Source: Gilvimarinus chinensis DSM 19667 (lineage in GTDB: Bacteria; Pseudomonadota; Gammaproteobacteria; Pseudomonadales; Cellvibrionaceae). Taken from it: a stretch of DNA of 64,000 nt. A program made the translations under genes and the position numbers. How positions within the stretch are numbered: position 1 is the first letter of the stretch; each line of letters begins with the position of its first letter. Location: positions 678,482 to 742,481 of the forward strand of contig NZ_KB898707.1 of the NCBI RefSeq assembly GCF_000377745.1. The letters run 5' to 3'. This document shows, piece by piece, positions 1-64,000 of the stretch. The notes beneath the pieces are model-generated. The model was not told the origin of the DNA, did no database searches, and saw only the letters and a list, made by a program, of their open reading frames with translations.

Positions 1-1040
1 GCTTAGCCATCGATTATGATGGTACCAGCAGTGTAAGCGGTCACAGCCGCAACTACTCCGTGCAAGAATATTGTGTAGACGTTGTAGAGGCCATTGCTCA
101 GCAGCTGGATGCTCACGATTTGCCGCACCCCACAATTGTGACCGAGTCGGGTCGTGCCACGGTAGCTCATACATCGGTACTGCTGTTTAATATTCTGGAC
201 GTCGGCCATTTTGAACCGGGTCCAATCCCCTCTCAATTACCGGATAACCCCCACGAACAGTTATCCAATTTATGGCATACCCTGAAGATGATTGAAGTGA
301 ATCGTCTGCAGGAAAATTACAACGATGTGATTTACTATCGTGACCAGGTCAGAGACTGTTTCTTCCGTGGTGAAATCAATCTCCGTGATCGCGCATTGGC
401 TGAAAACTTGTGCCTTGCCGGACTGCAACAGATTGTGGCGCTACTACCAGAGATGAAGCGTATCCCGCCGGAGCTAGAAGCTTTACCCGAGCAATTGGCC
501 GATATTTATTATGGCAACTTCAGCGTATTCCAATCGCTGCCAGATTCCTGGGCAATTAACCAGGTATTCCCGGTGATGCCGATACATCGTTTAAACGAGA
601 AGCCTACGCGCAAGGCCACCATCGCTGATTTGACCTGCGATTGCGACGGCAAGCTCGACAGTTTTGCTGGGCCTGAAGGTGAAACCAACACCTTGTCCCT
701 GCACCCGGTCAAAGACGGTGAGGAATATCATTTAGGTGTCTTTTTAGTAGGGGCATACCAGGAAACTTTAGGCGATTTACACAATTTATTTGGTGATACT
801 AATGTCGCCAGTGTGCGAATTAATAACGATGGCTCGTTGGATTTTGTGCATGAGTTGCACGGCGATAGTATCGCCGATGTGTTGAGTTACGTGGAGTATG
901 ATCCCCAGTCAATGTTTCGCCAATTTCGTATGGCAGCAGAGCAAGCGGTGCGTGATGGACGCATCAGCGTGTCTGAGCGCCAGAGTATGCTCGCAGCATA
1001 TTCCGAGAGTTTGCGCGGTTACACTTATTTCGAACGTTAG
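1..1040 (+). CDS. speA: Biosynthetic arginine decarboxylase, C-terminal part (5' end outside window)
   Basis: The open frame runs from the window edge (first full codon at 3) to the TAG at 1040, so the true start lies upstream; the GTG at 60 is only an internal codon. The residues GTSSVSGHSRNYSVQEY and the following TESGRATVAHTSVL match the C-terminal barrel region of biosynthetic SpeA, a PLP enzyme that converts arginine to agmatine. The PLP lysine lies outside the window. It is followed 21 bp later by two genes of the carboxyspermidine route, so all three probably form a polyamine operon: agmatine leads to putrescine, which the next two enzymes extend. Family assignment is firm; the operon is inferred from spacing. 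Confidence 0.93.
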   Translation, partial: LAIDYDGTSSVSGHSRNYSVQEYCVDVVEAIAQQLDAHDLPHPTIVTESGRATVAHTSVLLFNILDVGHFEPGPIPSQLPDNPHEQLSNLWHTLKMIEVNRLQENYNDVIYYRDQVRDCFFRGEINLRDRALAENLCLAGLQQIVALLPEMKRIPPELEALPEQLADIYYGNFSVFQSLPDSWAINQVFPVMPIHRLNEKPTRKATIADLTCDCDGKLDSFAGPEGETNTLSLHPVKDGEEYHLGVFLVGAYQETLGDLHNLFGDTNVASVRINNDGSLDFVHELHGDSIADVLSYVEYDPQSMFRQFRMAAEQAVRDGRISVSERQSMLAAYSESLRGYTYFER

Positions 1041-1061
1041 TAGGCCAAAGGAGGCCAGTTT

Positions 1062-2264
1062 ATGGCTAAGGTAATGATTATTGGCGCCGGTGGCGTTGGT
1101 GGGGTGGTTGCCCATAAATGTGCGCAATTGCCTGAGGTATTTACTGAGATTGTGCTGGCGAGTCGCACTGAATCGAAATGTAAAGCGATTGCCGAGCAGT
1201 TGCCGCGCCCAGTAAAAACCGCGCAGGTTGATGCCGATAATGTGGCGGAAACTGTGGCTTTATTAAAGCAGGTAAAGCCTGATTTGGTGATTAACGTTGC
1301 CTTGCCGTATCAAGACCTGGCGATTATGGATGCCTGCCTTGAAGCTGGGGTAGATTACCTGGACACCGCCAACTACGAGCCGCCAGAAGAAGCGAAGTTT
1401 GAATACAAGTGGCAGTGGGCGTATCAGGATAAATTTACCAGTGCGGGCCGTATGGCGCTGTTGGGCTCGGGTTTTGACCCGGGTGTGACAAATGTTTATA
1501 CCGCTTACCTGAAAAAGCACTATCTGGACGAAATTCATTATCTGGATATTATCGATTGCAATGCTGGCGACCACGGCCAGCCTTTTGCGACCAACTTTAA
1601 TCCTGAAATTAATATTCGCGAGGTGACCGCCAACGGCCGCTTCTGGCAAGACGGTGATTGGCGCGAAACTGGCCCGCTTGAGGAAAACCGCTCGTTTGAT
1701 TTTCCTGCCGGTATCGGTCCCAAGCAAATTTATTTGATGTACCACGAAGAGTTGGAGTCTATCACCAAGCATTTGCCGGAAATTAAGCGTGCGCGCTTTT
1801 GGATGACTTTTTCCGACAATTACTTAAAGCATCTGGAGGTGCTGGGTAATATTGGTATGACATCTATTGAGCCCGTCCAGTTTGAAGGCAAAGAAATTAT
1901 TCCGCTGCAGTTTCTGAAGGCGCTGCTTCCGGATCCAGCCAGCCTTGGTCCTTTGACCAAGGGTAAAACTTGTATTGGCTGTATTGCTCGTGGGGTTAAA
2001 GATGGCGTAGAGAAAACTTATTACATCTACAATATATGCGATCACGAAGAATGCTACGCCGAAGTAAAATCACAGGCAATTTCTTATACTACGGGTGTGC
2101 CAGCGATGATCGGCGCAAAAATGATGCTGGAGAAAAAGTGGGAGGCAGCCGGCGTATGGAATATGGAGCAGCTGGATCCGGACCCTTTTATGGAAGATTT
2201 AAACAAATACGGCCTGCCTTGGCAGGTTGTAAAAATTGACCAGCCAACGGGCATGGAAGAGTAA
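1062..2264 (+). CDS. Saccharopine dehydrogenase family protein, carboxy(nor)spermidine dehydrogenase
   Basis: A 400-residue protein with an N-terminal Rossmann motif (IIGAGGVGGVVAHK, residues 6-19) and the overall make-up of the Lys1/saccharopine reductase family. In bacteria the member located next to nspC is carboxynorspermidine/carboxyspermidine dehydrogenase, which condenses aspartate semialdehyde with a diamine using NADPH. The start at 1062 has a strong ribosome site (GGAGG at about 1050). A terminator hairpin follows directly after the stop, although nspC continues 80 bp later, so nspC may be expressed partly by read-through. Whether the product is carboxyspermidine or carboxynorspermidine cannot be told from sequence; with speA upstream (putrescine supply) carboxyspermidine is the likelier product. 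Confidence 0.9.
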   Translation: MAKVMIIGAGGVGGVVAHKCAQLPEVFTEIVLASRTESKCKAIAEQLPRPVKTAQVDADNVAETVALLKQVKPDLVINVALPYQDLAIMDACLEAGVDYLDTANYEPPEEAKFEYKWQWAYQDKFTSAGRMALLGSGFDPGVTNVYTAYLKKHYLDEIHYLDIIDCNAGDHGQPFATNFNPEINIREVTANGRFWQDGDWRETGPLEENRSFDFPAGIGPKQIYLMYHEELESITKHLPEIKRARFWMTFSDNYLKHLEVLGNIGMTSIEPVQFEGKEIIPLQFLKALLPDPASLGPLTKGKTCIGCIARGVKDGVEKTYYIYNICDHEECYAEVKSQAISYTTGVPAMIGAKMMLEKKWEAAGVWNMEQLDPDPFMEDLNKYGLPWQVVKIDQPTGMEE

Positions 2265-2280
2265 TTGCTCAGTTAGGTTA

Positions 2281-2304
2281 AGCCCGTCACTGACGGGCTT
2301 TTTT
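2281..2304 (+). terminator. Rho-independent terminator or attenuator between the dehydrogenase gene and nspC
   Basis: The inverted repeat AGCCCGT-CACTG-ACGGGCT at 2281-2299 is followed by a run of T (2299-2304). It sits 16 bp after the dehydrogenase stop and about 43 bp before nspC, so it may lower nspC expression relative to the upstream gene. Confidence 0.85.
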
Positions 2305-2346
2305 CTACCCGTTATTTATTTAACAGACGTTTATAAGAGATTCGGC

Positions 2347-3516
2347 ATGCAAAAACGCCAGTACTTCAATCAGTTTGACCCCACTCGAGTGCCTTCACCC
2401 TGCTTTGTGATTGATAAGGCCGCCGTGGAAGATAATTTAAAAATTCTAAATCGCGTCGGGCAAGAAAGTGGTGCGAAAGTACTGGCTGCACTCAAGGCGT
2501 TTAGTTGTTGGTCGCTCGGGGATTTGTTTAATCAGTATTTATGGGGCAGCTGTGCCAGCGGCGTGCATGAAGCGCGCCTGGCTCGCGACTATTACGGTGG
2601 CGAGGTGCATGCCTACTCAGCGGCTTACAAAGAGAGCGATTTGAAACAGGTGTTAGAGATTTCCGACCACGTGCTGTTCAATTCTGTGTCACAGTGGGAG
2701 CGTTTTGAATTGCTTTGCCAAACCGCAAAAAAAGCGCGACCCGGTTTGGAATTTGGTTTGCGTATTAACCCTGAGCACTCCGAAGGGGATGTCGCCATTT
2801 ACGATCCCTGTGCGCCAAAATCCCGCATGGGTATTCCCCGCAGTGAATTTCCCGCCGTATTGCCCGAGCTGATTACCGGTTTGCACTTTCATACTTTGTG
2901 CGAGCAGGATGTGCCGCCCTTAGCGCGCACAATTAAAGCGGTCGAAGAAAAGTTCGCTGAATATTTGCCGCAGTTAACGTGGGTGAATTTTGGTGGCGGT
3001 CATCACATCAGCCGCGAAGACTATCAAGTGGAGGAGCTGATTGAGCTTATCAAGCAGTTTTCCGCCAAGTATGATGTGCAGGTGTACATTGAGCCGGGAG
3101 AGGCCACTGCCATTCGTGCCGGGGTGCTGGTGAGCGAGGTTTTAGATACCTTTATCAGTACCGTGCCACAAGCTATTTTGGATACCTCGGCTACCTGCCA
3201 TATGCCGGACACCCTGGAAATGCCTTATCGCGCCGATATTCTCGGGGCGGGTATGCCCGACGAAAAAGCACACACCTATCGGCTGGGCGGGATGACCTGC
3301 TTGGCAGGAGATGTAATTGGCGACTACAGCTTTGATACGCCTTTGCAGGTTGGTCAACGCCTGATGTTTGATGATATGGCGCACTACACCATGGTGAAAA
3401 CAACGACTTTTAACGGTATTAATTTGCCGTCCATTGCCCTGTGGGACTCTCGCAGTGATACACTGGAAGTTGTGCGAGAGTTTGGGTATGAGGATTTCAA
3501 AACCCGTTTGTCGTAG
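2347..3516 (+). CDS. nspC: Carboxynorspermidine/carboxyspermidine decarboxylase
   Basis: A 389-residue PLP enzyme of the alanine-racemase-fold decarboxylase group. The PLP lysine is in AALKAFSCW (Lys50), and the C-terminal catalytic cysteine region reads TCHMPDTLEMP. It decarboxylates carboxy(nor)spermidine to (nor)spermidine in the cytosol. I place the start at ATG 2347, preceded by AAGAGA about six bases upstream. A longer in-frame reading from 2236 would run through the terminator hairpin at 2281 and overlap the previous gene, so it is rejected. With the preceding gene this makes the spermidine route that is independent of S-adenosylmethionine decarboxylase. No convincing terminator was seen before the convergent gene at 3559. 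Confidence 0.93.
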   Translation: MQKRQYFNQFDPTRVPSPCFVIDKAAVEDNLKILNRVGQESGAKVLAALKAFSCWSLGDLFNQYLWGSCASGVHEARLARDYYGGEVHAYSAAYKESDLKQVLEISDHVLFNSVSQWERFELLCQTAKKARPGLEFGLRINPEHSEGDVAIYDPCAPKSRMGIPRSEFPAVLPELITGLHFHTLCEQDVPPLARTIKAVEEKFAEYLPQLTWVNFGGGHHISREDYQVEELIELIKQFSAKYDVQVYIEPGEATAIRAGVLVSEVLDTFISTVPQAILDTSATCHMPDTLEMPYRADILGAGMPDEKAHTYRLGGMTCLAGDVIGDYSFDTPLQVGQRLMFDDMAHYTMVKTTTFNGINLPSIALWDSRSDTLEVVREFGYEDFKTRLS

Positions 3517-3558
3517 ATGGAGTTTAATGTTTGTTGTGCCGATCTTGTCTTAGGGGGC

Positions 3559-4146
3559 TTACTCGGCTGCCAGTATGGTTGCAACGCGCTCGCGCAACCT
3601 AGGTAATATTTCTGCCTCAAACCAAGGGTTTTTGGCTAGCCAGCGGTTGTTTCGGCCACTGGGGTGCGGCAGGGGCAATACGTCTGGCCATAGCTCTTTC
3701 CAGCGAGCTACTCTCTCGGTTAAGGTTTTGCCCGTGTTCGGTAAGTGCCAGGCTTGCGCATACTGCCCGATTACCAGAGTTAATTCTGTATTGCTTAGCC
3801 GTTCTAACAATGGCTCACGCCACAAAGGTGCACATTCAGGTCTGGGGGGTAAATCACCGTTTGTCCCGGTGCCTGGATAGCAAAAGCCCATAGGTATCAG
3901 AGCGAAATTATCTGGGTTGTAAAACGCTTCACGGGTGACACCGAGCCACTGGCGCAAGCGATCACCGCTCGGGTCATCAAATGGTGTGGCTGATTCATGC
4001 GCGCGAATACCGGGTGCTTGCGCCGCTATCAAGATACGCGATGCCGGGCTGGCCTGTAAGACTGGCCGCGCTGGCAAAGGTAAGTGAGCTTGACATTGTG
4101 CGCACTCGTGAATATCCCGCCACAGAGAGTAAAAATCTATTGCCAT
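3559..4146 (-). CDS. Uracil-DNA glycosylase superfamily protein
   Basis: A 195-residue protein with both signatures of the uracil-DNA-glycosylase fold: an N-terminal AQAPGIRAHESATPFDDPSG segment (the position of family motif 1, residues about 43-62) and a C-terminal LPHPSGRNN segment (motif 2, the DNA-intercalating loop with its histidine). This matches the compact UDG-like proteins annotated as uracil-DNA glycosylase family, not E. coli Ung. Two cysteines near the N terminus (CAQC) resemble part of the iron-sulfur site of family 4 enzymes, but a complete four-cysteine set is not apparent. It is divergent from the kinase gene at 4191. Activity on uracil is a family-level guess. Confidence 0.8.
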   Translation of the reverse strand: MAIDFYSLWRDIHECAQCQAHLPLPARPVLQASPASRILIAAQAPGIRAHESATPFDDPSGDRLRQWLGVTREAFYNPDNFALIPMGFCYPGTGTNGDLPPRPECAPLWREPLLERLSNTELTLVIGQYAQAWHLPNTGKTLTERVARWKELWPDVLPLPHPSGRNNRWLAKNPWFEAEILPRLRERVATILAAE

Positions 4147-4190
4147 AATCCTGTCATAATATTTTTTAGTTTATGCAGTACACTGGCGAG

Positions 4191-4814
4191 ATGACATTCT
4201 GGTTACTGACAATTGCCGGTGTATCTGCCAGCGGTAAAACAACGTTGAAAGAATACCTCGCTCACGAACTGCATCAGCATTTTGGGTTTCAGCCTACGTG
4301 CTTAGCAATGGATGGCTATTATTGTGATTTTTCAGCGTTACCACCCAGTGAGCTGAAGGAGGTGAATTATGACCATCCGGATAGTTTTGATTCCATCTCA
4401 CTCGTTAATGATGTTCGCCGTTTAAAATCCGGAGAGCCCATTTATTCACGTGACTACAACTATGTACAGCATAAACCTGTTGAAGCTGCCACCCAAACGT
4501 ATCCGGCGCCGATTATTATCCTTGAGGGGATCTTACCGCTGCATTTCTCTGAAATCCTAACGCTTAGTGATTTGACCGTCTATCTTGATACGCCCATAGA
4601 CCGATGCTTTGAGCGACGCTTATGTCGGGATGTTCAAGAGCGAGGGCGAAGTATGGCATCCGTTAAGCGTCAATTCGAAACTCACGTATTGCCAATGTAC
4701 AGTGACTATGTGCAGCCCCAGAAGCAGGTTGCCGACCAAGTGCTTGCAGACGGGGGGCAATGCCCGGTTCTGTTGGAGAACATTATTCAAAGGGTTGAAC
4801 AATGCAGGGGTTGA
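4191..4814 (+). CDS. Uridine kinase-like P-loop kinase
   Basis: A 207-residue protein with the Walker A motif GVSASGKTT (residues 10-18), a DGYYCDF segment resembling the acceptor-binding region of uridine kinases, the DHPDSFD motif typical of the uridine kinase/phosphoribulokinase family, and a lid-like [13 protein letters not shown] segment. It probably phosphorylates uridine/cytidine with ATP or GTP. The start at 4191 is preferred to ATG 4173 because GGCGAG precedes 4191 while nothing like a ribosome site precedes 4173. The gene overlaps the nucleoside transporter gene by 13 bp, so uptake and first phosphorylation of nucleosides are likely co-translated. Exact substrate is not proved. Confidence 0.82.
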
Positions 4815-6022
4815 TGGCTGTAATTGGTATGCTGGTTCTGCTGGGTATTGGCGCCTGCCTTAGTGAAAACCTTCGTGCAGTCAAATGGCGTACAGTCGTG
4901 GTAGCGTTTTTACTGCAGTTAAGTTTAGGTGCGTTGGTACTTTACTCTACATGGGGGCGCACTGCACTTGGTCATGCCTCGGAGGCGATATACCGGGTCA
5001 TTGAGTTTGGTCAAGCTGGTATCGCTTTTATGTTCGGAGACTTGGCGAGCAATAAGCTGGGATTTATTTTCGCCTTTAACGTTCTGCCTATCGTCATATT
5101 TTTTTCCTCATTTGTAGCGGTTCTTTACTATCTGGGTATTATGCAGTGGGTTATCCGAATTCTTGGTGGGGCTTTGCGGTGGTTATTGGGCACCAGCCGG
5201 GCGGAGTCGTTGTCAGCCACGGCGAATATTTTTGTTGGCCATACCGAAGCCCCGATGGTGGTTAAACCGTTTATTGCACACATGACACGCTCCGAGTTGT
5301 TCGCCATTATGGTTGGTGGCCTGGCGACTGTGGCAGGGTCTGTTTTGGCCGGTTATGTTGGCTTGGGGGTAGAGCTGAAGTACCTGCTTGCGGCGAGTTT
5401 TATGGCAGCGCCCGGTGGCTTTTTAATGGCGAAGTTAATGGTGCCGGAAACTGAAGTGCCGGTAGAAGATATTGAGGCCAGTGCTGCCAGTGAAACCCAA
5501 TATACCAATGTGTTTGATGCGGCCGCTGTAGGCGCCACCAGCGGGCTTAAGCTTGCCGGTAATATTGGTGCCATGCTCATCGCGTTTATCAGTTTAATTG
5601 CGCTTTTAAATGGCCTATTTGGTTTGCTGGGCTCATGGGTGGGGTTCGACGCATTGAGCTTGCAGTGGTTGTTGGGGTTGCTGTTTCAACCGCTGGCATT
5701 TTTGCTGGGCATTCCCTGGGAAGAAAGCCGGGTGGCCGGGAGCTTAATTGGGCAGAAATTAGTACTAAACGAATTTGTTGCTTTTATTGATCTGGCGGCT
5801 CATCGTGAACCGCTATCGCCTGTATCTCAAGCCATCGTGTCTTTCGCTTTGTGTGGATTCGCAAATTTTGGCTCACTGGCAGTGCTTTTGGGAGGGTTTG
5901 CAACCCTTGCGCCCAAGCGTCGGGCTGATGTGGCCAGCATGGGCTTAAAAGCTGTGTTAGCGGGCTTCTTGGCTAATATGATGAGCGCGGCTATCGCCGG
6001 TTTGTTTTTTTCATTGTCCTAA
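4802..6022 (+). CDS. Concentrative nucleoside transporter, NupC family
   Basis: A 406-residue hydrophobic protein with many membrane segments and the NupC/CNT hallmark regions: [20 protein letters not shown] in the middle, ILxGxFFG-like segments, and [24 protein letters not shown], which matches the conserved nucleoside-binding stretch ending in LNEFVAY in the family. It couples nucleoside uptake to proton or sodium entry across the inner membrane. The start at 4802 has AAAGGG about seven bases upstream and lies inside the kinase gene, suggesting translational coupling. Ion specificity cannot be decided here. Confidence 0.92.
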
Positions 6023-6125
6023 TTCATTGTCTTGGTTTATTGACGCCTGCAAAAGCGTGTCGTTATTGCCCTGGTCTTGGTAAAATTTGTGCCGCAAGGG
6101 AGATCAACGATGAATAAACACTAAT

Positions 6126-7700
6126 ATGATTAAAAATACCGGCCGTATAGTGCAGTGGAGCACAAGTATCTTCTGTTTCGTGAGTGTGTTGTGGGGGGGC
6201 TTGGTCTTTGCGCAGCAACCGGAAAATAAATCGCCCGAGGACATTGTCTCGTTAGCGCAGCAGTATTGCGGTGCATGCCATACCACGCCTTCTCCACAAT
6301 TACTGCCCAAGGCCAGTTGGCCTGCTGTCATCGATTCTATGGCCGAGTTGTCGGAACGTCGCTTAGGTAAGCGGTTTATTCCGGACTCGGCGCTCCATCA
6401 TATCAAGGCGCTCTATTACGGTAGTGCCCCCAAAGCGTTGCCGCTATTGCCTTATATCGACAAATTTCATTCCGATGTTCAATTCTCGATGCAGTCCTTA
6501 TCGGCTCCTTCTCGAGTGCCGCAAATTCTATCCATTACCAAAGTGGGGCAGAGCAGTGAAGGCTTCGAGTTCTTGCTCGCCGATGGTGAAACCGGGCAGT
6601 TGAAAAAGCTCTGGGGTAAAGTCGGGGAGTTTGAAAAGTGGCAGGAACAGAGTATTGCTGAGATAGGCTTGCCGGTGGCGGTGGATACCCTTGATGCTAA
6701 CGGTGATGGCCGTTTGGATTACATTGTGGCTGACTTGGGAGAGCTGGCCCCCAATGGTAACCCCACAGGCAAAGTGTTTGTGTTGCTTGATAACGGCAAG
6801 GGCGGTTTTGAGAAAAAACTTCTGGTAGAAAATCTTGGGCGTGTCAGTGATGTAAATGCGCTGGATCTGGACCAGGACGGCGATACCGATATAGCCATTG
6901 CCGTGTTTGGGGGGCAGGGCAAGGGCGAGATTTTGTGGCTGGAGCAAACGCCCACCGGCTATCAGAGCCACACATTACTGCACATGAGCGGCGCGCTCAG
7001 TATCGAAAACACGGATTTAAACAAAGACGGCATTGTCGACCTGGTGACCTTGGTGGCTCAGGAACATGAAACCCTGATTGCTTTTGTGGGTACCGGGGCT
7101 GGGCAGTTTGAACGCCGTGATCTGGTCAGTGCTGGCCACCCAATGTTTGGGGCGACCAGCTTGACCGTGGTTGATCTTGATCGCGACGGCGATGACGATT
7201 TGCTGTTCACCAATGGTGATGCCTTTGATACCCAAACCGACCCCAAGCCATACCACGGTATCCAGTGGCTGGAAAACCGGGGCAAGCTGCAGTTTGCTGC
7301 GCACGATATAGGGCGTTATTACGGTGCTGTAAACGCGAAAGCGGCCGACCTGGACGGCGATGGCGACCTGGATATCGTTGCCAGCAGTTGGGTTAACTAC
7401 TGGGATGACCCTAAGCGCAACGCGCTAATTTGGTACGAAAATATCGGTGGGCAAAAGTTTAAGCCTTATCCCATAAGCCAAAGTTTGCGAGGCTTGGTGC
7501 CTTTAGTGGTGGAGGATTTCAGCGGCGATGGCAGGGTTGATATTTTAACTGGATCGTTCCGCATGGATTTACTGCACCAGGCCCTAAAACGCCAGGGTGA
7601 CACCCTAAGCTTCGAGCTGAATCCTTCAGAAACTGCGCCGCGAAGCGAGCGCTTGATGATGTTTATTGTACAACCCAGTCCCTCTAAAAACTCACCTTAA
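6126..7700 (+). CDS. Exported FG-GAP/VCBS repeat protein with an N-terminal heme-c motif
   Basis: A 524-residue protein with an N-terminal signal sequence (hydrophobic residues about 12-28, cleavage after VFA) followed at once by CGACH (residues 48-52), the CxxCH heme-c attachment motif. From residue about 180 onward there are repeated calcium-loop motifs of FG-GAP/VCBS type (DANGDGRLD, DLDQDGDTD, DLDRDGDDD, DLDGDGDLD, DFSGDGRVD), indicating a beta-propeller. It should sit in the periplasm or on the surface. I do not know its function; a redox or structural role on the surface is a guess. The ATG at 6126 lacks its own ribosome site; a good one (AAGGGAG) serves an ATG at 6110 that opens a four-codon frame ending one base before 6126. 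Confidence 0.8.
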   Translation: MIKNTGRIVQWSTSIFCFVSVLWGGLVFAQQPENKSPEDIVSLAQQYCGACHTTPSPQLLPKASWPAVIDSMAELSERRLGKRFIPDSALHHIKALYYGSAPKALPLLPYIDKFHSDVQFSMQSLSAPSRVPQILSITKVGQSSEGFEFLLADGETGQLKKLWGKVGEFEKWQEQSIAEIGLPVAVDTLDANGDGRLDYIVADLGELAPNGNPTGKVFVLLDNGKGGFEKKLLVENLGRVSDVNALDLDQDGDTDIAIAVFGGQGKGEILWLEQTPTGYQSHTLLHMSGALSIENTDLNKDGIVDLVTLVAQEHETLIAFVGTGAGQFERRDLVSAGHPMFGATSLTVVDLDRDGDDDLLFTNGDAFDTQTDPKPYHGIQWLENRGKLQFAAHDIGRYYGAVNAKAADLDGDGDLDIVASSWVNYWDDPKRNALIWYENIGGQKFKPYPISQSLRGLVPLVVEDFSGDGRVDILTGSFRMDLLHQALKRQGDTLSFELNPSETAPRSERLMMFIVQPSPSKNSP

Positions 7701-7746
7701 CCCGTCTGTTTACTTCCACCGCAGCGTCTAGTTGCGGTGCTTGCGC

Positions 7747-7774
7747 TTGCGTGCACACTGTTATTTTGTATAAT
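7747..7774 (+). promoter_or_regulatory. Probable sigma-70 promoter for the GbsR-type regulator gene
   Basis: TTGCGT (7747-7752), a 16-bp spacer and a perfect TATAAT (7769-7774) lie about 30 bp before the regulator start and well placed to drive it and perhaps the cytochrome bd genes. Confidence 0.6.
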
Positions 7775-7804
7775 TACTGAATTTTCAGAAATTAGTGAAA
7801 ATTG

Positions 7805-8317
7805 ATGTCGCCGCTGATTGAATCATTTGTGCGCCACTTTGGCGAAATGGGTAGCCGTTGGGGAATCAACCGTACGGTAGGGCAAATGTACGCTTATATT
7901 GTCCTATCCGACGAGCCGGTAAATGCGGATGAGCTGGCTTGCGAGCTACAAGTGTCACGTTCCAATGTCAGTATGGGGCTCAAGGAGCTTCAGAGCTGGA
8001 ACCTGGTGCGCCTCATGCATGTGCCTGGCGACCGTAAAGATTACTTTACCGCCCCTGAAGACGTTTGGAAGATCGCCATGACTCTGATTAACGAAAGGCG
8101 AAAGAGAGAAATAGACCCGACGTTGACTGTTATGCGTGATTTGTTAATGGAAAACCCGCGGAGTAAAAGTGATCAGTACGCTCAGCAACGTATTGAGGAT
8201 ATGTATCAGCTGATCGAGATGCTCACGCAGTGGAGCCGTGAAATTCAAAAGCTCAGCCCTAAACAAATCTCCCGTATGTTGAAGCTGGGAGCTGGTGTCA
8301 GTAAGTTGCTCGGATAG
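7805..8317 (+). CDS. GbsR/MarR-family transcriptional regulator
   Basis: A protein of about 170 residues with a winged helix-turn-helix (DELACELQVSRSNVSMGLKELQSW, about residues 40-63) and the wing LVRLMHVPGDRKDYF, as in GbsR-type MarR relatives. The N-terminal RHFGEMGSRWGINRTVGQMYA segment is typical of that group. ATG 7805 is preferred to the TTG at 7802; the ribosome site is poor for both. It lies 21 bp upstream of the cytochrome bd genes on the same strand, so it may autoregulate the operon and control the oxidase. The signal sensed is unknown. Confidence 0.85.
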   Translation: MSPLIESFVRHFGEMGSRWGINRTVGQMYAYIVLSDEPVNADELACELQVSRSNVSMGLKELQSWNLVRLMHVPGDRKDYFTAPEDVWKIAMTLINERRKREIDPTLTVMRDLLMENPRSKSDQYAQQRIEDMYQLIEMLTQWSREIQKLSPKQISRMLKLGAGVSKLLG

Positions 8318-8338
8318 AGCTCAACCCTAGAGGTAGCC

Positions 8339-9682
8339 ATGCTGGATGTATTTATGCTGTCGCGAATACAGTTTGCGGCAAATATCACCTTCCATATTTT
8401 ATTTCCCACTATCACAATTGCCCTGTGTTGGCTGCTACTGTTTTTCAAGTTGCGCTATAACCGCACGGGCGATGACGCCTGGCTGAAAGCCTATCGTTTC
8501 TGGGTAAAAATTTTCGCATTGAGCTTTGCTCTTGGGGTGGTGAGTGGTATCACCATGTCTTTTCAGTTTGGTACTAACTGGCCCGGGTACATGGAAACTG
8601 TGGGTAATATCGCGGGGCCTTTATTGGGCTACGAAGTGCTCACGGCTTTTTTTCTTGAAGCCACTTTTCTTGGCATTATGCTCTACGGCTCAAAACGGGT
8701 CTCAAACCGTGTGCACACTCTGGCTACGGCTTTGGTGGCGGTGGGGACCTCCATGTCGGCTTTTTGGATCTTATCTTTAAACAGTTGGATGCAGACCCCC
8801 GCCGGTTTTGAAATGCGTGACGGCGTTGCCTATCCCGTGGATTGGTGGGCGATTATTTTCAACCCCTCAATGCCATACAGAGTAGGGCACATGCTGCTTG
8901 CATCTGGGTTAACCGCGTCTTTTTTTGTCGCTGGTGTTTCTGCTTACCGACGGTTAAAAGGAGATCACTCCAGAGAAGTCACACTGAGTTTGAAAACCGC
9001 GGTGTATTTAGCCGCTTTGTTAATTCCTTTACAGATTTTTATGGGGGATATGCACGGGTTAAATACACTTGAGCATCAACCCGCAAAAATTGCGGCAATG
9101 GAGGGAGTATGGCATACGGAAAAAGGCGCACCATTGCAATTGTTCGCACTGCCCAACGAGAAGACGCAAACCAACGATTTTTCTATTGCTATTCCTCGCG
9201 GTGCGAGTTGGATACTAACGCACAGTGGCGATGGAGAAATACGCGGGCTAAACGAGTTTGCGGGTGAACACCCTCCTGTGGCACCCGTGTTCTGGGCTTT
9301 TCGTGTCATGGTGGGCATAGGGCTGCTTATGTTGTTAATGTCCTGGGTCAACAGCTGGCAATTGTGGCGTCGCGGCGAGCCTAGCAAGTTCTGGTTAACC
9401 GGGTTAGTGGCTATGACCTTTTCCGGCTGGGTGGCCACCGTTGCCGGTTGGTATGTAACAGAGATAGGTCGCCAGCCATTTATGGTTTATGGTGTAGTGA
9501 AAACCGCGGATCTGGTAACGACCACGCCTGCAGCGCACGTTTTGTTCACGGCCATCGCTTATGTGCTGGTGTACGTAGGGCTCATTATCGCTTTCTTGCA
9601 CACGCTGTTTTATCTGGCCCGTAAAGCCGTGAAAAATGCTGTGAAAGATTTAGATCCAGAAATGACAGGAGGTAAAGCATGA
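8339..9682 (+). CDS. Cytochrome bd ubiquinol oxidase subunit I (CydA/CioA family)
   Basis: A 447-residue integral membrane protein. His19 in the first membrane segment (FAANITFHILFPT) corresponds to the conserved heme b595-region histidine, YRVGHML provides the second conserved histidine, and the Q-loop region carries EIGRQPF. At 447 residues it is shorter than E. coli CydA (about 520), which fits the short Q-loop, CIO-like subfamily. It binds quinol and hemes and, with subunit II, reduces oxygen to water. The stop overlaps the start of subunit II by four bases (ATGA). CioA versus CydA naming is left open. Confidence 0.93.
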   Translation: MLDVFMLSRIQFAANITFHILFPTITIALCWLLLFFKLRYNRTGDDAWLKAYRFWVKIFALSFALGVVSGITMSFQFGTNWPGYMETVGNIAGPLLGYEVLTAFFLEATFLGIMLYGSKRVSNRVHTLATALVAVGTSMSAFWILSLNSWMQTPAGFEMRDGVAYPVDWWAIIFNPSMPYRVGHMLLASGLTASFFVAGVSAYRRLKGDHSREVTLSLKTAVYLAALLIPLQIFMGDMHGLNTLEHQPAKIAAMEGVWHTEKGAPLQLFALPNEKTQTNDFSIAIPRGASWILTHSGDGEIRGLNEFAGEHPPVAPVFWAFRVMVGIGLLMLLMSWVNSWQLWRRGEPSKFWLTGLVAMTFSGWVATVAGWYVTEIGRQPFMVYGVVKTADLVTTTPAAHVLFTAIAYVLVYVGLIIAFLHTLFYLARKAVKNAVKDLDPEMTGGKA

Positions 9683-10686
9683 GCGGTGGTGAAGCGTATT
9701 GGTTGCCCATCGTATTTATTTTCTTGATGGGGTTGTCGGTTCTAATCTATGGGGTCTTGGATGGCTTTGACCTGGGGGTAGGGATATTAATGCCCATGGG
9801 CCGCCCACAGTCGCGGGATATTATGTTTGCCTCTATTGGTCCATTCTGGGATGCCAATGAAACCTGGCTGGTGCTGGCCGTGGGTTTGTTGCTTATTGCT
9901 TTCCCCAGTGCTCATTCAGAGATATTGGGCACTTTATATTTACCCGCATTTTTCTTGCTGTTTGGCTTAATTTTACGTGGGGTAGCGTTTGATTTTCGCG
10001 CTAAAGCGCACGCTGATTATCAGCTTCGCTGGGACCGCTGTTTTAAAACGGGGTCGCTTATCGCGTCTCTTTCTCAGGGCTATATGCTGGGTATTTATGT
10101 TACTGGGTTCAGTGGCGGCGCTTTATCTTATGGCTTTGGTGTTCTCAGTGCTATCTGTGTGACGGCAGCTTATGCCTTTATCGGTGCGTGTTGGTTGGTG
10201 CGTAAAACAGAGGGGGAGTTGCAGGTTTGGGCCGCGAAAAGAGCGAGATTAACCGCGATTTTGATGATTATCGGCCTTGTCAGTGTCAGTGTGGTGAATC
10301 CGTTGATGAGTCCTGAAGTGTTCGATAAATGGTTCACGCTGCCACAGGCGTTATTGTTGCTTTTAATTCCCTTCATGTGCGCTGTGTTATTTGTTGTTCT
10401 TTTCATTTACTTACGCCATTTTCCTTATGCCAATGACTTTGGTTCGTGGGTGCCCTTTGCCTGCGCCATCGGGATTTTTGTGCTGTCATTTCAAGCGTTG
10501 GCGTACAGCTATTTCCCCTACGTAGTTCCTGGGCAATTGACCATTTGGGAAGCAGCCAGTGCGCCAGAGTCACTTATGTTTATATTGGTGGGGGCTCTGT
10601 TTGTGTTGCCTACCATTCTTACTTACACCTTTGTAGTGTATCGGGTGTTTGGTGGTAAAGCTCAAGCACTCAGCTACGGAGAATAA
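9679..10686 (+). CDS. Cytochrome bd ubiquinol oxidase subunit II (CydB/CioB family)
   Basis: A 335-residue protein with about eight membrane segments, beginning YWLPIVFIFLMGLSVLIYG and carrying the VLDGFDLGVGIL and GPFWDANETWLV segments that mark the CydB family. It is the structural partner of subunit I and starts inside the ATGA overlap after a GGAGG site, so the two subunits should be made in equal amounts. No cydX-type small subunit and no cydDC exporter genes were recognised nearby. Confidence 0.94.
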   Translation: MSGGEAYWLPIVFIFLMGLSVLIYGVLDGFDLGVGILMPMGRPQSRDIMFASIGPFWDANETWLVLAVGLLLIAFPSAHSEILGTLYLPAFFLLFGLILRGVAFDFRAKAHADYQLRWDRCFKTGSLIASLSQGYMLGIYVTGFSGGALSYGFGVLSAICVTAAYAFIGACWLVRKTEGELQVWAAKRARLTAILMIIGLVSVSVVNPLMSPEVFDKWFTLPQALLLLLIPFMCAVLFVVLFIYLRHFPYANDFGSWVPFACAIGIFVLSFQALAYSYFPYVVPGQLTIWEAASAPESLMFILVGALFVLPTILTYTFVVYRVFGGKAQALSYGE

Positions 10687-10766
10687 TAACTGTCATAAAA
10701 ATACCCTCAAGATTTACCGGGTGTCGTGATAGCATAGCGGCTTTGTCATACCTTGGGGCATGTGAG

Positions 10767-11420
10767 ATGGCGGCTAAAAAATCGGAAACCGTAACCTACA
10801 AAATCGACGATAAGAATTTGCATGTGTTGCACGGTATTTATTTGCCCAAAGCGCAGCACAAAGAGATTCGCCGCTTTAAACGCTTGTACGAAGAGCCGTC
10901 ATTACACGGTACAAAAGTCTGGCGTTCCAGTGCAGTGCTGATGGACTACTTACTGGAAAACCCGATTCGCAAGCGCGCTAAAGTGCTGGAGATTGGTTGC
11001 GGCTGGGGCGGTTTAAGCTGCTTTATGGCTAAAAAGTTTGAGGCGCGAGTTACCGCTGTAGATGCCGATGGCGCGTTAGCGCCTTATGTAGAGTTTGTGA
11101 AGTCTCTTAATCAAGTAAAGAAAGTTGAGTTTGTTACGAAGCGCTTTGAAAAAATAACCAAACAAGATCTACAGGGCGTGCACACCTTAATCGGCAGTGA
11201 AATCTGCTTTTGGGATGAAATGACAAAACCTTTGTTTAACCTTATTAAGCGTGCGCGCGATGCAGGGGTGAAGAATATTTTAATTGCTGACCCAGGTCGC
11301 ACACCTTTTTTGAACTTGGTGGATAAGTGCGATGCTAAGTTTGAAGGGGAAATGCTAGGCCACACAATTAAGAAGCCCTGGAAGACTGAAAAGTATATCC
11401 TCAAGGTCTCTGGCCGCTAG
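10767..11420 (+). CDS. Class I SAM-dependent methyltransferase
   Basis: A 217-residue protein with the SAM-binding motif I VLEIGCGWGGLSCF (about residues 72-85), an acidic motif II residue in VTAVDADG and a post-motif LIGSEICFWDEM. The architecture resembles the METTL/lysine-methyltransferase-like branch rather than the DNA or rRNA methylases, but the substrate is unknown. I chose ATG 10767, with GGGG eight bases upstream, rather than the TTG at 10743. It follows the cytochrome bd genes by 80 bp with no visible terminator between them. Confidence 0.8.
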   Translation: MAAKKSETVTYKIDDKNLHVLHGIYLPKAQHKEIRRFKRLYEEPSLHGTKVWRSSAVLMDYLLENPIRKRAKVLEIGCGWGGLSCFMAKKFEARVTAVDADGALAPYVEFVKSLNQVKKVEFVTKRFEKITKQDLQGVHTLIGSEICFWDEMTKPLFNLIKRARDAGVKNILIADPGRTPFLNLVDKCDAKFEGEMLGHTIKKPWKTEKYILKVSGR

Positions 11421-11563
11421 CTCCGTCGAATGCCTTACATCTTTGGTCTAAAACGTCATATTTCATTGTAGTTTTTACAAATTAGGGCGCTCCTGAAGGC
11501 TCTATTCCCCCTTTTTTAATCGGCTTTAGGCATTTTGTGCCTATTTATCGAGTTTTCAGCCCA

Positions 11564-11579
11564 TGGCAAGACAATTGCA
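11564..11579 (+). promoter_or_regulatory. Sigma-54 promoter for the DUF2383 gene
   Basis: TGGCAAGACAATTGCA matches the -24/-12 consensus TGGCACGnnnnTTGCA at 11 of 12 fixed positions, with GG and GC exactly twelve bases apart. Transcription would start near 11590, giving a short leader before the AGGAGG site and ATG at 11613. An inverted repeat TAGGCA-N5-TGCCTA (11527-11543) lies about 55 bp upstream of that start and could be an activator site. Confidence 0.75.
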
Positions 11580-11612
11580 ATGCTCTGAGTATACGAATGC
11601 TCAGGAGGCAAT

Positions 11613-12071
11613 ATGTTTGTCACTCACGAAAAAATAGCGGTTGAGTTTTTACTTGATGATCTCAATGATCTGGTTCGAAGCCACTGCGATCTTATAGCGA
11701 CCTATGAAGATGCGCAGAAGCATGTGCGCTCAACTCAGTTGAAATCGCTGCTGGACCAGCTTAGATTGGATCATCGAGTCAATATTAAGCTGTTGGGCCA
11801 ATTGGTGGCGGATCATGGCGGTCAGTTAAATGATTCTCCTGACGTGGGACAAATGCAGCAAAAGCTGCGCGTGGTGTTCGGCAGCCTGTTGAGTGATGGC
11901 GCGGTAATTAGAGCGGTGCATAACGCAGAGGCTAAGTTGCTTCAAGAATACACGCGGTCTATCAACAATCTTACGTATATTCCAGGCCTTGAGGCGGTGT
12001 TAGAGAGCAATCGACTGGCTACACAGAGACGCCAGAGTCGATTGCAGATCGCTATCAGCTTAGATGATTAA
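11613..12071 (+). CDS. DUF2383 (PA2169-like) four-helix-bundle protein
   Basis: A 152-residue helical protein matching the DUF2383/PA2169 group: it starts with FLLDDLNDLVRSHCDLIATYEDA and has a second helical half with HNAEAKLLQEYTRSI. Members are ferritin-like in shape but of unknown function. A strong ribosome site (AGGAGG) precedes ATG 11613. A sigma-54 promoter lies just upstream, so it is probably expressed under an enhancer-binding activator, for example in nitrogen or envelope stress. No metal-binding EXXH pair could be assigned with confidence. Confidence 0.8.
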   Translation: MFVTHEKIAVEFLLDDLNDLVRSHCDLIATYEDAQKHVRSTQLKSLLDQLRLDHRVNIKLLGQLVADHGGQLNDSPDVGQMQQKLRVVFGSLLSDGAVIRAVHNAEAKLLQEYTRSINNLTYIPGLEAVLESNRLATQRRQSRLQIAISLDD

Positions 12072-13894
12072 TGGCTCTGGCATTCAATACAGTAGGTCAT
12101 TACGTCACCGGGACCGCCCAGCGGTATATCGGGTAATGATCTGCTGATATAGCCCCAGCGAGTTAATGCTTGGCTAACTCCGGTGGGCAGCGGGATACTG
12201 ACTCCATCGAGGTGCTGTAGAAATTCCTCCATGGGTGTCAGTGGTGCGCTGATGGTTTTTACCTCCCACTTATCCAGCCTTGCAGCACTTGCGGCCGCGT
12301 GCAGCGTATCGTGTAAGGTTCCGAGCTTGTCGACTAAGCCAAGCTCCAGCGCGCTTGTGCCGCTCCAGACTCTTCCCTGGCCTATTTCATCCACGGTTTT
12401 AATGTCTAAGTTTCGCGCTTCTGCCACGGTGGATATAAAACGCTGATAAATACTGTCCACCGATAACTGCATCAAGCGTGCGGTCTCTTCCGTCATTGAT
12501 CGGGTGGGGTTCAGCGCATCGGCCAGTGGTGTGGTGCCTACGCCATCGGTGTATATGCCTAGCTTGGCCAGTGAGTCTTCAAACGTGGGAACCAGACTGA
12601 AGGCACCGATGGATCCGGTAATGGTGGTGGGCAAAGCCCAGATTTGCTCTGCTGCGCTAGCCATCCAGTAACCACCTGAGGCCGCTACACTACCCATACT
12701 AATGTAAACGGGTATTCCCGAGTCCCGGATAGAGGCAATTTCGGCTCGAATAATCTCTGAAGCAAAAGCGCTGCCCCCAGGGCTGTCGATTCGAATCACC
12801 AAGGCTTTAAGGCTTGTATCCTGCCGAACCTGACTTAGAAGTTGAACCATGGTATCACTACCTACCGTACCCGGTGGTTGTTCACCATCGTAAATGGGGC
12901 CCACAGCATTAATCAGAGCAACGTATGACTTTCCCGGTAAGGGCATTTGCCTATGGTGTTTTAAATACCGATACCAGTCCACAGATTTATACGTGTCGTG
13001 GTCTTTGTCATAACCCACTAATTCAGTGAGCTCGGCCCGCATTTGCTGGCGACTAAGGACTTTGTCAGTCAGGCCGTGCTTCAGTGCGAGGTGTGATGTA
13101 TCGCCACCGACAGAGGCCAAGGCCTGATCGCTGTTGCTGATCAGCTGGTCAACTGTGCCCGGTTCCAGTTGTCGTAAGGCTTCGACCCGGGTGGTGTATT
13201 CGTCCCACAGCTGATGAATCCAGACACGGTTATGTTCGCGCGAAGCCTCGGACATATCGGTGCGAGTATAAGGTTCAATAGCGTCTTTGAATTTACCGGC
13301 ACGGAAAATATGAAAGTTCAAGCCCAGTTTTTCTATGGCTTCTTGGTAATACAGTCGGTAACTACCATAGCCTGTTAACAGCACAAAGCCCATGTCGTGC
13401 AAGTATATGGTGTCGGCGTGGCTGGCGAGGTAGTAGCGATCTTGGGTGTAGTGGTCTGCCATTGCGATCACGGGTTTACCGCTTTGCTTAAAGCGCTCAA
13501 GAGATTGCGCAACTTCGTACAGCTTGCTGATGCCTCCGCCGTTGAGGTAATTGAGATTAAGCAGCAGGTGGCTTACTCGGTTGTCATCACGGGCAAGGTC
13601 AATGCTGCGCACCAGGTCGCGCACGAGCGTTTCACTGTGAAGACTGTTCTCACCCCCGAGCGCCGACAGGGCATCCAGTGCCTGGCGTTCATCCACTAAT
13701 GCGCCCATGGGCGTTAACTCAAGGGCAAAAGTGTTTGGGAGTTCATCGCTTTGGCGCTGGCTGAGTGCCGCCACAACAACCACCACAATGAGTAAAAACA
13801 ACAGGTTGGTAATGACTCGGCGGGTCCAGGTAATAGCGTTCCAAAGTAGTGAAAATAGACGACTGATGGGGTTTCTGGGTTTAGACTCGCTCAC
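12068..13894 (-). CDS. sppA: Signal peptide peptidase SppA, 67K type
   Basis: A 608-residue protein with one N-terminal membrane anchor (LLFLLIVVVVVAALS) and two tandem S49 peptidase domains. The lysine of the Ser-Lys dyad lies in AGKFKDAIEPY of the first domain, and the serine lies in GSVAASGGYWMAS of the second, as in E. coli SppA, which degrades cleaved signal peptides at the inner membrane. The start is GTG 13894: AAGGA precedes it by about six bases, and it overlaps the end of the upstream gene by operon logic, while the longer frame to 13945 would overlap that gene by 41 bases. It is the last gene of a minus-strand run with DUF2069, wrbA and arsC. Confidence 0.94.
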   Translation of the reverse strand: MSESKPRNPISRLFSLLWNAITWTRRVITNLLFLLIVVVVVAALSQRQSDELPNTFALELTPMGALVDERQALDALSALGGENSLHSETLVRDLVRSIDLARDDNRVSHLLLNLNYLNGGGISKLYEVAQSLERFKQSGKPVIAMADHYTQDRYYLASHADTIYLHDMGFVLLTGYGSYRLYYQEAIEKLGLNFHIFRAGKFKDAIEPYTRTDMSEASREHNRVWIHQLWDEYTTRVEALRQLEPGTVDQLISNSDQALASVGGDTSHLALKHGLTDKVLSRQQMRAELTELVGYDKDHDTYKSVDWYRYLKHHRQMPLPGKSYVALINAVGPIYDGEQPPGTVGSDTMVQLLSQVRQDTSLKALVIRIDSPGGSAFASEIIRAEIASIRDSGIPVYISMGSVAASGGYWMASAAEQIWALPTTITGSIGAFSLVPTFEDSLAKLGIYTDGVGTTPLADALNPTRSMTEETARLMQLSVDSIYQRFISTVAEARNLDIKTVDEIGQGRVWSGTSALELGLVDKLGTLHDTLHAAASAARLDKWEVKTISAPLTPMEEFLQHLDGVSIPLPTGVSQALTRWGYISRSLPDIPLGGPGDVMTYCIECQSH

Positions 13895-13904
13895 TGAACG
13901 TCCT

Positions 13905-15252
<1,348 letters not shown>

Positions 15253-15415
15253 AAATTGCTCCGGTAAAACAGGTCGTCGAGGATTATAGCCGTTTGCCGT
15301 GCGTCGGCGCATCCCGACTTGGGGTGTCGCCTATAGCGCCATCGGCGAAAACCGTTTAAGGTTGGTGGTTCAGTTATGCCCATCATTCGAACTAAGTGTG
15401 GATACAAAGCCGTTT

Positions 15416-15781
15416 ATGAGCACACCGCTGTTAATTTGTGATGACTCGAAAATGGCGCGCAATCAAGTAGCGCGCTCTTTACCGGACTCTTTAGATGCGG
15501 ACATCAGTTTCGCTTCCAATGGGATTGAGGCGCTGCAGGCCATTCGTAATGGGCTAGGTGAAATCGTGTTTCTGGATTTGACCATGCCGGAAATGGACGG
15601 TTATCAGGTGCTGGAGGCCATCGCCGAAGAACAGCTCAAAAGCGTCGTGATTGTTATTTCCGGCGATATTCAACCCACAGCCCGCGAGCGGGTTACCAGC
15701 CTTGGGGCATTGGACTTTATTAAAAAGCCCGTTAACGCCGACGCCCTGCAGGACACTCTGCGTAAGTTCGGCTTAATCTAA
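15416..15781 (+). CDS. Single-domain response regulator (CheY-like)
   Basis: A 121-residue receiver domain with the acid pair ICDDSK (Asp9-Asp10), the phosphorylatable aspartate in VFLDLTMPEMDGY (Asp54), the serine in VISGD and the lysine in DFIKKP. It has no output domain. The start ATG 15416 places the acid pocket at the N terminus as usual; the longer frame from 15299 lacks family similarity. No histidine kinase was seen nearby, so its partner is unknown. It lies eight bases before the aminotransferase gene. Confidence 0.85.
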   Translation: MSTPLLICDDSKMARNQVARSLPDSLDADISFASNGIEALQAIRNGLGEIVFLDLTMPEMDGYQVLEAIAEEQLKSVVIVISGDIQPTARERVTSLGALDFIKKPVNADALQDTLRKFGLI

Positions 15782-15789
15782 ACCATCCT

Positions 15790-17046
15790 ATGCGTTTATC
15801 TCAGTTCGGTGAAACCCTGAGCGCCGACTCCAGTATTGTCTCCTTGATGGACGATTTGGGTAGCGCACTGCGCGATAACCCGGATATGCTGTTTCTCGGT
15901 GGTGGCAATCCGGCACGCATACCGGCCGTTGAAGCGGCGTTAAGCGGTGCCCTAAAAGACGCACTGGCGGACCCGGAAAAAGCCTGGCAGATGTTGGGGG
16001 TTTACCAGTCGCCCGCTGGTGATACGCAATTACGCCAAGAGTTGGCCGACTGTCTCAGGCGTCGTTACCAGTGGCCCATCAGCGCAGAGAATATTGCCCT
16101 TGCCAACGGCAGCCAGTCGGCATTTTTCGTGTTGTTTAACCTGTTTGCCGGCAAAATGACCGATGGCAGTGCCCGCCATATACAGCTGCCTTTAGTGCCC
16201 GAGTACTTGGGGTATTCTGAGTTGGGCCTGGGTAGCGACTTTTATCGGGCCAGTCGCCCCGATATTGAATTGATTGGCGAGCACAGCTTTAAGTACCACG
16301 TGGATTTCTCTCGCTTTGCAATCGACGCGGACAGTGCAGCGCTTTGTGTTTCTCGCCCAACCAATCCAACCGGTAATGTGATTGCCGATGCCGAATTGGC
16401 GGGCCTGGATGAGCGCGCCAAGGCGGCCGGGGTGCCTTTAATTATTGACGGGGCGTATGGCTTGCCGTTTCCCGGAATTGTCTTTACCGAGGCGTGCGCC
16501 CACTGGAACGAGAATACGGTGCTGGTACTGAGTTTATCCAAGCTGGGCCTGCCCGGTGTTCGTACCGCTATCGTGATTGCCGATGAGCCTATTATTCGCG
16601 CTTTCGCCCAAGCCAATACCGTGTTGAGCCTGGCGGCGGGCAATGTGGGGCCAGCCATTACTCGCGAGTTGCTGGCCAGCGAGCAGCTGTTGCAAATGGG
16701 ACGTGAAAAAGTGGCACCGTTTTACCGCGAGCGCTGTGAGCAAACCGTCACCTTGCTGCGCGCAGCACTGCAGGGTTTACCCTATCGAATACATCAGCCT
16801 GAAGGGGCTATTTTTCTCTGGTTGTGGTTTGAAGGTTTACCGGTTCCCAGTGATGAGCTGTATAAGCGTTTGAAAGCGCGCGGCGTGCTGATTATTGCAG
16901 GAGAGCACTTCTTTCCCGGCTTGCAAGAGCCCTGGGCCCATCAATACGAATGCGTGCGTATCAGTTATGCCCAGCCCGCTCATGTGGTTGAGCAAGCCGC
17001 GCTGATTCTGGCTGAGGAAGTCGCACGGGCGTATCACTCTGGCTGA
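15790..17046 (+). CDS. avtA: Valine-pyruvate aminotransferase (class I/II), AvtA
   Basis: A 418-residue PLP enzyme. The N-terminal LSQFGETL...SIVSLMDDLG and MLFLGGGNPARIP segments follow E. coli AvtA closely, and the PLP lysine is in VLSLSKLGLPGVR. It exchanges amino groups between valine or alanine and keto acids, linking pyruvate and 2-oxoisovalerate. It has no clear ribosome site of its own and follows the response regulator by 8 bp, so it may be coupled to it. Class I aminotransferases are hard to separate by sequence, but the AvtA-specific N terminus makes the call fairly safe. Confidence 0.85.
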   Translation: MRLSQFGETLSADSSIVSLMDDLGSALRDNPDMLFLGGGNPARIPAVEAALSGALKDALADPEKAWQMLGVYQSPAGDTQLRQELADCLRRRYQWPISAENIALANGSQSAFFVLFNLFAGKMTDGSARHIQLPLVPEYLGYSELGLGSDFYRASRPDIELIGEHSFKYHVDFSRFAIDADSAALCVSRPTNPTGNVIADAELAGLDERAKAAGVPLIIDGAYGLPFPGIVFTEACAHWNENTVLVLSLSKLGLPGVRTAIVIADEPIIRAFAQANTVLSLAAGNVGPAITRELLASEQLLQMGREKVAPFYRERCEQTVTLLRAALQGLPYRIHQPEGAIFLWLWFEGLPVPSDELYKRLKARGVLIIAGEHFFPGLQEPWAHQYECVRISYAQPAHVVEQAALILAEEVARAYHSG

Positions 17047-17091
17047 GTATTGCGAGTACAGTCGTTTCACAGGTCTCAGGGCGCATCTCGC

Positions 17092-17439
17092 TCAGCGCAG
17101 GCGGTACCAAGGCCTGGCGCTGTGGTGAATCAGCGCCAGGTGTTCGGTTTTTACCGCTTCGCTGTCAAAGAAAAAGTAATCTTCGTTGAGTGTGCGGTTT
17201 AACCACTTTCTGACAGGGGTGACCTTGGTGACTTTTAACGTCGGCACGCCAAGCTTGTGCTGCGCGTTGTAGTGGTGGTTCCAGTGCACCAGCACATGAT
17301 GCTGCGCCAGCTTAACGGCTTCGGCCTCGTCTGTTGCCTCTACGCGTCGAGCGGTCAAAAACCCGATAATGGGGGTCTCCGCGTAGTTATCAAAGAAAAT
17401 GCCGGTTCCGCACAGAACAACATCGTAGTAGCGAGACAT
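17092..17439 (-). CDS. Small hypothetical protein, operon partner of the DUF1704 gene
   Basis: A 115-residue protein starting MSRYYDVVLCGTGIFF. I do not recognise it. It has no signal peptide or membrane segment; it is aromatic- and histidine-rich (HWNHHYNAQHK in the middle, EDYFFFDSEAV near the end). It starts 31 bases after the end of the DUF1704 gene on the same strand, so they are probably co-transcribed. A longer frame to 17568 would overlap that gene by nearly 100 bases and is rejected. Coding status is plausible but not proved. Confidence 0.55.
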   Translation of the reverse strand: MSRYYDVVLCGTGIFFDNYAETPIIGFLTARRVEATDEAEAVKLAQHHVLVHWNHHYNAQHKLGVPTLKVTKVTPVRKWLNRTLNEDYFFFDSEAVKTEHLALIHHSARPWYRLR

Positions 17440-17470
17440 AATGCCGAAAAGGGCCTCGTTAATTGAGCGA

Positions 17471-18763
17471 TTACTGGGGGGTGAGAAGACGCGCAAAGTG
17501 CTTACGCACCCGCACATTATCAAGGCCGGCAATACTACTGGAAAAGCCAAACCAAACATACAGGCCATTCAGGTTTTTAAACATCGGCGGCAAATATTCT
17601 GGCCCGGCGATATGACCTTCACAGAAATGTTCGTACAGCACGGGAATATCCTCAAGCGTTACCTTACCGAGGTACAGCATGGGAATCATTTCGGGCATGC
17701 CTGCGGCGATGGCGCTACGTATAAAACTCACATTCTCCACAAAGCCTCTAACGTAACTGATGTCTTTGGTGAAGGCGGCGCCCCCGGTGACCGGGGCGCC
17801 GCGAAAAACCCGTTGTGTGACCTTGTAGCTATCTTGCGGGCTGTCGCCACGATCGCGAAAATAGCGGAACACTTCGACAAAATCGGCACCGCTTTCGGCC
17901 ATATCCACCGCCACGACCCGGTCGCTGACTTTTTGCGCTCGGCGGGGAAACGAACTGAACGTCAGGGTTTCCATTAACACCGCCATGCCTTCCTGGATGG
18001 CGGTAATGCGCGGTGAGCCGACGCTCAGCCACGTAGCCCAGGGTTGCGCGCGGCCGTTTAGGGTGGTGCCGATATGCACCCAGCCCTCATGGACTTCGAG
18101 CACGTTTAAATCCTGCATGGTGAAAGTGGCGCGACTATTGATTTTAATGCAGTCGCCACCGGCGGCGGCGTCAGAGACGATGTCGTCAGACAGTTCTACT
18201 CGCATCTTATCTGGCCCGAAATATTCATCCATACGCGTGGCGAGATAGTCGACCGCGAACTCCGCACTGTAGTTGCGCCCGCCGGGTGGGGTCAGGTGTT
18301 CGGCCGCTGGCCAAGAGAATATTTGGCACAAGTCCCGGCCCACCTCCAGCAGGGTTTTGTTGTCACCGGCTATGGTGTTGGACGGAGAACCGTAAAGTGC
18401 GCGACTGTAATGACCAAACTCAGCCGTACCCCGGCAGCCCAGCATTGCCAATACTTGCCGGTATTGGCCGGCGGTATTGCGCATGATTTTGCCGAGCGCA
18501 TCTTGTGCGCCCAGCTCGCGGATGATGTCGATTTCCAGTGTGGCAAAAGCGTCGCTTAAATTGTGCCGGTCAAAGGACAGGGGCATATGCTCGTAATAAT
18601 CCCGGCCAATGTTTGGCAGGGCTGCGCCATCGCGTGCTAAAAAAGCGTCTTGCACCTCGGCTGGCCACTTTATGGCATCGAGAATACGAATTGGCTTTTG
18701 CAGTGCGACAAGACGATCTGAAAGGGTTTTGACGCGCTGTAAATAGGCTTGAGAATCAGGCAT
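17471..18763 (-). CDS. DUF1704 / QEGLA-motif protein, MATCAP-type metalloprotease-like
   Basis: A 430-residue protein of the family long annotated as flavohemoglobin expression-modulating QEGLA motif protein. It shows the HExxxH zinc motif in VLEVHEGWVHIGT (residues 225-230) and the family's name motif as IQEGMAVLME (about residues 256-265), whose glutamate would be the third ligand. The same DUF1704 fold includes the eukaryotic tubulin detyrosinase MATCAP, a carboxypeptidase, so a peptidase activity is the best guess; the bacterial substrate is unknown. ATG 18763 is chosen over 18778. It is on the opposite strand from the Rieske gene at 18901, with divergent starts. Confidence 0.85.
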   Translation of the reverse strand: MPDSQAYLQRVKTLSDRLVALQKPIRILDAIKWPAEVQDAFLARDGAALPNIGRDYYEHMPLSFDRHNLSDAFATLEIDIIRELGAQDALGKIMRNTAGQYRQVLAMLGCRGTAEFGHYSRALYGSPSNTIAGDNKTLLEVGRDLCQIFSWPAAEHLTPPGGRNYSAEFAVDYLATRMDEYFGPDKMRVELSDDIVSDAAAGGDCIKINSRATFTMQDLNVLEVHEGWVHIGTTLNGRAQPWATWLSVGSPRITAIQEGMAVLMETLTFSSFPRRAQKVSDRVVAVDMAESGADFVEVFRYFRDRGDSPQDSYKVTQRVFRGAPVTGGAAFTKDISYVRGFVENVSFIRSAIAAGMPEMIPMLYLGKVTLEDIPVLYEHFCEGHIAGPEYLPPMFKNLNGLYVWFGFSSSIAGLDNVRVRKHFARLLTPQ

Positions 18764-18900
18764 GCAGGGTTCGACCAAGGTTAACTTTCGTGACCACGTC
18801 AGTGTAGTCGCCGGTGTTCAAGGCGGATAGTAGCGGGGCGACGATTTATGCGTTATTTGCGGCACTTTTCACGTCCGCACAGATACGGCATAGTAAGCCC

Positions 18901-19212
18901 ATGACCTATATTGCCTTAGCGTATCTGCACGAGCTTTACGACGGTTACCGTCAGCCGATTCGGCTGGCGGGGCAGGAGCTACTGTTGCTGCAGGAAGAGG
19001 GGCGTTTACTGTTGCTGAGCAACCGTTGCCCCCATCGCCAAGCACCGCTGACCCAGGCGTATATCGCAAACGGTGTGTTGCGTTGTTCTCAGCACGGCAT
19101 AGAGTTTTCTCTGCGCACAGGCCGGCCTGTCAATGACACCGGTTGCGCGCCGTTGCAGTTTCTTCCCTTGATTTACGAGGCCAACACCGTGGGTGTTGAG
19201 ATGTCTCCTTAG
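18901..19212 (+). CDS. Rieske [2Fe-2S] protein
   Basis: A 103-residue single-domain protein with the two Rieske ligand pairs NRCPHRQAPL (Cys43, His45) and LRCSQHGIEFS (Cys62, His65). It resembles the small soluble NirD/ferredoxin-type Rieske proteins that pass electrons to oxygenases or reductases. ATG 18901 fits the domain start; the longer frame to 18814 is unlikely. Its partner protein is not evident nearby. Confidence 0.85.
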   Translation: MTYIALAYLHELYDGYRQPIRLAGQELLLLQEEGRLLLLSNRCPHRQAPLTQAYIANGVLRCSQHGIEFSLRTGRPVNDTGCAPLQFLPLIYEANTVGVEMSP

Positions 19213-19241
19213 CCGCTGTGTTAGCGCCAGCAATGGCGCGG

Positions 19242-19270
19242 TTTCGAAGCGCTTCACACTCAGGTATAAT
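19242..19270 (+). promoter_or_regulatory. Possible sigma-70 promoter for fmdB-aspS
   Basis: A perfect TATAAT at 19265-19270 with a weak -35 (TTTCGA at 19242-19247, spacer 17) lies about 70 bp before the fmdB start. Confidence 0.45.
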
Positions 19271-19340
19271 TGCGCCCTTTTTGGCGGCCAGGGCAGCCTG
19301 GACGCGTTGTTTGTTGGTAGGTTTGAAGTGGAGAGAAGCT

Positions 19341-19613
19341 ATGCCTATCTATGAATACCGTTGCGAGGCCTGTGGCCACGAGATGGAAGCATTGCAAAAA
19401 ATGAGCGATGCAGCCTTAACCGACTGCCCCAAGTGCCAGCAGGCCGAATTGGTCAAAAAGATCTCCGCGGTCGGCTTCCGCTTAAAAGGCGGCGGCTGGT
19501 ACGAGACCGACTTTAAGTCGGGCAAGCAGAAAAATCTTGCCGGCGGTAGTGATCAGAAAAAGCCCGCTTCAGGCGGCAAAAGCGAGTCGGCACCGGCCGC
19601 CTCAGCCAGTTAA
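19341..19613 (+). CDS. FmdB-family zinc-ribbon protein
   Basis: A 90-residue protein with two zinc-binding CxxC pairs, CEAC (Cys8, Cys11) and CPKC (Cys29, Cys32), typical of the FmdB regulatory-protein family, and an Ala/Ser/Lys-rich tail. The function is not settled. ATG 19341 has GTGGAGAG upstream and gives the usual MPIYEYRC start. It sits 25 bp before aspS, a neighbourhood conserved in many gammaproteobacteria. Confidence 0.88.
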   Translation: MPIYEYRCEACGHEMEALQKMSDAALTDCPKCQQAELVKKISAVGFRLKGGGWYETDFKSGKQKNLAGGSDQKKPASGGKSESAPAASAS

Positions 19614-19638
19614 CGAATAACCAGACGGGAATATACCT

Positions 19639-21423
19639 ATGCGCAGTGATTACTGTGGCGCCTTGAATGCCTCTTACATCGACCGTGAAGTGACCTTATG
19701 CGGCTGGGTCGATCGTCGCCGCGACCACGGCGGGGTGATTTTTATCGATTTGCGTGACCGCGCCGGCATCGTGCAGGTGGTGTTCGACCCGGATGCCAAA
19801 GAGAAGTTTGAGCTGGCCGATAAGGTGCGCGGCGAGTATGTGCTGCAAGTGACCGGTAAAGTTCGCGCCCGCGATGCGGCCACCGTGAATTCGAATATGG
19901 CTACCGGTGAAATCGAGGTGTACGGCACAGATCTGGAAATCCTCAACGAAGCCGAGACCATTCCGTTTCCGCTGTCCGAGCACTCCAGCGTCGGTGAAGA
20001 TGTGCGCCTGAAGTACCGCTACATTGATTTACGCCGTGGTGAGATGCAAAAAAGCCTGCAGTTTCGCTCTAAGGTGACCATTGCGATTCGCAACTACCTG
20101 GACGAAAACGGCTTTCTGGACATCGAAACCCCAATTTTAACCCGCGCAACCCCAGAGGGTGCCCGCGATTATCTGGTGCCTTCGCGTACTCACGAGAACA
20201 AGTTCTTTGCCCTGCCGCAGTCGCCTCAGCTGTTTAAACAGCTATTGATGGTGTCTGGCTTCGACCGTTACTACCAAATCGCCAAGTGCTTCCGTGATGA
20301 AGACTTGCGCGCTGACCGTCAGCCCGAGTTTACCCAGATCGATATTGAAACCTCGTTTATGGACGAGGAAGGCATTATGGGTATCACCGAAGGCATGATT
20401 AAACAGTTGTTTAACGACTTGCTGAGTATCGATTTGGGCGAATTCCCGCGTATGGACTACGCCACTGCCATGGAAAAATACGGTTCCGACAAGCCGGATT
20501 TACGGATTCCTCTGGAACTGGTGGATGTGAAAGACTTGATGGGCGAAGTGGAGTTTAAAGTTTTCTCAGGCCCCGCCAAAGATCCTAAAGGCCGTGTTAC
20601 CGCGCTGAAAGTGCCTGGCGGCAACGACAAGCTGACTCGCAAGCAAATCGACGACTACACCAAGTTTGTCAGCATCTATGGCGCGAAAGGTCTAGCCTAC
20701 ATTAAGGTAAATGACGTCAATGACGTGGAAGAAGGCTTGCAGTCACCGATTGTTAAGTTTTTGCCCAACGATGTTCGCAAGGCTATTTTGCAGCGTCTTG
20801 ACGCGCAAAACGGCGATTTGATTTTCTTCGGCGCGGATAAAGCCACCATTGTGAGTGAAGCTTTGGGCGCACTGCGCTGCAAATTGGGTGAAGACCTGGA
20901 TTTGTACACCTGTGAGTGGGCGCCATTGTGGGTAGTCGACTTCCCGATGTTTGAAGAGAACGACGACGGCTCCATGCAGGCATTACACCACCCGTTCACC
21001 GCACCATCGTGCAGCCCGGAGGACCTGAAAGCAAACCCGGCGACCGCGCTGTCCCGCGCCTACGACATGGTGTTGAACGGTACTGAGTTGGGCGGCGGTT
21101 CTGTGCGTATTCACGATCAGAACATGCAGCAGGCGGTGTTTGATATTCTGGGTATCAGCAGTGAAGAGCAGCGCGAAAAGTTCGGCTTCTTGCTGGATGC
21201 ATTGAAGTACGGCGCGCCGCCGCACGGTGGCCTGGCGTTTGGTTTGGACCGTTTGATTATGTTGATGACTGGTGCCAGCTCTATTCGCGATGTGATCGCC
21301 TTCCCGAAAACTCAGAGCGCGGCCTGTGTAATGACCGACGCGCCCGGGGCGGTGGATGCCGCGCAACTGCGCGAGCTGCACATTCGCCTGCGTCAGAAAG
21401 AGCAAAAAGAAAAGTCTGAATAA
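19639..21423 (+). CDS. aspS: Aspartyl-tRNA synthetase, bacterial type
   Basis: A 594-residue class II synthetase with an N-terminal OB-fold anticodon-binding domain ([22 protein letters not shown]), motif 2 ([20 protein letters not shown]) and motif 3 near the C terminus ([13 protein letters not shown]), plus the GAD insertion expected of bacterial AspRS. It charges tRNA-Asp. Whether it also misacylates tRNA-Asn depends on the rest of the genome. The gene is followed by a strong terminator. Confidence 0.97.
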
Positions 21424-21440
21424 CCGTAATTGCGGTTAAA

Positions 21441-21465
21441 CGGCCGGGCTTGCCCGGCCGTTTTT
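21441..21465 (+). terminator. Rho-independent terminator after aspS
   Basis: CGGCCGGG-CTTG-CCCGGCCG (21441-21460) followed by TTTTT. It separates aspS from yebC. Confidence 0.92.
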
Positions 21466-21510
21466 GTATCTGAAAGTCGTATAACCCAGTAACAAAAAGC
21501 GGAGTCGATT

Positions 21511-22251
21511 ATGGCTGGCCACAGTAAATGGGCAAACATTAAACACCGCAAAGCCGCGCAGGATGCCAAACGCGGTAAGGTTTTTAGCAAGATTATTCGC
21601 GAACTGACGGTAGCCGCCAGAGGTGGTGAAAACCCCGATGACAACCCGCGCCTGCGCGCCGCCATGGATAAGGCGCTGGGCGCGAACATGAAAAAAGACA
21701 CTATAGACAAAGCCGTAGCCCGAGGCGCGGGCAATGCCGACGGTGAAAACTACGAAGAGTGTACCTACGAGGGTTACGGCGTGGGTGGGGTGGCGGTCTT
21801 GGTGGAATGCATGACCGACAATAAAAATCGCACCGTCGCCGAAGTGCGTCACGCTTTTAGCAAGCGCGGCGGTAATCTGGGAACAGACGGTTCCGTGGCT
21901 TATCTGTTTTCTAAAATCGGGCAGTTGGTTTTTAATCCCGATGTCGATGAAGATGACCTTCTAGAAGCCGCACTGGAGGCAGGCGCCGAAGAGCTTATCA
22001 CCCATAGTGATGGCAGCAAAGAAATCGAAACGGCGTTTGAAGATTACTTTGAGGTGAAAGGCGCAATGGTCGCGGCGGGCTTTGCACCCGAGGCTTCGCA
22101 AATTACTATGAAGCCTGCCACCACCGTCGAGCTGGATAAAGACGGCGCGGAAAAAGTTATCGCCTTGGTGGATATGCTGGAGGACCTGGATGATGTGCAA
22201 AGTGTGTACACCAACGCCGACATTCCCGACGATGTTCTGGCTCAGCTTTAG
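21511..22251 (+). CDS. yebC: YebC/PmpR-family protein (TACO1-like)
   Basis: A 246-residue protein beginning [20 protein letters not shown], the invariant start of the YebC family, with [13 protein letters not shown] and a C-terminal [15 protein letters not shown]. The family is reported both as a transcription regulator (PmpR) and as a factor that helps ribosomes through proline stretches; the second is better supported in recent work. It precedes ruvCAB by 20 bp, the classic gammaproteobacterial order. Confidence 0.96.
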
Positions 22252-22271
22252 CCTCAAACAGGTTTAAAAAT

Positions 22272-22790
22272 ATGGCAATAGTTATGGGGGTGGACCCGGG
22301 ATCGCGTAAAACCGGTTTTGGTTTGGTCAATGTGGTGGGCGGGCGTTGTGAGTATGTCACCAGTGGCGTTATCCGCATTCCCGATATTGCGTTTCCCGAG
22401 CGCTTAAAACTGATTTTCGACAGTGTGACCCAGTTGATAGAGCAACATTGCCCTCAGGAGTTTGCCATCGAGCAAGTGTTTATGGCGAAAAGCGCGGGCT
22501 CAGCCCTTAAGCTTGGGCAGGCGAGGGGAGCGGCGATTGTGGCTGCGGTGAATCAGAATTTACCCGTCGCCGAGTACGAAGCGCGTAAGGTTAAGCAGGC
22601 CATTACCGGTACCGGCGGTGCCGACAAGTTGCAAGTTCAGCACATGGTTAAAACCTTGTTAAAGTTGCCCGCCAGTCCTCAGGAGGACGCGGCCGATGCG
22701 CTGGCCATTGCGTTATGTCATGTAAACTCGCAACAACATTTGCTAAAGCTCGCCCGCGCGCGCAGCTTTCGCCGCGGACGTATGGTATAA
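22272..22790 (+). CDS. ruvC: Crossover junction endodeoxyribonuclease RuvC
   Basis: A 172-residue Holliday-junction resolvase. The RNase H-like acidic residues are visible: Asp8 in [12 protein letters not shown], a glutamate in FAIEQVFM and the C-terminal aspartates in [14 protein letters not shown]. Acts as a dimer with RuvAB to cut junctions. First of three adjacent ruv genes in the order C-A-B. Confidence 0.97.
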
Positions 22791-22823
22791 AGAGTCACAG
22801 CTTTGAGAAGAAATAAATAATTT

Positions 22824-23426
22824 ATGATTGGACGATTAAGCGGCACATTGCTGGAAAAACAAGCGCCTTATCTACTGTTGGATGTGGCGGGCGTTGGGTA
22901 TGAATTGCAAGCGCCGATGACCACTTTTTATCAGCTGCCGGAAACCAATCAAACGGCCACGCTTTACACTCATCTTGCGGTCAGTGAAACCGCCCATCAG
23001 TTGTTTGGCTTTGCTAAGCGCTCAGACCGAGATTTGTTTCGCACCTTAATTAAAGTTAACGGTGTTGGGCCAAAAATGGCGGTGGCCATTTTATCGGGAA
23101 TGGACGCTGATGATATCGCCCGCTGCGTGCACGAAGACAATGTCGCTGCACTGGTCAAAGTGCCGGGCGTTGGCAAGAAAACCGCTGAGCGCCTGGTGAT
23201 TGAACTGCGCGATAAAATTGCCCCATCATCCGCGCCTCATGATTTGCTGAACCCGAGTGCAGAACCAGCTGCCAGTGGCGCCGAAGAGGAAGCCGAAAGT
23301 GCTCTCATCGCGCTGGGCTATAAACCGGCAGAGGCGAGTCGGATGGTTAACGCTGCGCTTAAAACCAATCCTGCCGCCACCGCGCAAGAGCTGATTCGTC
23401 AGGCGTTGCGTAAAATTGCGGGTTAA
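22824..23426 (+). CDS. ruvA: Holliday junction DNA helicase RuvA
   Basis: A 200-residue protein with domain I ([20 protein letters not shown]), two helix-hairpin-helix motifs ([16 protein letters not shown] and [16 protein letters not shown]) and a C-terminal domain III ([19 protein letters not shown]) that contacts RuvB. It binds four-way junctions as tetramers. It is separated from ruvB by 8 bp. Confidence 0.97.
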
Positions 23427-23434
23427 TCGTTACC

Positions 23435-24457
23435 ATGATTGAAACTGATCGCTTAATTGCTCCGGAAACCAAAGGCCCAGAAGAGCAGCTTGACCGTGCT
23501 ATTCGGCCGAAAACATTGGCCGAGTATGTGGGCCAACCGGTGGTGCGCGAACAGATGGAAATTTTTATCCAGGCGGCACGCGGGCGAGGTGAGTCGTTGG
23601 ACCACACCTTGGTGTTCGGCCCGCCCGGGCTGGGTAAAACCACCCTCGCCAATATAATTGCCCAGGAGATGGGTGTGGCGTTGAAAAGTACCTCAGGCCC
23701 AGTGTTGGAAAAGGCCGGCGACTTGGCGGCCTTGATGACTAACCTAGAGCCCGGCGATGTACTGTTTATTGACGAGATTCATCGTTTAAGCCCGGTGGTG
23801 GAAGAAATTTTGTATCCGGCGATGGAAGATTTTCAGCTGGATATTGTCATCGGCGAAGGCCCCGCAGCCCGCTCTATTAAACTCGATTTGCCACCGTTTA
23901 CTCTGGTGGGCGCTACCACCAGGGCTGGCCTGCTAACGTCGCCGCTGCGCGATCGCTTTGGCATTGTTCAGCGCCTGGAGTTTTACAACATAGCCGATCT
24001 TACCCATATCGTTAGCCGTTCGGCGTCATTGCTGGGCGTGCCCATGGATGAGGCCGGGGCCGCAGAGGTCGCAAAGCGCTCTCGTGGCACTCCTCGTATC
24101 GCAAACCGTTTGTTACGCCGGGTGCGCGACTTTGCGCAAATAAAGGCCAATGGTGAGGTGAGCGAGGCGGTGGCCGACCAGGCGTTGAATATGCTGAATG
24201 TAGACGTGCGTGGTTTTGATCACATGGACAGGCGTTTGCTGGTGGCCATGATGGATAACTTTACCGGCGGCCCGGTGGGCATTGATTCACTTGCCGCGGC
24301 AATAGGTGAAGAACGTGGCACCATTGAAGATGTTATCGAACCCTACCTGATTCAGCAGGGCTTTATCGCCCGCACTCCTCGAGGACGCGTGTTGACTCCC
24401 TTGGCTTACGAACATTTCGGTGCTCCGGTGCCCGATCGCTTTAAGGATGGTTTGTGA
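23435..24457 (+). CDS. ruvB: Holliday junction branch-migration ATPase RuvB
   Basis: A 340-residue AAA+ motor: Walker [10 protein letters not shown], Walker B LFIDEIHR, sensor 1 LVGATTRAG, the arginine-finger region LRDRFGI and a C-terminal winged helix ([16 protein letters not shown]). It drives branch migration with RuvA. Its end overlaps the next start by 4 bp, so the ruv genes continue into ybgC and the tol genes. Confidence 0.98.
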
Positions 24458-24876
24458 GCCACAGCGTGTTCTCTTTGCCGGTGCGAGTTTATATCGAAGA
24501 TACTGATGCCGGTGGTATTGTCTATTACGTCAATTACCTCAAGTTTATGGAGCGTTCGCGCACAGAATTTTTGCGCCAATACGGTTATGATAAGCCGGCG
24601 ATATTGGACGGTGGTCAGTTACTGGTGGTGCACCGCGCCGAAGTAGATTACAAGCGCTCCGCCAGGCTGGATGACTTGCTACAGGTAACCACCGAGATAG
24701 AATCTCTGGCGCGCACCAATGTATTGTTTCGCCAGAATATTTTTCGCGGGAACGAATTGCTTTGTGCGGGTCTAATCCGCATTGCCTGTGTGTCGCCCGC
24801 AACCATGAAACCCTGCGCCATGCCGCTTACCATGCGTGAGAAGCTGGCCGAGACTATTGAAACGGACAAGAGTTAA
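24454..24876 (+). CDS. ybgC: Tol-Pal system acyl-CoA thioesterase
   Basis: A 140-residue hot-dog-fold protein with the active-site segment [27 protein letters not shown] (shown here as key residues: Asp in DTDAGG, Tyr in VYYVNYL). YbgC hydrolyses acyl-CoA or acyl-ACP and co-localises with the Tol system. The start is GTG 24454 with AAGGATGG upstream, inside the ruvB stop. It lies 6 bp before tolQ. Confidence 0.93.
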
Positions 24877-24882
24877 GTCTTT

Positions 24883-25584
24883 ATGCCAAACGAACATTCG
24901 CTTTCTATCTGGAGTCTGATTGCCAACGCCAGTTTACTGGTACAGCTTGTCATGGCGCTGCTTTTTCTGGCGTCGGTCGTTTCCTGGGTGATGATTATTC
25001 AGCGCGGCATGTACCAGCGCAACGCTAGAGCAAAGTATCTGGCGTTTGAAAAGCAGTTTTGGTCAGGTATTGACCTCAACCAGCTGTACCGTCAAAGCAA
25101 TGGCAAAACAGGTAAAGATGCGGTCGACGGCGTCGAGAATATTTTTCGCGCGGGGTTTAAAGAGTTTATGCGTTTGCGCTCGCAAAGCAGTGCAGACTCG
25201 GATGCAGTAATGGAAGGCTGTCAGCGCGCTATGCGTGTTGCGCTGGCGCGAGAAGAAGAGAAACTCGAGGCGAACTTGCCGTTCTTGGCGAGTGTGGCGT
25301 CGGTAAGCCCCTATATAGGCTTGTTTGGCACCGTATGGGGGATCATGAACTCCTTCCGTGGTCTGGCGAACGTGCATCAGGCGACTCTGGCTACCGTCGC
25401 ACCCGGTATCTCCGAGGCCCTGGTCGCCACGGCAATGGGGCTGTTTGCGGCGATTCCTGCCGTACTCGCCTACAACCGATTTTCGGCGCGAGCCGAGGCT
25501 ATGGAAAATCATTATCAAACCTTTGCCGAAGAGTTTTCTGCGATTTTACACCGTCAGGTGCACAGTAAGCAGGTGTCTTCGTAA
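24883..25584 (+). CDS. tolQ: Tol-Pal energizing protein TolQ
   Basis: A 233-residue inner-membrane protein with three membrane segments (SLLVQLVMALLFLASVVSWVMII near the N terminus, and the SVSPYIGLFGTVWGIMNSF and ISEALVATAMGLFAAIPAV segments), of the MotA/TolQ/ExbB proton-channel family. With TolR it converts proton flow into TolA movement. Gene order tolQ-R-A-B-pal-cpoB is complete here. Confidence 0.97.
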   Translation: MPNEHSLSIWSLIANASLLVQLVMALLFLASVVSWVMIIQRGMYQRNARAKYLAFEKQFWSGIDLNQLYRQSNGKTGKDAVDGVENIFRAGFKEFMRLRSQSSADSDAVMEGCQRAMRVALAREEEKLEANLPFLASVASVSPYIGLFGTVWGIMNSFRGLANVHQATLATVAPGISEALVATAMGLFAAIPAVLAYNRFSARAEAMENHYQTFAEEFSAILHRQVHSKQVSS

Positions 25585-25608
25585 ATTTCCCGTTGCAATA
25601 GGTGATGT

Positions 25609-26037
25609 ATGGCAGCCTTTGGCCCCAAACAAAAGAAAAAGCCCATGGCAGAAATCAACGTCGTGCCGTATATCGACGTGATGTTGGTGTTGCTGGTGGT
25701 GTTTATGGTAACCGCACCAATGCTGATGCAAGGGGTAAAAGTGGATTTGCCCGAAGCGCCATCGGCGCCCATTGATAATGAAGAAGACGAGCCTTTGATT
25801 GTCTCGGTGGATAAATCCGGTCAGTACTATATCGAGTTAGGCGGTGAACCAAAGCAAGCCAAACCGCTTGCGCAGATTACCGAAATGGTCGGCAAGGTAT
25901 TAGGGGAAAAGCCCAGTACGCCTGTGTTGGTGTGGGGCGATACCGATGTGAACTACGGCGTGGTAGTAGGCTTAATGACCCAGTTGCAAAACGCTGGTGC
26001 GCCTTCTGTTGGCCTGGTTACTGATCCGCCGCAGTAG
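25609..26037 (+). CDS. tolR: Tol-Pal protein TolR
   Basis: A 142-residue ExbD/TolR-family protein: one N-terminal membrane segment VVPYIDVMLVLLVVFMVTAPM with the conserved proton-binding aspartate (YIDVMLVLL), then a periplasmic domain. It couples TolQ to TolA. It follows tolQ by 24 bp. Confidence 0.96.
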   Translation: MAAFGPKQKKKPMAEINVVPYIDVMLVLLVVFMVTAPMLMQGVKVDLPEAPSAPIDNEEDEPLIVSVDKSGQYYIELGGEPKQAKPLAQITEMVGKVLGEKPSTPVLVWGDTDVNYGVVVGLMTQLQNAGAPSVGLVTDPPQ

Positions 26038-26051
26038 GTGATGCTGTCTCT

Positions 26052-26864
26052 ATGAATTGGCGCAGTAGTTACACCCTTCCTATCGTTATCAGTGTCGGTA
26101 TGCACCTGGCGCTGATAGCGGTTATTACACTCGGTTGGGAGACAACCGCCGAGGTCAAGCCACGGGTTTTTAAACCCAAATTTGTCGAGGCAAAGTTGGT
26201 TGAGTTAAAGGCTCAGTCCAAAAAAGAAACGGCGCCCGCGCAAAATAAGGTTATCGATTTAACTAAGAAACGGGAACTGGAGCGCCAGCAGGCCGAGGCT
26301 GAGCGCAAGGCTCGAGAGCAGGCAACGCGTAAGCGCCAACAAGAACAGGAGCGAAAGCAAAAAGCCGAGGCCGAACGCAAACGTAAGCAAAAAGAAGAAT
26401 CTGAACGCAAGCGCCAACAGGAGCTGGAGGCAAAACGGCGCGCCGAAGAAGCTGCACAGAAAAAGGCCGAGCAAGAGCGCCGCGAGCGTTTAGAAAAGCA
26501 GCGTCTTGAAGAGCAAAAACGCAAGGCCGAGGCGGAGGCACGTCAGCAAGCGGAAATCGCGGCGGCGCAAACGCAAAGCTACGTCAATATGATTGCCGCA
26601 CGTGTCGAACAAAACTGGAGTCGACCGCCTTCGGCGCGCCGTGGCATGCGCGCGATACTCCTGATACAGTTGGTGCCCACTGGTCAGGTGGTCAATGTGA
26701 CCGTGATCGAGAGCAGCGGCAACGCCGCCTTCGACCGCTCAGCAGAGCAGGCTGTGCGCCGGGTTGATCGCTTTACTGAATTACAAAAAATGCCACCCAA
26801 ACTTTTTGAAGAAAACTTCCGCCAGTTGCGGTTGGAATTTAAGCCTGAGGATCTACGCTTGTGA
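26052..26864 (+). CDS. tolA: Cell envelope integrity protein TolA
   Basis: A 270-residue protein: an N-terminal membrane anchor ([21 protein letters not shown]), a long Lys/Glu/Arg/Gln-rich helical coiled-coil from about residue 50 to 175, and a C-terminal domain with [20 protein letters not shown] and [20 protein letters not shown], the part that contacts TolB/Pal and is typical of TolA. The low-complexity helix spans the periplasm. The stop overlaps tolB by 4 bp. Confidence 0.94.
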
Positions 26865-28147
26865 GAATTTTCGTCGCTTTAATGTTGTCGTTGTGCGCCT
26901 TGACCGCCAGGGCTCAGCTGACCATTGAAATCACCCAGGGGGTAGATAACCCCACCCGGATTGCCGTTGTGCCTATGGGGTGGAGCGGTTCGTCTCCGTT
27001 ACCCGAAGATGTTTCGTCGATCATCTCTGCGAACCTGGAGCGCAGTGGCCAATTTGATTCTGTGCCTCGCACCAGTATGCTTTCTTTCCCCAGCAAAGAG
27101 TCGGATGTGTTTTATCGGGACTGGCGTGTCATGGGGACTGAATTCTTGTTGGTGGGTAACATTGAAGAGCGTGGTGGCCGTTATTACGCCACTTACAGCT
27201 TGTTTGATGTTCTGGGGCAACGCAAAGTGATCAGTAATGGCAAGGTCGACGGTGGTGCAGGGCAGTTACGTGATGTCGCGCATCATATCTCGGATAAAGT
27301 CTATGAAAAAATCACGGGGATTCGCGGCGCTTTTTCCACGCAAATTTTGTATGTCGAGGCCTTTCAAGGCACTAACCAGCCTGACAACTTTCGTTTGATG
27401 TTGGCCGATGCTGACGGTGCACGGCCACGTATGCTGTTGGAGTCTAATGAGCCGTTACTGTCTCCTGCATGGTCTCCTGATGGCCGTCAAGTGGCTTATG
27501 TTTCTTTTGAGACCTCACGTCCGGCCATCTTCTTACAGAGTTTGGCTACTGGCCAGCGAGAGCAGTTAACGAACTTTACCGGCCTCAACGGTGCCCCTGC
27601 ATTCTCTCCTGATGGCAATAAGCTGGCGATGGTACTTTCGAAAGACGGCAACCCAGAAATATACACCTTGGATTTACGCACCCGTCAATTCACTCGAGTG
27701 ACCAATCATTACGCCATTGACACCGAACCCAGCTGGACCGCAGACGGAAAAGGGGTGGTATTTACCTCAAATCGCGGAGGAAAACCACAAATTTATCAGG
27801 TGACTCTTGCCAGCGGCAGGGTAGAACGCTTAACCTTTGACGGCGAGTACAATGCTCGCGGGCGAGTTTCGCTGGATGGCAACACTTTGGTAATGGTTCA
27901 TCAGCGCAATGGGGTATTCCACATTGCGGCACAAGATCTCACTACCGGGACTTTGCGTATCCTGACAGAGACAAATTTAGACGAATCGCCTACTATAGCG
28001 CCCAATGGTGCTATGTTGCTCTACGCGACACGCTTTGGGGGAAAAGGTATCTTGGCCGCTGTGTCACTGGATGCGGGTACCAAGTATCGATTGCCATCCA
28101 AGCAGGGTGATGTTCGAGAACCCTCTTGGTCGCCATTTTTTAACTAA
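26861..28147 (+). CDS. tolB: Tol-Pal periplasmic protein TolB
   Basis: A 428-residue protein with a signal sequence ([16 protein letters not shown]), an N-terminal alpha/beta domain, and a six-bladed beta-propeller with repeated [15 protein letters not shown] / [15 protein letters not shown] / [15 protein letters not shown] blades. It links Pal to TolA in the periplasm. The start GTG 26861 lies in the overlap with tolA. Confidence 0.96.
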
Positions 28148-28191
28148 ATTGCAGTGAGCTCAAAAAATCAACAATTTGATCGGAGTTAATC

Positions 28192-28701
28192 ATGATTACT
28201 AAAGCAATGAAACAGGGTCTGAGTTTTGCGTTTGTTATGGCATTTTTGGTGGGCTGTTCAAGCACCGACACCAAAACCGATGATGCCGATACTGGCGCAA
28301 ATGGCGGTGGTGTGACCACTGGCACTGCAGATGGCGGCAACTTGGGTTCCAGCGATGGCTCACAAGATGGAATGCAAGATTTAGAAACCGTAATTTACTT
28401 CGACTTTGACCAGGCGGTACTGCAGCCAGATGCACGCACTTTGCTGATGGCTCACGCTGAGCAATTGCGCGGCAGCAACGCTTCTGTACGCTTAGAAGGC
28501 CATGCCGATGAGCGCGGTTCACGTGAGTACAACATGGCACTGGGTGAGCGTCGTGCGAACGCCGTTCGTGATTTCCTGGTATTGCAAGGTGTAAACCGCA
28601 GCAACCTGGAAGTGATCAGCTACGGTGAAGAGCGTCCTCTGTCTCTGGGCAGTGGTGAGTCTTCCTGGAGCAAAAACCGTCGTGTAGAAATCGACTACTA
28701 A
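28192..28701 (+). CDS. pal: Peptidoglycan-associated lipoprotein Pal
   Basis: A 169-residue lipoprotein: lipobox AFLVGCSS (Cys22), a Gly/Asp/Thr linker, then an OmpA-like peptidoglycan-binding domain with YFDFDQAVLQPDAR and EGHADERGSREYNMALGERR. It tethers the outer membrane to the wall. It is preceded by GATCGGAG and follows tolB by 44 bp. Confidence 0.97.
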   Translation: MITKAMKQGLSFAFVMAFLVGCSSTDTKTDDADTGANGGGVTTGTADGGNLGSSDGSQDGMQDLETVIYFDFDQAVLQPDARTLLMAHAEQLRGSNASVRLEGHADERGSREYNMALGERRANAVRDFLVLQGVNRSNLEVISYGEERPLSLGSGESSWSKNRRVEIDY

Positions 28702-28711
28702 GAGCGTCGGA

Positions 28712-29536
28712 ATGAAGAACCCCCTGTTGTTAACGGCTGTTTTAGCGGCCGTTTACTCTGCTGGTACACAGGCTCAGGTTCAGGTAGTGGACTCCCCGGT
28801 GCAAAGTGCGCCGGGGCAGGCCGCTACAGTTGCCCCTAATGGCCTGAATAATAATCAACAAGCCGAGCTTTTCTATCAGCTACAAACTCTGCAGCAAGAA
28901 GTTATGAACCTTCGAGGCCTGGTTGAAGAGCAAGCCTTTGAGCTAAAGCGGTTAAAACAGCAAAGGCTCGATGATTATCTGGACCTTGATCGTCGTATCA
29001 GTGCGTTAACGACGGGGACTACCCCAGACACATCTCCTGCAGCTGCGGCGTTTGCGCCAAATGGTGACACACAGGTTTCTTCTGCTTCGCAACCGGCTGC
29101 CAATATAGGCACTCGCACATCCGGGGTGGATGTGGCGGCTGCATTACCGGCCGGCGTGTCGGAGGGGGCGAGTGAAGCTGAGGTGTACGGTGCTGCCTAC
29201 GATCTGCTGAAGCAACGTCAAATCGATGCGTCGGTAGCGGGATTTAAAGCCCACTTAGAGCGTTTTCCTCAGGGCGAATATGCCTCAAACAGTTATTACT
29301 GGCTCGGTGAAATTTATCTGCTGAAGAACGACTTACCAGAAGCTCAACGGTGGTTTGGCGATTTATTGGCGGAGTTCCCGGACAGCCGTAAGGTGCCTGA
29401 TGCACAGTTTAAGTTAGGTAAGGTTTACCACTTGCAAGGGCAGAATGATCGTGCTCGTGAATTGTTGGACATTGTGGCCGCAAGTAACGCCGATGCTTCG
29501 CGTTTGGCTCAGCAGTATCTGCAAGAAAACTTCTAA
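28712..29536 (+). CDS. cpoB: Cell division coordinator CpoB (YbgF)
   Basis: A 274-residue secreted protein: signal peptide ending AGTQAQ, an N-terminal coiled-coil (ELFYQLQTLQQEVMNLRGLVEEQ region) used for trimerization, an Ala/Thr/Ser linker, and C-terminal TPR repeats (AEVYGAAYDLLKQRQ, SYYWLGEIYLLKNDLPEAQ, PDAQFKLGKVYHLQGQ). CpoB couples Tol-driven constriction with wall synthesis. Last gene of the Tol-Pal cluster. Confidence 0.93.
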   Translation: MKNPLLLTAVLAAVYSAGTQAQVQVVDSPVQSAPGQAATVAPNGLNNNQQAELFYQLQTLQQEVMNLRGLVEEQAFELKRLKQQRLDDYLDLDRRISALTTGTTPDTSPAAAAFAPNGDTQVSSASQPAANIGTRTSGVDVAAALPAGVSEGASEAEVYGAAYDLLKQRQIDASVAGFKAHLERFPQGEYASNSYYWLGEIYLLKNDLPEAQRWFGDLLAEFPDSRKVPDAQFKLGKVYHLQGQNDRARELLDIVAASNADASRLAQQYLQENF

Positions 29537-29676
29537 ATAGCCCCTTCTTTTCTATCTTTGCGCGGGGTGTTTAACCCCGTCGATACGGAACCTTGTTGTT
29601 CCACCTCTGCACAGTCGGTCGTACTGAGTCAACCGCGTCTTGCGATGCAGGAAAAGAGGGAGGGTAAAAAGTAGGT

Positions 29677-29701
29677 AAAAAAAAGGCCCACATAGTGGAC
29701 C
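29677..29701 (-). terminator. Terminator of the CsrB/RsmZ-like sRNA (minus strand)
   Basis: Read on the minus strand, GGTCCAC-TAT-GTGGGCC (one G-U pair) is followed by eight T residues. It ends the GGA-rich transcript described at 29685-29964. Confidence 0.85.
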
Positions 29702-29964
29702 GCGGGTGAACTTGTATCCATGTTCGAAACGTGAGCTTAAATCCCTAGCTCCAGCATCCTGCTTGTATGTCCTTAACCCCTGTCGTGGTTAGCTCGGCAA
29801 TCCTGTCCGTTAGCGACTGTCCTTAATCCTTGTCTTCCGTATTGGTTGTGATGGTGTCGTTCCTTGGCCTTCCTGGCAGCACATCCTGTAAATCATCCTG
29901 ATTTTATCGGTGTCCCTGCAACGTCCCTGTGAGATACAGTTTCGTCCAACTGTAAGGTTTTGAA
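29685..29964 (-). ncRNA. CsrB/RsmZ-family regulatory RNA, many GGA motifs
   Basis: On the minus strand this stretch has no supportable protein frame but holds 16 GGA triplets between 29930 and 29685 (17 if the 5' hairpin at 29953-29936 is included), many in the CAGGA/AAGGA/CAGGGA context that CsrA/RsmA binds. Several lie in hairpin loops: ATCA-GGA-TGAT, ACA-GGA-TGT and ACAGTT-GGACGA-AACTGT. The region ends in a terminator and is preceded by a GacA/UvrY-like box. RNAs with this plan soak up CsrA and so relieve repression of target mRNAs. The 5' end is not fixed: a -10 TTAATA at 29972-29977 would start near 29964, whereas TGTATC at 29933-29938 would start near 29926. The coordinates use the longer form. 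Confidence 0.88.
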
Positions 29965-29987
29965 AAGGCGCTATTAACGCTTCTTTC

Positions 29988-30005
29988 TGTAGGATATTTC
30001 CTACA
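29988..30005. promoter_or_regulatory. GacA/UvrY-type upstream activating box
   Basis: TGTAGGATATTTCCTACA is a perfect 18-bp palindrome matching the TGTAAG-N6-CTTACA pattern bound by GacA, UvrY and VarA in front of Csr/Rsm RNA genes. It lies 24-62 bp upstream of the candidate start points of the minus-strand GGA-rich RNA, downstream of ppnN. Confidence 0.82.
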
Positions 30006-30041
30006 TTGCCATGGTGCTGTTTCAATAGCGTGACAGTCACG

Positions 30042-31454
30042 TTACACAATTTCGTAACAGGGGCTGTAATGGCTGCCGGGCAGCTTCATGCGTCCTTGTG
30101 CTTGAAACGCTTTTAACAATTCGTCGACCGGCTGCATAATGCATTGCTCGCCACTGATTTTAAAAAGACCGTGAGCTTCTATCGCTCGAATACCCTCTTC
30201 TTTTACATTGCCTGCAACAATGCCCGAAAAGGCGCGCCTTAGGTTGGCGGCGAGCTGGTGATTATCCAGATCACGACTGAGCTGTAAGCTGCGCATATTC
30301 TCGTGGGTGGGTGCAAAGGGCTGCTGAAAATCCGGGGAGATTTTCAATTGCCAATTAAAATAATACGCGTCGTCGGTATTTTTACGAAAGGCTCTAACTG
30401 AAGCAATTCCGGCGACCATCGCGTGGGCCACAGCTTCCGGATTATCGATGATAATCTGGTATTTCTGTTGTGCCTCAGGCCCCAGAGTTGCACTGATAAA
30501 CTGGTCGATTTGGCGGAAGTAGTCGGCGGCAGAGGCAGGCCCTGTGAACACTAAAGGGAAGGGCAGTTCACGGTTGTCAGGGTGCAGTAAAATGCCGAGC
30601 AAATACAAAATCTCTTCGGCGGTACCCGCCCCCCCTGGAAATACCACAATACCGTGACCGGCGCGTACAAAAGCTTCCAGCCGTTTTTCAATGTCGGGCA
30701 TAATGGCCAGCTCGTTGACAATCGGATTCGGCGCTTCAGCGGCGATGATGCCCGGCTCGGTAATACCGATATAACGCCCTACACCTAACCGTTGTTTGGC
30801 GTGCCCGATGGTGGCACCCTTCATTGGGCCCTTCATGGCACCCGGGCCACACCCGGTGCATATATCCAGCCCTCGTAATCCCATTTGGTATCCGACTTTT
30901 TTGGTGTAGTCGTATTCGCCCATGCTGATGGAGTGGCCGCCCCAGCAAACGACGACGTTGGGATCGACTTTGGGGCGAATAATATCGGCATTGCGCAACA
31001 TGTGAAAAACAGCGTCGGTGGTGTCTTCGGGCGCTGCACTTTGCAGAACGTGTCTTAGGCGTTCATCGCTGCTGGCGAAAATTACATCGCGTAATACAGC
31101 AAAAAGGTGTTCGCTGATACCCCGGATCATTTTGCCATCCACAAAAGCGCTGGCGGGTGCGCCTTTTACATCCAATTTGATACCGCGCTCTTCTTGAATA
31201 ATACGAATGGCAAAATTCGGGTAGCGCTCCATCAATTCTTTGCCGTCATCCAAAGAGTTGCCGCAGTTCAATACGGCCAGTGCGCAACTGCGAAACAACC
31301 TATAAAGCCCGCTTTGGCTGACATCCAGCAATTTGGCGACTTCGGCCTTGGAAAGAATATTAAGCTGGTCCTGAGGTGAAATAATCGCATCGATGGTGTG
31401 GTAAATACCGCTCTCTCGATGGGTGTGCTGGTAGGGCAACTGACTTTGTGGCAT
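30042..31454 (-). CDS. ppnN: Pyrimidine/purine nucleotide 5'-monophosphate nucleosidase PpnN
   Basis: A 470-residue protein aligned along its whole length with E. coli PpnN (YgdH, about 454 residues): an N-terminal DUF4478 domain (SGLYRLFRSCALAVLNCG), a central LOG Rossmann domain with WGGHSISMGEY, CTGCGPGAMKGPMKGA and the PGGAGTAEE active-site motif, and a C-terminal domain ending RMKLPGSHYSPCYEIV. It splits nucleoside monophosphates to base and ribose-5-phosphate and is activated by (p)ppGpp in E. coli. The gene ends one base from the palindrome upstream of the Csr-type RNA, so read-through could feed the RNA. Confidence 0.94.
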   Translation of the reverse strand: MPQSQLPYQHTHRESGIYHTIDAIISPQDQLNILSKAEVAKLLDVSQSGLYRLFRSCALAVLNCGNSLDDGKELMERYPNFAIRIIQEERGIKLDVKGAPASAFVDGKMIRGISEHLFAVLRDVIFASSDERLRHVLQSAAPEDTTDAVFHMLRNADIIRPKVDPNVVVCWGGHSISMGEYDYTKKVGYQMGLRGLDICTGCGPGAMKGPMKGATIGHAKQRLGVGRYIGITEPGIIAAEAPNPIVNELAIMPDIEKRLEAFVRAGHGIVVFPGGAGTAEEILYLLGILLHPDNRELPFPLVFTGPASAADYFRQIDQFISATLGPEAQQKYQIIIDNPEAVAHAMVAGIASVRAFRKNTDDAYYFNWQLKISPDFQQPFAPTHENMRSLQLSRDLDNHQLAANLRRAFSGIVAGNVKEEGIRAIEAHGLFKISGEQCIMQPVDELLKAFQAQGRMKLPGSHYSPCYEIV

Positions 31455-31589
31455 AGACTTCTACTTCCTGTTGAACAACTATTTTGTTCGAGTGTAACGC
31501 ATCTGAATTGATGGACGTTTAATAATTTATAAATCAATGGATTAGTGGGTGATTCAAACTGGTGCGCTATGGGAGTTTTATCTTATGGG

Positions 31590-31606
31590 TGCACCGTTGT
31601 TGTGCA
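31590..31606 (+). promoter_or_regulatory. NtrC-like binding site upstream of the urease operon
   Basis: TGCACC-GTTGT-TGTGCA differs from the NtrC pattern TGCACC-N5-GGTGCA at one base. Its centre is about 95 bp upstream of the sigma-54 start predicted near 31693. A second half site, GGTGC (31561-31565), lies about 35 bp further up, giving the double-site spacing familiar from NtrC-activated promoters. Confidence 0.7.
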
Positions 31607-31666
31607 CCTAGGGCGTGACTGCTGGTGAATTCCCTTATTATGACTGGTCTGTCAGAGGATTGTGGT

Positions 31667-31682
31667 TGGCATGCTTCTTGTT
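31667..31682 (+). promoter_or_regulatory. Sigma-54-like promoter of the urease operon
   Basis: TGGCATGCTTCTTGTT matches TGGCACGnnnnTTGCT except at one base of the -24 box and the -12 GC (GT here). Transcription would start near 31693, 45 bp before ureD. The upstream NtrC-like site supports it; the -12 mismatch lowers certainty. Confidence 0.6.
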
Positions 31683-31737
31683 TTTCATTGCCCAACAATA
31701 GGCCGTCCTGAAGGGTGGCAGACAAAGAGACGATGTT

Positions 31738-32652
31738 TTGACCTCAAATGCCCCGATGCAGACTCTACAAAAGAACTCTGCTCAAAACAGTTCTATCAAA
31801 GTACCTCGGTCCTGGCCTGCCAGTTTATTTTTACGTTTGGCATCCAGTGGCGGAGCGACACGCGTAGCAAGATCAAGGCACCAGGGTCCGTTAAGAATTC
31901 AAAGGCCGTTTTATCCCGAAAACAGTTTGGCTCACGTTTATTTATTACACCCACCGGGCGGATTGGTAGTCGGCGATCAATTGTCACTGAATATTGAAGC
32001 TGCTCAGGGCTCACAGGCGTTGGTAACGACACCCTCGGCGGGGAAGGTCTATTCACTGCAAGCCTTACAGCATTGCGATAAGAGCACCACTCAAGGACAG
32101 ACCGTTACTTTAAAGCTTGAACAGAACAGCTCGCTGGAATGGCTACCCCAAGAAACGATTATTTTTAACGGTGCCAATGCCCGATTGCATACGAGCCTAG
32201 AGGCAGGGAACGACAGCCAATTTTGTGTATGGGATATTGTTTGCCTCGGACGGCCCGCTTGCAATGAGGTTTTTAGCGATGGCGAAGTTTTACAAACCCT
32301 AGAGGTGAAGGTAGAGGGTAAGTTGTTACTTCGAGAGCGCAACCGCATTTGTGGTGGCGCTTCTATAATGACATCCCCTTGGGGATTGCAAGGGGCAGGT
32401 TCGTTCGGAACACTCGTCGCAAATGTCACTATGCCACGCAATACAATTGATGAGCTTCTGCAAACACTGGCGCGAACTCATGGTGATCACGGAGCCCGCT
32501 GGGGGATTACCCAGAAGCAGGGGTTGTTGATTGCTCGTTATTTAGGCGCCAGTGCGGCTCAATGCCGCATCGGGTTTGCAGTGATATGGTCGGTTCTAAG
32601 GCCCGCTTTGTTAGGGCGTAAGGCCGTTGAACCAAGAATTTGGAATACCTAG
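31738..32652 (+). CDS. ureD: Urease accessory protein UreD
   Basis: A 304-residue protein with the UreD pattern GPLRIQRPFYPE followed by HVYLLHPPGGLVVGD and SLEWLPQETIIFNGA. UreD binds apo-urease and, with UreF and UreG, delivers nickel. The start is uncertain: TTG 31738 has AAGAGA upstream, while ATG 31756 has none; the conserved region begins further in. First gene of ureDABCEFG. No urea transporter gene is present. Confidence 0.92.
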   Translation: MTSNAPMQTLQKNSAQNSSIKVPRSWPASLFLRLASSGGATRVARSRHQGPLRIQRPFYPENSLAHVYLLHPPGGLVVGDQLSLNIEAAQGSQALVTTPSAGKVYSLQALQHCDKSTTQGQTVTLKLEQNSSLEWLPQETIIFNGANARLHTSLEAGNDSQFCVWDIVCLGRPACNEVFSDGEVLQTLEVKVEGKLLLRERNRICGGASIMTSPWGLQGAGSFGTLVANVTMPRNTIDELLQTLARTHGDHGARWGITQKQGLLIARYLGASAAQCRIGFAVIWSVLRPALLGRKAVEPRIWNT

Positions 32653-32667
32653 CTAGGGGATTGCAAG

Positions 32668-32970
32668 ATGGAATTAAGCCCAAGAGATAAAGACAAACTG
32701 CTGCTTTTTACCGCAGCCTTGTTGGCCGAAAGACGTAAAGCCCGGGGGGTTAAACTTAACTACCCAGAATCGGTTGCTTTGATCAGCGCTGAAATTATGG
32801 AAGGGGCGCGTGATGGTAAAACCGTTGCCGAGTTAATGGATTATGGCCGTCAAATTTTAACCCGCGATGATGTGATGGATGGCATTGCCGAGATGGTGCA
32901 CGAGGTTCAGGTAGAGGCCACCTTCCCCGACGGCACCAAGCTTGTCACTGTGCACAACCCCATTGTTTAG
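32668..32970 (+). CDS. ureA: Urease subunit gamma
   Basis: A 100-residue subunit beginning [23 protein letters not shown] and containing [21 protein letters not shown], both standard for UreA. It is structural and carries no active-site residue. It lies 15 bp after ureD and 22 bp before ureB. Confidence 0.98.
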
Positions 32971-32992
32971 ACGGCCCGCTTAGGAGATTGCG

Positions 32993-33298
32993 ATGATACC
33001 CGGACAATACGATATACAACCCGGCGAGCACCTGCTGAACGAAGGGCGTGCTACGTTGACATTAACCATTGCCAATACCGGCGATCGCCCCATTCAGGTT
33101 GGCTCGCACTACCATTTTTTTGAAGTGAATCCGGCGCTTGAATTCGACCGTCCTAAAGCACGTGGTTTTCGCTTGAATATTGCCGCTGGCACGGCGGTAA
33201 GGTTTGAACCGGGTCAGGAACGCGAGGTGGAATTGGTAGAACTGGCCGGTGATAAAATCGTGTACGGGTTTCGCGGTCAGGTAATGGGGGAGCTATAA
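32993..33298 (+). CDS. ureB: Urease subunit beta
   Basis: A 101-residue subunit: [19 protein letters not shown] start, [19 protein letters not shown] middle, and the end close to the ureC start. It forms the (alpha-beta-gamma)3 enzyme core with UreA and UreC. Separate ureA and ureB genes are the usual bacterial layout. Confidence 0.98.
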
Positions 33299-33299
33299 G

Positions 33300-35003
33300 A
33301 TGGCGACAATTGACAGACGCGCTTATGCGGAAATGTTTGGCCCCACTACGGGTGATAAAGTTCGCCTTGCCGACACCGAGCTGTGGATTGAGGTAGAAAA
33401 GGACTACACCATTTACGGTGAAGAGGTAAAGTTCGGCGGCGGAAAGGTTATTCGCGACGGTATGGGTCAGTCGCAAGCCAGTTGCGCCGATACCCCCGAC
33501 ACCGTGATTACCAACGTGCTTATTCTGGATTACTGGGGTGTGGTAAAAGCAGATGTCGCCCTAAAGGGTGGTCGTATTGCCGCGATCGGCAAAGCGGGCA
33601 ACCCGGACATTCAACCGGGCGTTACCATTGTAGTGGGCCCGGGCACTGAAGTGATTGCCGGTGAGGGACAAATTTTAACGGCCGGTGGTATCGACGCGCA
33701 TATTCATTTTATTTGCCCGCAGCAAATCGAAGAAGCGTTAATGAGTGGCGTGACCACCATGATTGGTGGGGGCACAGGCCCGGCTACGGGCACCAACGCG
33801 ACTACCTGTACACCTGGCCCCTGGCATTTGGCGAAAATGTTGCAGGCGGCCGAAAGCTTCCCTATGAACCTTGGTTTTTTAGGTAAAGGCAACGCCAGTT
33901 TACCTTTGGCTATCGAGGAGCAGATTGCCGCAGGTGCACTGGGGCTTAAGCTACACGAAGACTGGGGCACCACCCCCGCATCCATCAACAACTGTTTAAA
34001 CGTGGCTGAACAATACGATGTGCAGGTGGCCATTCACACGGACACGCTGAACGAATCGGGCTTTGTGGAAGACACCATCGCTGCGTTTGATGGCCGCACC
34101 ATTCACACCTACCACACCGAAGGTGCCGGTGGTGGTCACGCGCCGGATATTATCAAAGCGTGCGGCTTGCCCAATGTACTGCCCTCGTCCACGAATCCCA
34201 CCCGTCCTTACACCGTGAACACCATTGATGAGCATTTGGATATGCTGATGGTATGCCACCATCTTGATCCAAACATTCCCGAAGACGTGGCCTTTGCCGA
34301 TTCGCGTATTCGTAAAGAGACCATCGCGGCGGAAGACATACTCCACGATTTGGGCGCTTTCTCGATGATCAGCTCGGACTCGCAGGCCATGGGGCGGGTA
34401 GGGGAGGTGATTTGCCGAACCTGGCAAACCGCACATAAAATGCGTGTACAGCGCGGTGCCATTCCCGGTGAAACGTCAAGCGGTGATAATTTGCGGGCAA
34501 AGCGTTACATCGCCAAGTACACCATTAACCCGGCGATTGCTCACGGCATTTCCCACGAAGTGGGTTCTATTGAAGTGGGTAAGCTGGCCGACTTAGTCCT
34601 GTGGAAGCCCGCCTTTTTTGGTATTAAGCCCTCGCTTATTATAAAAGGCGGCGCGATTGCTGCGGCGCCTATGGGCGATCCCAATGCGTCTATTCCCACC
34701 CCGCAGCCTGTTCACTACCGCCCCATGTTTGGCGCCTATGGCAAAGCCTGTACCGGTACTTCGGTAACGTTTGTCAGTCAGGCATCCATCGAAGCCGGTA
34801 TTAAAGGTTCATTTGAGTTAGAGCGGCGCCTGGTGGGTGTGAAAAATTGCCGTTCAGTGACAAAAGCGTCAATGATTCTTAACGACTACCAGCCGCACAT
34901 GGAGGTTGACCCACAAAACTATGAAGTGCGCGCCGATGGTCAGTTACTGACTTGCGAGCCCGCAACCGAGTTGCCCTTGGCGCAGCGCTATACGTTGTTT
35001 TAA
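33300..35003 (+). CDS. ureC: Urease subunit alpha (catalytic)
   Basis: A 567-residue enzyme subunit with all nickel ligands in the usual numbering: His134 and His136 (DAHIHF), carbamylated Lys217 (GLKLHED), His246, His272 (HTYHTEG) and Asp360 (SSDSQAMG), and the catalytic His320 in MVCHHLD. It hydrolyses urea to ammonia and carbamate. The gene starts one base after ureB ends. Confidence 0.99.
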
Positions 35004-35043
35004 GTTGAGCGTGTTGTAGGCGCTTACGAGAGTTAATGATTAA

Positions 35044-35568
35044 ATGGAAAAATCTATGTTAGAAGCTTTTGAGGTAGTCCAGGGGCAAGCGCCTGTGGAT
35101 TCACCCTCAGTTGAACTTACCTTCGAGCAGCGGCAAAAAAGCCGCTACCGCACTGAAACTGCCTGCGGCCAACCGCTGGGCTGGTTTGTAGAGCGCGGCC
35201 ATGTATTGGCCGATGGCGAATTCTTAAAGTGCAGCGATGGAACTTTAGTTAAAGTGGTTGCGGCGTTAGAAACCGTCAGCAACGTAGTGTGTGAAGATCG
35301 TCGGCAACTGGCACGGGTGGCTTATCACTTAGGCAATCGTCATGTGCCCTTGCAGGTGGGTGATAATTTTGTCCGCTATCAGCACGATCATGTATTGGAC
35401 ATTATGGTTGAAGGCTTGGGTCAGAAAGTCAGCTGCGAACAGCAGCCGTTTAACCCAGAAAATGGGGCTTATCACGGTGGTTCCCACGGTCATGCGCATT
35501 CACATAACCACTCACACGCTCACGAGCATTCTCACCGTGATGGGCACAGTCACAGCGAGGCGGTCTAA
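35044..35568 (+). CDS. ureE: Urease accessory nickel chaperone UreE
   Basis: A 174-residue protein with the UreE peptide-binding and C-terminal nickel-binding domains ([19 protein letters not shown], then [16 protein letters not shown]) and a strikingly His-rich tail (alternating His over the last 30 residues, for example [19 protein letters not shown]). It collects nickel for UreG. An internal ATG at 35059 is an alternative start. Confidence 0.95.
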
Positions 35569-35570
35569 CG

Positions 35571-36242
35571 GTGGTACAAGCGTCACTGTTACATCTGCTT
35601 CACTTGGTGAGCCCGGCGCTTCCGGTGGGTGCCTACGCCTATTCACAGGGGTTGGAATACGCGGTGGAAGAAGGGTGGTTGGATGACGAAGGCGCACTGG
35701 CCGATTGGCTTGAAAATGTTATGGGGCAGTCGCTCGCGTATTTGGATGTACCTGTTTTACGTCGCTGCTATCTCGCCTGGCAAGATGCAGATCTCGCGGC
35801 CGTCAATCACTGGAATCATCTGACTCGCGCCTGCCGCGAAACCTCCGAGCTGCTGTTGGAAGATGAGCAGCTGGGCCAGGCGTTAAACCGCTTGCTGAAT
35901 TCGCTGCAGGTGCCCGACAGTGATCCGGCGCTTTATGAGACAACCCCGTGCTTTGCGAGCCAGTTTGCTTTGGCAGGTGTTCACTGGCAGGTTGATATAG
36001 ATGAGTTAGCTCAGGGGTTTGTGTGGAGCTGGTTAGAAAATCAAGTGGCCGCTGCCACCAAAATCGTGCCTTTGGGGCAAACTCACGCGCAGCAGTTGTT
36101 AACTCAGTTAATGCCCGCTGTGCTTGACACGTGTGAGCGTGCAAAAACGGTAACTGATGACGAAATTGGCTTGAGCTTGCCCGGCCTTGCGATGGCATCG
36201 TGTTTACACGAACGGCAGTACACACGCCTGTTCCGTTCGTAA
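35571..36242 (+). CDS. ureF: Urease accessory protein UreF
   Basis: A 223-residue helical protein with [17 protein letters not shown] and [15 protein letters not shown] segments typical of UreF, which acts as the gate or GTPase control factor in the UreDFG complex. The start is GTG 35571, two bases after the ureE stop. Confidence 0.95.
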
Positions 36243-36272
36243 AAATTGAGTGAATAAATAAAGAGAGCAATT

Positions 36273-36890
36273 ATGAAAAAACCAACCTTGCGCTTGGGTA
36301 TCGGCGGCCCCGTTGGCTCGGGAAAAACCGCTTTAGTGAAAACCCTGTGTGCGCACCTCAAAGATAAATACAATATTGCGGTTATTACCAACGATATTTA
36401 TACCCGGGAAGATGCTGAGTTTTTGCAACGTCACCAGGCGTTGGATGACGATCGAATTATTGGTGTGGAAACCGGCGGCTGCCCCCATACGGCGATTCGG
36501 GAAGATGCCTCTATGAACTTATCCGCGGTTGCTGAACTGCAAAGCCGACATGAAAATCTGGATGTGGTTCTGATTGAAAGCGGTGGTGATAACCTGGCGG
36601 CAACTTTTAGCCCTGAATTGTCTGACCTAACGCTGTACGTAATTGATGTATCGGCGGGTGATAAAATTCCCCGCAAAGGTGGTCCCGGTATTACCAAGTC
36701 CGACTTGTTGATTATCAATAAAATTGATCTCGCGCCATTAGTGGGCGCAGACTTGGGTGTGATGGATCGCGATGCGAAAAAGATGCGCGGTGAAAAACCT
36801 TTTCTGTTTACCAATTTAAAAGATGAAACTGGCGTTGCCGATGTGATCGCCTTTATTGAAAAAGCTGGCATGTTAACCGGCGCTGTTTAA
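36273..36890 (+). CDS. ureG: Urease accessory GTPase UreG
   Basis: A 205-residue SIMIBI GTPase: P-loop [11 protein letters not shown] (residues 11-20), the metal-binding CPHT-type motif [24 protein letters not shown] as the switch, and NKIDLAPL as the base-specifying motif. It hydrolyses GTP while nickel is handed to urease. Confidence 0.98.
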
Positions 36891-36914
36891 TCAAATTATT
36901 ATGAGGGTTTAACG

Positions 36915-37142
36915 ATGAAAAAATGCTATGGCTTAGCAATGTCTATTTTACTGGCCGGTTTTTCGCTGCTGGCGCAGGCCCATCCACATCATGCCGAACA
37001 TGCCTCAGATCACATCCATTTTTCTGTGGCCAGCTTTTCTTTGGTTGCTTTTATGCTTGTGGGTTATTGGGTGTTTTCACGGTATTTGCGGGGCCGTGAC
37101 CATGAGCAAAGTGAAAAAGTCCGCAAAGAAGACAAACGTTAA
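36915..37142 (+). CDS. Small His-rich membrane protein at the end of the urease operon
   Basis: A 75-residue protein with a signal sequence (LAMSILLAGFSLLAQA), a short histidine stretch just after it (HPHHAEHASDHIHF), one membrane segment (VASFSLVAFMLVGYWVFS) and a charged tail. It is not HupE/UreJ-like in length. The location 24 bp after ureG and the His cluster on what should be the periplasmic side suggest a nickel-handling or urea/nickel-entry accessory role, but no family is recognised. Confidence 0.6.
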   Translation: MKKCYGLAMSILLAGFSLLAQAHPHHAEHASDHIHFSVASFSLVAFMLVGYWVFSRYLRGRDHEQSEKVRKEDKR

Positions 37143-37144
37143 GC

Positions 37145-37176
37145 AAAGCGCGGGGTAGTTTTCTACCCCGCGCTTT
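37145..37176. terminator. Bidirectional terminator between the urease operon and the AKR gene
   Basis: A 14-bp perfect stem (AAAGCGCGGGGTAG paired with its complement) with loop TTTT. Convergent genes flank it, so it may stop transcription from both sides. Confidence 0.85.
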
Positions 37177-37190
37177 AGCGGCTGACAATT

Positions 37191-38204
37191 TTACTTAACA
37201 ATGGAGTCAATGGTAGCAATTTCTTCGTTACTGAACTGAAGGTTTTGCAGTGCTGAGACTGAATCCTCAATTTGCTCAACTCGGCTTGCTCCAATAATGG
37301 CGCTGGTCACTGTTGTGTTGTGCAGTACCCAGGCAATAGCCATTTGTGCCAGTGTTTGTCCGCGCTCGAGTGCTAACTCGTTTAAAGCGCGAATCTTTTC
37401 TATGGTTTGTTCGCTGATGTCATTCTCATTCAGATAAATTTGATCGGCTCTGGCCGCGCGGGAGTCTTTTGGAATTCCTCCCAGGTATTTATCGGTGAGC
37501 ATCCCTTGAGACAGCGGTGAAAAGACAATCGCGCCCACGCCTTCTTCATCCAGCACATCCGTTAATCCATCTTCAATCCAGCGATCAAATAAATTGTAGC
37601 GCGGCTGATGAATCAGCAGTGGCGTGCCAAGTTCTTTGAGAATCGCAGCGGCTTTGCGGGTTTGCTCTGGCGAATAACTGGAAATACCTGCGTAGAGCGC
37701 ACGCCCCGAGCGCACAATATAATCCAGGGCGCCCATGGTTTCTTCAAGTGGGGTGTCGGGGTCCATGCAGTGGGAGTAGAAAATGTCAAAATACTCCACT
37801 CCACAGCGCTTCAGGCTTTGGTCGCAGCTGGCCACGAGGTATTTGCGCGAGCCACCGACTCCGTAGGGGCCGGGCCACATGTCATAACCCGCTTTGCTGG
37901 AAATGATCATTTCATCGCGGTAATGATTCAAACCATCGGCCATGACTTGGCCAAAAGTGGATTCGGCCGAGCCATAGTTGGGCCCGTAATTGTTGGCCAG
38001 ATCAAAGTGGGTAATGCCCAGGTCGAAGGCGCGATGCATCATCGCCCGGGCATTGGCCAACGAATCAACGGCGCCGAAATTTTGCCACAAGCCCAGTGAT
38101 AGGCGAGGCAGTAGCAGACCGCTTTTGCCACAGCGTTGGTAGGGCATGTTTTCGTAACGCGACGGGGCGGCGCGGTAAATAGGGTTGGGTTCGTGTGTGA
38201 TCAT
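37191..38204 (-). CDS. Aldo/keto reductase, YghZ/GpR type
   Basis: A 337-residue (alpha/beta)8 NADPH oxidoreductase. The catalytic tetrad is visible: Asp and Tyr in FDLANNYGPNYGSAE, Lys in IISSKAGYDM, and His in FYSHCMDPDTP. The start MITHEPNPIYRAAPSRYENMPYQRCG resembles E. coli YghZ, an L-glyceraldehyde-3-phosphate and methylglyoxal reductase. Natural substrate here is not known. Confidence 0.88.
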   Translation of the reverse strand: MITHEPNPIYRAAPSRYENMPYQRCGKSGLLLPRLSLGLWQNFGAVDSLANARAMMHRAFDLGITHFDLANNYGPNYGSAESTFGQVMADGLNHYRDEMIISSKAGYDMWPGPYGVGGSRKYLVASCDQSLKRCGVEYFDIFYSHCMDPDTPLEETMGALDYIVRSGRALYAGISSYSPEQTRKAAAILKELGTPLLIHQPRYNLFDRWIEDGLTDVLDEEGVGAIVFSPLSQGMLTDKYLGGIPKDSRAARADQIYLNENDISEQTIEKIRALNELALERGQTLAQMAIAWVLHNTTVTSAIIGASRVEQIEDSVSALQNLQFSNEEIATIDSIVK

Positions 38205-38251
38205 GAGCGGTCTCTTATCTGGCTATGATTATTTTGAGCGGCAATTTTACG

Positions 38252-38277
38252 AAAAAACCGGCCGCAGGCGGCCGGTT
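38252..38277 (-). terminator. Possible hairpin between the AKR gene and cysK, terminator of cysK on minus strand
   Basis: On the minus strand AACCGGCCGC-CT-GCGGCCGGTT is followed by TTTTTT. It lies just after the cysK stop and before the AKR gene. Confidence 0.85.
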
Positions 38278-38306
38278 CTGACGATTCTTAACAGAGCTTT
38301 GTACGC

Positions 38307-39224
38307 TTAAGCGCTGAACAGGTCGTCGATCGACAGGTAGCGCTCGCCGGTATCGTAGCAAAACACCAGGATTTTACTGCCGGGAGCAAAATCGGCTTCC
38401 TTTTGTTTTACCGCGGCCAGGGTTGCACCGGAAGAAATACCGACAAATATCGCTTCTTTGCGGGCACACAGGCGCGCCATTTCAAAGCTGTCTTCTTCAC
38501 TGACCGCAATGGTGCCGTCCAGGCTGTCTTTGTTGAGAATCTCCGGCACAAAACCCGCGCCTATGCCTTGCAGGCGGTGCAGGCCTTTCTCTTTCCCGGC
38601 AATGACCTGGGATTTTTCTGGCTCTACGGCGTAGGTTTGCATCTTGGCGTTCACTTTTTTCAACTCTTCGCTACAGGCCGTGATATGACCGCCAGTGCCA
38701 ACGCCGGTAATCAAATAGTCAACGCCCTCGGGAAAGTCCGCCAGAATTTCTTTGGCGGTTGTGTCGCGGTGGGCTTTAACATTCGCCTGATTGGTAAATT
38801 GCTGTGGTGTCCAGCTGTTGGGGTAGTCATCGCGAAGCTCGCTCGCCTTGTTAATCGCGCCGCCCATCCCTTGTTCTTTAGGGGTCAGCACCAGTTCTGC
38901 GCCCAGCGCTTTCATGATTTTGCGCCGCTCAACCGACATGGATTCGGGCATGGTCAGGATGAGTCGGTAGCCACGTGCGGCGCACACCATCGCCAAGCCG
39001 ATGCCGGTGTTACCACTGGTGGGCTCGATAATAACGGTGTCTTTTTGCAGTAACCCGCGGTTCTCGGCGTCTTCGATCATTGCCAGGGCAATACGGTCTT
39101 TGATGCTGGCGCCCGGATTAAAGCGCTCGGCTTTCATCCACACCTCAATGTCGGAGCGAAACAGGTGGTTGATACGAATATGCGGCGTGTTACCGATGGT
39201 TTCGAGAATATTATTGACCTTCAT
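38307..39224 (-). CDS. cysK: Cysteine synthase A
   Basis: A 305-residue PLP enzyme with [13 protein letters not shown] (PLP lysine), the SGNTGIGLA substrate loop, [13 protein letters not shown] for the phosphate, and a C-terminal region ending LSIDDLF. It makes cysteine from O-acetylserine and sulfide. Start ATG 39224 has AGGGAG eight bases upstream; the longer reading to 39254 adds a non-conserved segment. Confidence 0.95.
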
Positions 39225-39284
39225 TAGGTGGCTCCCTGTGGTTGGTTGGACCATGAGTGGATAACAAATCTAGCAGAATCTGGA

Positions 39285-40520
39285 TTATTTATCTTCCGTT
39301 GCCAAAAGCTCAGTGTTTTGCAGCAAAGCTGAAGGTTTCCCCGTTAACGATTCGACAATCTCTTTGAGATCCGCAAGGCTGACATCACCCACCTGAATCA
39401 TGGCTTTAACGGCATCATCCAGTGACTTCTTGCCGTCGCTGTGGACTTTGATTTCGTCGTCCAGCTCGTCGAACAGCAGTGCCGCGCGAGCGGTTCGCTC
39501 ACCACTGGAAGATCGGGCGTACAGGGTTGTGACGTCTTTACTCCAGTCGGCCAGCCACTCGGTCACCAGCGTGCGGCGTTCGTCAGTCATACCACCGGCG
39601 CGGTGCAGAATGTCAAAGGAGTAATACTCGGCCAGGCCCTCGGCAATCCAGTCATCTTCGTCTTTACCGCTGATACTGGTAATGGTGTGAAACAGCTCAT
39701 GCAGTAAGGTGCTGGTGCCGTTTTCGCTGACCATGGGCCGGTCGGCGTGCAAAAACAGCGAGTTTGGCCCAGACAGGCCCCCGCGCCACATGGGGTCCCC
39801 CGCGCTCACCAACAGTATTTTTTCCGGCGTTTCGCCTACCACTTCTTTGATGGTGTTCCAGTTGAGCAGCACGAAACTCAGTACATCCATACGTTTAACC
39901 GCGTTGCCCAGTGGGGCACTGATGGCAAGGTGGGTGTCTTGCATACGCTCGCGGCGCGTGCCCAGTTTACCGGCTATAAACCAGCCTGTGGGGCGGTCAA
40001 AGTTGCGCTCTGGGTCGTTGATGTCGAAGGTGGCTGCTTCGGTTTTCAGCCAGCCGCTGTTCACCGAGGTCCAGTGCTCTGGCAGAGTGAAGTTCAGGCT
40101 GGCTTTACTCTCAACGCCCTTGTCTGTGCGCACGCTGGCGGGCGGTATCAAATCGTCGCCGCGAAAAATCGCAAAGTCTTGTTCACGAATGGAGTCGTAG
40201 CCATCGCCACGACGTTTGTGGTTTAGTTTGACTTTAAGTGTTAGCTCGGCGTCTTTTTGGGGCGGCTGCCAGCGCGCACGGCCGTCTTCAAGCTCTAGAT
40301 CGCCATTGGCTTTAACGTCGCTGTGGAAGTCTTTATCCAAATTAAAGTCAATTTCCCGAACGCTGGCGGCATCAGGTATAACCACGCTGACATAGGCGTG
40401 CTCTGTATCGCGGGTTAAATCCACCTTGTATTGAAGGGAATAGGTGTCGGCGAGGGCTGCTGATGTAAAAACGCTACTAATTACGTAAAAAGTAAAAAGG
40501 CGAAAAATATAAGTAAACAT
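39285..40520 (-). CDS. Secreted M61-like gluzincin metallopeptidase
   Basis: A 411-residue protein with a signal sequence (FRLFTFYVISSVFTSAALA). It has the zinc motif LHELFH (His274, Glu275, His278) followed by the probable third ligand Glu294 in WIAEGLAEYY, as in gluzincins of the M61/glycyl-aminopeptidase type. The N-terminal half is beta-rich, as expected for that family. The exact family was not verified. The protein should act in the periplasm or outside. Its stop is 30 bp before the cysK start-side upstream region, but the gene is likely independent. Confidence 0.7.
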   Translation of the reverse strand: MFTYIFRLFTFYVISSVFTSAALADTYSLQYKVDLTRDTEHAYVSVVIPDAASVREIDFNLDKDFHSDVKANGDLELEDGRARWQPPQKDAELTLKVKLNHKRRGDGYDSIREQDFAIFRGDDLIPPASVRTDKGVESKASLNFTLPEHWTSVNSGWLKTEAATFDINDPERNFDRPTGWFIAGKLGTRRERMQDTHLAISAPLGNAVKRMDVLSFVLLNWNTIKEVVGETPEKILLVSAGDPMWRGGLSGPNSLFLHADRPMVSENGTSTLLHELFHTITSISGKDEDDWIAEGLAEYYSFDILHRAGGMTDERRTLVTEWLADWSKDVTTLYARSSSGERTARAALLFDELDDEIKVHSDGKKSLDDAVKAMIQVGDVSLADLKEIVESLTGKPSALLQNTELLATEDK

Positions 40521-40727
40521 TAGGTTCCTTAACTATTTCATTGAAAACTATAACGTTATTGACCGTGTGTCGGAGTATGAGTTGCCGTTTGGAGGCGCGT
40601 TTAAATTTCCGGAGTCTAATTTAGCAAGGTTTCAGCCAAGCTTGCGTTGCTTAGGCCCTCACACTAGTATGCACCGCTTTAGTGCGGGCGTTATTCTGAC
40701 CTCGCCTGGCTCAGGAGGAGGTGAAGT

Positions 40728-41663
40728 GTGTCGCGAATTATTGAATGGTTGGGTATAGAGTTCAATACGACCAGTCATAAAGACAAGGTGATCTCCGGGG
40801 TTGGGGCGTTGGTGGGCATCGCCTGTGTGTTTTTTATTTGCCGGTCGGTAGCTGGCGATTTCACGGCAACCTTGATGCTCGCTTCTATGGGCGCTTCGGC
40901 GGTACTGCTGTTTGCGGTTCCTCACGGCACCTTGTCTCAGCCCTGGCCTTTAGTCGGCGGCCATGTGATTTCTGCCGTTATTGGTGTGAGCTGTCAGCAG
41001 TTGTTAGGGCATTGGGCTATCGCGCCTGCTGTTGCTGTAGGTCTGGCGGTAGCGGCCATGTGTTATTTGCGTTGCATTCATCCTCCCGGCGGCGCTACAG
41101 CGCTAGCGGCGGTGATAGGCGGCGCTGAGGTTCACGAGCTTGGTTATTGGTATGTAGTGGCTCCGGTGGCCTTAAATGTGGCGGCCATTTTGATGGCGGC
41201 ACTGGTGTTTAATAATCTGTTTCACTGGCGCCGTTATCCCAGTAGCCTGATGCGCAGCAACGCCCCTAAAAGTCAGGCTCCGAGCTTAACCCATGAAGAT
41301 TTTGCCGCTGCCATGCACGAGCTGGATACCTATGTGGATGTGAGCTCTGAAGAACTCTCGCAGATATTTGATAAGGCCTGGGCACATGCCCGTCACAGCG
41401 ACAGTGATCATCTCGAGTTGCACAAAGGGCACTATTACAGCAACGGCGAAACCGGTGATTTGTGGTGTATTCGCCAGGTGTTCGATGCCGATGACGACCT
41501 AGGCCCGGATAAGGCCAAGCTGATCTATCGCAATGTGGCGGGTGTCAGTGGTGAACAAACGGTGTTGTGCACTGCAAAAGAGTTTCGCCAGTGGGCCAAG
41601 TTTCGGGTGATCAATACCAATGGCCGCTGGGTGAAAGTGGTGCAAACGCCCGTCGATCATTAA
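40728..41663 (+). CDS. HPP-family membrane protein with a soluble C-terminal domain
   Basis: A 311-residue protein whose first ~170 residues hold about five membrane segments with the family's namesake motif CIHPPGGATALAAVIGG; HPP proteins have been linked to nitrite transport in some bacteria and plants. The remaining ~140 residues are soluble, with an aromatic and acidic segment (ELHKGHYYSNGETGDLW) I do not recognise. GTG 40728 is preceded by a strong AGGAGG site. Confidence 0.8.
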   Translation: MSRIIEWLGIEFNTTSHKDKVISGVGALVGIACVFFICRSVAGDFTATLMLASMGASAVLLFAVPHGTLSQPWPLVGGHVISAVIGVSCQQLLGHWAIAPAVAVGLAVAAMCYLRCIHPPGGATALAAVIGGAEVHELGYWYVVAPVALNVAAILMAALVFNNLFHWRRYPSSLMRSNAPKSQAPSLTHEDFAAAMHELDTYVDVSSEELSQIFDKAWAHARHSDSDHLELHKGHYYSNGETGDLWCIRQVFDADDDLGPDKAKLIYRNVAGVSGEQTVLCTAKEFRQWAKFRVINTNGRWVKVVQTPVDH

Positions 41664-41925
41664 GGCACTAGGCTTATCCTGTAGCTTAACCTCAATTCAG
41701 TATCAACTCTGGACCATTGCCCAGCTTGGTTCAGGGGCTCTCCTTCGCTTGTCTATTGCTTCTTGCTACTTCTGAAAGACCAAATATATCAATGGCTGGC
41801 AAGTTATTGCCTTTATTTATTAGCAGTATTTGTATAGTTAATTTCAACCATGGGGTCTTTGTTAATAGTATTAATCCCGTGAACGAAATCACGACAATTA
41901 ACTAACTCGTAAGCAGGAGTAATAC

Positions 41926-42492
41926 ATGTCTCGTTATATGAACAGTGAAGTAAAACCTTTCCAAGCCAAAGCCTATTTGAACGGCGAGTTTATCGATGTC
42001 AGCGACAGCGACTTGAAAGGTAAGTGGTCGGTTGTGTTCTTTTACCCCGCAGACTTCACCTTTGTGTGCCCCACCGAGCTGGGCGATTTGGCAGACAACT
42101 ACGAAGAGTTACAGCGCCTTGGCGTAGAGGTTTACTCGGTGTCCACCGATACTCATTTCACTCACAAAGCCTGGCATGACTCGTCGGAAACCATCGGCAA
42201 AATACAGTTTCCGATGATTGGCGACCCAACCGGCACCATCACTCGCAACTTCGGTGTGATGATTGAAGAAGAGGGCATTGCAGATCGCGGTACCTTCGTA
42301 ATTGATCCAGAAGGTCGTGTGCAAATTGTTGAAATTACCGCGGGTGGTATCGGTCGCGACGCGAGCGAACTGCTGCGCAAAATTAAAGCTGCACAATACG
42401 TGGCTGCTCACCCAGGCGAAGTGTGCCCAGCGAAATGGAAAGAAGGTGAAGAAACCTTGGCACCATCGCTGGACCTGGTTGGCAAAATCTAA
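41926..42492 (+). CDS. ahpC: Alkyl hydroperoxide reductase AhpC (2-Cys peroxiredoxin)
   Basis: A 188-residue typical 2-Cys peroxiredoxin: peroxidatic Cys in FTFVCPTEL and resolving Cys in GEVCPAKW. It reduces H2O2 and organic peroxides and is recharged by AhpF, encoded next. The ATG at 41926 follows an AGGAG site. No OxyR site could be called with confidence in the 262-bp upstream gap. Confidence 0.97.
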
Positions 42493-42521
42493 GCAACCGA
42501 AAGTCGTTTTTCTGTAAGAAC

Positions 42522-42547
42522 TGCCCTGCGCTTTTTAGTGCAGGGCA
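42522..42547 (+). terminator. First intercistronic hairpin between ahpC and ahpF
   Basis: TGCCCTGCGCT-TTTT-AGTGCAGGGCA (with two G-U pairs) lies 30 bp after the ahpC stop, without a strong T run; it may be an mRNA-processing or stability element. Confidence 0.55.
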
Positions 42548-42563
42548 CTAGCTCCCCCAAGTT

Positions 42564-42586
42564 GCCGGCTTAGGCCGGCTTTTTTT
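42564..42586 (+). terminator. Terminator/attenuator between ahpC and ahpF
   Basis: GCCGGC-TTAG-GCCGGC followed by seven T residues. It should make ahpF expression lower than ahpC unless transcription reads through. Confidence 0.85.
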
Positions 42587-42610
42587 GACCCGAATTTTTA
42601 AGGCACGCAT

Positions 42611-44194
42611 ATGTTGGATGCATCGATTAAACAACAATTGGACACCTACCTGCAGAAGATTGCCGAGCCGATCGAGCTGTGTGTGTCCATGGACGATAGC
42701 GAGAAAGCGCGCGAACTGAGCGCCTTGGCAACCGAAATTGCAGCGCTGTCGGAGAAAATACAATTAACTTATCAAGCCGCCGGGCGCTCGCCCAGTATGG
42801 GAATTGCCAAAGCGGGCGAAGCACCGCGAGTGATCTTTGCCGGCATTCCCTTGGGCCACGAATTTACCTCGCTGGTATTGGCTCTGTTGCAAACGGGTGG
42901 CTACCCAGCAAAAGCCGAAGAGGCTTTGCTGCAACAAATTCGCACACTCAAAGGCCCATTGCAGTTTGAGACCTATGTGTCTTTGTCCTGCCAAAACTGC
43001 CCGGATGTTGTGCAGGCGCTTAACTTGATGGCTGCAGTGAATCCGTCCATTAGCCATACGATGATTGACGGCGCGCTGTTTCAAAAAGAGGTGGAAGAGC
43101 GCAGCATTATGGCGGTGCCCGCTGTATATTTGAATGACGAACACTTTGGCCAGGGCCGAATGACGCTGGAAGAAATTGTCGCCAAATTGGATACCTCGGG
43201 CGCAGAAGATAAGGCGGCCGAACTCAGCGAGCGTGATCCTTACGATGTATTAGTTGTGGGCGGTGGGCCCGCGGGCGCGGCAGCGGCCATTTACGCGGCG
43301 CGTAAAGGTATACGTACAGCACTGTTGGCTGAGCGCTTTGGTGGCCAGGTGATGGATACCGTTGGCATCGAAAACTTTATCTCTGTGCCTTACACCGAAG
43401 GCCCAAAGCTGGCCGCTGGGCTTGAACAGCACGTTAAAGAATACGGTGTGGATATTATTACCGCTGAGCGTGTGGCCGACATCCAGCGCAAGCAAATGAT
43501 TGAGCTTAGTACCGAGAGCGGCGCGACTTTATCCAGCCGTTCGGTGATTCTTGCCACGGGCGCTCGCTGGCGTGAGCTTGGCGTGCCTGGCGAAGAAGAA
43601 TATCGCACCCGCGGTGTTGCCTATTGCCCGCATTGCGATGGCCCCTTCTTTAAGGGTAAATCTGTGGCGGTGATTGGTGGTGGTAACTCGGGTATAGAAG
43701 CGGCCATTGATCTGGCCGGTATCGTAAAACACGTTACCGTATTGGAGTTTGCCGATACGCTTCGTGCTGATGAAGTATTGCAGAAAAAAGCGCGTTCGCT
43801 GCCCAATGTGGACATTATTGCTAATGCACAAACCACGGAAGTTTTAGGCGATGGTAAAAAAGTGACCGCACTTGAGTACCTGGATCGCGTTAGCGGTCAG
43901 GCCAAGAAAATTGAACTTGCCGGTGTGTTTGTGCAAATTGGTTTGGTGCCCAATACCGAATGGCTTAAAGACTCAGAGCTGCAGTTAACCAGTCGCGGTG
44001 AAATTGAAATTGACGCTCGCGGGGCAACGTCTATACCCGGTGTGTTTGCTGCAGGCGATGCGACCACCGTGCCCTATAAGCAGATTGTGATCTCCATGGG
44101 CGCAGGCGCTACTGCTGCATTGGCTGCGTTTGATTATCTGATTCGTGAGTCCGTGTCGGATGATGAAACGGTCGGTTTAGCAAAAGCGGGTTAG
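42611..44194 (+). CDS. ahpF: Alkyl hydroperoxide reductase subunit F
   Basis: A 527-residue flavoprotein. The N-terminal glutaredoxin-like domain carries the dithiol SLSCQNCPD, the middle has the FAD-binding [15 protein letters not shown], and the C-terminal thioredoxin-reductase part has YCPHCDGPF and [15 protein letters not shown]. It passes electrons from NADH to AhpC. Confidence 0.96.
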
Positions 44195-44225
44195 AGAGAT
44201 GCTTACGGTTGATTAACTGTGAAAT

Positions 44226-44255
44226 AAAAAAGCGTGGGGAATCCCACGCTTTTTT
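44226..44255. terminator. Bidirectional terminator after ahpF
   Basis: AAAAAAGCGTGGG-GAAT-CCCACGCTTTTTT is symmetrical with A and T tracts on both sides. It ends ahpF on the plus strand and the outer-membrane barrel gene on the minus strand. Confidence 0.92.
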
Positions 44256-44279
44256 AGTCTTCTGTTTGGGTGTAGGTAA

Positions 44280-44831
44280 CTAAAAAGTCACCGAAGCGCC
44301 AATCGAGTAGAAATCAATATCGGCTTGGTTTGCCTCAAAAATTTCATACTCGGCGCGAATCCCAAAAGAGCCTAAATGGAATTTGGCACCTAAACCGTAG
44401 GCTGGGTCTGTACCGGAATCTGAAGTGTTCAAAGATACGTTCTCAATATCACTGTCCCAGTCGATAAAGCCCGCCTTACCGAATAAGCCAACGGGGCCGA
44501 GGTTAACGCCAACCAGCCCTGATAGATTCCAACCATTGACGTCGATTTTGGTATTCAGATCGTTTTGTGAGCCAAAATCAATATAGCCCCCTTCAACGGC
44601 CAGATCCAAAAGTGGCACTAAGCCAAAATTATAGCCAGCAAAAAGTTTGTAGCCGGTATCGTCGTCATCAAAATCAATACGACCGATGTCCGCTAAATCA
44701 TCATCAAAGCTCAGCTCTGCGTTACCCATAGAGCCGCCGATATAAATACCGCTGTCCGAGCCTGCGTAAGCAACGCCAGTAGCGGTGGCGGCAGTTATAA
44801 ATAAGGTTAGGGAGGAAAGTGCGCGCTTCAT
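44280..44831 (-). CDS. Outer-membrane beta-barrel protein (OmpA/Ail-like, 8-strand)
   Basis: A 183-residue protein with a signal sequence (LTLFITAATATGVAYA) and alternating-strand barrel segments (GIYIGGSMGNAELSF, GYKLFAGYNFGLVPLLD, GLVGVNLGPVGLFGKAGF, FHLGSFGIRAEYEIFE), ending in the C-terminal aromatic Phe expected for BAM substrates. It is of the short OMP_b-brl type; function unknown. The start ATG 44831 is preferred to TTG 44837 because the AAGGAG site is well spaced from it. Confidence 0.8.
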   Translation of the reverse strand: MKRALSSLTLFITAATATGVAYAGSDSGIYIGGSMGNAELSFDDDLADIGRIDFDDDDTGYKLFAGYNFGLVPLLDLAVEGGYIDFGSQNDLNTKIDVNGWNLSGLVGVNLGPVGLFGKAGFIDWDSDIENVSLNTSDSGTDPAYGLGAKFHLGSFGIRAEYEIFEANQADIDFYSIGASVTF

Positions 44832-44986
44832 TGCCAATAGCTCCTTTTAGTCGGCAACTGATAGGTTTATTCAAACTAGCAGTTGCTTGGTTGATTGTCT
44901 ATCTGCCTTTTGTCACAAAGCCTGCTGGAGCCCGTTGTTGCGGCTCAGTTAGCAAAAGTGACCTTGGGTTTTAGGGAGTTCCCCAT

Positions 44987-45011
44987 AAAAAAGGGGCCGC
45001 ATAAGCGGCCC
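44987..45011 (-). terminator. Second (distal) terminator of the minus-strand small transcription unit
   Basis: Read on the minus strand, GGGCCGC-TTAT-GCGGCCC is followed by CTTTTTT. It is similar in sequence to the proximal terminator at 45061-45083; both are preceded by ATCACCCTC. Confidence 0.85.
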
Positions 45012-45046
45012 AAGGGGGGAGGGTGATGTAGCCACGGCTGTGGCTG

Positions 45047-45169
45047 TCATCGAAGGGTATAAAAAGGGGCCATGGGGTGGCCCAACGAGGGTGATCTGTC
45101 TTGGGTGGCGAAAAGCATGACGTAAACTTCTTGTCCTAATACTTCTATGGCTTTAAATGTGTTGATCAT
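45047..45169 (-). CDS. Small ORF of 40 codons in the minus-strand unit
   Basis: ATG at 45169 with GAGGACG about six bases upstream opens a frame for a 40-residue peptide starting MINTFKAIEVLGQEVY and ending SPSLGHPMAPFYTLR. The frame runs through the first terminator hairpin (45061-45083). It may be a real small protein, a leader peptide that influences terminator folding, or a chance frame within an RNA. The terminator inside the frame is the odd point. Confidence 0.4.
   Translation of the reverse strand: MINTFKAIEVLGQEVYVMLFATQDRSPSLGHPMAPFYTLR
45061..45083 (-). terminator. First (proximal) terminator of the minus-strand small transcription unit
   Basis: On the minus strand GGGCCA-CCCCA-TGGCCC is followed by CTTTTTA. 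It lies within the small ORF at 45047-45169. Confidence 0.8.
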
Positions 45170-45236
45170 GCTTTGCGTCCTCGTTAATGCTAAGCAGGAT
45201 GTGGTGAGCGTGGCGCTCTGTTTCCTGCTGACTTGT
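45087..45236 (-). ncRNA. Leader/body of an undescribed structured transcript (minus strand)
   Basis: The transcript starting near 45236 opens with a strong two-part hairpin: AGCAGGA (45223-45229 region) pairs with TCCTGCT across an inner hairpin GAGCG-TGG-CGCTC (45206-45218). A second long-range repeat AAGCATGA/TCATGCTT (45113-45120 and 45166-45173) could fold around the start codon of the small ORF. It is bounded by a promoter and two terminators. The family is not recognised. Confidence 0.55.
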
Positions 45237-45240
45237 CTAG

Positions 45241-45269
45241 ACTATAGCGATGAGCGTGCCAGTTTTGAA
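45241..45269 (-). promoter_or_regulatory. Overlapping sigma-54 and sigma-70-like promoters of the minus-strand unit
   Basis: On the minus strand TGGCACG-CTCA-TCGCT (45246-45261) matches the sigma-54 consensus except one base of the -12 box. The same DNA can also be read as TTCAAA (45264-45269), 17 bp, TATAGT (45241-45246). Both give a start near 45234-45236. A perfect palindrome TGTTTTAAAACA (45274-45285) lies just upstream and might be a regulator or IHF-like site. Confidence 0.7.
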
Positions 45270-45387
45270 AAAGTGTTTTAAAACAGTGGCTTATGGTTTT
45301 TTGAGTGGTGTTGCTGTGAGGTAAGGAGGCGAGGGGTTAACGGTTTTACAAAGTCTGCTGTAGCTCTTGCAAAATAGTCGTGCTGAT

Positions 45388-45413
45388 AAAAAAAGCGGCG
45401 GGCAATGCCCGCC
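45388..45413 (-). terminator. Terminator after the pectate lyase gene
   Basis: On the minus strand GGCGGGC-ATT-GCCCGCC is followed by GCTTTTTTT. It lies about 45 bp after the pectate lyase stop and about 120 bp before the start of the small minus-strand unit, so that unit has its own promoter. Confidence 0.88.
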
Positions 45414-45458
45414 GAAGTGTTTCTGAGCATAGAAACAGGAGGAGAGAAGGTCAGGGCG

Positions 45459-46610
45459 CTACAGACAATCGTTAATTTTTCCGCTGCCTGCATAGGCGGT
45501 GAGGTGCTCCACCACGTCGCTGGCGGGCATGGCGGTGTATTCGTACTCTGGGGTATAACTGACCGTAGACTCTAAGTCGGTACCGGGACCGGCAATAATG
45601 TCGCTGCCACTTGGTGTGCTCCAACTGATGTTGTTGTAAATGTTATCGGCCAAGTCCCAATAGCCCACTTCACTAGAGTAAAAGCTGACGATGGGGTTTT
45701 TCACATTTTCAAACACGGTGCCTTCTACACGGATGTTGGCCCCCATGCGCGAGTTGATTGCGGTAGATGAGACGTTTTTATAGTAGTTATTGAGAATATG
45801 GCTTTCACCATAGCGAAACAACGGCATGCGCGAGCTGGCGTTTTCCCAGAAGTTGGCATAGAAAGTAATACGGCGGTGGGCATTGTCTTCATCGCTGCTG
45901 CCCCACAGGGAGGTTTTCCAGCTGTCGTGCAGGTAGTTGTACGAAATGGTGACATTATCCACATCGCGTTTACCGCTCACCAGCTCGTCGTAATAGTCTT
46001 TGTCGGAATCTAAGGTGTTGTAGATTTCATTGTGATCAATCCAAATATTGCTGGCAGGTCCTTCCAGGCTGATACCGTCTTTCTCACCGATGTCGACATA
46101 GCGAATGATCAGGTTGCGGATAATAATATTTGTCGCATCGGAAACCTTAATCCCAATGCCATCCAGCAGGGCGTTGTCTCCCACACCAATAATGGACACA
46201 TCCGACATATCTTTAACGTCGAATTTGTCGGTATTGGAGTTGTCCGGGTTAATGGTGCCATCGACAAAAATGGTCAGCGGGTCTGCGCCTTTGCCCGCGA
46301 GAGCCTGAGCAAGCTCGGCGCCTGTAGTAACGGTGACACTGCTGCCGCCCGCACCGCCAGTGGTGCCGCCGCCAAGGCTTGCAAAACCAACTACGGTGTT
46401 CATTTGTTCACAGTGGCTTGCCACGGATGAACTGGACGAAGACACCTGTGAGGAAGAGCTTTCGCTACTGGCAACCGAGCTGCTTGAAGAGCTGGACGAG
46501 CCGTTATCGGGATAGGTAGGGTCGCTGCCGGTGGTGGGGTCATCAGAACCACCACAAGCGGCCAGAAATGCGCTCAGTACCAACAGGCTGGAGTAGGATA
46601 CTGCTTTCAT
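45459..46610 (-). CDS. Pectate lyase, polysaccharide lyase family 1, serine-linker lipoprotein
   Basis: A 383-residue protein. The N terminus is a lipoprotein signal with lipobox SAFLAACGG (Cys19), followed by a polyserine linker (about residues 38-65) typical of Saccharophagus/Cellvibrio surface enzymes. The rest is the PL1 right-handed helix: NIWIDHNEIYN (the conserved W-x-D-H segment), SWKTSLWGSSDEDN and MPLFRYGESHILNNYY. It cuts de-esterified pectin with calcium. It is probably anchored on the outer membrane, with the receptor and lipoprotein genes upstream on the same strand. Confidence 0.93.
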   Translation of the reverse strand: MKAVSYSSLLVLSAFLAACGGSDDPTTGSDPTYPDNGSSSSSSSSVASSESSSSQVSSSSSSVASHCEQMNTVVGFASLGGGTTGGAGGSSVTVTTGAELAQALAGKGADPLTIFVDGTINPDNSNTDKFDVKDMSDVSIIGVGDNALLDGIGIKVSDATNIIIRNLIIRYVDIGEKDGISLEGPASNIWIDHNEIYNTLDSDKDYYDELVSGKRDVDNVTISYNYLHDSWKTSLWGSSDEDNAHRRITFYANFWENASSRMPLFRYGESHILNNYYKNVSSTAINSRMGANIRVEGTVFENVKNPIVSFYSSEVGYWDLADNIYNNISWSTPSGSDIIAGPGTDLESTVSYTPEYEYTAMPASDVVEHLTAYAGSGKINDCL

Positions 46611-46651
46611 AATTTGTCTCGTATTAATGGGATACAGCGTTTATTGAGAAC

Positions 46652-46688
46652 AAAAAGATAACGCAGTGGCTGTTGCCACTGCGTTATC
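46652..46688 (-). terminator. Terminator after the two-module lipoprotein gene
   Basis: On the minus strand GATAACGCAGTGGC-AACA-GCCACTGCGTTATC is followed by CTTTTT. It lies between the lipoprotein stop (46693) and the pectate lyase start (46610). Confidence 0.92.
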
Positions 46689-46692
46689 AACC

Positions 46693-48840
46693 TTACTCAA
46701 CGATTTCTTCGATACTGATGTTGTCGAAGGACACGGTGATGTTGTTTTCACCGGGCGCCGCGTAAAGCCCTACGTACCAGCTGTCGCTGTCGGGTGTGGC
46801 TTTAAAGTCGCTGGTGCTGTTGGCTTGCACAAAGTCGATACCGTCTTTCGAGTAGTAACGCTTCAGGCGTTTTACATCCCCGTCGTCGTAGATTTCAATG
46901 CGTACGTAATCTCCAACCTCAAGCTCGCCAATGTCTGAGCGCGAACGGCTACCGCTGGGTTTCATCTGCGCACGTGAACCAACCAGTTGTGCCGGTTCTC
47001 CGTCCACGTAAAAACCAGCGTCAGCCCAACCGGGCAGGTCGGCAAACTCACTGACCGGATCAAGGTTTTCCATGATCATAATGCCAAAGCGGTAGGCATT
47101 GCCTGCTCCCACATTCGCGCCTTGTACATCGGTAATTTGGGCGGTGAACATAAAGTCACTCATCTCGACCATTTGATGGGCGAAGAACAGGTTGTGGTTA
47201 GATGATGACATGTTGCCGCCGGTGGCGGTTAAAGTGGCCGAGAAGGCTTCATTCTCGGTCAGCTCACCAGAGGGGGCAATATCGGATTCGCCGGCCATGT
47301 TCAAGGTGCTGGGAGTCCACTCGGCGTCGGAGCCCGGGGCACCGTCGAGATACTCAAAAGTGATGTTCTCAAGGGTCAGATTACCCACGCGGCTGTCGGC
47401 GCGAATTTGGATGAACGAGTTGGCGGTGCCAAACTCGGGCTCCAGCACAAGCTCGTAGGGCAAGATAATATCTTCGGGAGTCAGCTCAGAGACTTTGGAA
47501 TCGCCGCCGTGCAATGAGTTGCCAGAGCTGGTGGTGTTATTGTCGATATACACCTGGAATTTACCCGGATCGGCCGGATCGGCGCTGGTAAAGTCCGTCA
47601 CTGTCATACGAATACGGTAGGGCGCCGAGAAGTCCATATCACCGCTTGGCGCAACACCTTCGGCTGTCGGTGTACCTTTGTCGCCTATGGTAAAGCGCGC
47701 GTTGTTTAGGCTGAGCGCGTTGTTTTCGATGGTAATACGGCTGCTGCCGCTGGTGACCTTGTAGAAAGGGTCGGTGCGATCGGTGGAGATCGACAGGAAC
47801 TCCGCCTCGTCGTTTTCGCCGAACAGGGTATCGGCATCGCTGGACAGATCTACGGTCAATGGCAGACCACCGAAGGGGATGCCTTCAATTTCGGGCTCTG
47901 GGGCGTTGTTGTCATCACCGCCGGTAGCGGGGTTTACCAGCTTGTAGTTAGAGTCTTTGGTTGAGCAGTCGGGCTGCGGGTTGTTACCCACATCGTCCTG
48001 ATACTCGATAACCAAATCATCAAATACAGTCCAGCCGCCGCTGGATACACGCATGGAGATAAACGAGTTTTCGGTGCCTACGAGTTCTGGTTTAGAGCCT
48101 ACAAGCTCGCCGCCTTTTTGCAAGGTGGTGTTGCCGGGAATATTAATTTCTACGCGTTGGCCTGGCACTAAAGTGTTTACCGGTTGATTGAAAATACGCG
48201 AGCCGACATTACCGCCACCGTGAATGGAGTTGGCTTCACCGGTGGTGTTGTTGTCGACGTAAATTTGGAAGTCGCTGGAGCTTGCTGTGTCGGGGCGCGC
48301 CACCACGCAGAACGAAATTTTGTAGTCGCGGCTTAAGTCCAGCTCACCCCAACTCAAGCCTTCATCAATGCCGTCACCGGGGGTTGAATTTTTGCGTGGG
48401 TCGGCAACATCACCCGCCAGAGGTGAAACGGTTTGCGCGATGGTAAAACGGGCATCACCTAAGCGCATTTTTTGGTCCGGGTCAGCGGTGATCCAGTTAC
48501 CGCCTTCCACATCCACACTGCCGTCATCCATAAACACACCGGCCATGGAATAGAAGAACGCGTCTTCGTCTTCTTCAGCGTCGCTGGCCAAAGCGCGATA
48601 GTCGGCGCTGAAAAATCCCTGTGTATCGTTTGCGCCAAAGTCTTCAATGATGGGTAAATCAGTGTTGGTGATTTCGGGCAGATCGCTGCCGCCATCACCA
48701 CCGCCGTCACCGCCACCGGTGTCCGGCACTTCGATATCGATAATAATGTCGGGTGCGCTGGAGTCGGGTTCGCTACCGCAACCGACGACTACGCTGCTTG
48801 CTATGATCAGAGAGCTTAATAGCTTGAGCTTAGTGTTCAT
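46693..48840 (-). CDS. Large secreted lipoprotein with duplicated module, between TBDR and pectate lyase
   Basis: A 715-residue protein with a lipobox-type signal (SVVVGCGSEP, Cys21), an Asp/Gly-rich linker, two similar ~200-residue modules and a different C-terminal ~190-residue module. The duplicated segments include ARFTIAQT/ARFTIGDK, DFQIYVDNNTTGEANSIHGG versus KFQVYIDNNTTSSGNSLHGG, and ENSFISMRVSSG/ANSFIQIRADSR. The last part (EYGxLPGW-like, DYVRIEIYDDGDVKRLKRYYSKDG, VSFDNISIEE) resembles a carbohydrate-binding or lamin-G-like beta sandwich. I do not recognise the first modules by name. A role in capturing pectin fragments at the cell surface is inferred from its position. Confidence 0.75.
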   Translation of the reverse strand: MNTKLKLLSSLIIASSVVVGCGSEPDSSAPDIIIDIEVPDTGGGDGGGDGGSDLPEITNTDLPIIEDFGANDTQGFFSADYRALASDAEEDEDAFFYSMAGVFMDDGSVDVEGGNWITADPDQKMRLGDARFTIAQTVSPLAGDVADPRKNSTPGDGIDEGLSWGELDLSRDYKISFCVVARPDTASSSDFQIYVDNNTTGEANSIHGGGNVGSRIFNQPVNTLVPGQRVEINIPGNTTLQKGGELVGSKPELVGTENSFISMRVSSGGWTVFDDLVIEYQDDVGNNPQPDCSTKDSNYKLVNPATGGDDNNAPEPEIEGIPFGGLPLTVDLSSDADTLFGENDEAEFLSISTDRTDPFYKVTSGSSRITIENNALSLNNARFTIGDKGTPTAEGVAPSGDMDFSAPYRIRMTVTDFTSADPADPGKFQVYIDNNTTSSGNSLHGGDSKVSELTPEDIILPYELVLEPEFGTANSFIQIRADSRVGNLTLENITFEYLDGAPGSDAEWTPSTLNMAGESDIAPSGELTENEAFSATLTATGGNMSSSNHNLFFAHQMVEMSDFMFTAQITDVQGANVGAGNAYRFGIMIMENLDPVSEFADLPGWADAGFYVDGEPAQLVGSRAQMKPSGSRSRSDIGELEVGDYVRIEIYDDGDVKRLKRYYSKDGIDFVQANSTSDFKATPDSDSWYVGLYAAPGENNITVSFDNISIEEIVE

Positions 48841-48909
48841 AAAGACCTACCTTCGTTATTTTAGATTCTATGTGGGGCGCCTTCGCGCCCGGTTTTGGTA
48901 TGCGTTGGT

Positions 48910-51882
48910 TTACATAAACTGAATGTTTACGCCCAGTTGGTAAGACGTACCGAAGTCTTCTGACTCGTACAGCATGTTGCCGCGCGAGTAGTTGTTACCG
49001 GTGAAGTATTTGAAGCTTTTATCTTCACTCAGGTTGAGGGCGTCGAAGTAAAACTGAATATCGTCGTTAAATTGATACGTCGCTTTAAAGTCGATGCCCA
49101 AGGTGTCGTCATCGTAAATGTCAGACCAGGTGGCGCAGTTTTCGGGAATGCCGCTGATCGCGTCGGCGTCTATGTCCGCCTGCGAGCAGGAGCCGATACG
49201 CTCAAGCACTTTGCTACGGTAGTTGCCGATAACGCGCATAGAGAGATAATCGTTTTCCCAACCGAGGGTCAGGTTAACGGTGGTGTCTGCCTGATTGGGC
49301 AGCTGAATCTCTTCAACGCGAATGGTGTCGCCTACGTTCGCGGTGCTGTCAATCAGGGTCATGTTGCTTTGCACAAACAGGCCCGTTTCAAAGTACTGCG
49401 AGTAAGACAGTTCAACACCGTACACCTTGGCTTGGTCACCGTTAGTCGTCAGGTTGACGTCGTCATACACCTGGCCAGGGGGAAAGTAAAACTCGCTCAC
49501 CTGGTCTACAGGGATTTGCACCGGCATGTCTTCAAACGACATAGCCACGCCGCTGACATCGACAATAAAGTCGGAGATGTCTTTGTAGAAAAGTGCGGCC
49601 TGGAAGTACAAGTCATCGCTGGCGTACCATGAGATAGAGGTGTCCAGGTTCATGGATGTCATGGCGGTTAACGTTGGATTACCCAAGTTAATGACGTTAT
49701 CCGGGCTGACGTAAAAGTTTTGCGTTGACGATGACAGGTCATCCAGCGACTGGGCGCCAATGTCTGTAGGGTTGTCACTGCATTCACCGTAGTTGGCGCT
49801 GCCTTCTATGTCGTTACACACACGGATACGGCCAGAGAAATCGGCATAGGCGCGCGCTTCGTTAAACGAAGGTCGGGTGAAGCTGGTCCACAGCGCGGCG
49901 CGTACTAAAATATCTTCACGAGGTTCGTAACGGTAGTGCAGACTGGGGAAGAAGTCGTCGTAAGAACTGCTGGCGCCCTGCATGGGTACGGCAATATCCA
50001 GAACGCTTGCCTCGTTCGCCACTTCAAAGCGATCGTTGCGAATGGAAAGATTACCGGTAGAGGCGAATTCAGTTTGCGCCCAGCGCACACCGGCGATCAA
50101 CGATTGATTTTCGCTCAGTTGGAATTCACCCATCAGGTAGGCGGCCGCTGTGTCTTCGGTCAGGGTGTAATCGTCTTTCACACTGTCCTGGCCGGTGCGC
50201 AAGGGGTCCGTGTATTTAGCAATGGGCGTGGTGATGTCCAGTAAGCGTTCGGCTTCACTGTAAGTAATAAAATCGTGTTGAATGTCTGGATGATCCGGAG
50301 CAAACGTTGCAAAGTCGCCAAGGCGGGCGCCCGCTAATTGCAAACATTCTTCATCGCCTTCACAGCCATTGGTGTAATCACCGGGCACTACACTCCAGCG
50401 GTCTTTGTTGCGATCGCGCTGGCGTTCTTTGATGGTGCCGCCGAATTTGATGTAGTTAATAAAATCGCTGTCAGCAAACTCTTTTTTGAAATCGATCTTC
50501 GCCTGATCCAGTGTGTCGTTACGGAAGCTGTCTTCAATAAAAATATTATCGTAGAGCAAATTTTCCTGACGACGCTCATTCTCTTGATAACCGTTCAAGC
50601 CACCGTAGCCACCGGACTGGGGTAGGGTAGATGAACCGCTAAGTGCTTCAAGTACGTCGGGAGACACCACTTGGCCGAGAATATAACCGGGGCCTGCAAC
50701 GCCCAGCATGGGCAGGTCGCGGGCACGGAATTGCACCCGGCGGCCATCCGGTTTGCTCCAGTCGCCTTCGGAGTGTGCGTAGTCGTACTCTATGCTCCAG
50801 CCGTCGCCGAAGTGGTTTTTACCGCCCAGAGAGAACGCGATGGTTTCGCTGGTGCCGTCTTGAATAAAGAACTGCTGCTGCAGGTCGGTGTCTACCAAAC
50901 CAAACAGCCCCGAATTGTTGTCGGTGTAGACGATATCGCCCGAGCCTGCTTGCCCAAAGCGATAGTATTCACGCATGGCGACATCCAAATCATCGTATTG
51001 GGTGTAGCTGACTTTGGCGAAATACTCGGAGTCTTCGTTGGGGCGCCAGCCAAAATCAAACGAGCCAGAGGTGCGCGTTCTTTCGGCATCTTCCTGACGC
51101 GCTTCGTAGCGAAATGGAATCAGGTTTGGATCGCCTTGGTATTCTTCCGGCAAGGTGCTGACATCGGGGGTGATGTAGCGTGGCAGAGAATCGGAGTGGT
51201 GTTGTACCTGATACACCACGGTGGAGCGATCTTCGTAAGACAGCGAGTAGCCAATACCGATTGTGTCGTCGGCGAACAGGTGTGTACCGTTCAGCGATAC
51301 TTTCGGGTTGAGCTCTTCTTTATACGATTGGTAGTTACCTTGCACTTTTACTTTCAAAGTGTCGGCCTTGCGATCAAAAGCCGAAATGGTATTTACATTG
51401 ACAGTACCGCCGATGGAGTTCAGATCCATGTCCGGGGTAAGGGATTTAATCACCTCAATCGAGCTCAGCATATCGCTGGGCAGGGCATCCAGGGCAACCG
51501 AACGGTCATCAGCACCGGCGGAGGCCAGCTCGTTACCGTTCATGCTCACCGAAACAAAACCGGGGCCAAGGCCGCGCACGTTGACGAATTTACCTTCGCC
51601 TTCGCTTTTTTGCAGGGTTACACCAGGTAAGCGTTGCAGAGATTCGGCCACGTTCTGATCGGCAAAGTTGCCCATGTCATCGGTAGCGATAATTGAGCTG
51701 AAGGTGTCTTTGTTGCGTTCTTGCTCCAGGGCGTTAAGTTCGGCTTGGCGAACCCCCTGAATCACAATTTCTTCCAGAGCCTCTTGCGGCTCGTTGTCAT
51801 TATCAGCGGGGGCTTGCTGCGCTTGCAGCTGACCCGCCGATAACATGGCAACCATGAAGGGGAGCAAACGGTACTTCGGCAT
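48910..51882 (-). CDS. TonB-dependent receptor, probably for pectin oligosaccharides
   Basis: A 990-residue outer-membrane protein with signal peptide (LLPFMVAMLSAGQLQA), TonB-box-like EEIVIQGVRQ (about residues 38-47), plug domain (NVAESLQRLPGVTLQKSEGE, VNVRGLGPGFVSVSMNGNE, SIGGTVNVNT) and a long 22-strand barrel, of the Xanthomonas/Caulobacter sugar-linked TBDR type. The C terminus ends in QLGVNIQFM. The start has GGAGAACG upstream. Substrate assignment rests on the neighbouring pectate lyase and the GntR-type operators in its leader. Confidence 0.9.
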   Translation of the reverse strand: MPKYRLLPFMVAMLSAGQLQAQQAPADNDNEPQEALEEIVIQGVRQAELNALEQERNKDTFSSIIATDDMGNFADQNVAESLQRLPGVTLQKSEGEGKFVNVRGLGPGFVSVSMNGNELASAGADDRSVALDALPSDMLSSIEVIKSLTPDMDLNSIGGTVNVNTISAFDRKADTLKVKVQGNYQSYKEELNPKVSLNGTHLFADDTIGIGYSLSYEDRSTVVYQVQHHSDSLPRYITPDVSTLPEEYQGDPNLIPFRYEARQEDAERTRTSGSFDFGWRPNEDSEYFAKVSYTQYDDLDVAMREYYRFGQAGSGDIVYTDNNSGLFGLVDTDLQQQFFIQDGTSETIAFSLGGKNHFGDGWSIEYDYAHSEGDWSKPDGRRVQFRARDLPMLGVAGPGYILGQVVSPDVLEALSGSSTLPQSGGYGGLNGYQENERRQENLLYDNIFIEDSFRNDTLDQAKIDFKKEFADSDFINYIKFGGTIKERQRDRNKDRWSVVPGDYTNGCEGDEECLQLAGARLGDFATFAPDHPDIQHDFITYSEAERLLDITTPIAKYTDPLRTGQDSVKDDYTLTEDTAAAYLMGEFQLSENQSLIAGVRWAQTEFASTGNLSIRNDRFEVANEASVLDIAVPMQGASSSYDDFFPSLHYRYEPREDILVRAALWTSFTRPSFNEARAYADFSGRIRVCNDIEGSANYGECSDNPTDIGAQSLDDLSSSTQNFYVSPDNVINLGNPTLTAMTSMNLDTSISWYASDDLYFQAALFYKDISDFIVDVSGVAMSFEDMPVQIPVDQVSEFYFPPGQVYDDVNLTTNGDQAKVYGVELSYSQYFETGLFVQSNMTLIDSTANVGDTIRVEEIQLPNQADTTVNLTLGWENDYLSMRVIGNYRSKVLERIGSCSQADIDADAISGIPENCATWSDIYDDDTLGIDFKATYQFNDDIQFYFDALNLSEDKSFKYFTGNNYSRGNMLYESEDFGTSYQLGVNIQFM

Positions 51883-51922
51883 GATCGTTCTCCATTTTTA
51901 TACGTTATTAGTGATCTTTTGT

Positions 51923-51935
51923 TTGGTATTACCAA
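51923..51935. promoter_or_regulatory. GntR-type operator 1 upstream of the TBDR
   Basis: TTGGTATTACCAA is a perfect 13-bp palindrome of the TTGGTnnnACCAA kind used by FadR/PdhR/UxuR-like GntR repressors. Confidence 0.7.
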
Positions 51936-51977
51936 TTTTTACCGGATAGTTACATATTTGCGCCAGAAATTCAATGT

Positions 51978-51990
51978 TTGGTTATACCAT
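51978..51990. promoter_or_regulatory. GntR-type operator 2 upstream of the TBDR
   Basis: TTGGTTATACCAT follows the same pattern with one mismatch. A third TTGGTCAGTCAG half-site follows at 51999-52010. Three sites within about 90 bp upstream of the receptor gene suggest tight regulation. Confidence 0.6.
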
Positions 51991-52094
51991 TTGATGATTT
52001 GGTCAGTCAGGGGCGGGCGTCCTGGCTATTTATCGATGATTTTGCTAATGCGACAAAGCATTAATGGGGAGTGTTGTTACTGTTTTTATGGGTG

Positions 52095-52121
52095 AAAAAG
52101 CCCGCCGCCGGGGGCGGGCTT
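52095..52121 (-). terminator. Terminator after the class I aldolase gene
   Basis: On the minus strand AAGCCCGCC-CCCGGC-GGCGGGCTT is followed by TTT. It ends the aldolase gene (stop at 52129). Confidence 0.85.
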
Positions 52122-52128
52122 ATGACGC

Positions 52129-53178
52129 TTAGGCCAGGGTTACTGACTTATCCAAATAAACATCTTGAGTGGCGTGCAGCAGCGCAACGCCTTCTGCAAA
52201 AGGTTTTTGGAAGGCTTTGCGGCCGCTAATCAGGCCCATACCGCCCGCGCGTTTGTTGATGACCGCTGTGCGCACGGCCTGAATCAGGTCGTTTTCGCCT
52301 GAGGCGCCGCCAGAGTTGATCAAGCCGATGCGGCCCAGATAACAGTTGGCTACCTGGTAGCGGGTCAGGCAGATAGGGTGGTCACTGGACAGTTCGCTGT
52401 ACACTTTAGGGTGGGTTTTGCCCACGGGCACATCGTAAAAGCCGCCGTTAATTTCCGGCATTTTTTGTTTGATGATGTCCGCTTCGATGGTGACCCCTAA
52501 ATAGTTGGCCTGACCAGACAGGTCGGCAGAAATGTGGTGGTCTTTATCGTCGGTCTTGAAGGCGCTGTTGCGCAGGTAACACCATAAAATGGTGACCATA
52601 CCCAGACGATGGGCCTCGGCGAAGGCTTCCGAAATTTCTTCCAGCTGACGGCGCGAGGTTTCTGAGCCAAAGTAGATGGTCGCGCCAATGCCTACGGCGC
52701 CCATGTCGTAGGCCTGACGCACGTTGGCAAACATGCGTTGGTCGTAATCGGTTGGGTGAACCAGAGCGTCATTGTGGTTGATTTTGACAATGAACGGAAT
52801 TTTATGGGCGTAGCGACGCGATACTGCGCCAAGTACCCCAAGAGTTGAGGCAACACCATTACAGCCACCTTCAATAGCGAGGCGGACAATGTTCTCAGGG
52901 TCAAAGTAAATGGGGTTGGGGGCAAAGCTGGCGCCTGCAGAGTGCTCAATGCCCTGGTCGACGGGCAGAATGGATACATAGCCACTGCCTCCCATGCGGC
53001 CGGCGTCCAATAGCTGCTGATAGTTGCGCAGTACTTGGTTGGGGCGGTCGGTCAGGCTCAGCACATCGTCCACGTAAGTGGGGCTGGGCAGGTGCAGTTG
53101 CTCCGCAGAAAAGCCTTTGCATTGATGATCAAGCAGGTATTCGGCTTCTGAACCCAAAAGGGCTTGTACGTCTGTCAT
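52129..53178 (-). CDS. Class I fructose-bisphosphate aldolase (FbaB/DhnA type)
   Basis: A 349-residue protein of the archaeal/DhnA class I aldolase family: [15 protein letters not shown] near the start, [14 protein letters not shown] (a lysine in the barrel), and [19 protein letters not shown]. Members cleave fructose-1,6-bisphosphate through a Schiff base rather than zinc. It lies downstream of the PPi-type phosphofructokinase on the same strand with 239 bp between them and no clear gene in the gap, so the two may be separately transcribed. Confidence 0.88.
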
Positions 53179-53417
53179 GTCTCTATAGTCCTGTGCGTGC
53201 GAGTTTTGTCGCAGTAAAGTGATGTCGCCTTAGCCTCACTCCTGAGGGTCGGGCTTATGCGCGGCAATCGCTGGGCGGCCAATGTGCGGCGCCGATTGCG
53301 GCGGACTTTAGCGTGTCTCTCTGAGCCACTTCCTGTGGCTTGTGTTGGTCGGTATGCGACTCTGTGGTTATAAATCTGTGGTTTTCGTTGCGCGGTTAAA
53401 GCTTTGCGAGAGTAGCG

Positions 53418-54704
53418 TTATACGGGCTCTGCAATGCGGCGCTGAGTGGTACCGCCGAAATACTCCGGCAGCTTGCGCTCCACTAAGCGAAAACGATGGC
53501 TTGAGTAGTGGGGCAGGCCCGCCTCGTAGGGTGGATAGGCTTCTCCCGCAATCAGGGGGGCAAAGTAATCTCGCCCCGCCTGGGTGAGTCTGAAGCCGTC
53601 TTTGCTCATGTACTGACGCGGCATATTTTTCTCACCGCCTACGACCTGGGAAATGTGCACCGGCTCGATGTGCCACTGATACGGCACCGACTGAGTACGC
53701 ACGATGGCGGGCATAACGGATTGCAGGCCTTTTACGGCGTACTCGACGGCGGCTTTGCCTACCGCACGGGCCTGATCGATATCGGTTTGCGATGCAATGT
53801 GGCGAGCTGCGCGCTGTAAATAGTCGCAAACGCTCCAGTGGCATTTGTAGTTGAATGCCGTTTTGATGTCTTCAACCAAGCGTGGTGCAACGCCGCCTAG
53901 CTGGCCGTGCCCAAAGGCGTCCTGGGTTTCGACAACGGAAAGGTAATTGCCATCGCTGTCACGAATGCCTTCAGCGGTTACCACGACGCAAAAGCCTTTT
54001 TTCGCTACTACCTGTTTAACCTTTTCCAGAAACTTTTCCCGCTCAAACGCGATTTCCGGCACCAAAACAATGTCTGGCCCGAGGCCACGCTCATCGCAGG
54101 CGAGAGCAGAGGCGGCAGCAATCCAGCCGTTTTGACGGCCCATGACCTCCATCACAAACACTTTGGTAGACGTTTGGTGCATGGAGGCTACGTCGAAGGA
54201 GGCCTCCAGGGCGGAAACCGCTACGTATTTTGCTGCTGAGCCAAACCCCGGGCAGCAATCGGTTGCGGGTAAATTGTTGTCGATGGTTTTGGGAATGCCT
54301 ATACAGGTGAGGTCATACCCCACCAGTTCTGCCGCGTGAGCGATTTTCCGAGTGGTGTCTTGTGAGTCGCCGCCGCCGTTGTAAAAAAAGAAGCGGATAT
54401 CGTGGGCCTGAAACACATCAATCAAGCGCTGATACTCATCGTGCTCAACATTGGGGTTTTGCAATTTATGCCGGCACGAGCCAAACGCGGCCCCCGGCGT
54501 GTGGGCGAGGGCATTCAGGCTTTCTGCAGACTCGTCGGTTATATCGATCAGATTCTCGTGCAGCGCGCCGAGTATACCGTTGCGGCCCACGTACACTCTA
54601 TCGAAGATGCCCGGGTATTCGCGCGCGGTTTCAATGACCGCGACTGCGGTCGAATTGAATACCGCAGCGGGGCCGCCAGACTGTCCGTAAAATGCATTTG
54701 CCAT
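53418..54704 (-). CDS. Pyrophosphate-type 6-phosphofructokinase
   Basis: A 428-residue PfkA-family protein. The donor-site segment reads YNGGGDSQDTT (Asp113 next to the third glycine) and the substrate segment GIPKTIDNNLP has Lys139 where ATP enzymes have glycine; both are hallmarks of PPi-dependent phosphofructokinase. HGQLGGVAPRLVEDIKTAF and GRQNGWIAAASALAC follow the family. It interconverts fructose-6-phosphate and fructose-1,6-bisphosphate reversibly with pyrophosphate. PPi use is inferred from the residues, not proved. Confidence 0.88.
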   Translation of the reverse strand: MANAFYGQSGGPAAVFNSTAVAVIETAREYPGIFDRVYVGRNGILGALHENLIDITDESAESLNALAHTPGAAFGSCRHKLQNPNVEHDEYQRLIDVFQAHDIRFFFYNGGGDSQDTTRKIAHAAELVGYDLTCIGIPKTIDNNLPATDCCPGFGSAAKYVAVSALEASFDVASMHQTSTKVFVMEVMGRQNGWIAAASALACDERGLGPDIVLVPEIAFEREKFLEKVKQVVAKKGFCVVVTAEGIRDSDGNYLSVVETQDAFGHGQLGGVAPRLVEDIKTAFNYKCHWSVCDYLQRAARHIASQTDIDQARAVGKAAVEYAVKGLQSVMPAIVRTQSVPYQWHIEPVHISQVVGGEKNMPRQYMSKDGFRLTQAGRDYFAPLIAGEAYPPYEAGLPHYSSHRFRLVERKLPEYFGGTTQRRIAEPV

Positions 54705-55057
54705 GAAATTGCTCCTGTCGTTATAGGGCTATTTAACCTTAATTGGACTGACCAAGCAATAAAAACTGGTAATACATAAGTGTGTTTTTGGTGTGTTTCA
54801 ATAATTATTTTGGTCAGTCAGATTTGACACCGCTGTCATTTGTAATTGAGCGCTCATTCATTGTGTTGGAGGTCTGTGGATTACTGTTCAGCTTGGAGCG
54901 CGGGGCTTATTAAAAGTTATGACGGTTTTTGCTCTGCAAGTTGCGTTCGTAGTGTGGAGGGCAAACGGTCAGGCCGATTACGTAAAGTTGATCGTTTGGC
55001 GCAATGTTGCGGCGGCTGTGTTGAACTTTATGAGCCTGCCTGTTATTGTACTAGTAC
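54705..55057. other. Intergenic region between PFK and trpR: two promoters and GntR-type sites
   Basis: No gene is supported in these 353 bp. The minus-strand promoter of the phosphofructokinase (54731-54759), a GntR-like site TTGGACTGACCAA (54743-54755) inside it, a copy of TTTGGTCAGTCAG (54809-54821) that also occurs upstream of the TonB receptor, and the plus-strand trpR promoter/operator (55021-55058) fill it. Confidence 0.65.
54731..54759 (-). promoter_or_regulatory. Promoter of the PFK gene with an embedded operator
   Basis: On the minus strand TTGCTT (54754-54759), 17 bp, TTAAAT (54731-54736). The palindrome-like TTGGTCAGTCCAA lies in the spacer, where a bound repressor would block polymerase. 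Confidence 0.55.
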
Positions 55058-55058
55058 A
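55021..55058 (+). promoter_or_regulatory. trpR promoter and TrpR-like operator overlapping the start codon
   Basis: TTGAAC (55021-55026), 17 bp, TATTGT (55044-55049), predicting a start at about 55056-55057. The perfect palindrome TGTACTAGTACA (55047-55058), containing the CTAG core of TrpR half-sites, covers the -10 box and ends on the A of the start codon. The gene therefore looks autoregulated and the mRNA leaderless or nearly so. Confidence 0.7.
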
Positions 55059-55318
55059 TGAATACAGAAGAGCAGCACTTTCACGAATTGATTGCCTATT
55101 TGCACCGGGCAGAGACTCCTTCCGACTTAAGCCGGATTCTGGAGGGTTTGCTTACGCCTGCGGAGTTGCATGCCATTTCCCAGCGCTTACAGATCACCCG
55201 CTTGTTAAAAGCCGGTGTGTCGCAGCGCGAGGTGGCGAAGCGCTTGGGTGTGGGAATTGCCACGGTAACCCGAGGTTCGCGCGCTTTGCAGGCGGGTAAA
55301 CTGGATGGCATTGAGTGA
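55058..55318 (+). CDS. trpR: Trp operon repressor
   Basis: An 86-residue protein with the TrpR helix-turn-helix SQREVAKRLGVGIATVTRGSRAL (residues 55-77) and the upstream helix LTPAELHAISQRLQITRLLK. It is shorter than E. coli TrpR (108 residues) but covers the whole conserved core. It binds tryptophan and the CTAG operators. No ribosome site precedes ATG 55058, consistent with a leaderless message. Followed by trpE (28 bp gap) and trpG. Confidence 0.93.
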   Translation: MNTEEQHFHELIAYLHRAETPSDLSRILEGLLTPAELHAISQRLQITRLLKAGVSQREVAKRLGVGIATVTRGSRALQAGKLDGIE

Positions 55319-55346
55319 TGGTGCGCAACAACGCAAAGGCCGTTTT

Positions 55347-56726
55347 ATGACTAAGCCCAGTAAAATATCCATACCGCGCAAGCCCAGCTATGTGACATTG
55401 GCTACCGAGTGCGATTTTTTTCAGCTATTTAAAAAAATTGAAAAGCGCTTCGCCAATTGCTTTTTTCTTGAGTCATTGGGCGAAGAAAGTCACATTTCGC
55501 GATATTCTCTAATCGGTTTTGATCCTGCGCAAATTTTTTCAGCCCGTGATAAGTCGCTGACTGTTACTGAACGAGATGGCAGTGCGCAAAGCTATCCCAG
55601 CGAAAACCCCTACTATTTACTGCGCGACATTGTGCCGCAGGACATTATCTCGCGCGGCTATGCCGGTGGGTTAACAGGTTATATCGGCTACGACTGTATG
55701 AATTATTTTGAGCCGAGCATGAGTATCCAGTCCAGTGAGTATTTCGATGCGTTCAAATTTGGCTTGTATAAAGACGGCCTGATTCTGGACAAAATGACCA
55801 ACGAAATTTTCTACTTTTACTACGATGAAAACCGTGAAGCCTTGGTGAATGAGTTGATTCATGCTGACTACCCAGGCGATGGCGATTTAACCATTACCCC
55901 CAAGGGCGACACCATGGATCGTGCTGCCCACGAGGCGGCGGTAGAAAAAGTTAAGCAGGATATTATCGAGGGCAAAATATTTCAGTGCGAAGTGGGTTTT
56001 AAGACCTTGTTTACGCTTGAGGGTGACACCATTCGTGTTTACGAATCCATGCGTGAAGTGAACCCGTCACCGCAAATGTATTACATCAAATTTGGTGCAG
56101 AGAAAATTATCGGTGCCAGCCCCGAGCTGCTGTTTCGTCTGCGTCAGGGAGAAATGGAAACTTATCCTTTGGCGGGCACAACTAAACGTGGTGCTACTGA
56201 AGCAGAGGATAAGTTGTTGGCACGCACGCTGTTGAACGACCCTAAAGAGATTGCAGAACACAATATGATTGTCGATTTGCACCGCAATGATATTGGACGT
56301 GTAGCACAATTTGGTACGGTAAAAGTGCGCAACCTAATGGATATTAAGCGGTTCAGCCATGTGCAGCATATATCCAGCGAAATTGTCGGCATTATGTCTG
56401 AGTCAGAGGATATGTTCAGCGCGTTGGCCAGTAACTTTCCGGCCGGTACGCTGACGGGTGCTCCAAAAATTGAAGCGATGAAGATTATCGATGATCTGGA
56501 GTCGGATGGGCGTGGCCCCTACGGCGGAGCGGTTGGGCATTTCTCTTTTAATGGCGACTGTACCTTTGCTATCCCTATTCGAACTTTGTTTGTGAATGGG
56601 GAGCACGGTTACGTGCAAACCTGTGGCGGTAATGTTTACGATTCCAATGCTGCTGACGAGTATCAAGAAATTCAACGCAAGTTTGCCGGCACTAAAAAGG
56701 TGCTGGATCGTTTTAAACCGGTTTAA
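55347..56726 (+). CDS. trpE: Anthranilate synthase component I
   Basis: A 459-residue chorismate-utilising enzyme: RFANCFFLESLGEESHISRYSLIG near the N terminus (the ESxG region takes part in tryptophan feedback), GGAVGHFSF and FAIPIRTLFVNG in the C-terminal half with the conserved ARTLLNDPKEIAEHNMIVD segment. It converts chorismate to anthranilate with ammonia from TrpG. Start ATG 55347 has AAAGG eight bases upstream. The longer frame from 55305 overlaps trpR and is rejected. PabB is the alternative, but the trpR-trpE-trpG setting favours TrpE. Confidence 0.92.
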   Translation: MTKPSKISIPRKPSYVTLATECDFFQLFKKIEKRFANCFFLESLGEESHISRYSLIGFDPAQIFSARDKSLTVTERDGSAQSYPSENPYYLLRDIVPQDIISRGYAGGLTGYIGYDCMNYFEPSMSIQSSEYFDAFKFGLYKDGLILDKMTNEIFYFYYDENREALVNELIHADYPGDGDLTITPKGDTMDRAAHEAAVEKVKQDIIEGKIFQCEVGFKTLFTLEGDTIRVYESMREVNPSPQMYYIKFGAEKIIGASPELLFRLRQGEMETYPLAGTTKRGATEAEDKLLARTLLNDPKEIAEHNMIVDLHRNDIGRVAQFGTVKVRNLMDIKRFSHVQHISSEIVGIMSESEDMFSALASNFPAGTLTGAPKIEAMKIIDDLESDGRGPYGGAVGHFSFNGDCTFAIPIRTLFVNGEHGYVQTCGGNVYDSNAADEYQEIQRKFAGTKKVLDRFKPV

Positions 56727-56737
56727 GGGGTGCTGAA

Positions 56738-57391
56738 GTGAATATTTTAATTATCGATAATTACGACTCCTTTACCTATAACTTGTACCAGTATATGGGC
56801 GAAATTCTGACCGCCGAAAAAGCCAAGGGCGGAGTCAGTGACTTTTCAATCGTGGTAAAGCGCAATAACGAAATATCCTTGGATGACGTTAAAGCCATGG
56901 CGCCGGATCGGATTATTATTTCGCCAGGGCCGGGTTCGCCCGACGATAAAGCCTATTTTGGTGTGTGTGCTGAGGTAATCGCTACGCTTGGAAAAACAAT
57001 ACCACTGCTTGGTGTTTGCTTGGGTATGCAGGGTATTACTCACGTCTTTGGCGGTAAGGTTGTCAAGGCGGGGTTGCCGGTACATGGTAAAACCAGCCCT
57101 ATCTACCATGATGGGAAAGGCGTTTTTACCGAGGTGCCCCAGTCTTTGGAGATTATGCGCTACCACTCGCTGGTAGCCGACCCAAATACATTGCCCGATT
57201 GTTTAGCGTTAACGGCGGTGGTGTCCGAAGTGGGTATTACTGACTTTGCCGATGCTGTTGCCAGGGGTGCGCCCATGGAGATTATGGGTGTTCGCCACAA
57301 AGACTATCCTATTGAAGGGATTCAGTTTCACCCAGAATCTTTCGCCACTGAGGGTGGTAAAGACCTGCTGCGGAATTTTCTTTTTTCGTAG
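56738..57391 (+). CDS. trpG: Anthranilate synthase component II (glutamine amidotransferase)
   Basis: A 217-residue class I amidotransferase: oxyanion segment IISPGPGSPDD, nucleophile Cys in LLGVCLGMQG, and the C-terminal His-Glu in GIQFHPESFATE. It supplies ammonia to TrpE and may also serve PabB. The start is GTG 56738 with AAGGGG upstream; trpE ends 11 bp before. The trpDC genes are not in the window. Confidence 0.94.
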   Translation: MNILIIDNYDSFTYNLYQYMGEILTAEKAKGGVSDFSIVVKRNNEISLDDVKAMAPDRIIISPGPGSPDDKAYFGVCAEVIATLGKTIPLLGVCLGMQGITHVFGGKVVKAGLPVHGKTSPIYHDGKGVFTEVPQSLEIMRYHSLVADPNTLPDCLALTAVVSEVGITDFADAVARGAPMEIMGVRHKDYPIEGIQFHPESFATEGGKDLLRNFLFS

Positions 57392-57453
57392 TTATCGCAA
57401 AGGCAGCTTGGGGGTGTGGCGGTCTTTAGCTGTTTTACCTTGCCTTTGGTCGG

Positions 57454-58446
57454 TCAATCAGCGGTTTCACTAAGCTTAAAGTGCTCTCGTATAAAACTGA
57501 CCATTGCCTCGGCTGCGGGTTTGACCCAAGGATCAAATAGCCAGAAGCTGTGCGGGGTATTCTCAAAGGTAACCACCTTAAACGGAATCTGGTGCTGGCT
57601 GAGGCGGCGGATCATTTCATCGCGGCCCACATAAAACCGCGTGCGGCCGCTGGCTAAAAACAAAATGGGCGGTGTATGCTCATTGACGTAATAAATGGGC
57701 GAAGCCTCGTGCCAGGTTTGCTTTTGCTCGGCGTAGTGCCCGCCCAGCCAAAGTACAGCCGATGATGGTGTTTCTCGAGGTGCATCTTCGTATTGCCGCG
57801 CTTTTTCAGAAGTGAAGTCTGACAGTCCGTCAATGTTGATAATCAATTGTGCGTCCGACGAGGTGGCCGAGTTTTGTGCTTGCGGGTCGAACTTGTTCAG
57901 CCCGGCTGTGACGCCTGTGAGACTGGCGATTTGGCCGCCTGCCGAACTGCCCGCCACCGCGATTTGCTGTGGGTTGATGTGAAACTCTTGTGCGTGGCTG
58001 CGCAGCCAGCGGATGGCGGCTTTGGTGTCGTGGATGGCTGCGGGGTAGAGCGCTTCGGGTGCAAGACGGTAACTGATGGTGGCTGCGGCAATTCCGGCTT
58101 TGGCAAGCTCGATGGCAATGGGGGTTAAGTGCGTGCGATAACCTGCCTGCCAGCCGCCACCATGGACTAAAACAACAGCTGGCCGCGACGTATTAGTCTT
58201 GTTGTTGGGGGTGTACAAATCCAGCTGAAGGGTGCGCTCGCCGTAACTGATGTAAGGTGTGTTTTTTATCGCGGTTACAGAATTGGGTGTCTGGATGCTC
58301 GCTAGCGTGATAAAGGGGTAATCATCAATGTATTTGTTGAGTGTGTTTTCTGCTGTGTAGGTGTTTTCTGTGCTGAGTGGCGCTGCATCTGCTCTAAGGT
58401 GTAAGGCTGTGACAAAAAAGCAAAGCAAGGGCAGGATGAGTTTCAT
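57454..58446 (-). CDS. Exported alpha/beta hydrolase (esterase/lipase-like)
   Basis: A 330-residue protein with a signal sequence (LILPLLCFFVTALHLRADA). The oxyanion segment VVLVHGGGWQAGY (HGGGW) and the nucleophile elbow VAGSSAGGQIA show an HSL/BD-FAE-type esterase; the His is likely in FENTPHSFWLF. Such secreted esterases often remove acetyl or other ester groups from plant polysaccharides, which would suit the pectin region, but the substrate is not shown. Convergent with trpG. Confidence 0.82.
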   Translation of the reverse strand: MKLILPLLCFFVTALHLRADAAPLSTENTYTAENTLNKYIDDYPFITLASIQTPNSVTAIKNTPYISYGERTLQLDLYTPNNKTNTSRPAVVLVHGGGWQAGYRTHLTPIAIELAKAGIAAATISYRLAPEALYPAAIHDTKAAIRWLRSHAQEFHINPQQIAVAGSSAGGQIASLTGVTAGLNKFDPQAQNSATSSDAQLIINIDGLSDFTSEKARQYEDAPRETPSSAVLWLGGHYAEQKQTWHEASPIYYVNEHTPPILFLASGRTRFYVGRDEMIRRLSQHQIPFKVVTFENTPHSFWLFDPWVKPAAEAMVSFIREHFKLSETAD

Positions 58447-58481
58447 AGGCTGTGGGCTGGATTGGCGGCGTTATGATTAAA

Positions 58482-58506
58482 AGAGGCACCTTTATAAGGT
58501 GCCTCT
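58482..58506 (-). terminator. Terminator after the second aldo/keto reductase gene
   Basis: On the minus strand AGAGGCACCTT-ATA-AAGGTGCCTCT is followed by TTTTAA. Confidence 0.82.
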
Positions 58507-58530
58507 AAAGCAGTTTTAGCAAATTAAGGG

Positions 58531-59511
58531 TTAGTATGCGCCACGAATATGCGCTGCGACTTCCTGCTGGTAAAACGCCTTGAGCTCTTCGTGCAGCGAT
58601 TGCGGCAGCGAAGGCAGTTCGCTGACCTTGGCGTTTTCCAGCACCTGTTCGGCGCGGCTGGCGCCGGGAATAATGGTGGTGACGGCAGGGTGGTCAAGAA
58701 TCCAGCGCATCGCCATTTGCGCGGTGGTATAGCCCTCTGGAGTTAGCTCTTTTACTCGCTCGGCTAGCTCAACGCCTTTTACAAAAGGAATGCCCGCGAA
58801 GGTTTCCCCTACATTAAAAGCTTCACCGTCTTTGTTGAAGTTGCGATGGTCGGTTTTATCAAATTGAGTGTCGGCTTTAAATTTACCGCTCAGCAGGCCG
58901 CTGGCCAGAGGCAGGCGCGCAATAATGCCAATATCTTTCTCATCGGCAACTGGCAGCAGCTCTTCTACCAGCTTCTGGCGGAAGATATTAAAAATAACCT
59001 GCAGTGAACTCAAGTCGTCGTGTTGGGCGCAAATCAAGCCTTCTTCAACGGTTTCTACGCTGGCACCGAAAAAGCGAACGTGTTTTTCCTGTTGCACGGT
59101 GCGCAGCCAGTCGAAAATCTCACCGCGTTGCATGACTTTGGTCGGAATGCAGTGCAGTTGAATTAAATCGATACAATCGGTTTGCAGTCGGTCCTGGGCG
59201 CGCTTAAGGCTATCGCGCAAATCGGTCAGTGAGTAGCCATCGGGGTAGGTCCCGGCACCGCGTCCGTATTTGGTGGCAATGTAGGGTTTGTTATTAAGGT
59301 CTTGAGTGTGCTCACCGACGTAAATTTCACTTTGCCCTGCACCGTAGACATCGGCGGTGTCGTAAAAATTGATGTTGGCTTCTTGGGCTGCGTTAAATAT
59401 GGCGTCGACGTTGCTGCGCTCAATGGGACCGAAGTCGCCGCCCAACTGCCAGCAGCCGAGGCCCACTTCGCTGATTTTAAAACCTGTGTTGCCGAGGGAT
59501 CGTGTTTTCAT
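58531..59511 (-). CDS. Aldo/keto reductase
   Basis: A 326-residue NADPH oxidoreductase barrel with FYDTADVYGAGQSE (Asp/Tyr), IATKYGRGAG (Lys) and LIQLHCIP (His) of the catalytic tetrad. The middle segment LEYSIFNRE-like is replaced by FNIFRQKLVEELLPVADEKD, putting it in the YajO/YeaE-like group that acts on sugars or aldehydes. The substrate is unknown. It lies after the GH84 gene on the same strand with a 103-bp gap, so co-transcription is possible. Confidence 0.85.
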   Translation of the reverse strand: MKTRSLGNTGFKISEVGLGCWQLGGDFGPIERSNVDAIFNAAQEANINFYDTADVYGAGQSEIYVGEHTQDLNNKPYIATKYGRGAGTYPDGYSLTDLRDSLKRAQDRLQTDCIDLIQLHCIPTKVMQRGEIFDWLRTVQQEKHVRFFGASVETVEEGLICAQHDDLSSLQVIFNIFRQKLVEELLPVADEKDIGIIARLPLASGLLSGKFKADTQFDKTDHRNFNKDGEAFNVGETFAGIPFVKGVELAERVKELTPEGYTTAQMAMRWILDHPAVTTIIPGASRAEQVLENAKVSELPSLPQSLHEELKAFYQQEVAAHIRGAY

Positions 59512-59614
59512 TGTCTCTCCTGATGTCTGGGGTGTCTGCCATGTGTCTGGCAGTTAGCGGGTCATGCTATCACGCCCAATGGGGTGGCCTGAGTTCTTAA
59601 CATTCTTTTAATTA

Positions 59615-60685
59615 TTATTCCGTTAAGCAGGCGGGATCAAAGGTGTAGCCACCGTTGAGCCAATCGGTTACTTCTCGCGCCGCCTCTTCTTTTTCGAGAT
59701 GAGGGCGATACCTTTGCAGTAATCGCTGGCGTTCGTTCTCGTCGAGTTCGTTAAGGCCGTGATTCGCAAAAAAAGGTGCGTCTTGACGCAGTAATTCCGC
59801 CAACGGCTGAGAGAAGAGCTTTTTTAACAGTGTGTCGATGGTTGCGGGGGCGCGGCATTTTATGCCCTGAGCGAGCCCGGCTAAGGCCGGTAGCGACAGG
59901 GCGAATTGATTCATTGGATTGGCCGCTATGCCTTCAATGTGCTGTTGGTTTTCAAAGCGGCTGGCCTCTGGAGGGCTCAAGTAAAGGTGCTGACTTTTAA
60001 CGGCGCCGTCGTTAACCGGGTAGTTGTCCCACAGAAAGGGCTTACGCTGTAAAAGGTGTGTTATCTCTTGCAGATGCTCCAGTGGGTAGGTTGCGGAGCA
60101 GACTTGAGGGCCGCTCCAGAAAACTTGAATGGCCGGGTCAAGCTCTCGCCCGAGCTGTGGCAAGTAGTTGCTGGGCCTTGCACCAAAAACTTTGTCCAGC
60201 ACTGGGTCGGTGGAGTAATAGGTCGGGCATAGTATGATGCGCTGAGCGCTGGAATGCGTTGTCGCAAAATGCGACAGCTCGGCTTGGCGTGCGGCAAGAT
60301 CTGGGATGTCACCACGCATATCGTCGAAAAACAAGCCCAGCCAGTCTGGCTCGAGTTGATTAATGCGCGTTATTTTTTCCTTAAAGGCTTTGGTGTCGGC
60401 CTTACCTTCGGGGGTGCACAAATCCAGTGGGCTAAGGCCCAGGCCAAACGCTATGCCTGCTGAATGATAGGTGTGGCGTAAGTTTTTCAGTGCTTGCCAT
60501 TGGTCGGCAGGCCAGTCTTGGCGCCAGCGGTTTCGCAAATGGGCATCGGATTTGGGGGCATAAAGATAAAAGTCAAAGTCTTCTTTATGCATAAAGGCGG
60601 CAAGGCGAAGGCGCTGTTCCCAGCTCCAACTGCGGCCGAAAAAGCCTTCGAGTACGCCGGTGGTCGGTGAGTGTGTGTCTGCCAT
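59615..60685 (-). CDS. GH84 family beta-N-acetylglucosaminidase, no signal peptide
   Basis: A 356-residue protein with the GH84 catalytic domain only: GVLEGFFGRSWSWEQRL at the start, YLYAPKSDAHLRNRWRQDWP and the adjacent catalytic aspartates in LGLFFDDMRGD (Asp121, Asp122). These enzymes (bacterial hyaluronidase/O-GlcNAcase group) remove terminal N-acetylglucosamine using substrate assistance. There is no signal peptide, so it should act in the cytosol, unlike the well-known secreted toxin-associated forms. Its target, perhaps imported or recycled amino sugar, is unknown. Confidence 0.88.
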   Translation of the reverse strand: MADTHSPTTGVLEGFFGRSWSWEQRLRLAAFMHKEDFDFYLYAPKSDAHLRNRWRQDWPADQWQALKNLRHTYHSAGIAFGLGLSPLDLCTPEGKADTKAFKEKITRINQLEPDWLGLFFDDMRGDIPDLAARQAELSHFATTHSSAQRIILCPTYYSTDPVLDKVFGARPSNYLPQLGRELDPAIQVFWSGPQVCSATYPLEHLQEITHLLQRKPFLWDNYPVNDGAVKSQHLYLSPPEASRFENQQHIEGIAANPMNQFALSLPALAGLAQGIKCRAPATIDTLLKKLFSQPLAELLRQDAPFFANHGLNELDENERQRLLQRYRPHLEKEEAAREVTDWLNGGYTFDPACLTE

Positions 60686-61000
60686 GGCGCTAGCTTAATG
60701 GGTTTATCAGGTGTTAGGAAGGGGGAGGGCTGAAAGCAAGGTTTTGCTGTAATTTCAACGACCTGGGGCGCTCAGCAGTTGCTCGTTAGCGCTGAGTCAG
60801 ATTGACACAAAGGCCCCGGGTGCCTATGATAGCCGCCTTTTTGCGTCGCACTGCATCTTTGTTGGCATCTTCGTGGGCCGGCTCGTTCAACACCAAAGGT
60901 TACACTCGTCTGGCGCACCAGATTGGCGCGTGAATCCAAATGGCGTGGCAGTGTGTGCGTTCCAGTAAAACTGACTGTAATAGAGGATGCGGAGTAACTC
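60686..61000. other. Intergenic region before pgi
   Basis: A 315-bp gap between the divergent GH84 and pgi genes, without a supported gene. It holds the pgi promoter (60802-60830) and, upstream of it, the repeat CTCAGC/GCTGAG around a 12-base loop (about 60773-60795). No HexR-type operator was found. Confidence 0.6.
60802..60830 (+). promoter_or_regulatory. Strong sigma-70 promoter of pgi
   Basis: A perfect TTGACA (60802-60807), a 17-bp spacer and TATGAT (60825-60830), giving a leader of about 160 bases before the pgi ATG at 61001. Confidence 0.85.
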
Positions 61001-62647
61001 ATGTCCAGCCGTACCGAATTGACTACCTGGCAAGCACTTCAGGCTCATGCGAGCGAAATGAGCAAGCGTCACATGAGTGACTTGTTCGACGAAGATGATC
61101 TTCGATTTGCCAAATTTTCCCTCCAAGCCCCCAATATTCTGCTCGATTACTCCAAAAACCTGATTACCGAAGAAACTCGCACCAAGCTGCTCGATCTGGC
61201 TGAAGCCTGCGAAGTAGAATCCTTCCGCGACAAAATGTTTGCCGGTGAAAAAATCAACCGTACTGAAGATCGTGCTGTATTGCATGTCGCGCTGCGCGAT
61301 CAGTCGGGTGAGGCGCTGGAAATTGACGGCGAAGATGTTCGCGCCCAAGTTAAGCATGAGTTGGAGCGGATGAAGTCGCTGGTGGCGCAGGTGCGCAGTG
61401 GCGACTGGCGTGGTTATACCGGCAAGGAAATGACCGATGTCGTCAGCATCGGCATCGGTGGCTCTAACCTTGGCCCTCTGATGGTCACAGAGGCACTGTC
61501 TGCCTATGGCGATGGGCGTTTGAATGTGCACTATGTATCCAACGTAGATGGCTTCCAGATTGCCGACACCTTGCGCGATCTCGATCCCGAAACCACCTTG
61601 TTTGTGGTGGCATCTAAAACCTTTACCACCCTGGAAACCATGACCAATGCCCGCTCGGCGGAGTCTTGGTTTCTGGATAAAGCCAAAGATAAGAGCTTTA
61701 TTAACCGTCATTTTATCGCCGTATCTTCAAACCGCGAAAAAGCCACTGAATTTGGTGTGGCCGAAGAAAATATCTTCGATATGTGGGACTGGGTCGGCGG
61801 CCGCTTCTCGCTGTGGTCTGCCATCGGCTTGCCCATCGCTCTGAACCTGGGCTTTGAAATCTTCGAAGAGCTGCTCGAAGGCGCCTTTGAGATGGACCAG
61901 CACTTCCGCACCGCGCCTTTGGCGAAAAACGCACCGGTTATGCTGGCGCTGATGGGGGTGTGGAACAACAACTTCCTCGGCCGTAAAGCACATGCGCTGC
62001 TGCCCTATGACCAGTGCTTGCATCGTTTGCCTGCTTATATGCAGCAGGCCGAAATGGAAAGTAACGGCAAAAGTGTTAACTGGGCCGGTGAGCGTATAGA
62101 TTATTCCAGCGTACCGCTGATTTGGGGTGAAGTCGGTATCAACGGCCAGCACGCTTTTTACCAGTGTCTGCATCAGGGGACTCAAGTGGTACCGGCGGAC
62201 TTTATCGGTTCGGTAGAGCCCAGCCTGGCGGTAAAAGGCCATCATGATGCGTTGATGGCCAACTTCTTTGCCCAGTCGGAAGCTATGATGCGCGGTATTA
62301 CCGCCGAGCAGGTACGCGAAGAGCTGACGGCCAAAGGCATGTCGCCCGAACGTATTGAAGAGGTTGTGCCGCATAAGGTGCACGAAGGTAATCGCCCCAC
62401 CAATACTATTTTGATGCAGAAGGTAAGTGCCCGCTCTTTGGGGTCTTTGATTGCCTTGTATGAGCACAAAATATTTGTCCAGGGCATTATCTGGGAAGTG
62501 CACTCGTTTGATCAGTGGGGTGTAGAGTTAGGGAAAGTGCTGGCGAATGGTATTCAGTCCGAGTTGGCGGCCGACGCCGAAATTGATGCTAAGCATGATG
62601 CCTCGACCCGCAATCTGATAGAATATTACAAAAATGCACGGCCGTAA
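61001..62647 (+). CDS. pgi: Glucose-6-phosphate isomerase
   Basis: A 548-residue enzyme with the family signatures: VVSIGIGGSNLGPLMVTEAL, VASKTFTTLETMTNARSA, GRFSLWSAIGLPIALNLG and GQHAFYQCLHQGT (active-site His) and ending FVQGIIWEVHSFDQWGVELGK. It interconverts glucose-6-phosphate and fructose-6-phosphate. The start has GGAG just upstream. It precedes edd by 313 bp with a terminator between. Confidence 0.97.
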   Translation: MSSRTELTTWQALQAHASEMSKRHMSDLFDEDDLRFAKFSLQAPNILLDYSKNLITEETRTKLLDLAEACEVESFRDKMFAGEKINRTEDRAVLHVALRDQSGEALEIDGEDVRAQVKHELERMKSLVAQVRSGDWRGYTGKEMTDVVSIGIGGSNLGPLMVTEALSAYGDGRLNVHYVSNVDGFQIADTLRDLDPETTLFVVASKTFTTLETMTNARSAESWFLDKAKDKSFINRHFIAVSSNREKATEFGVAEENIFDMWDWVGGRFSLWSAIGLPIALNLGFEIFEELLEGAFEMDQHFRTAPLAKNAPVMLALMGVWNNNFLGRKAHALLPYDQCLHRLPAYMQQAEMESNGKSVNWAGERIDYSSVPLIWGEVGINGQHAFYQCLHQGTQVVPADFIGSVEPSLAVKGHHDALMANFFAQSEAMMRGITAEQVREELTAKGMSPERIEEVVPHKVHEGNRPTNTILMQKVSARSLGSLIALYEHKIFVQGIIWEVHSFDQWGVELGKVLANGIQSELAADAEIDAKHDASTRNLIEYYKNARP

Positions 62648-62702
62648 GGCCGTAGAGACCCTGATACAGGGCACACAACGGGGCCGTTAGCGCCTCGCAA
62701 AG

Positions 62703-62740
62703 CGATACCGCGGCACCGCCCAGTGCCGGGGTGTCGTTTT
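62703..62740 (+). terminator. Terminator between pgi and edd
   Basis: A 14-bp stem with one mismatch and one G-U pair (CGATACCGCGGCAC with GTGCCGGGGTGTCG), loop CGCCCA, followed by TTTTATTGTTTTT. edd therefore likely has its own promoter downstream of 62740. Confidence 0.85.
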
Positions 62741-62841
62741 ATTGTTTTTGTGCCGATGATTTTTTCGGCCGATAACAAGATAGAGAAAGTCTAAGGCGTT
62801 ATAAACGTCTGGCCATATTAGAGCGAAAAGCCCCATGGCCT

Positions 62842-62858
62842 CCATGCACATTGCATGG
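62842..62858. repeat. Inverted repeat before the edd leader ORF
   Basis: CCATGCA-CAT-TGCATGG, a perfect seven-base stem. It may be an operator or a structure in the edd leader. No HexR match. Confidence 0.5.
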
Positions 62859-62871
62859 ACTTTAGGAGAGA

Positions 62872-62964
62872 GTGACACACTACAGCCACACAAACGGCCT
62901 AGATTGGGACAACCAGCTCACCGTTTGTATTTCTGAGCATACTGGATCAGTGGTAACGAAATGA
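62872..62964 (+). CDS. Possible 30-codon leader ORF overlapping the edd start
   Basis: A GTG at 62872 with AGGAG (62864-62868) just upstream opens a 30-residue frame that ends TGA at 62962-62964, overlapping the edd ATG at 62961 as ATGA. The peptide is hydrophilic and unrecognised. edd has no good ribosome site of its own, so it may depend on translational coupling from this frame; the Shine-Dalgarno spacing (three bases) is short, which lowers confidence. Confidence 0.4.
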
Positions 62965-64000
62965 CCGATAGCAAAATTGCTGCAATTACCGACCGAATAA
63001 TCGAGAAAAGCCGTGCAACCCGCGAGGCGTACTTGGACAAAGTCGAGCGCGGGCGCTCTAATGGCCCCGCCCGTAAACGTTTGTCCTGCGGTAACCTGGC
63101 CCATGGCTTTGCCGCCTGTGGATCATCGGATAAAGAAGCCCTGGCTGAGGGCGATGCGCCTAACCTGGGCATTGTCTCGGCATACAACGAAATGCTTTCG
63201 GCCCACGAGCCGTACCACACTTATCCGGATTTGATTAAAAAGGCCGCCCATAGTGTGGGCATGACCGCCCAGTTTGCCGGCGGTGTTCCGGCCATGTGTG
63301 ACGGCGTTACGCAGGGCCGCGATGGTATGGATTTGTCGCTGTTTTCCCGCGATGTAATTGCCATGTCTACCGCTATTGCTCTATCGCACGACATGTTTGA
63401 TGGTGCGCTGTGTCTGGGCATCTGCGATAAGATTGTTCCCGGTTTAACCATCGGTGCTTTATCGTTTGGTCAATTGCCCATTATTTTTGTACCAGCCGGA
63501 CCAATGACCCCGGGGTTGCCCAATGCGGAAAAAGTCCGGGTACGCCAATTGTTTGCCGAGGGCAAGGTGGGGCGTAAAGAGCTGCTGGAGGCCGAAAGCG
63601 CCTCGTACCACAGTGCAGGCACCTGTACTTTCTACGGTACTGCCAACTCCAATCAGATGCTGATGGAGATTATGGGGCTGCACCTGCCCGGTAGCTCGTT
63701 TGTGAATCCAGGTACGCCGCTTCGCGATGCGCTCACTGAAGAGGCCGTCAAACAGCTCGCTAGCATCACCAGCCACGGCAATTACACACCCATGGCTGAA
63801 GTGGTGGATGAAAAAGCCGTGGTTAACGGCATGGTGGGTTTGTTGGCGACGGGCGGCTCGACCAACCACGCCATTCACCTGATGGCCATGGCGCGTGCTG
63901 CGGGTGTGGTGGTTGACTGGCGCGACCTGTCAGAGCTGTCCGATGCTGTGCCTTTGATGTGCCGTATCTACCCCAACGGACTGGCGGATATTAACCGCTT
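62961..64000 (+). CDS. edd: Phosphogluconate dehydratase, N-terminal part (3' end outside window)
   Basis: An open frame of about 346 residues to the window edge, corresponding to over half of Edd. Iron-sulfur ligands are seen in [13 protein letters not shown] and [12 protein letters not shown], and the IlvD/Edd signatures [25 protein letters not shown] and [20 protein letters not shown] are present. It dehydrates 6-phosphogluconate to KDPG in the Entner-Doudoroff route. With pgi next door, glucose entering through glucose-6-phosphate can be routed to ED. Confidence 0.96.

Follow-up and report, generated by a model that had tools for sequence, protein, structure and literature searches.

A candidate GacA-activated CsrA sponge RNA of the CsrB/RsmZ kind beside ppnN in Gilvimarinus

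Csr/Rsm RNAs control broad life-style switches in bacteria, and they drift so fast in sequence that annotation misses them. Many Cellvibrionaceae degrade polysaccharides. Escherichia coli CsrB is a 369-nt RNA with 22 GGA motifs. The UvrY site of its gene is given as TGTGAGAGATCTCTTACA, with the centre of the palindrome at −183/−182, in excerpts of PMC4682653. Pseudomonas RsmX, RsmY and RsmZ are associated with a GacA upstream activating sequence whose consensus appears as TGTAAGNNATNNCTTACA in part of PMC9911603, and each of the four P. brassicacearum Rsm RNAs holds 6–10 GGA motifs (PMC7911923). A lineage-specific Csr RNA without significant identity to CsrB has a precedent in Pseudoalteromonas Pf1, an sRNA with 21 GGA motifs that does not match the well-studied Csr sRNAs, those of E. 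coli among them, at significant identity and that was tested by knockout and in E. coli (PMC9927453). In the open-licence literature searched, we found no Csr sRNA of Cellvibrio, Saccharophagus, Gilvimarinus or the Cellvibrionaceae; neither Cellvibrio japonicus nor Saccharophagus degradans was among the matches listed for Csr and sRNA papers, and the program name CSRB_FIND drew no match. A 2006 paper on the prediction of CsrA sRNAs may hold an earlier prediction of such an RNA. Six genus or order names looked for are absent from the main text of a study on machine-learning prediction of Rsm sRNAs (PMC5568370).

Here we analyse a stretch of 64,000 nucleotides (the window) from a 4.07 Mb Gilvimarinus genome (Cellvibrionaceae) and describe within it an unannotated candidate sRNA gene. 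The best reading of positions 29677–29930 on the minus strand is a putative GacA-activated CsrA sponge RNA of the CsrB/RsmZ kind, to which we assign a probability of roughly 90%. The first-pass annotation had placed a cluster of GGA motifs on the minus strand between cpoB and ppnN, correctly, and had proposed the CsrB/RsmZ type. The features of the locus are as follows.

30042..31454, minus strand: ppnN (gene name as given by the first-pass annotation), the upstream neighbour, in the same direction
30005..29988, minus strand: GacA/UvrY-type box TGTAGGAAATATCCTACA, a perfect 18-nt palindrome
29943..29938, minus strand: predicted −10 hexamer GAAACT, exactly 44 nt after the box
29930..29677, minus strand: predicted CsrA-sponge RNA, 254 nt with 16 GGA, its start placed 8 nt past the −10
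29789..29775, minus strand: block ACCACGACAGGGGTT, kept in Gilvimarinus copies and holding no GGA motif
29701..29685, minus strand: terminator stem-loop GGTCCAC..GTGGGCC, which ends the GGA cluster
29684..29677, minus strand: T8 tract of the terminator
28712..29536, plus strand: cpoB, the convergent downstream neighbour, with TolA-binding trimerisation and TPR domains

The locus resembles CsrB/RsmB (RF00018) in its many GGA motifs, intergenic position, terminator and 18-nt UvrY/GacA palindrome upstream, and it resembles the Pseudomonas Rsm genes in the type of its GacA box. It departs from E. coli CsrB in being shorter, with fewer GGA motifs and fewer open GGA loops, and in the position of the palindrome, which is centred at about −66 from the start proposed here; its 16 GGA motifs exceed those of the P. 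brassicacearum Rsm RNAs. Like Pf1 it would be a lineage-specific, GGA-rich RNA of Csr type, although it belongs to another genus.

Density of GGA motifs is what first sets the region apart. On the minus strand, 29677–29964 contains 17 GGA in 288 nt, 10 of them ANGGA, whereas shuffles that preserve dinucleotides average 9.2 GGA (s.d. 2.0) and reached neither 17 GGA nor 10 ANGGA in any of 2,000 trials. The mean for this strand of the window is 2.4 GGA per 288 nt, and the maximum outside the sRNA cluster is 12 on the minus strand and 9 on the plus strand, the runner-up stretch of 12 lying inside a 625-aa open reading frame (ORF). The 16–17 clustered motifs claimed at first pass are thus confirmed, 17 for the region and 16 for the predicted transcript. 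In comparisons with five aligned relatives, the window's GGA triplets are retained in 59% of cases and other triplets in 36%, a level equalled by 138 of 20,000 random draws; AGG (57%) and CAG (62%) are retained about as well, partly because both overlap GGA.

As judged from the sequence, the candidate gene is non-coding, has a terminator of its own and lies downstream of a GacA/UvrY palindrome. The box, which the first-pass annotation had missed and which, at its set distance from a −10-like hexamer, we grade as the best evidence for the gene, agrees with the published GacA consensus at 12 of 14 fixed bases, and its two departures are complementary to each other. A loose form of the box occurs at 14 places in the host genome compared with 10 for a reversed control pattern, so the box by itself proves little. 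More telling is its distance from the −10. Across 26 homologous genes, the window included, a hexamer of the form N-A-N-A-N-T stands exactly 44 nt from the box in 25, and the next best offset accounts for 4 of the 26. The hexamer of the window, GAAACT, is weak; the six remaining Gilvimarinus copies have GATACT here, and further relatives have GATAAT, CATAAT, GAGAAT, GAAAAT or GACAAT. When the best −10-like hexamer was sought 34–55 nt past the box without anchoring, in 36 rows of which some come from one and the same genome (28 for this gene and 8 for another one described below), it fell at 44 nt in all but three (L030, G056 and G051). L030 has GATAAT at 44 nt as well, and for G056 the scan picked a duplicate box, the second box of that genome being the one used in the 26-gene alignment. 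The fixed spacing looks like a stable signature of the predicted promoter, set against an RNA sequence that drifts.

With the −10 at 29943–29938, we place the start near 29930. This bears on the two hairpin loops noted at first pass: ATCA-GGA-TGAT is real, its GGA being unpaired with probability 1.0, whereas ACAGTT-GGACGA-AACTGT (29953–29936) overlies the predicted −10 and so is probably promoter and untranscribed, which is why the transcript is given 16 GGA and not 17. The T8 terminator had been called rightly, and its stem is identical in the six aligned copies. Folding gives a mixed picture. The folding energy of the region is no better than that of shuffles (z 0.08). GGA motifs of the window have a mean unpaired probability of 0.59 compared with 0.49 in shuffles, equalled by 6 of 60, and E. 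coli CsrB reaches 0.80, equalled by none of 60; among relatives, 0/60 shuffles equal L024 and L025, and 6–28/60 equal L002, L022, L023 and L026. An RNAalifold consensus of six sequences shows a double change in 13 of 57 pairs with a covariation term of +0.62 kcal/mol, which gives no overall support for a common fold.

The host genome also encodes candidates for the proteins of the circuit. CsrA is represented by one gene (67 aa, above its cut-off), which follows a frame read by eye as aspartokinase. A GacA-like regulator scores 259 bits, below the NCBIfam cut-off of 280, and adjoins a frame read by eye as UvrC. A BarA/GacS-like kinase of 923 aa (G000 contig C6, L184:2271-5039) lies beside cysM; the match is near full length at 725 bits, below the NCBIfam cut-off of 890, and the protein has HisKA, HATPase, receiver and Hpt domains and a borderline HAMP. 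Pseudomonas, too, has gacS beside cysM and gacA beside uvrC. A search that detects PF09984, the sensor domain of GacS, in E. coli found none in the host genome, so the kinase may respond to another input signal than E. coli BarA does. An earlier GacS candidate, L183 (856 aa), proved to be CheA-like.

We propose that GacS drives phosphorylation of GacA and that GacA, once phosphorylated, would turn the gene on by binding the palindrome, which lies about 66 nt ahead of the start. Transcription would begin at about 29930 and end at the GGTCCAC..GTGGGCC-T8 terminator, and the roughly 16 GGA sites of the RNA could bind several CsrA dimers, freeing the mRNAs that CsrA controls. Such a candidate makes Gac/Csr control of the Cellvibrionaceae testable.

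Gene copies extend through the genus. The sRNA gene follows ppnN in seven of eight Gilvimarinus genomes, recognized by DNA match in G000, G005, G007, G002 and G003 and by place in loci L025 and L026, whose coordinates agree with G001 and G006; G004 gave no DNA match. The host ppnN is 79–90% identical to ppnN of five Gilvimarinus records, four of them from named species, in keeping with its place in this genus. All seven predicted transcripts carry 14–22 GGA. In G. agarilyticus, added GGA hairpins bring the copy (L025:4492-5000) to about 429 nt with 22 GGA, as many GGA as in E. coli CsrB. Searches of plasmid and phage DNA returned no match.

A similar gene design occurs after ppnN in relatives of Cellvibrio and Marinimicrobium type. 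We compared post-ppnN DNA for 40 of 54 matches in the family outside Gilvimarinus and 20 of 37 in the order. At a ppnN identity of at least 71%, all nine loci have 11–20 GGA per 250 nt in the direction of ppnN; none of the remaining 51 regions exceeds 9, and on the opposite strand none of the 60 exceeds 10. Among 24 of 80 named loci examined, those of Cellvibrio, Marinimicrobium and MAG type show 10–20 GGA directly after ppnN. Because unrelated genera also show counts of 10–12 GGA a long way from ppnN (L034, L055 and L070), the weakest loci (10 in L027 and L035) are unremarkable by count alone. A profile of the seven Gilvimarinus transcript starts (at most 150 nt each) found nothing in 70 post-ppnN regions with default filters and nine weak matches with filters off (best E 0.48; seven of the nine in the expected clade), so the case for homology of the RNA body between Gilvimarinus and Cellvibrio is built on location, promoter and GGA content and not on sequence match.

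A second sRNA gene with a GacA box was found in G000 (contig C8, from 78889; L110, with copies L111-L117). It is matched in all eight Gilvimarinus genomes, carries 4–9 GGA and has CATAAT or GATAAT exactly 44 nt past the box in every one of the eight copies. Its 3′ part is strongly kept, together with a terminator-like hairpin. Rfam gave no match to it in L021 (E 1) or in L110, L116 and L117 (E 0.1), and beyond Gilvimarinus there was one weak match (E 0.005) among 71 family genomes.

We then built a profile, R1, from the promoter and 5′ part of 26 genes. At E 0.01, and among the matches listed, R1 has matches in 56 of the 71 family genomes and none in 15, with up to eight per genome. In the host genome it finds the window gene, which was used in training, as well as the second sRNA gene, which was not (E 1.8e-5); no third match was among those listed. 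Some R1 matches cover only the GGA-rich part (positions ~69–140). From genera without a ppnN-linked gene we took 16 R1 loci (L198-L202 and L204-L214); in their genomes ppnN lies elsewhere than the R1 locus in 11 of 16 and had no match in the other 5. Twelve of the 16 show the box, 44 nt, a −10-like hexamer and 8–18 GGA in the next 260 nt, a spacing that is partly there by construction since R1 includes the promoter and its matches lean on it; L209, L210, L213 and L214 do not fit the strict box and spacing pattern. In genus g29 of the Cellvibrionaceae, to which L212, L213 and L214 belong, three consecutive R1 matches lie within about 1 kb in each of G067, G035 and G054. Read by eye, L212 and L214 of this genus hold three tandem Rsm-like RNA genes, each with a terminator-like hairpin, and several of these tandem genes score as RsmY below threshold.

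No covariance model recognizes the candidate at its cut-off. The first-pass annotation had named the lack of such a hit as counting against its reading: at Rfam cut-offs there was none, and what was found is a sub-threshold, full-length fit of CsrB at E 10 (29985 to 29675; 14.3 bits against a cut-off of 71, E 0.092). Neither RF00018 CsrB, RF00195 RsmY nor any other family of clan CL00106 reaches its gathering score in the window, and RsmY was not listed for it at E 10, where only the best of a clan appears. Sub-threshold matches to CsrB or RsmY occur in three of the six other Gilvimarinus copies scanned: L025 of G. agarilyticus, the best relative (CsrB, 34.6 bits, E 6.4e-6, below cut-off), L026 (RsmY, 29 of 57 bits, E 0.0037) and L022, the same gene as L003 (CsrB, 23.2 bits); L002, L004 and L005 had no CsrB or Rsm match at E 1. 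The sub-threshold CsrB matches span the whole model. The Cellvibrio-type loci scanned with Rfam showed no CsrB or Rsm match. At E 0.1, 16 family loci yielded eight Rfam matches, of which six fell in clan CL00106 (five RsmY, one CsrC), all six below gathering; another 12 loci had no match at this E value. With no model at cut-off, the RNA is CsrB/RsmZ-like in its apparent working yet outside those Rfam families; by its predicted design it fits the functional class but no present Rfam family.

Three other accounts of the region deserve weighing. It could be mainly the 3′ untranslated region of ppnN, a promoterless read-through tail that sponges CsrA or regulates ppnN. The gap between the ppnN stop codon and the box is a mere 36 nt, the scan reported no terminator-like site on this strand within it, a scan for the sigma-70 consensus reported no promoter at the sRNA gene, and the RNA keeps its place beside ppnN across a clade. 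Against this stand the box and −10-like hexamer at fixed spacing and the R1 matches that combine the box, its spacing and many GGA but do not lie beside ppnN, in relatives without a post-ppnN cluster (for example G065, G019, G013, G050, G029, G038 and G012), and we consider the account improbable. Still less probable is a reading in which the GacA-controlled RNA works chiefly through base pairing seeded by ACCACGACAGGGGTT, and binding to CsrA takes second place. The block is near-invariant in seven Gilvimarinus copies despite holding no GGA (exact ACCRCGACAGGGGTT in 6/8 genomes, one mismatch in G001, and none within one mismatch in G004), which speaks for such a seed; however, GGA number is kept across the copies, and on either strand, with up to two mismatches, the block has fewer matches than its reversed control in each of the eight genomes. 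Tried as an antisense seed, ACCRCGACAGGGGTT showed no excess of similar sites over the control pattern.

That the region is a short protein-coding gene or a purine-rich spacer due to chance we regard as scarcely credible. A 79-codon ORF (29810–30049) does cross it, and the Cellvibrio relative L037 has a 79-codon ORF in its region too, but the former starts before the GacA box is reached, no ORF within the predicted transcript is longer than 28 codons (the longest has 14 to 79 codons in 11 relatives), indels between relatives are frequently not multiples of three, and chance is opposed by the shuffles above. The first-pass view that no credible protein frame exists is upheld. The reading as a CsrA sponge RNA of the CsrB/RsmZ kind, by comparison, draws support from the box and its spacing, the terminator, GGA motifs kept despite drift, the circuit genes, the second GacA-box sRNA gene in all eight Gilvimarinus genomes and the sub-threshold CsrB and RsmY matches.

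More speculatively, and with more doubt than belief on our part, the Cellvibrionaceae may have their own non-Rfam family of Gac-controlled CsrA sponges, whose defining mark is a rigid promoter (GacA box, 44 nt, −10) and not the RNA sequence. Its loci would differ between genera, amplification would have given a genome several such genes, tandem arrays of three among them, and in Gilvimarinus the RNA would have acquired a conserved loop that holds no GGA and serves a second function. The promoter signature offers a way to find Csr/Rsm RNAs across the family.

One further element of the window came from the Rfam scan at gathering, which reported no sRNA in the region of the candidate gene and a single match in the whole window, to 5_ureB_sRNA (106.5 bits; 33450–33735, minus strand), which lies antisense to a plus-strand reading frame that resembles urease. 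It is present in L022 and L025 too, and may merely reflect coding conservation of the urease gene.
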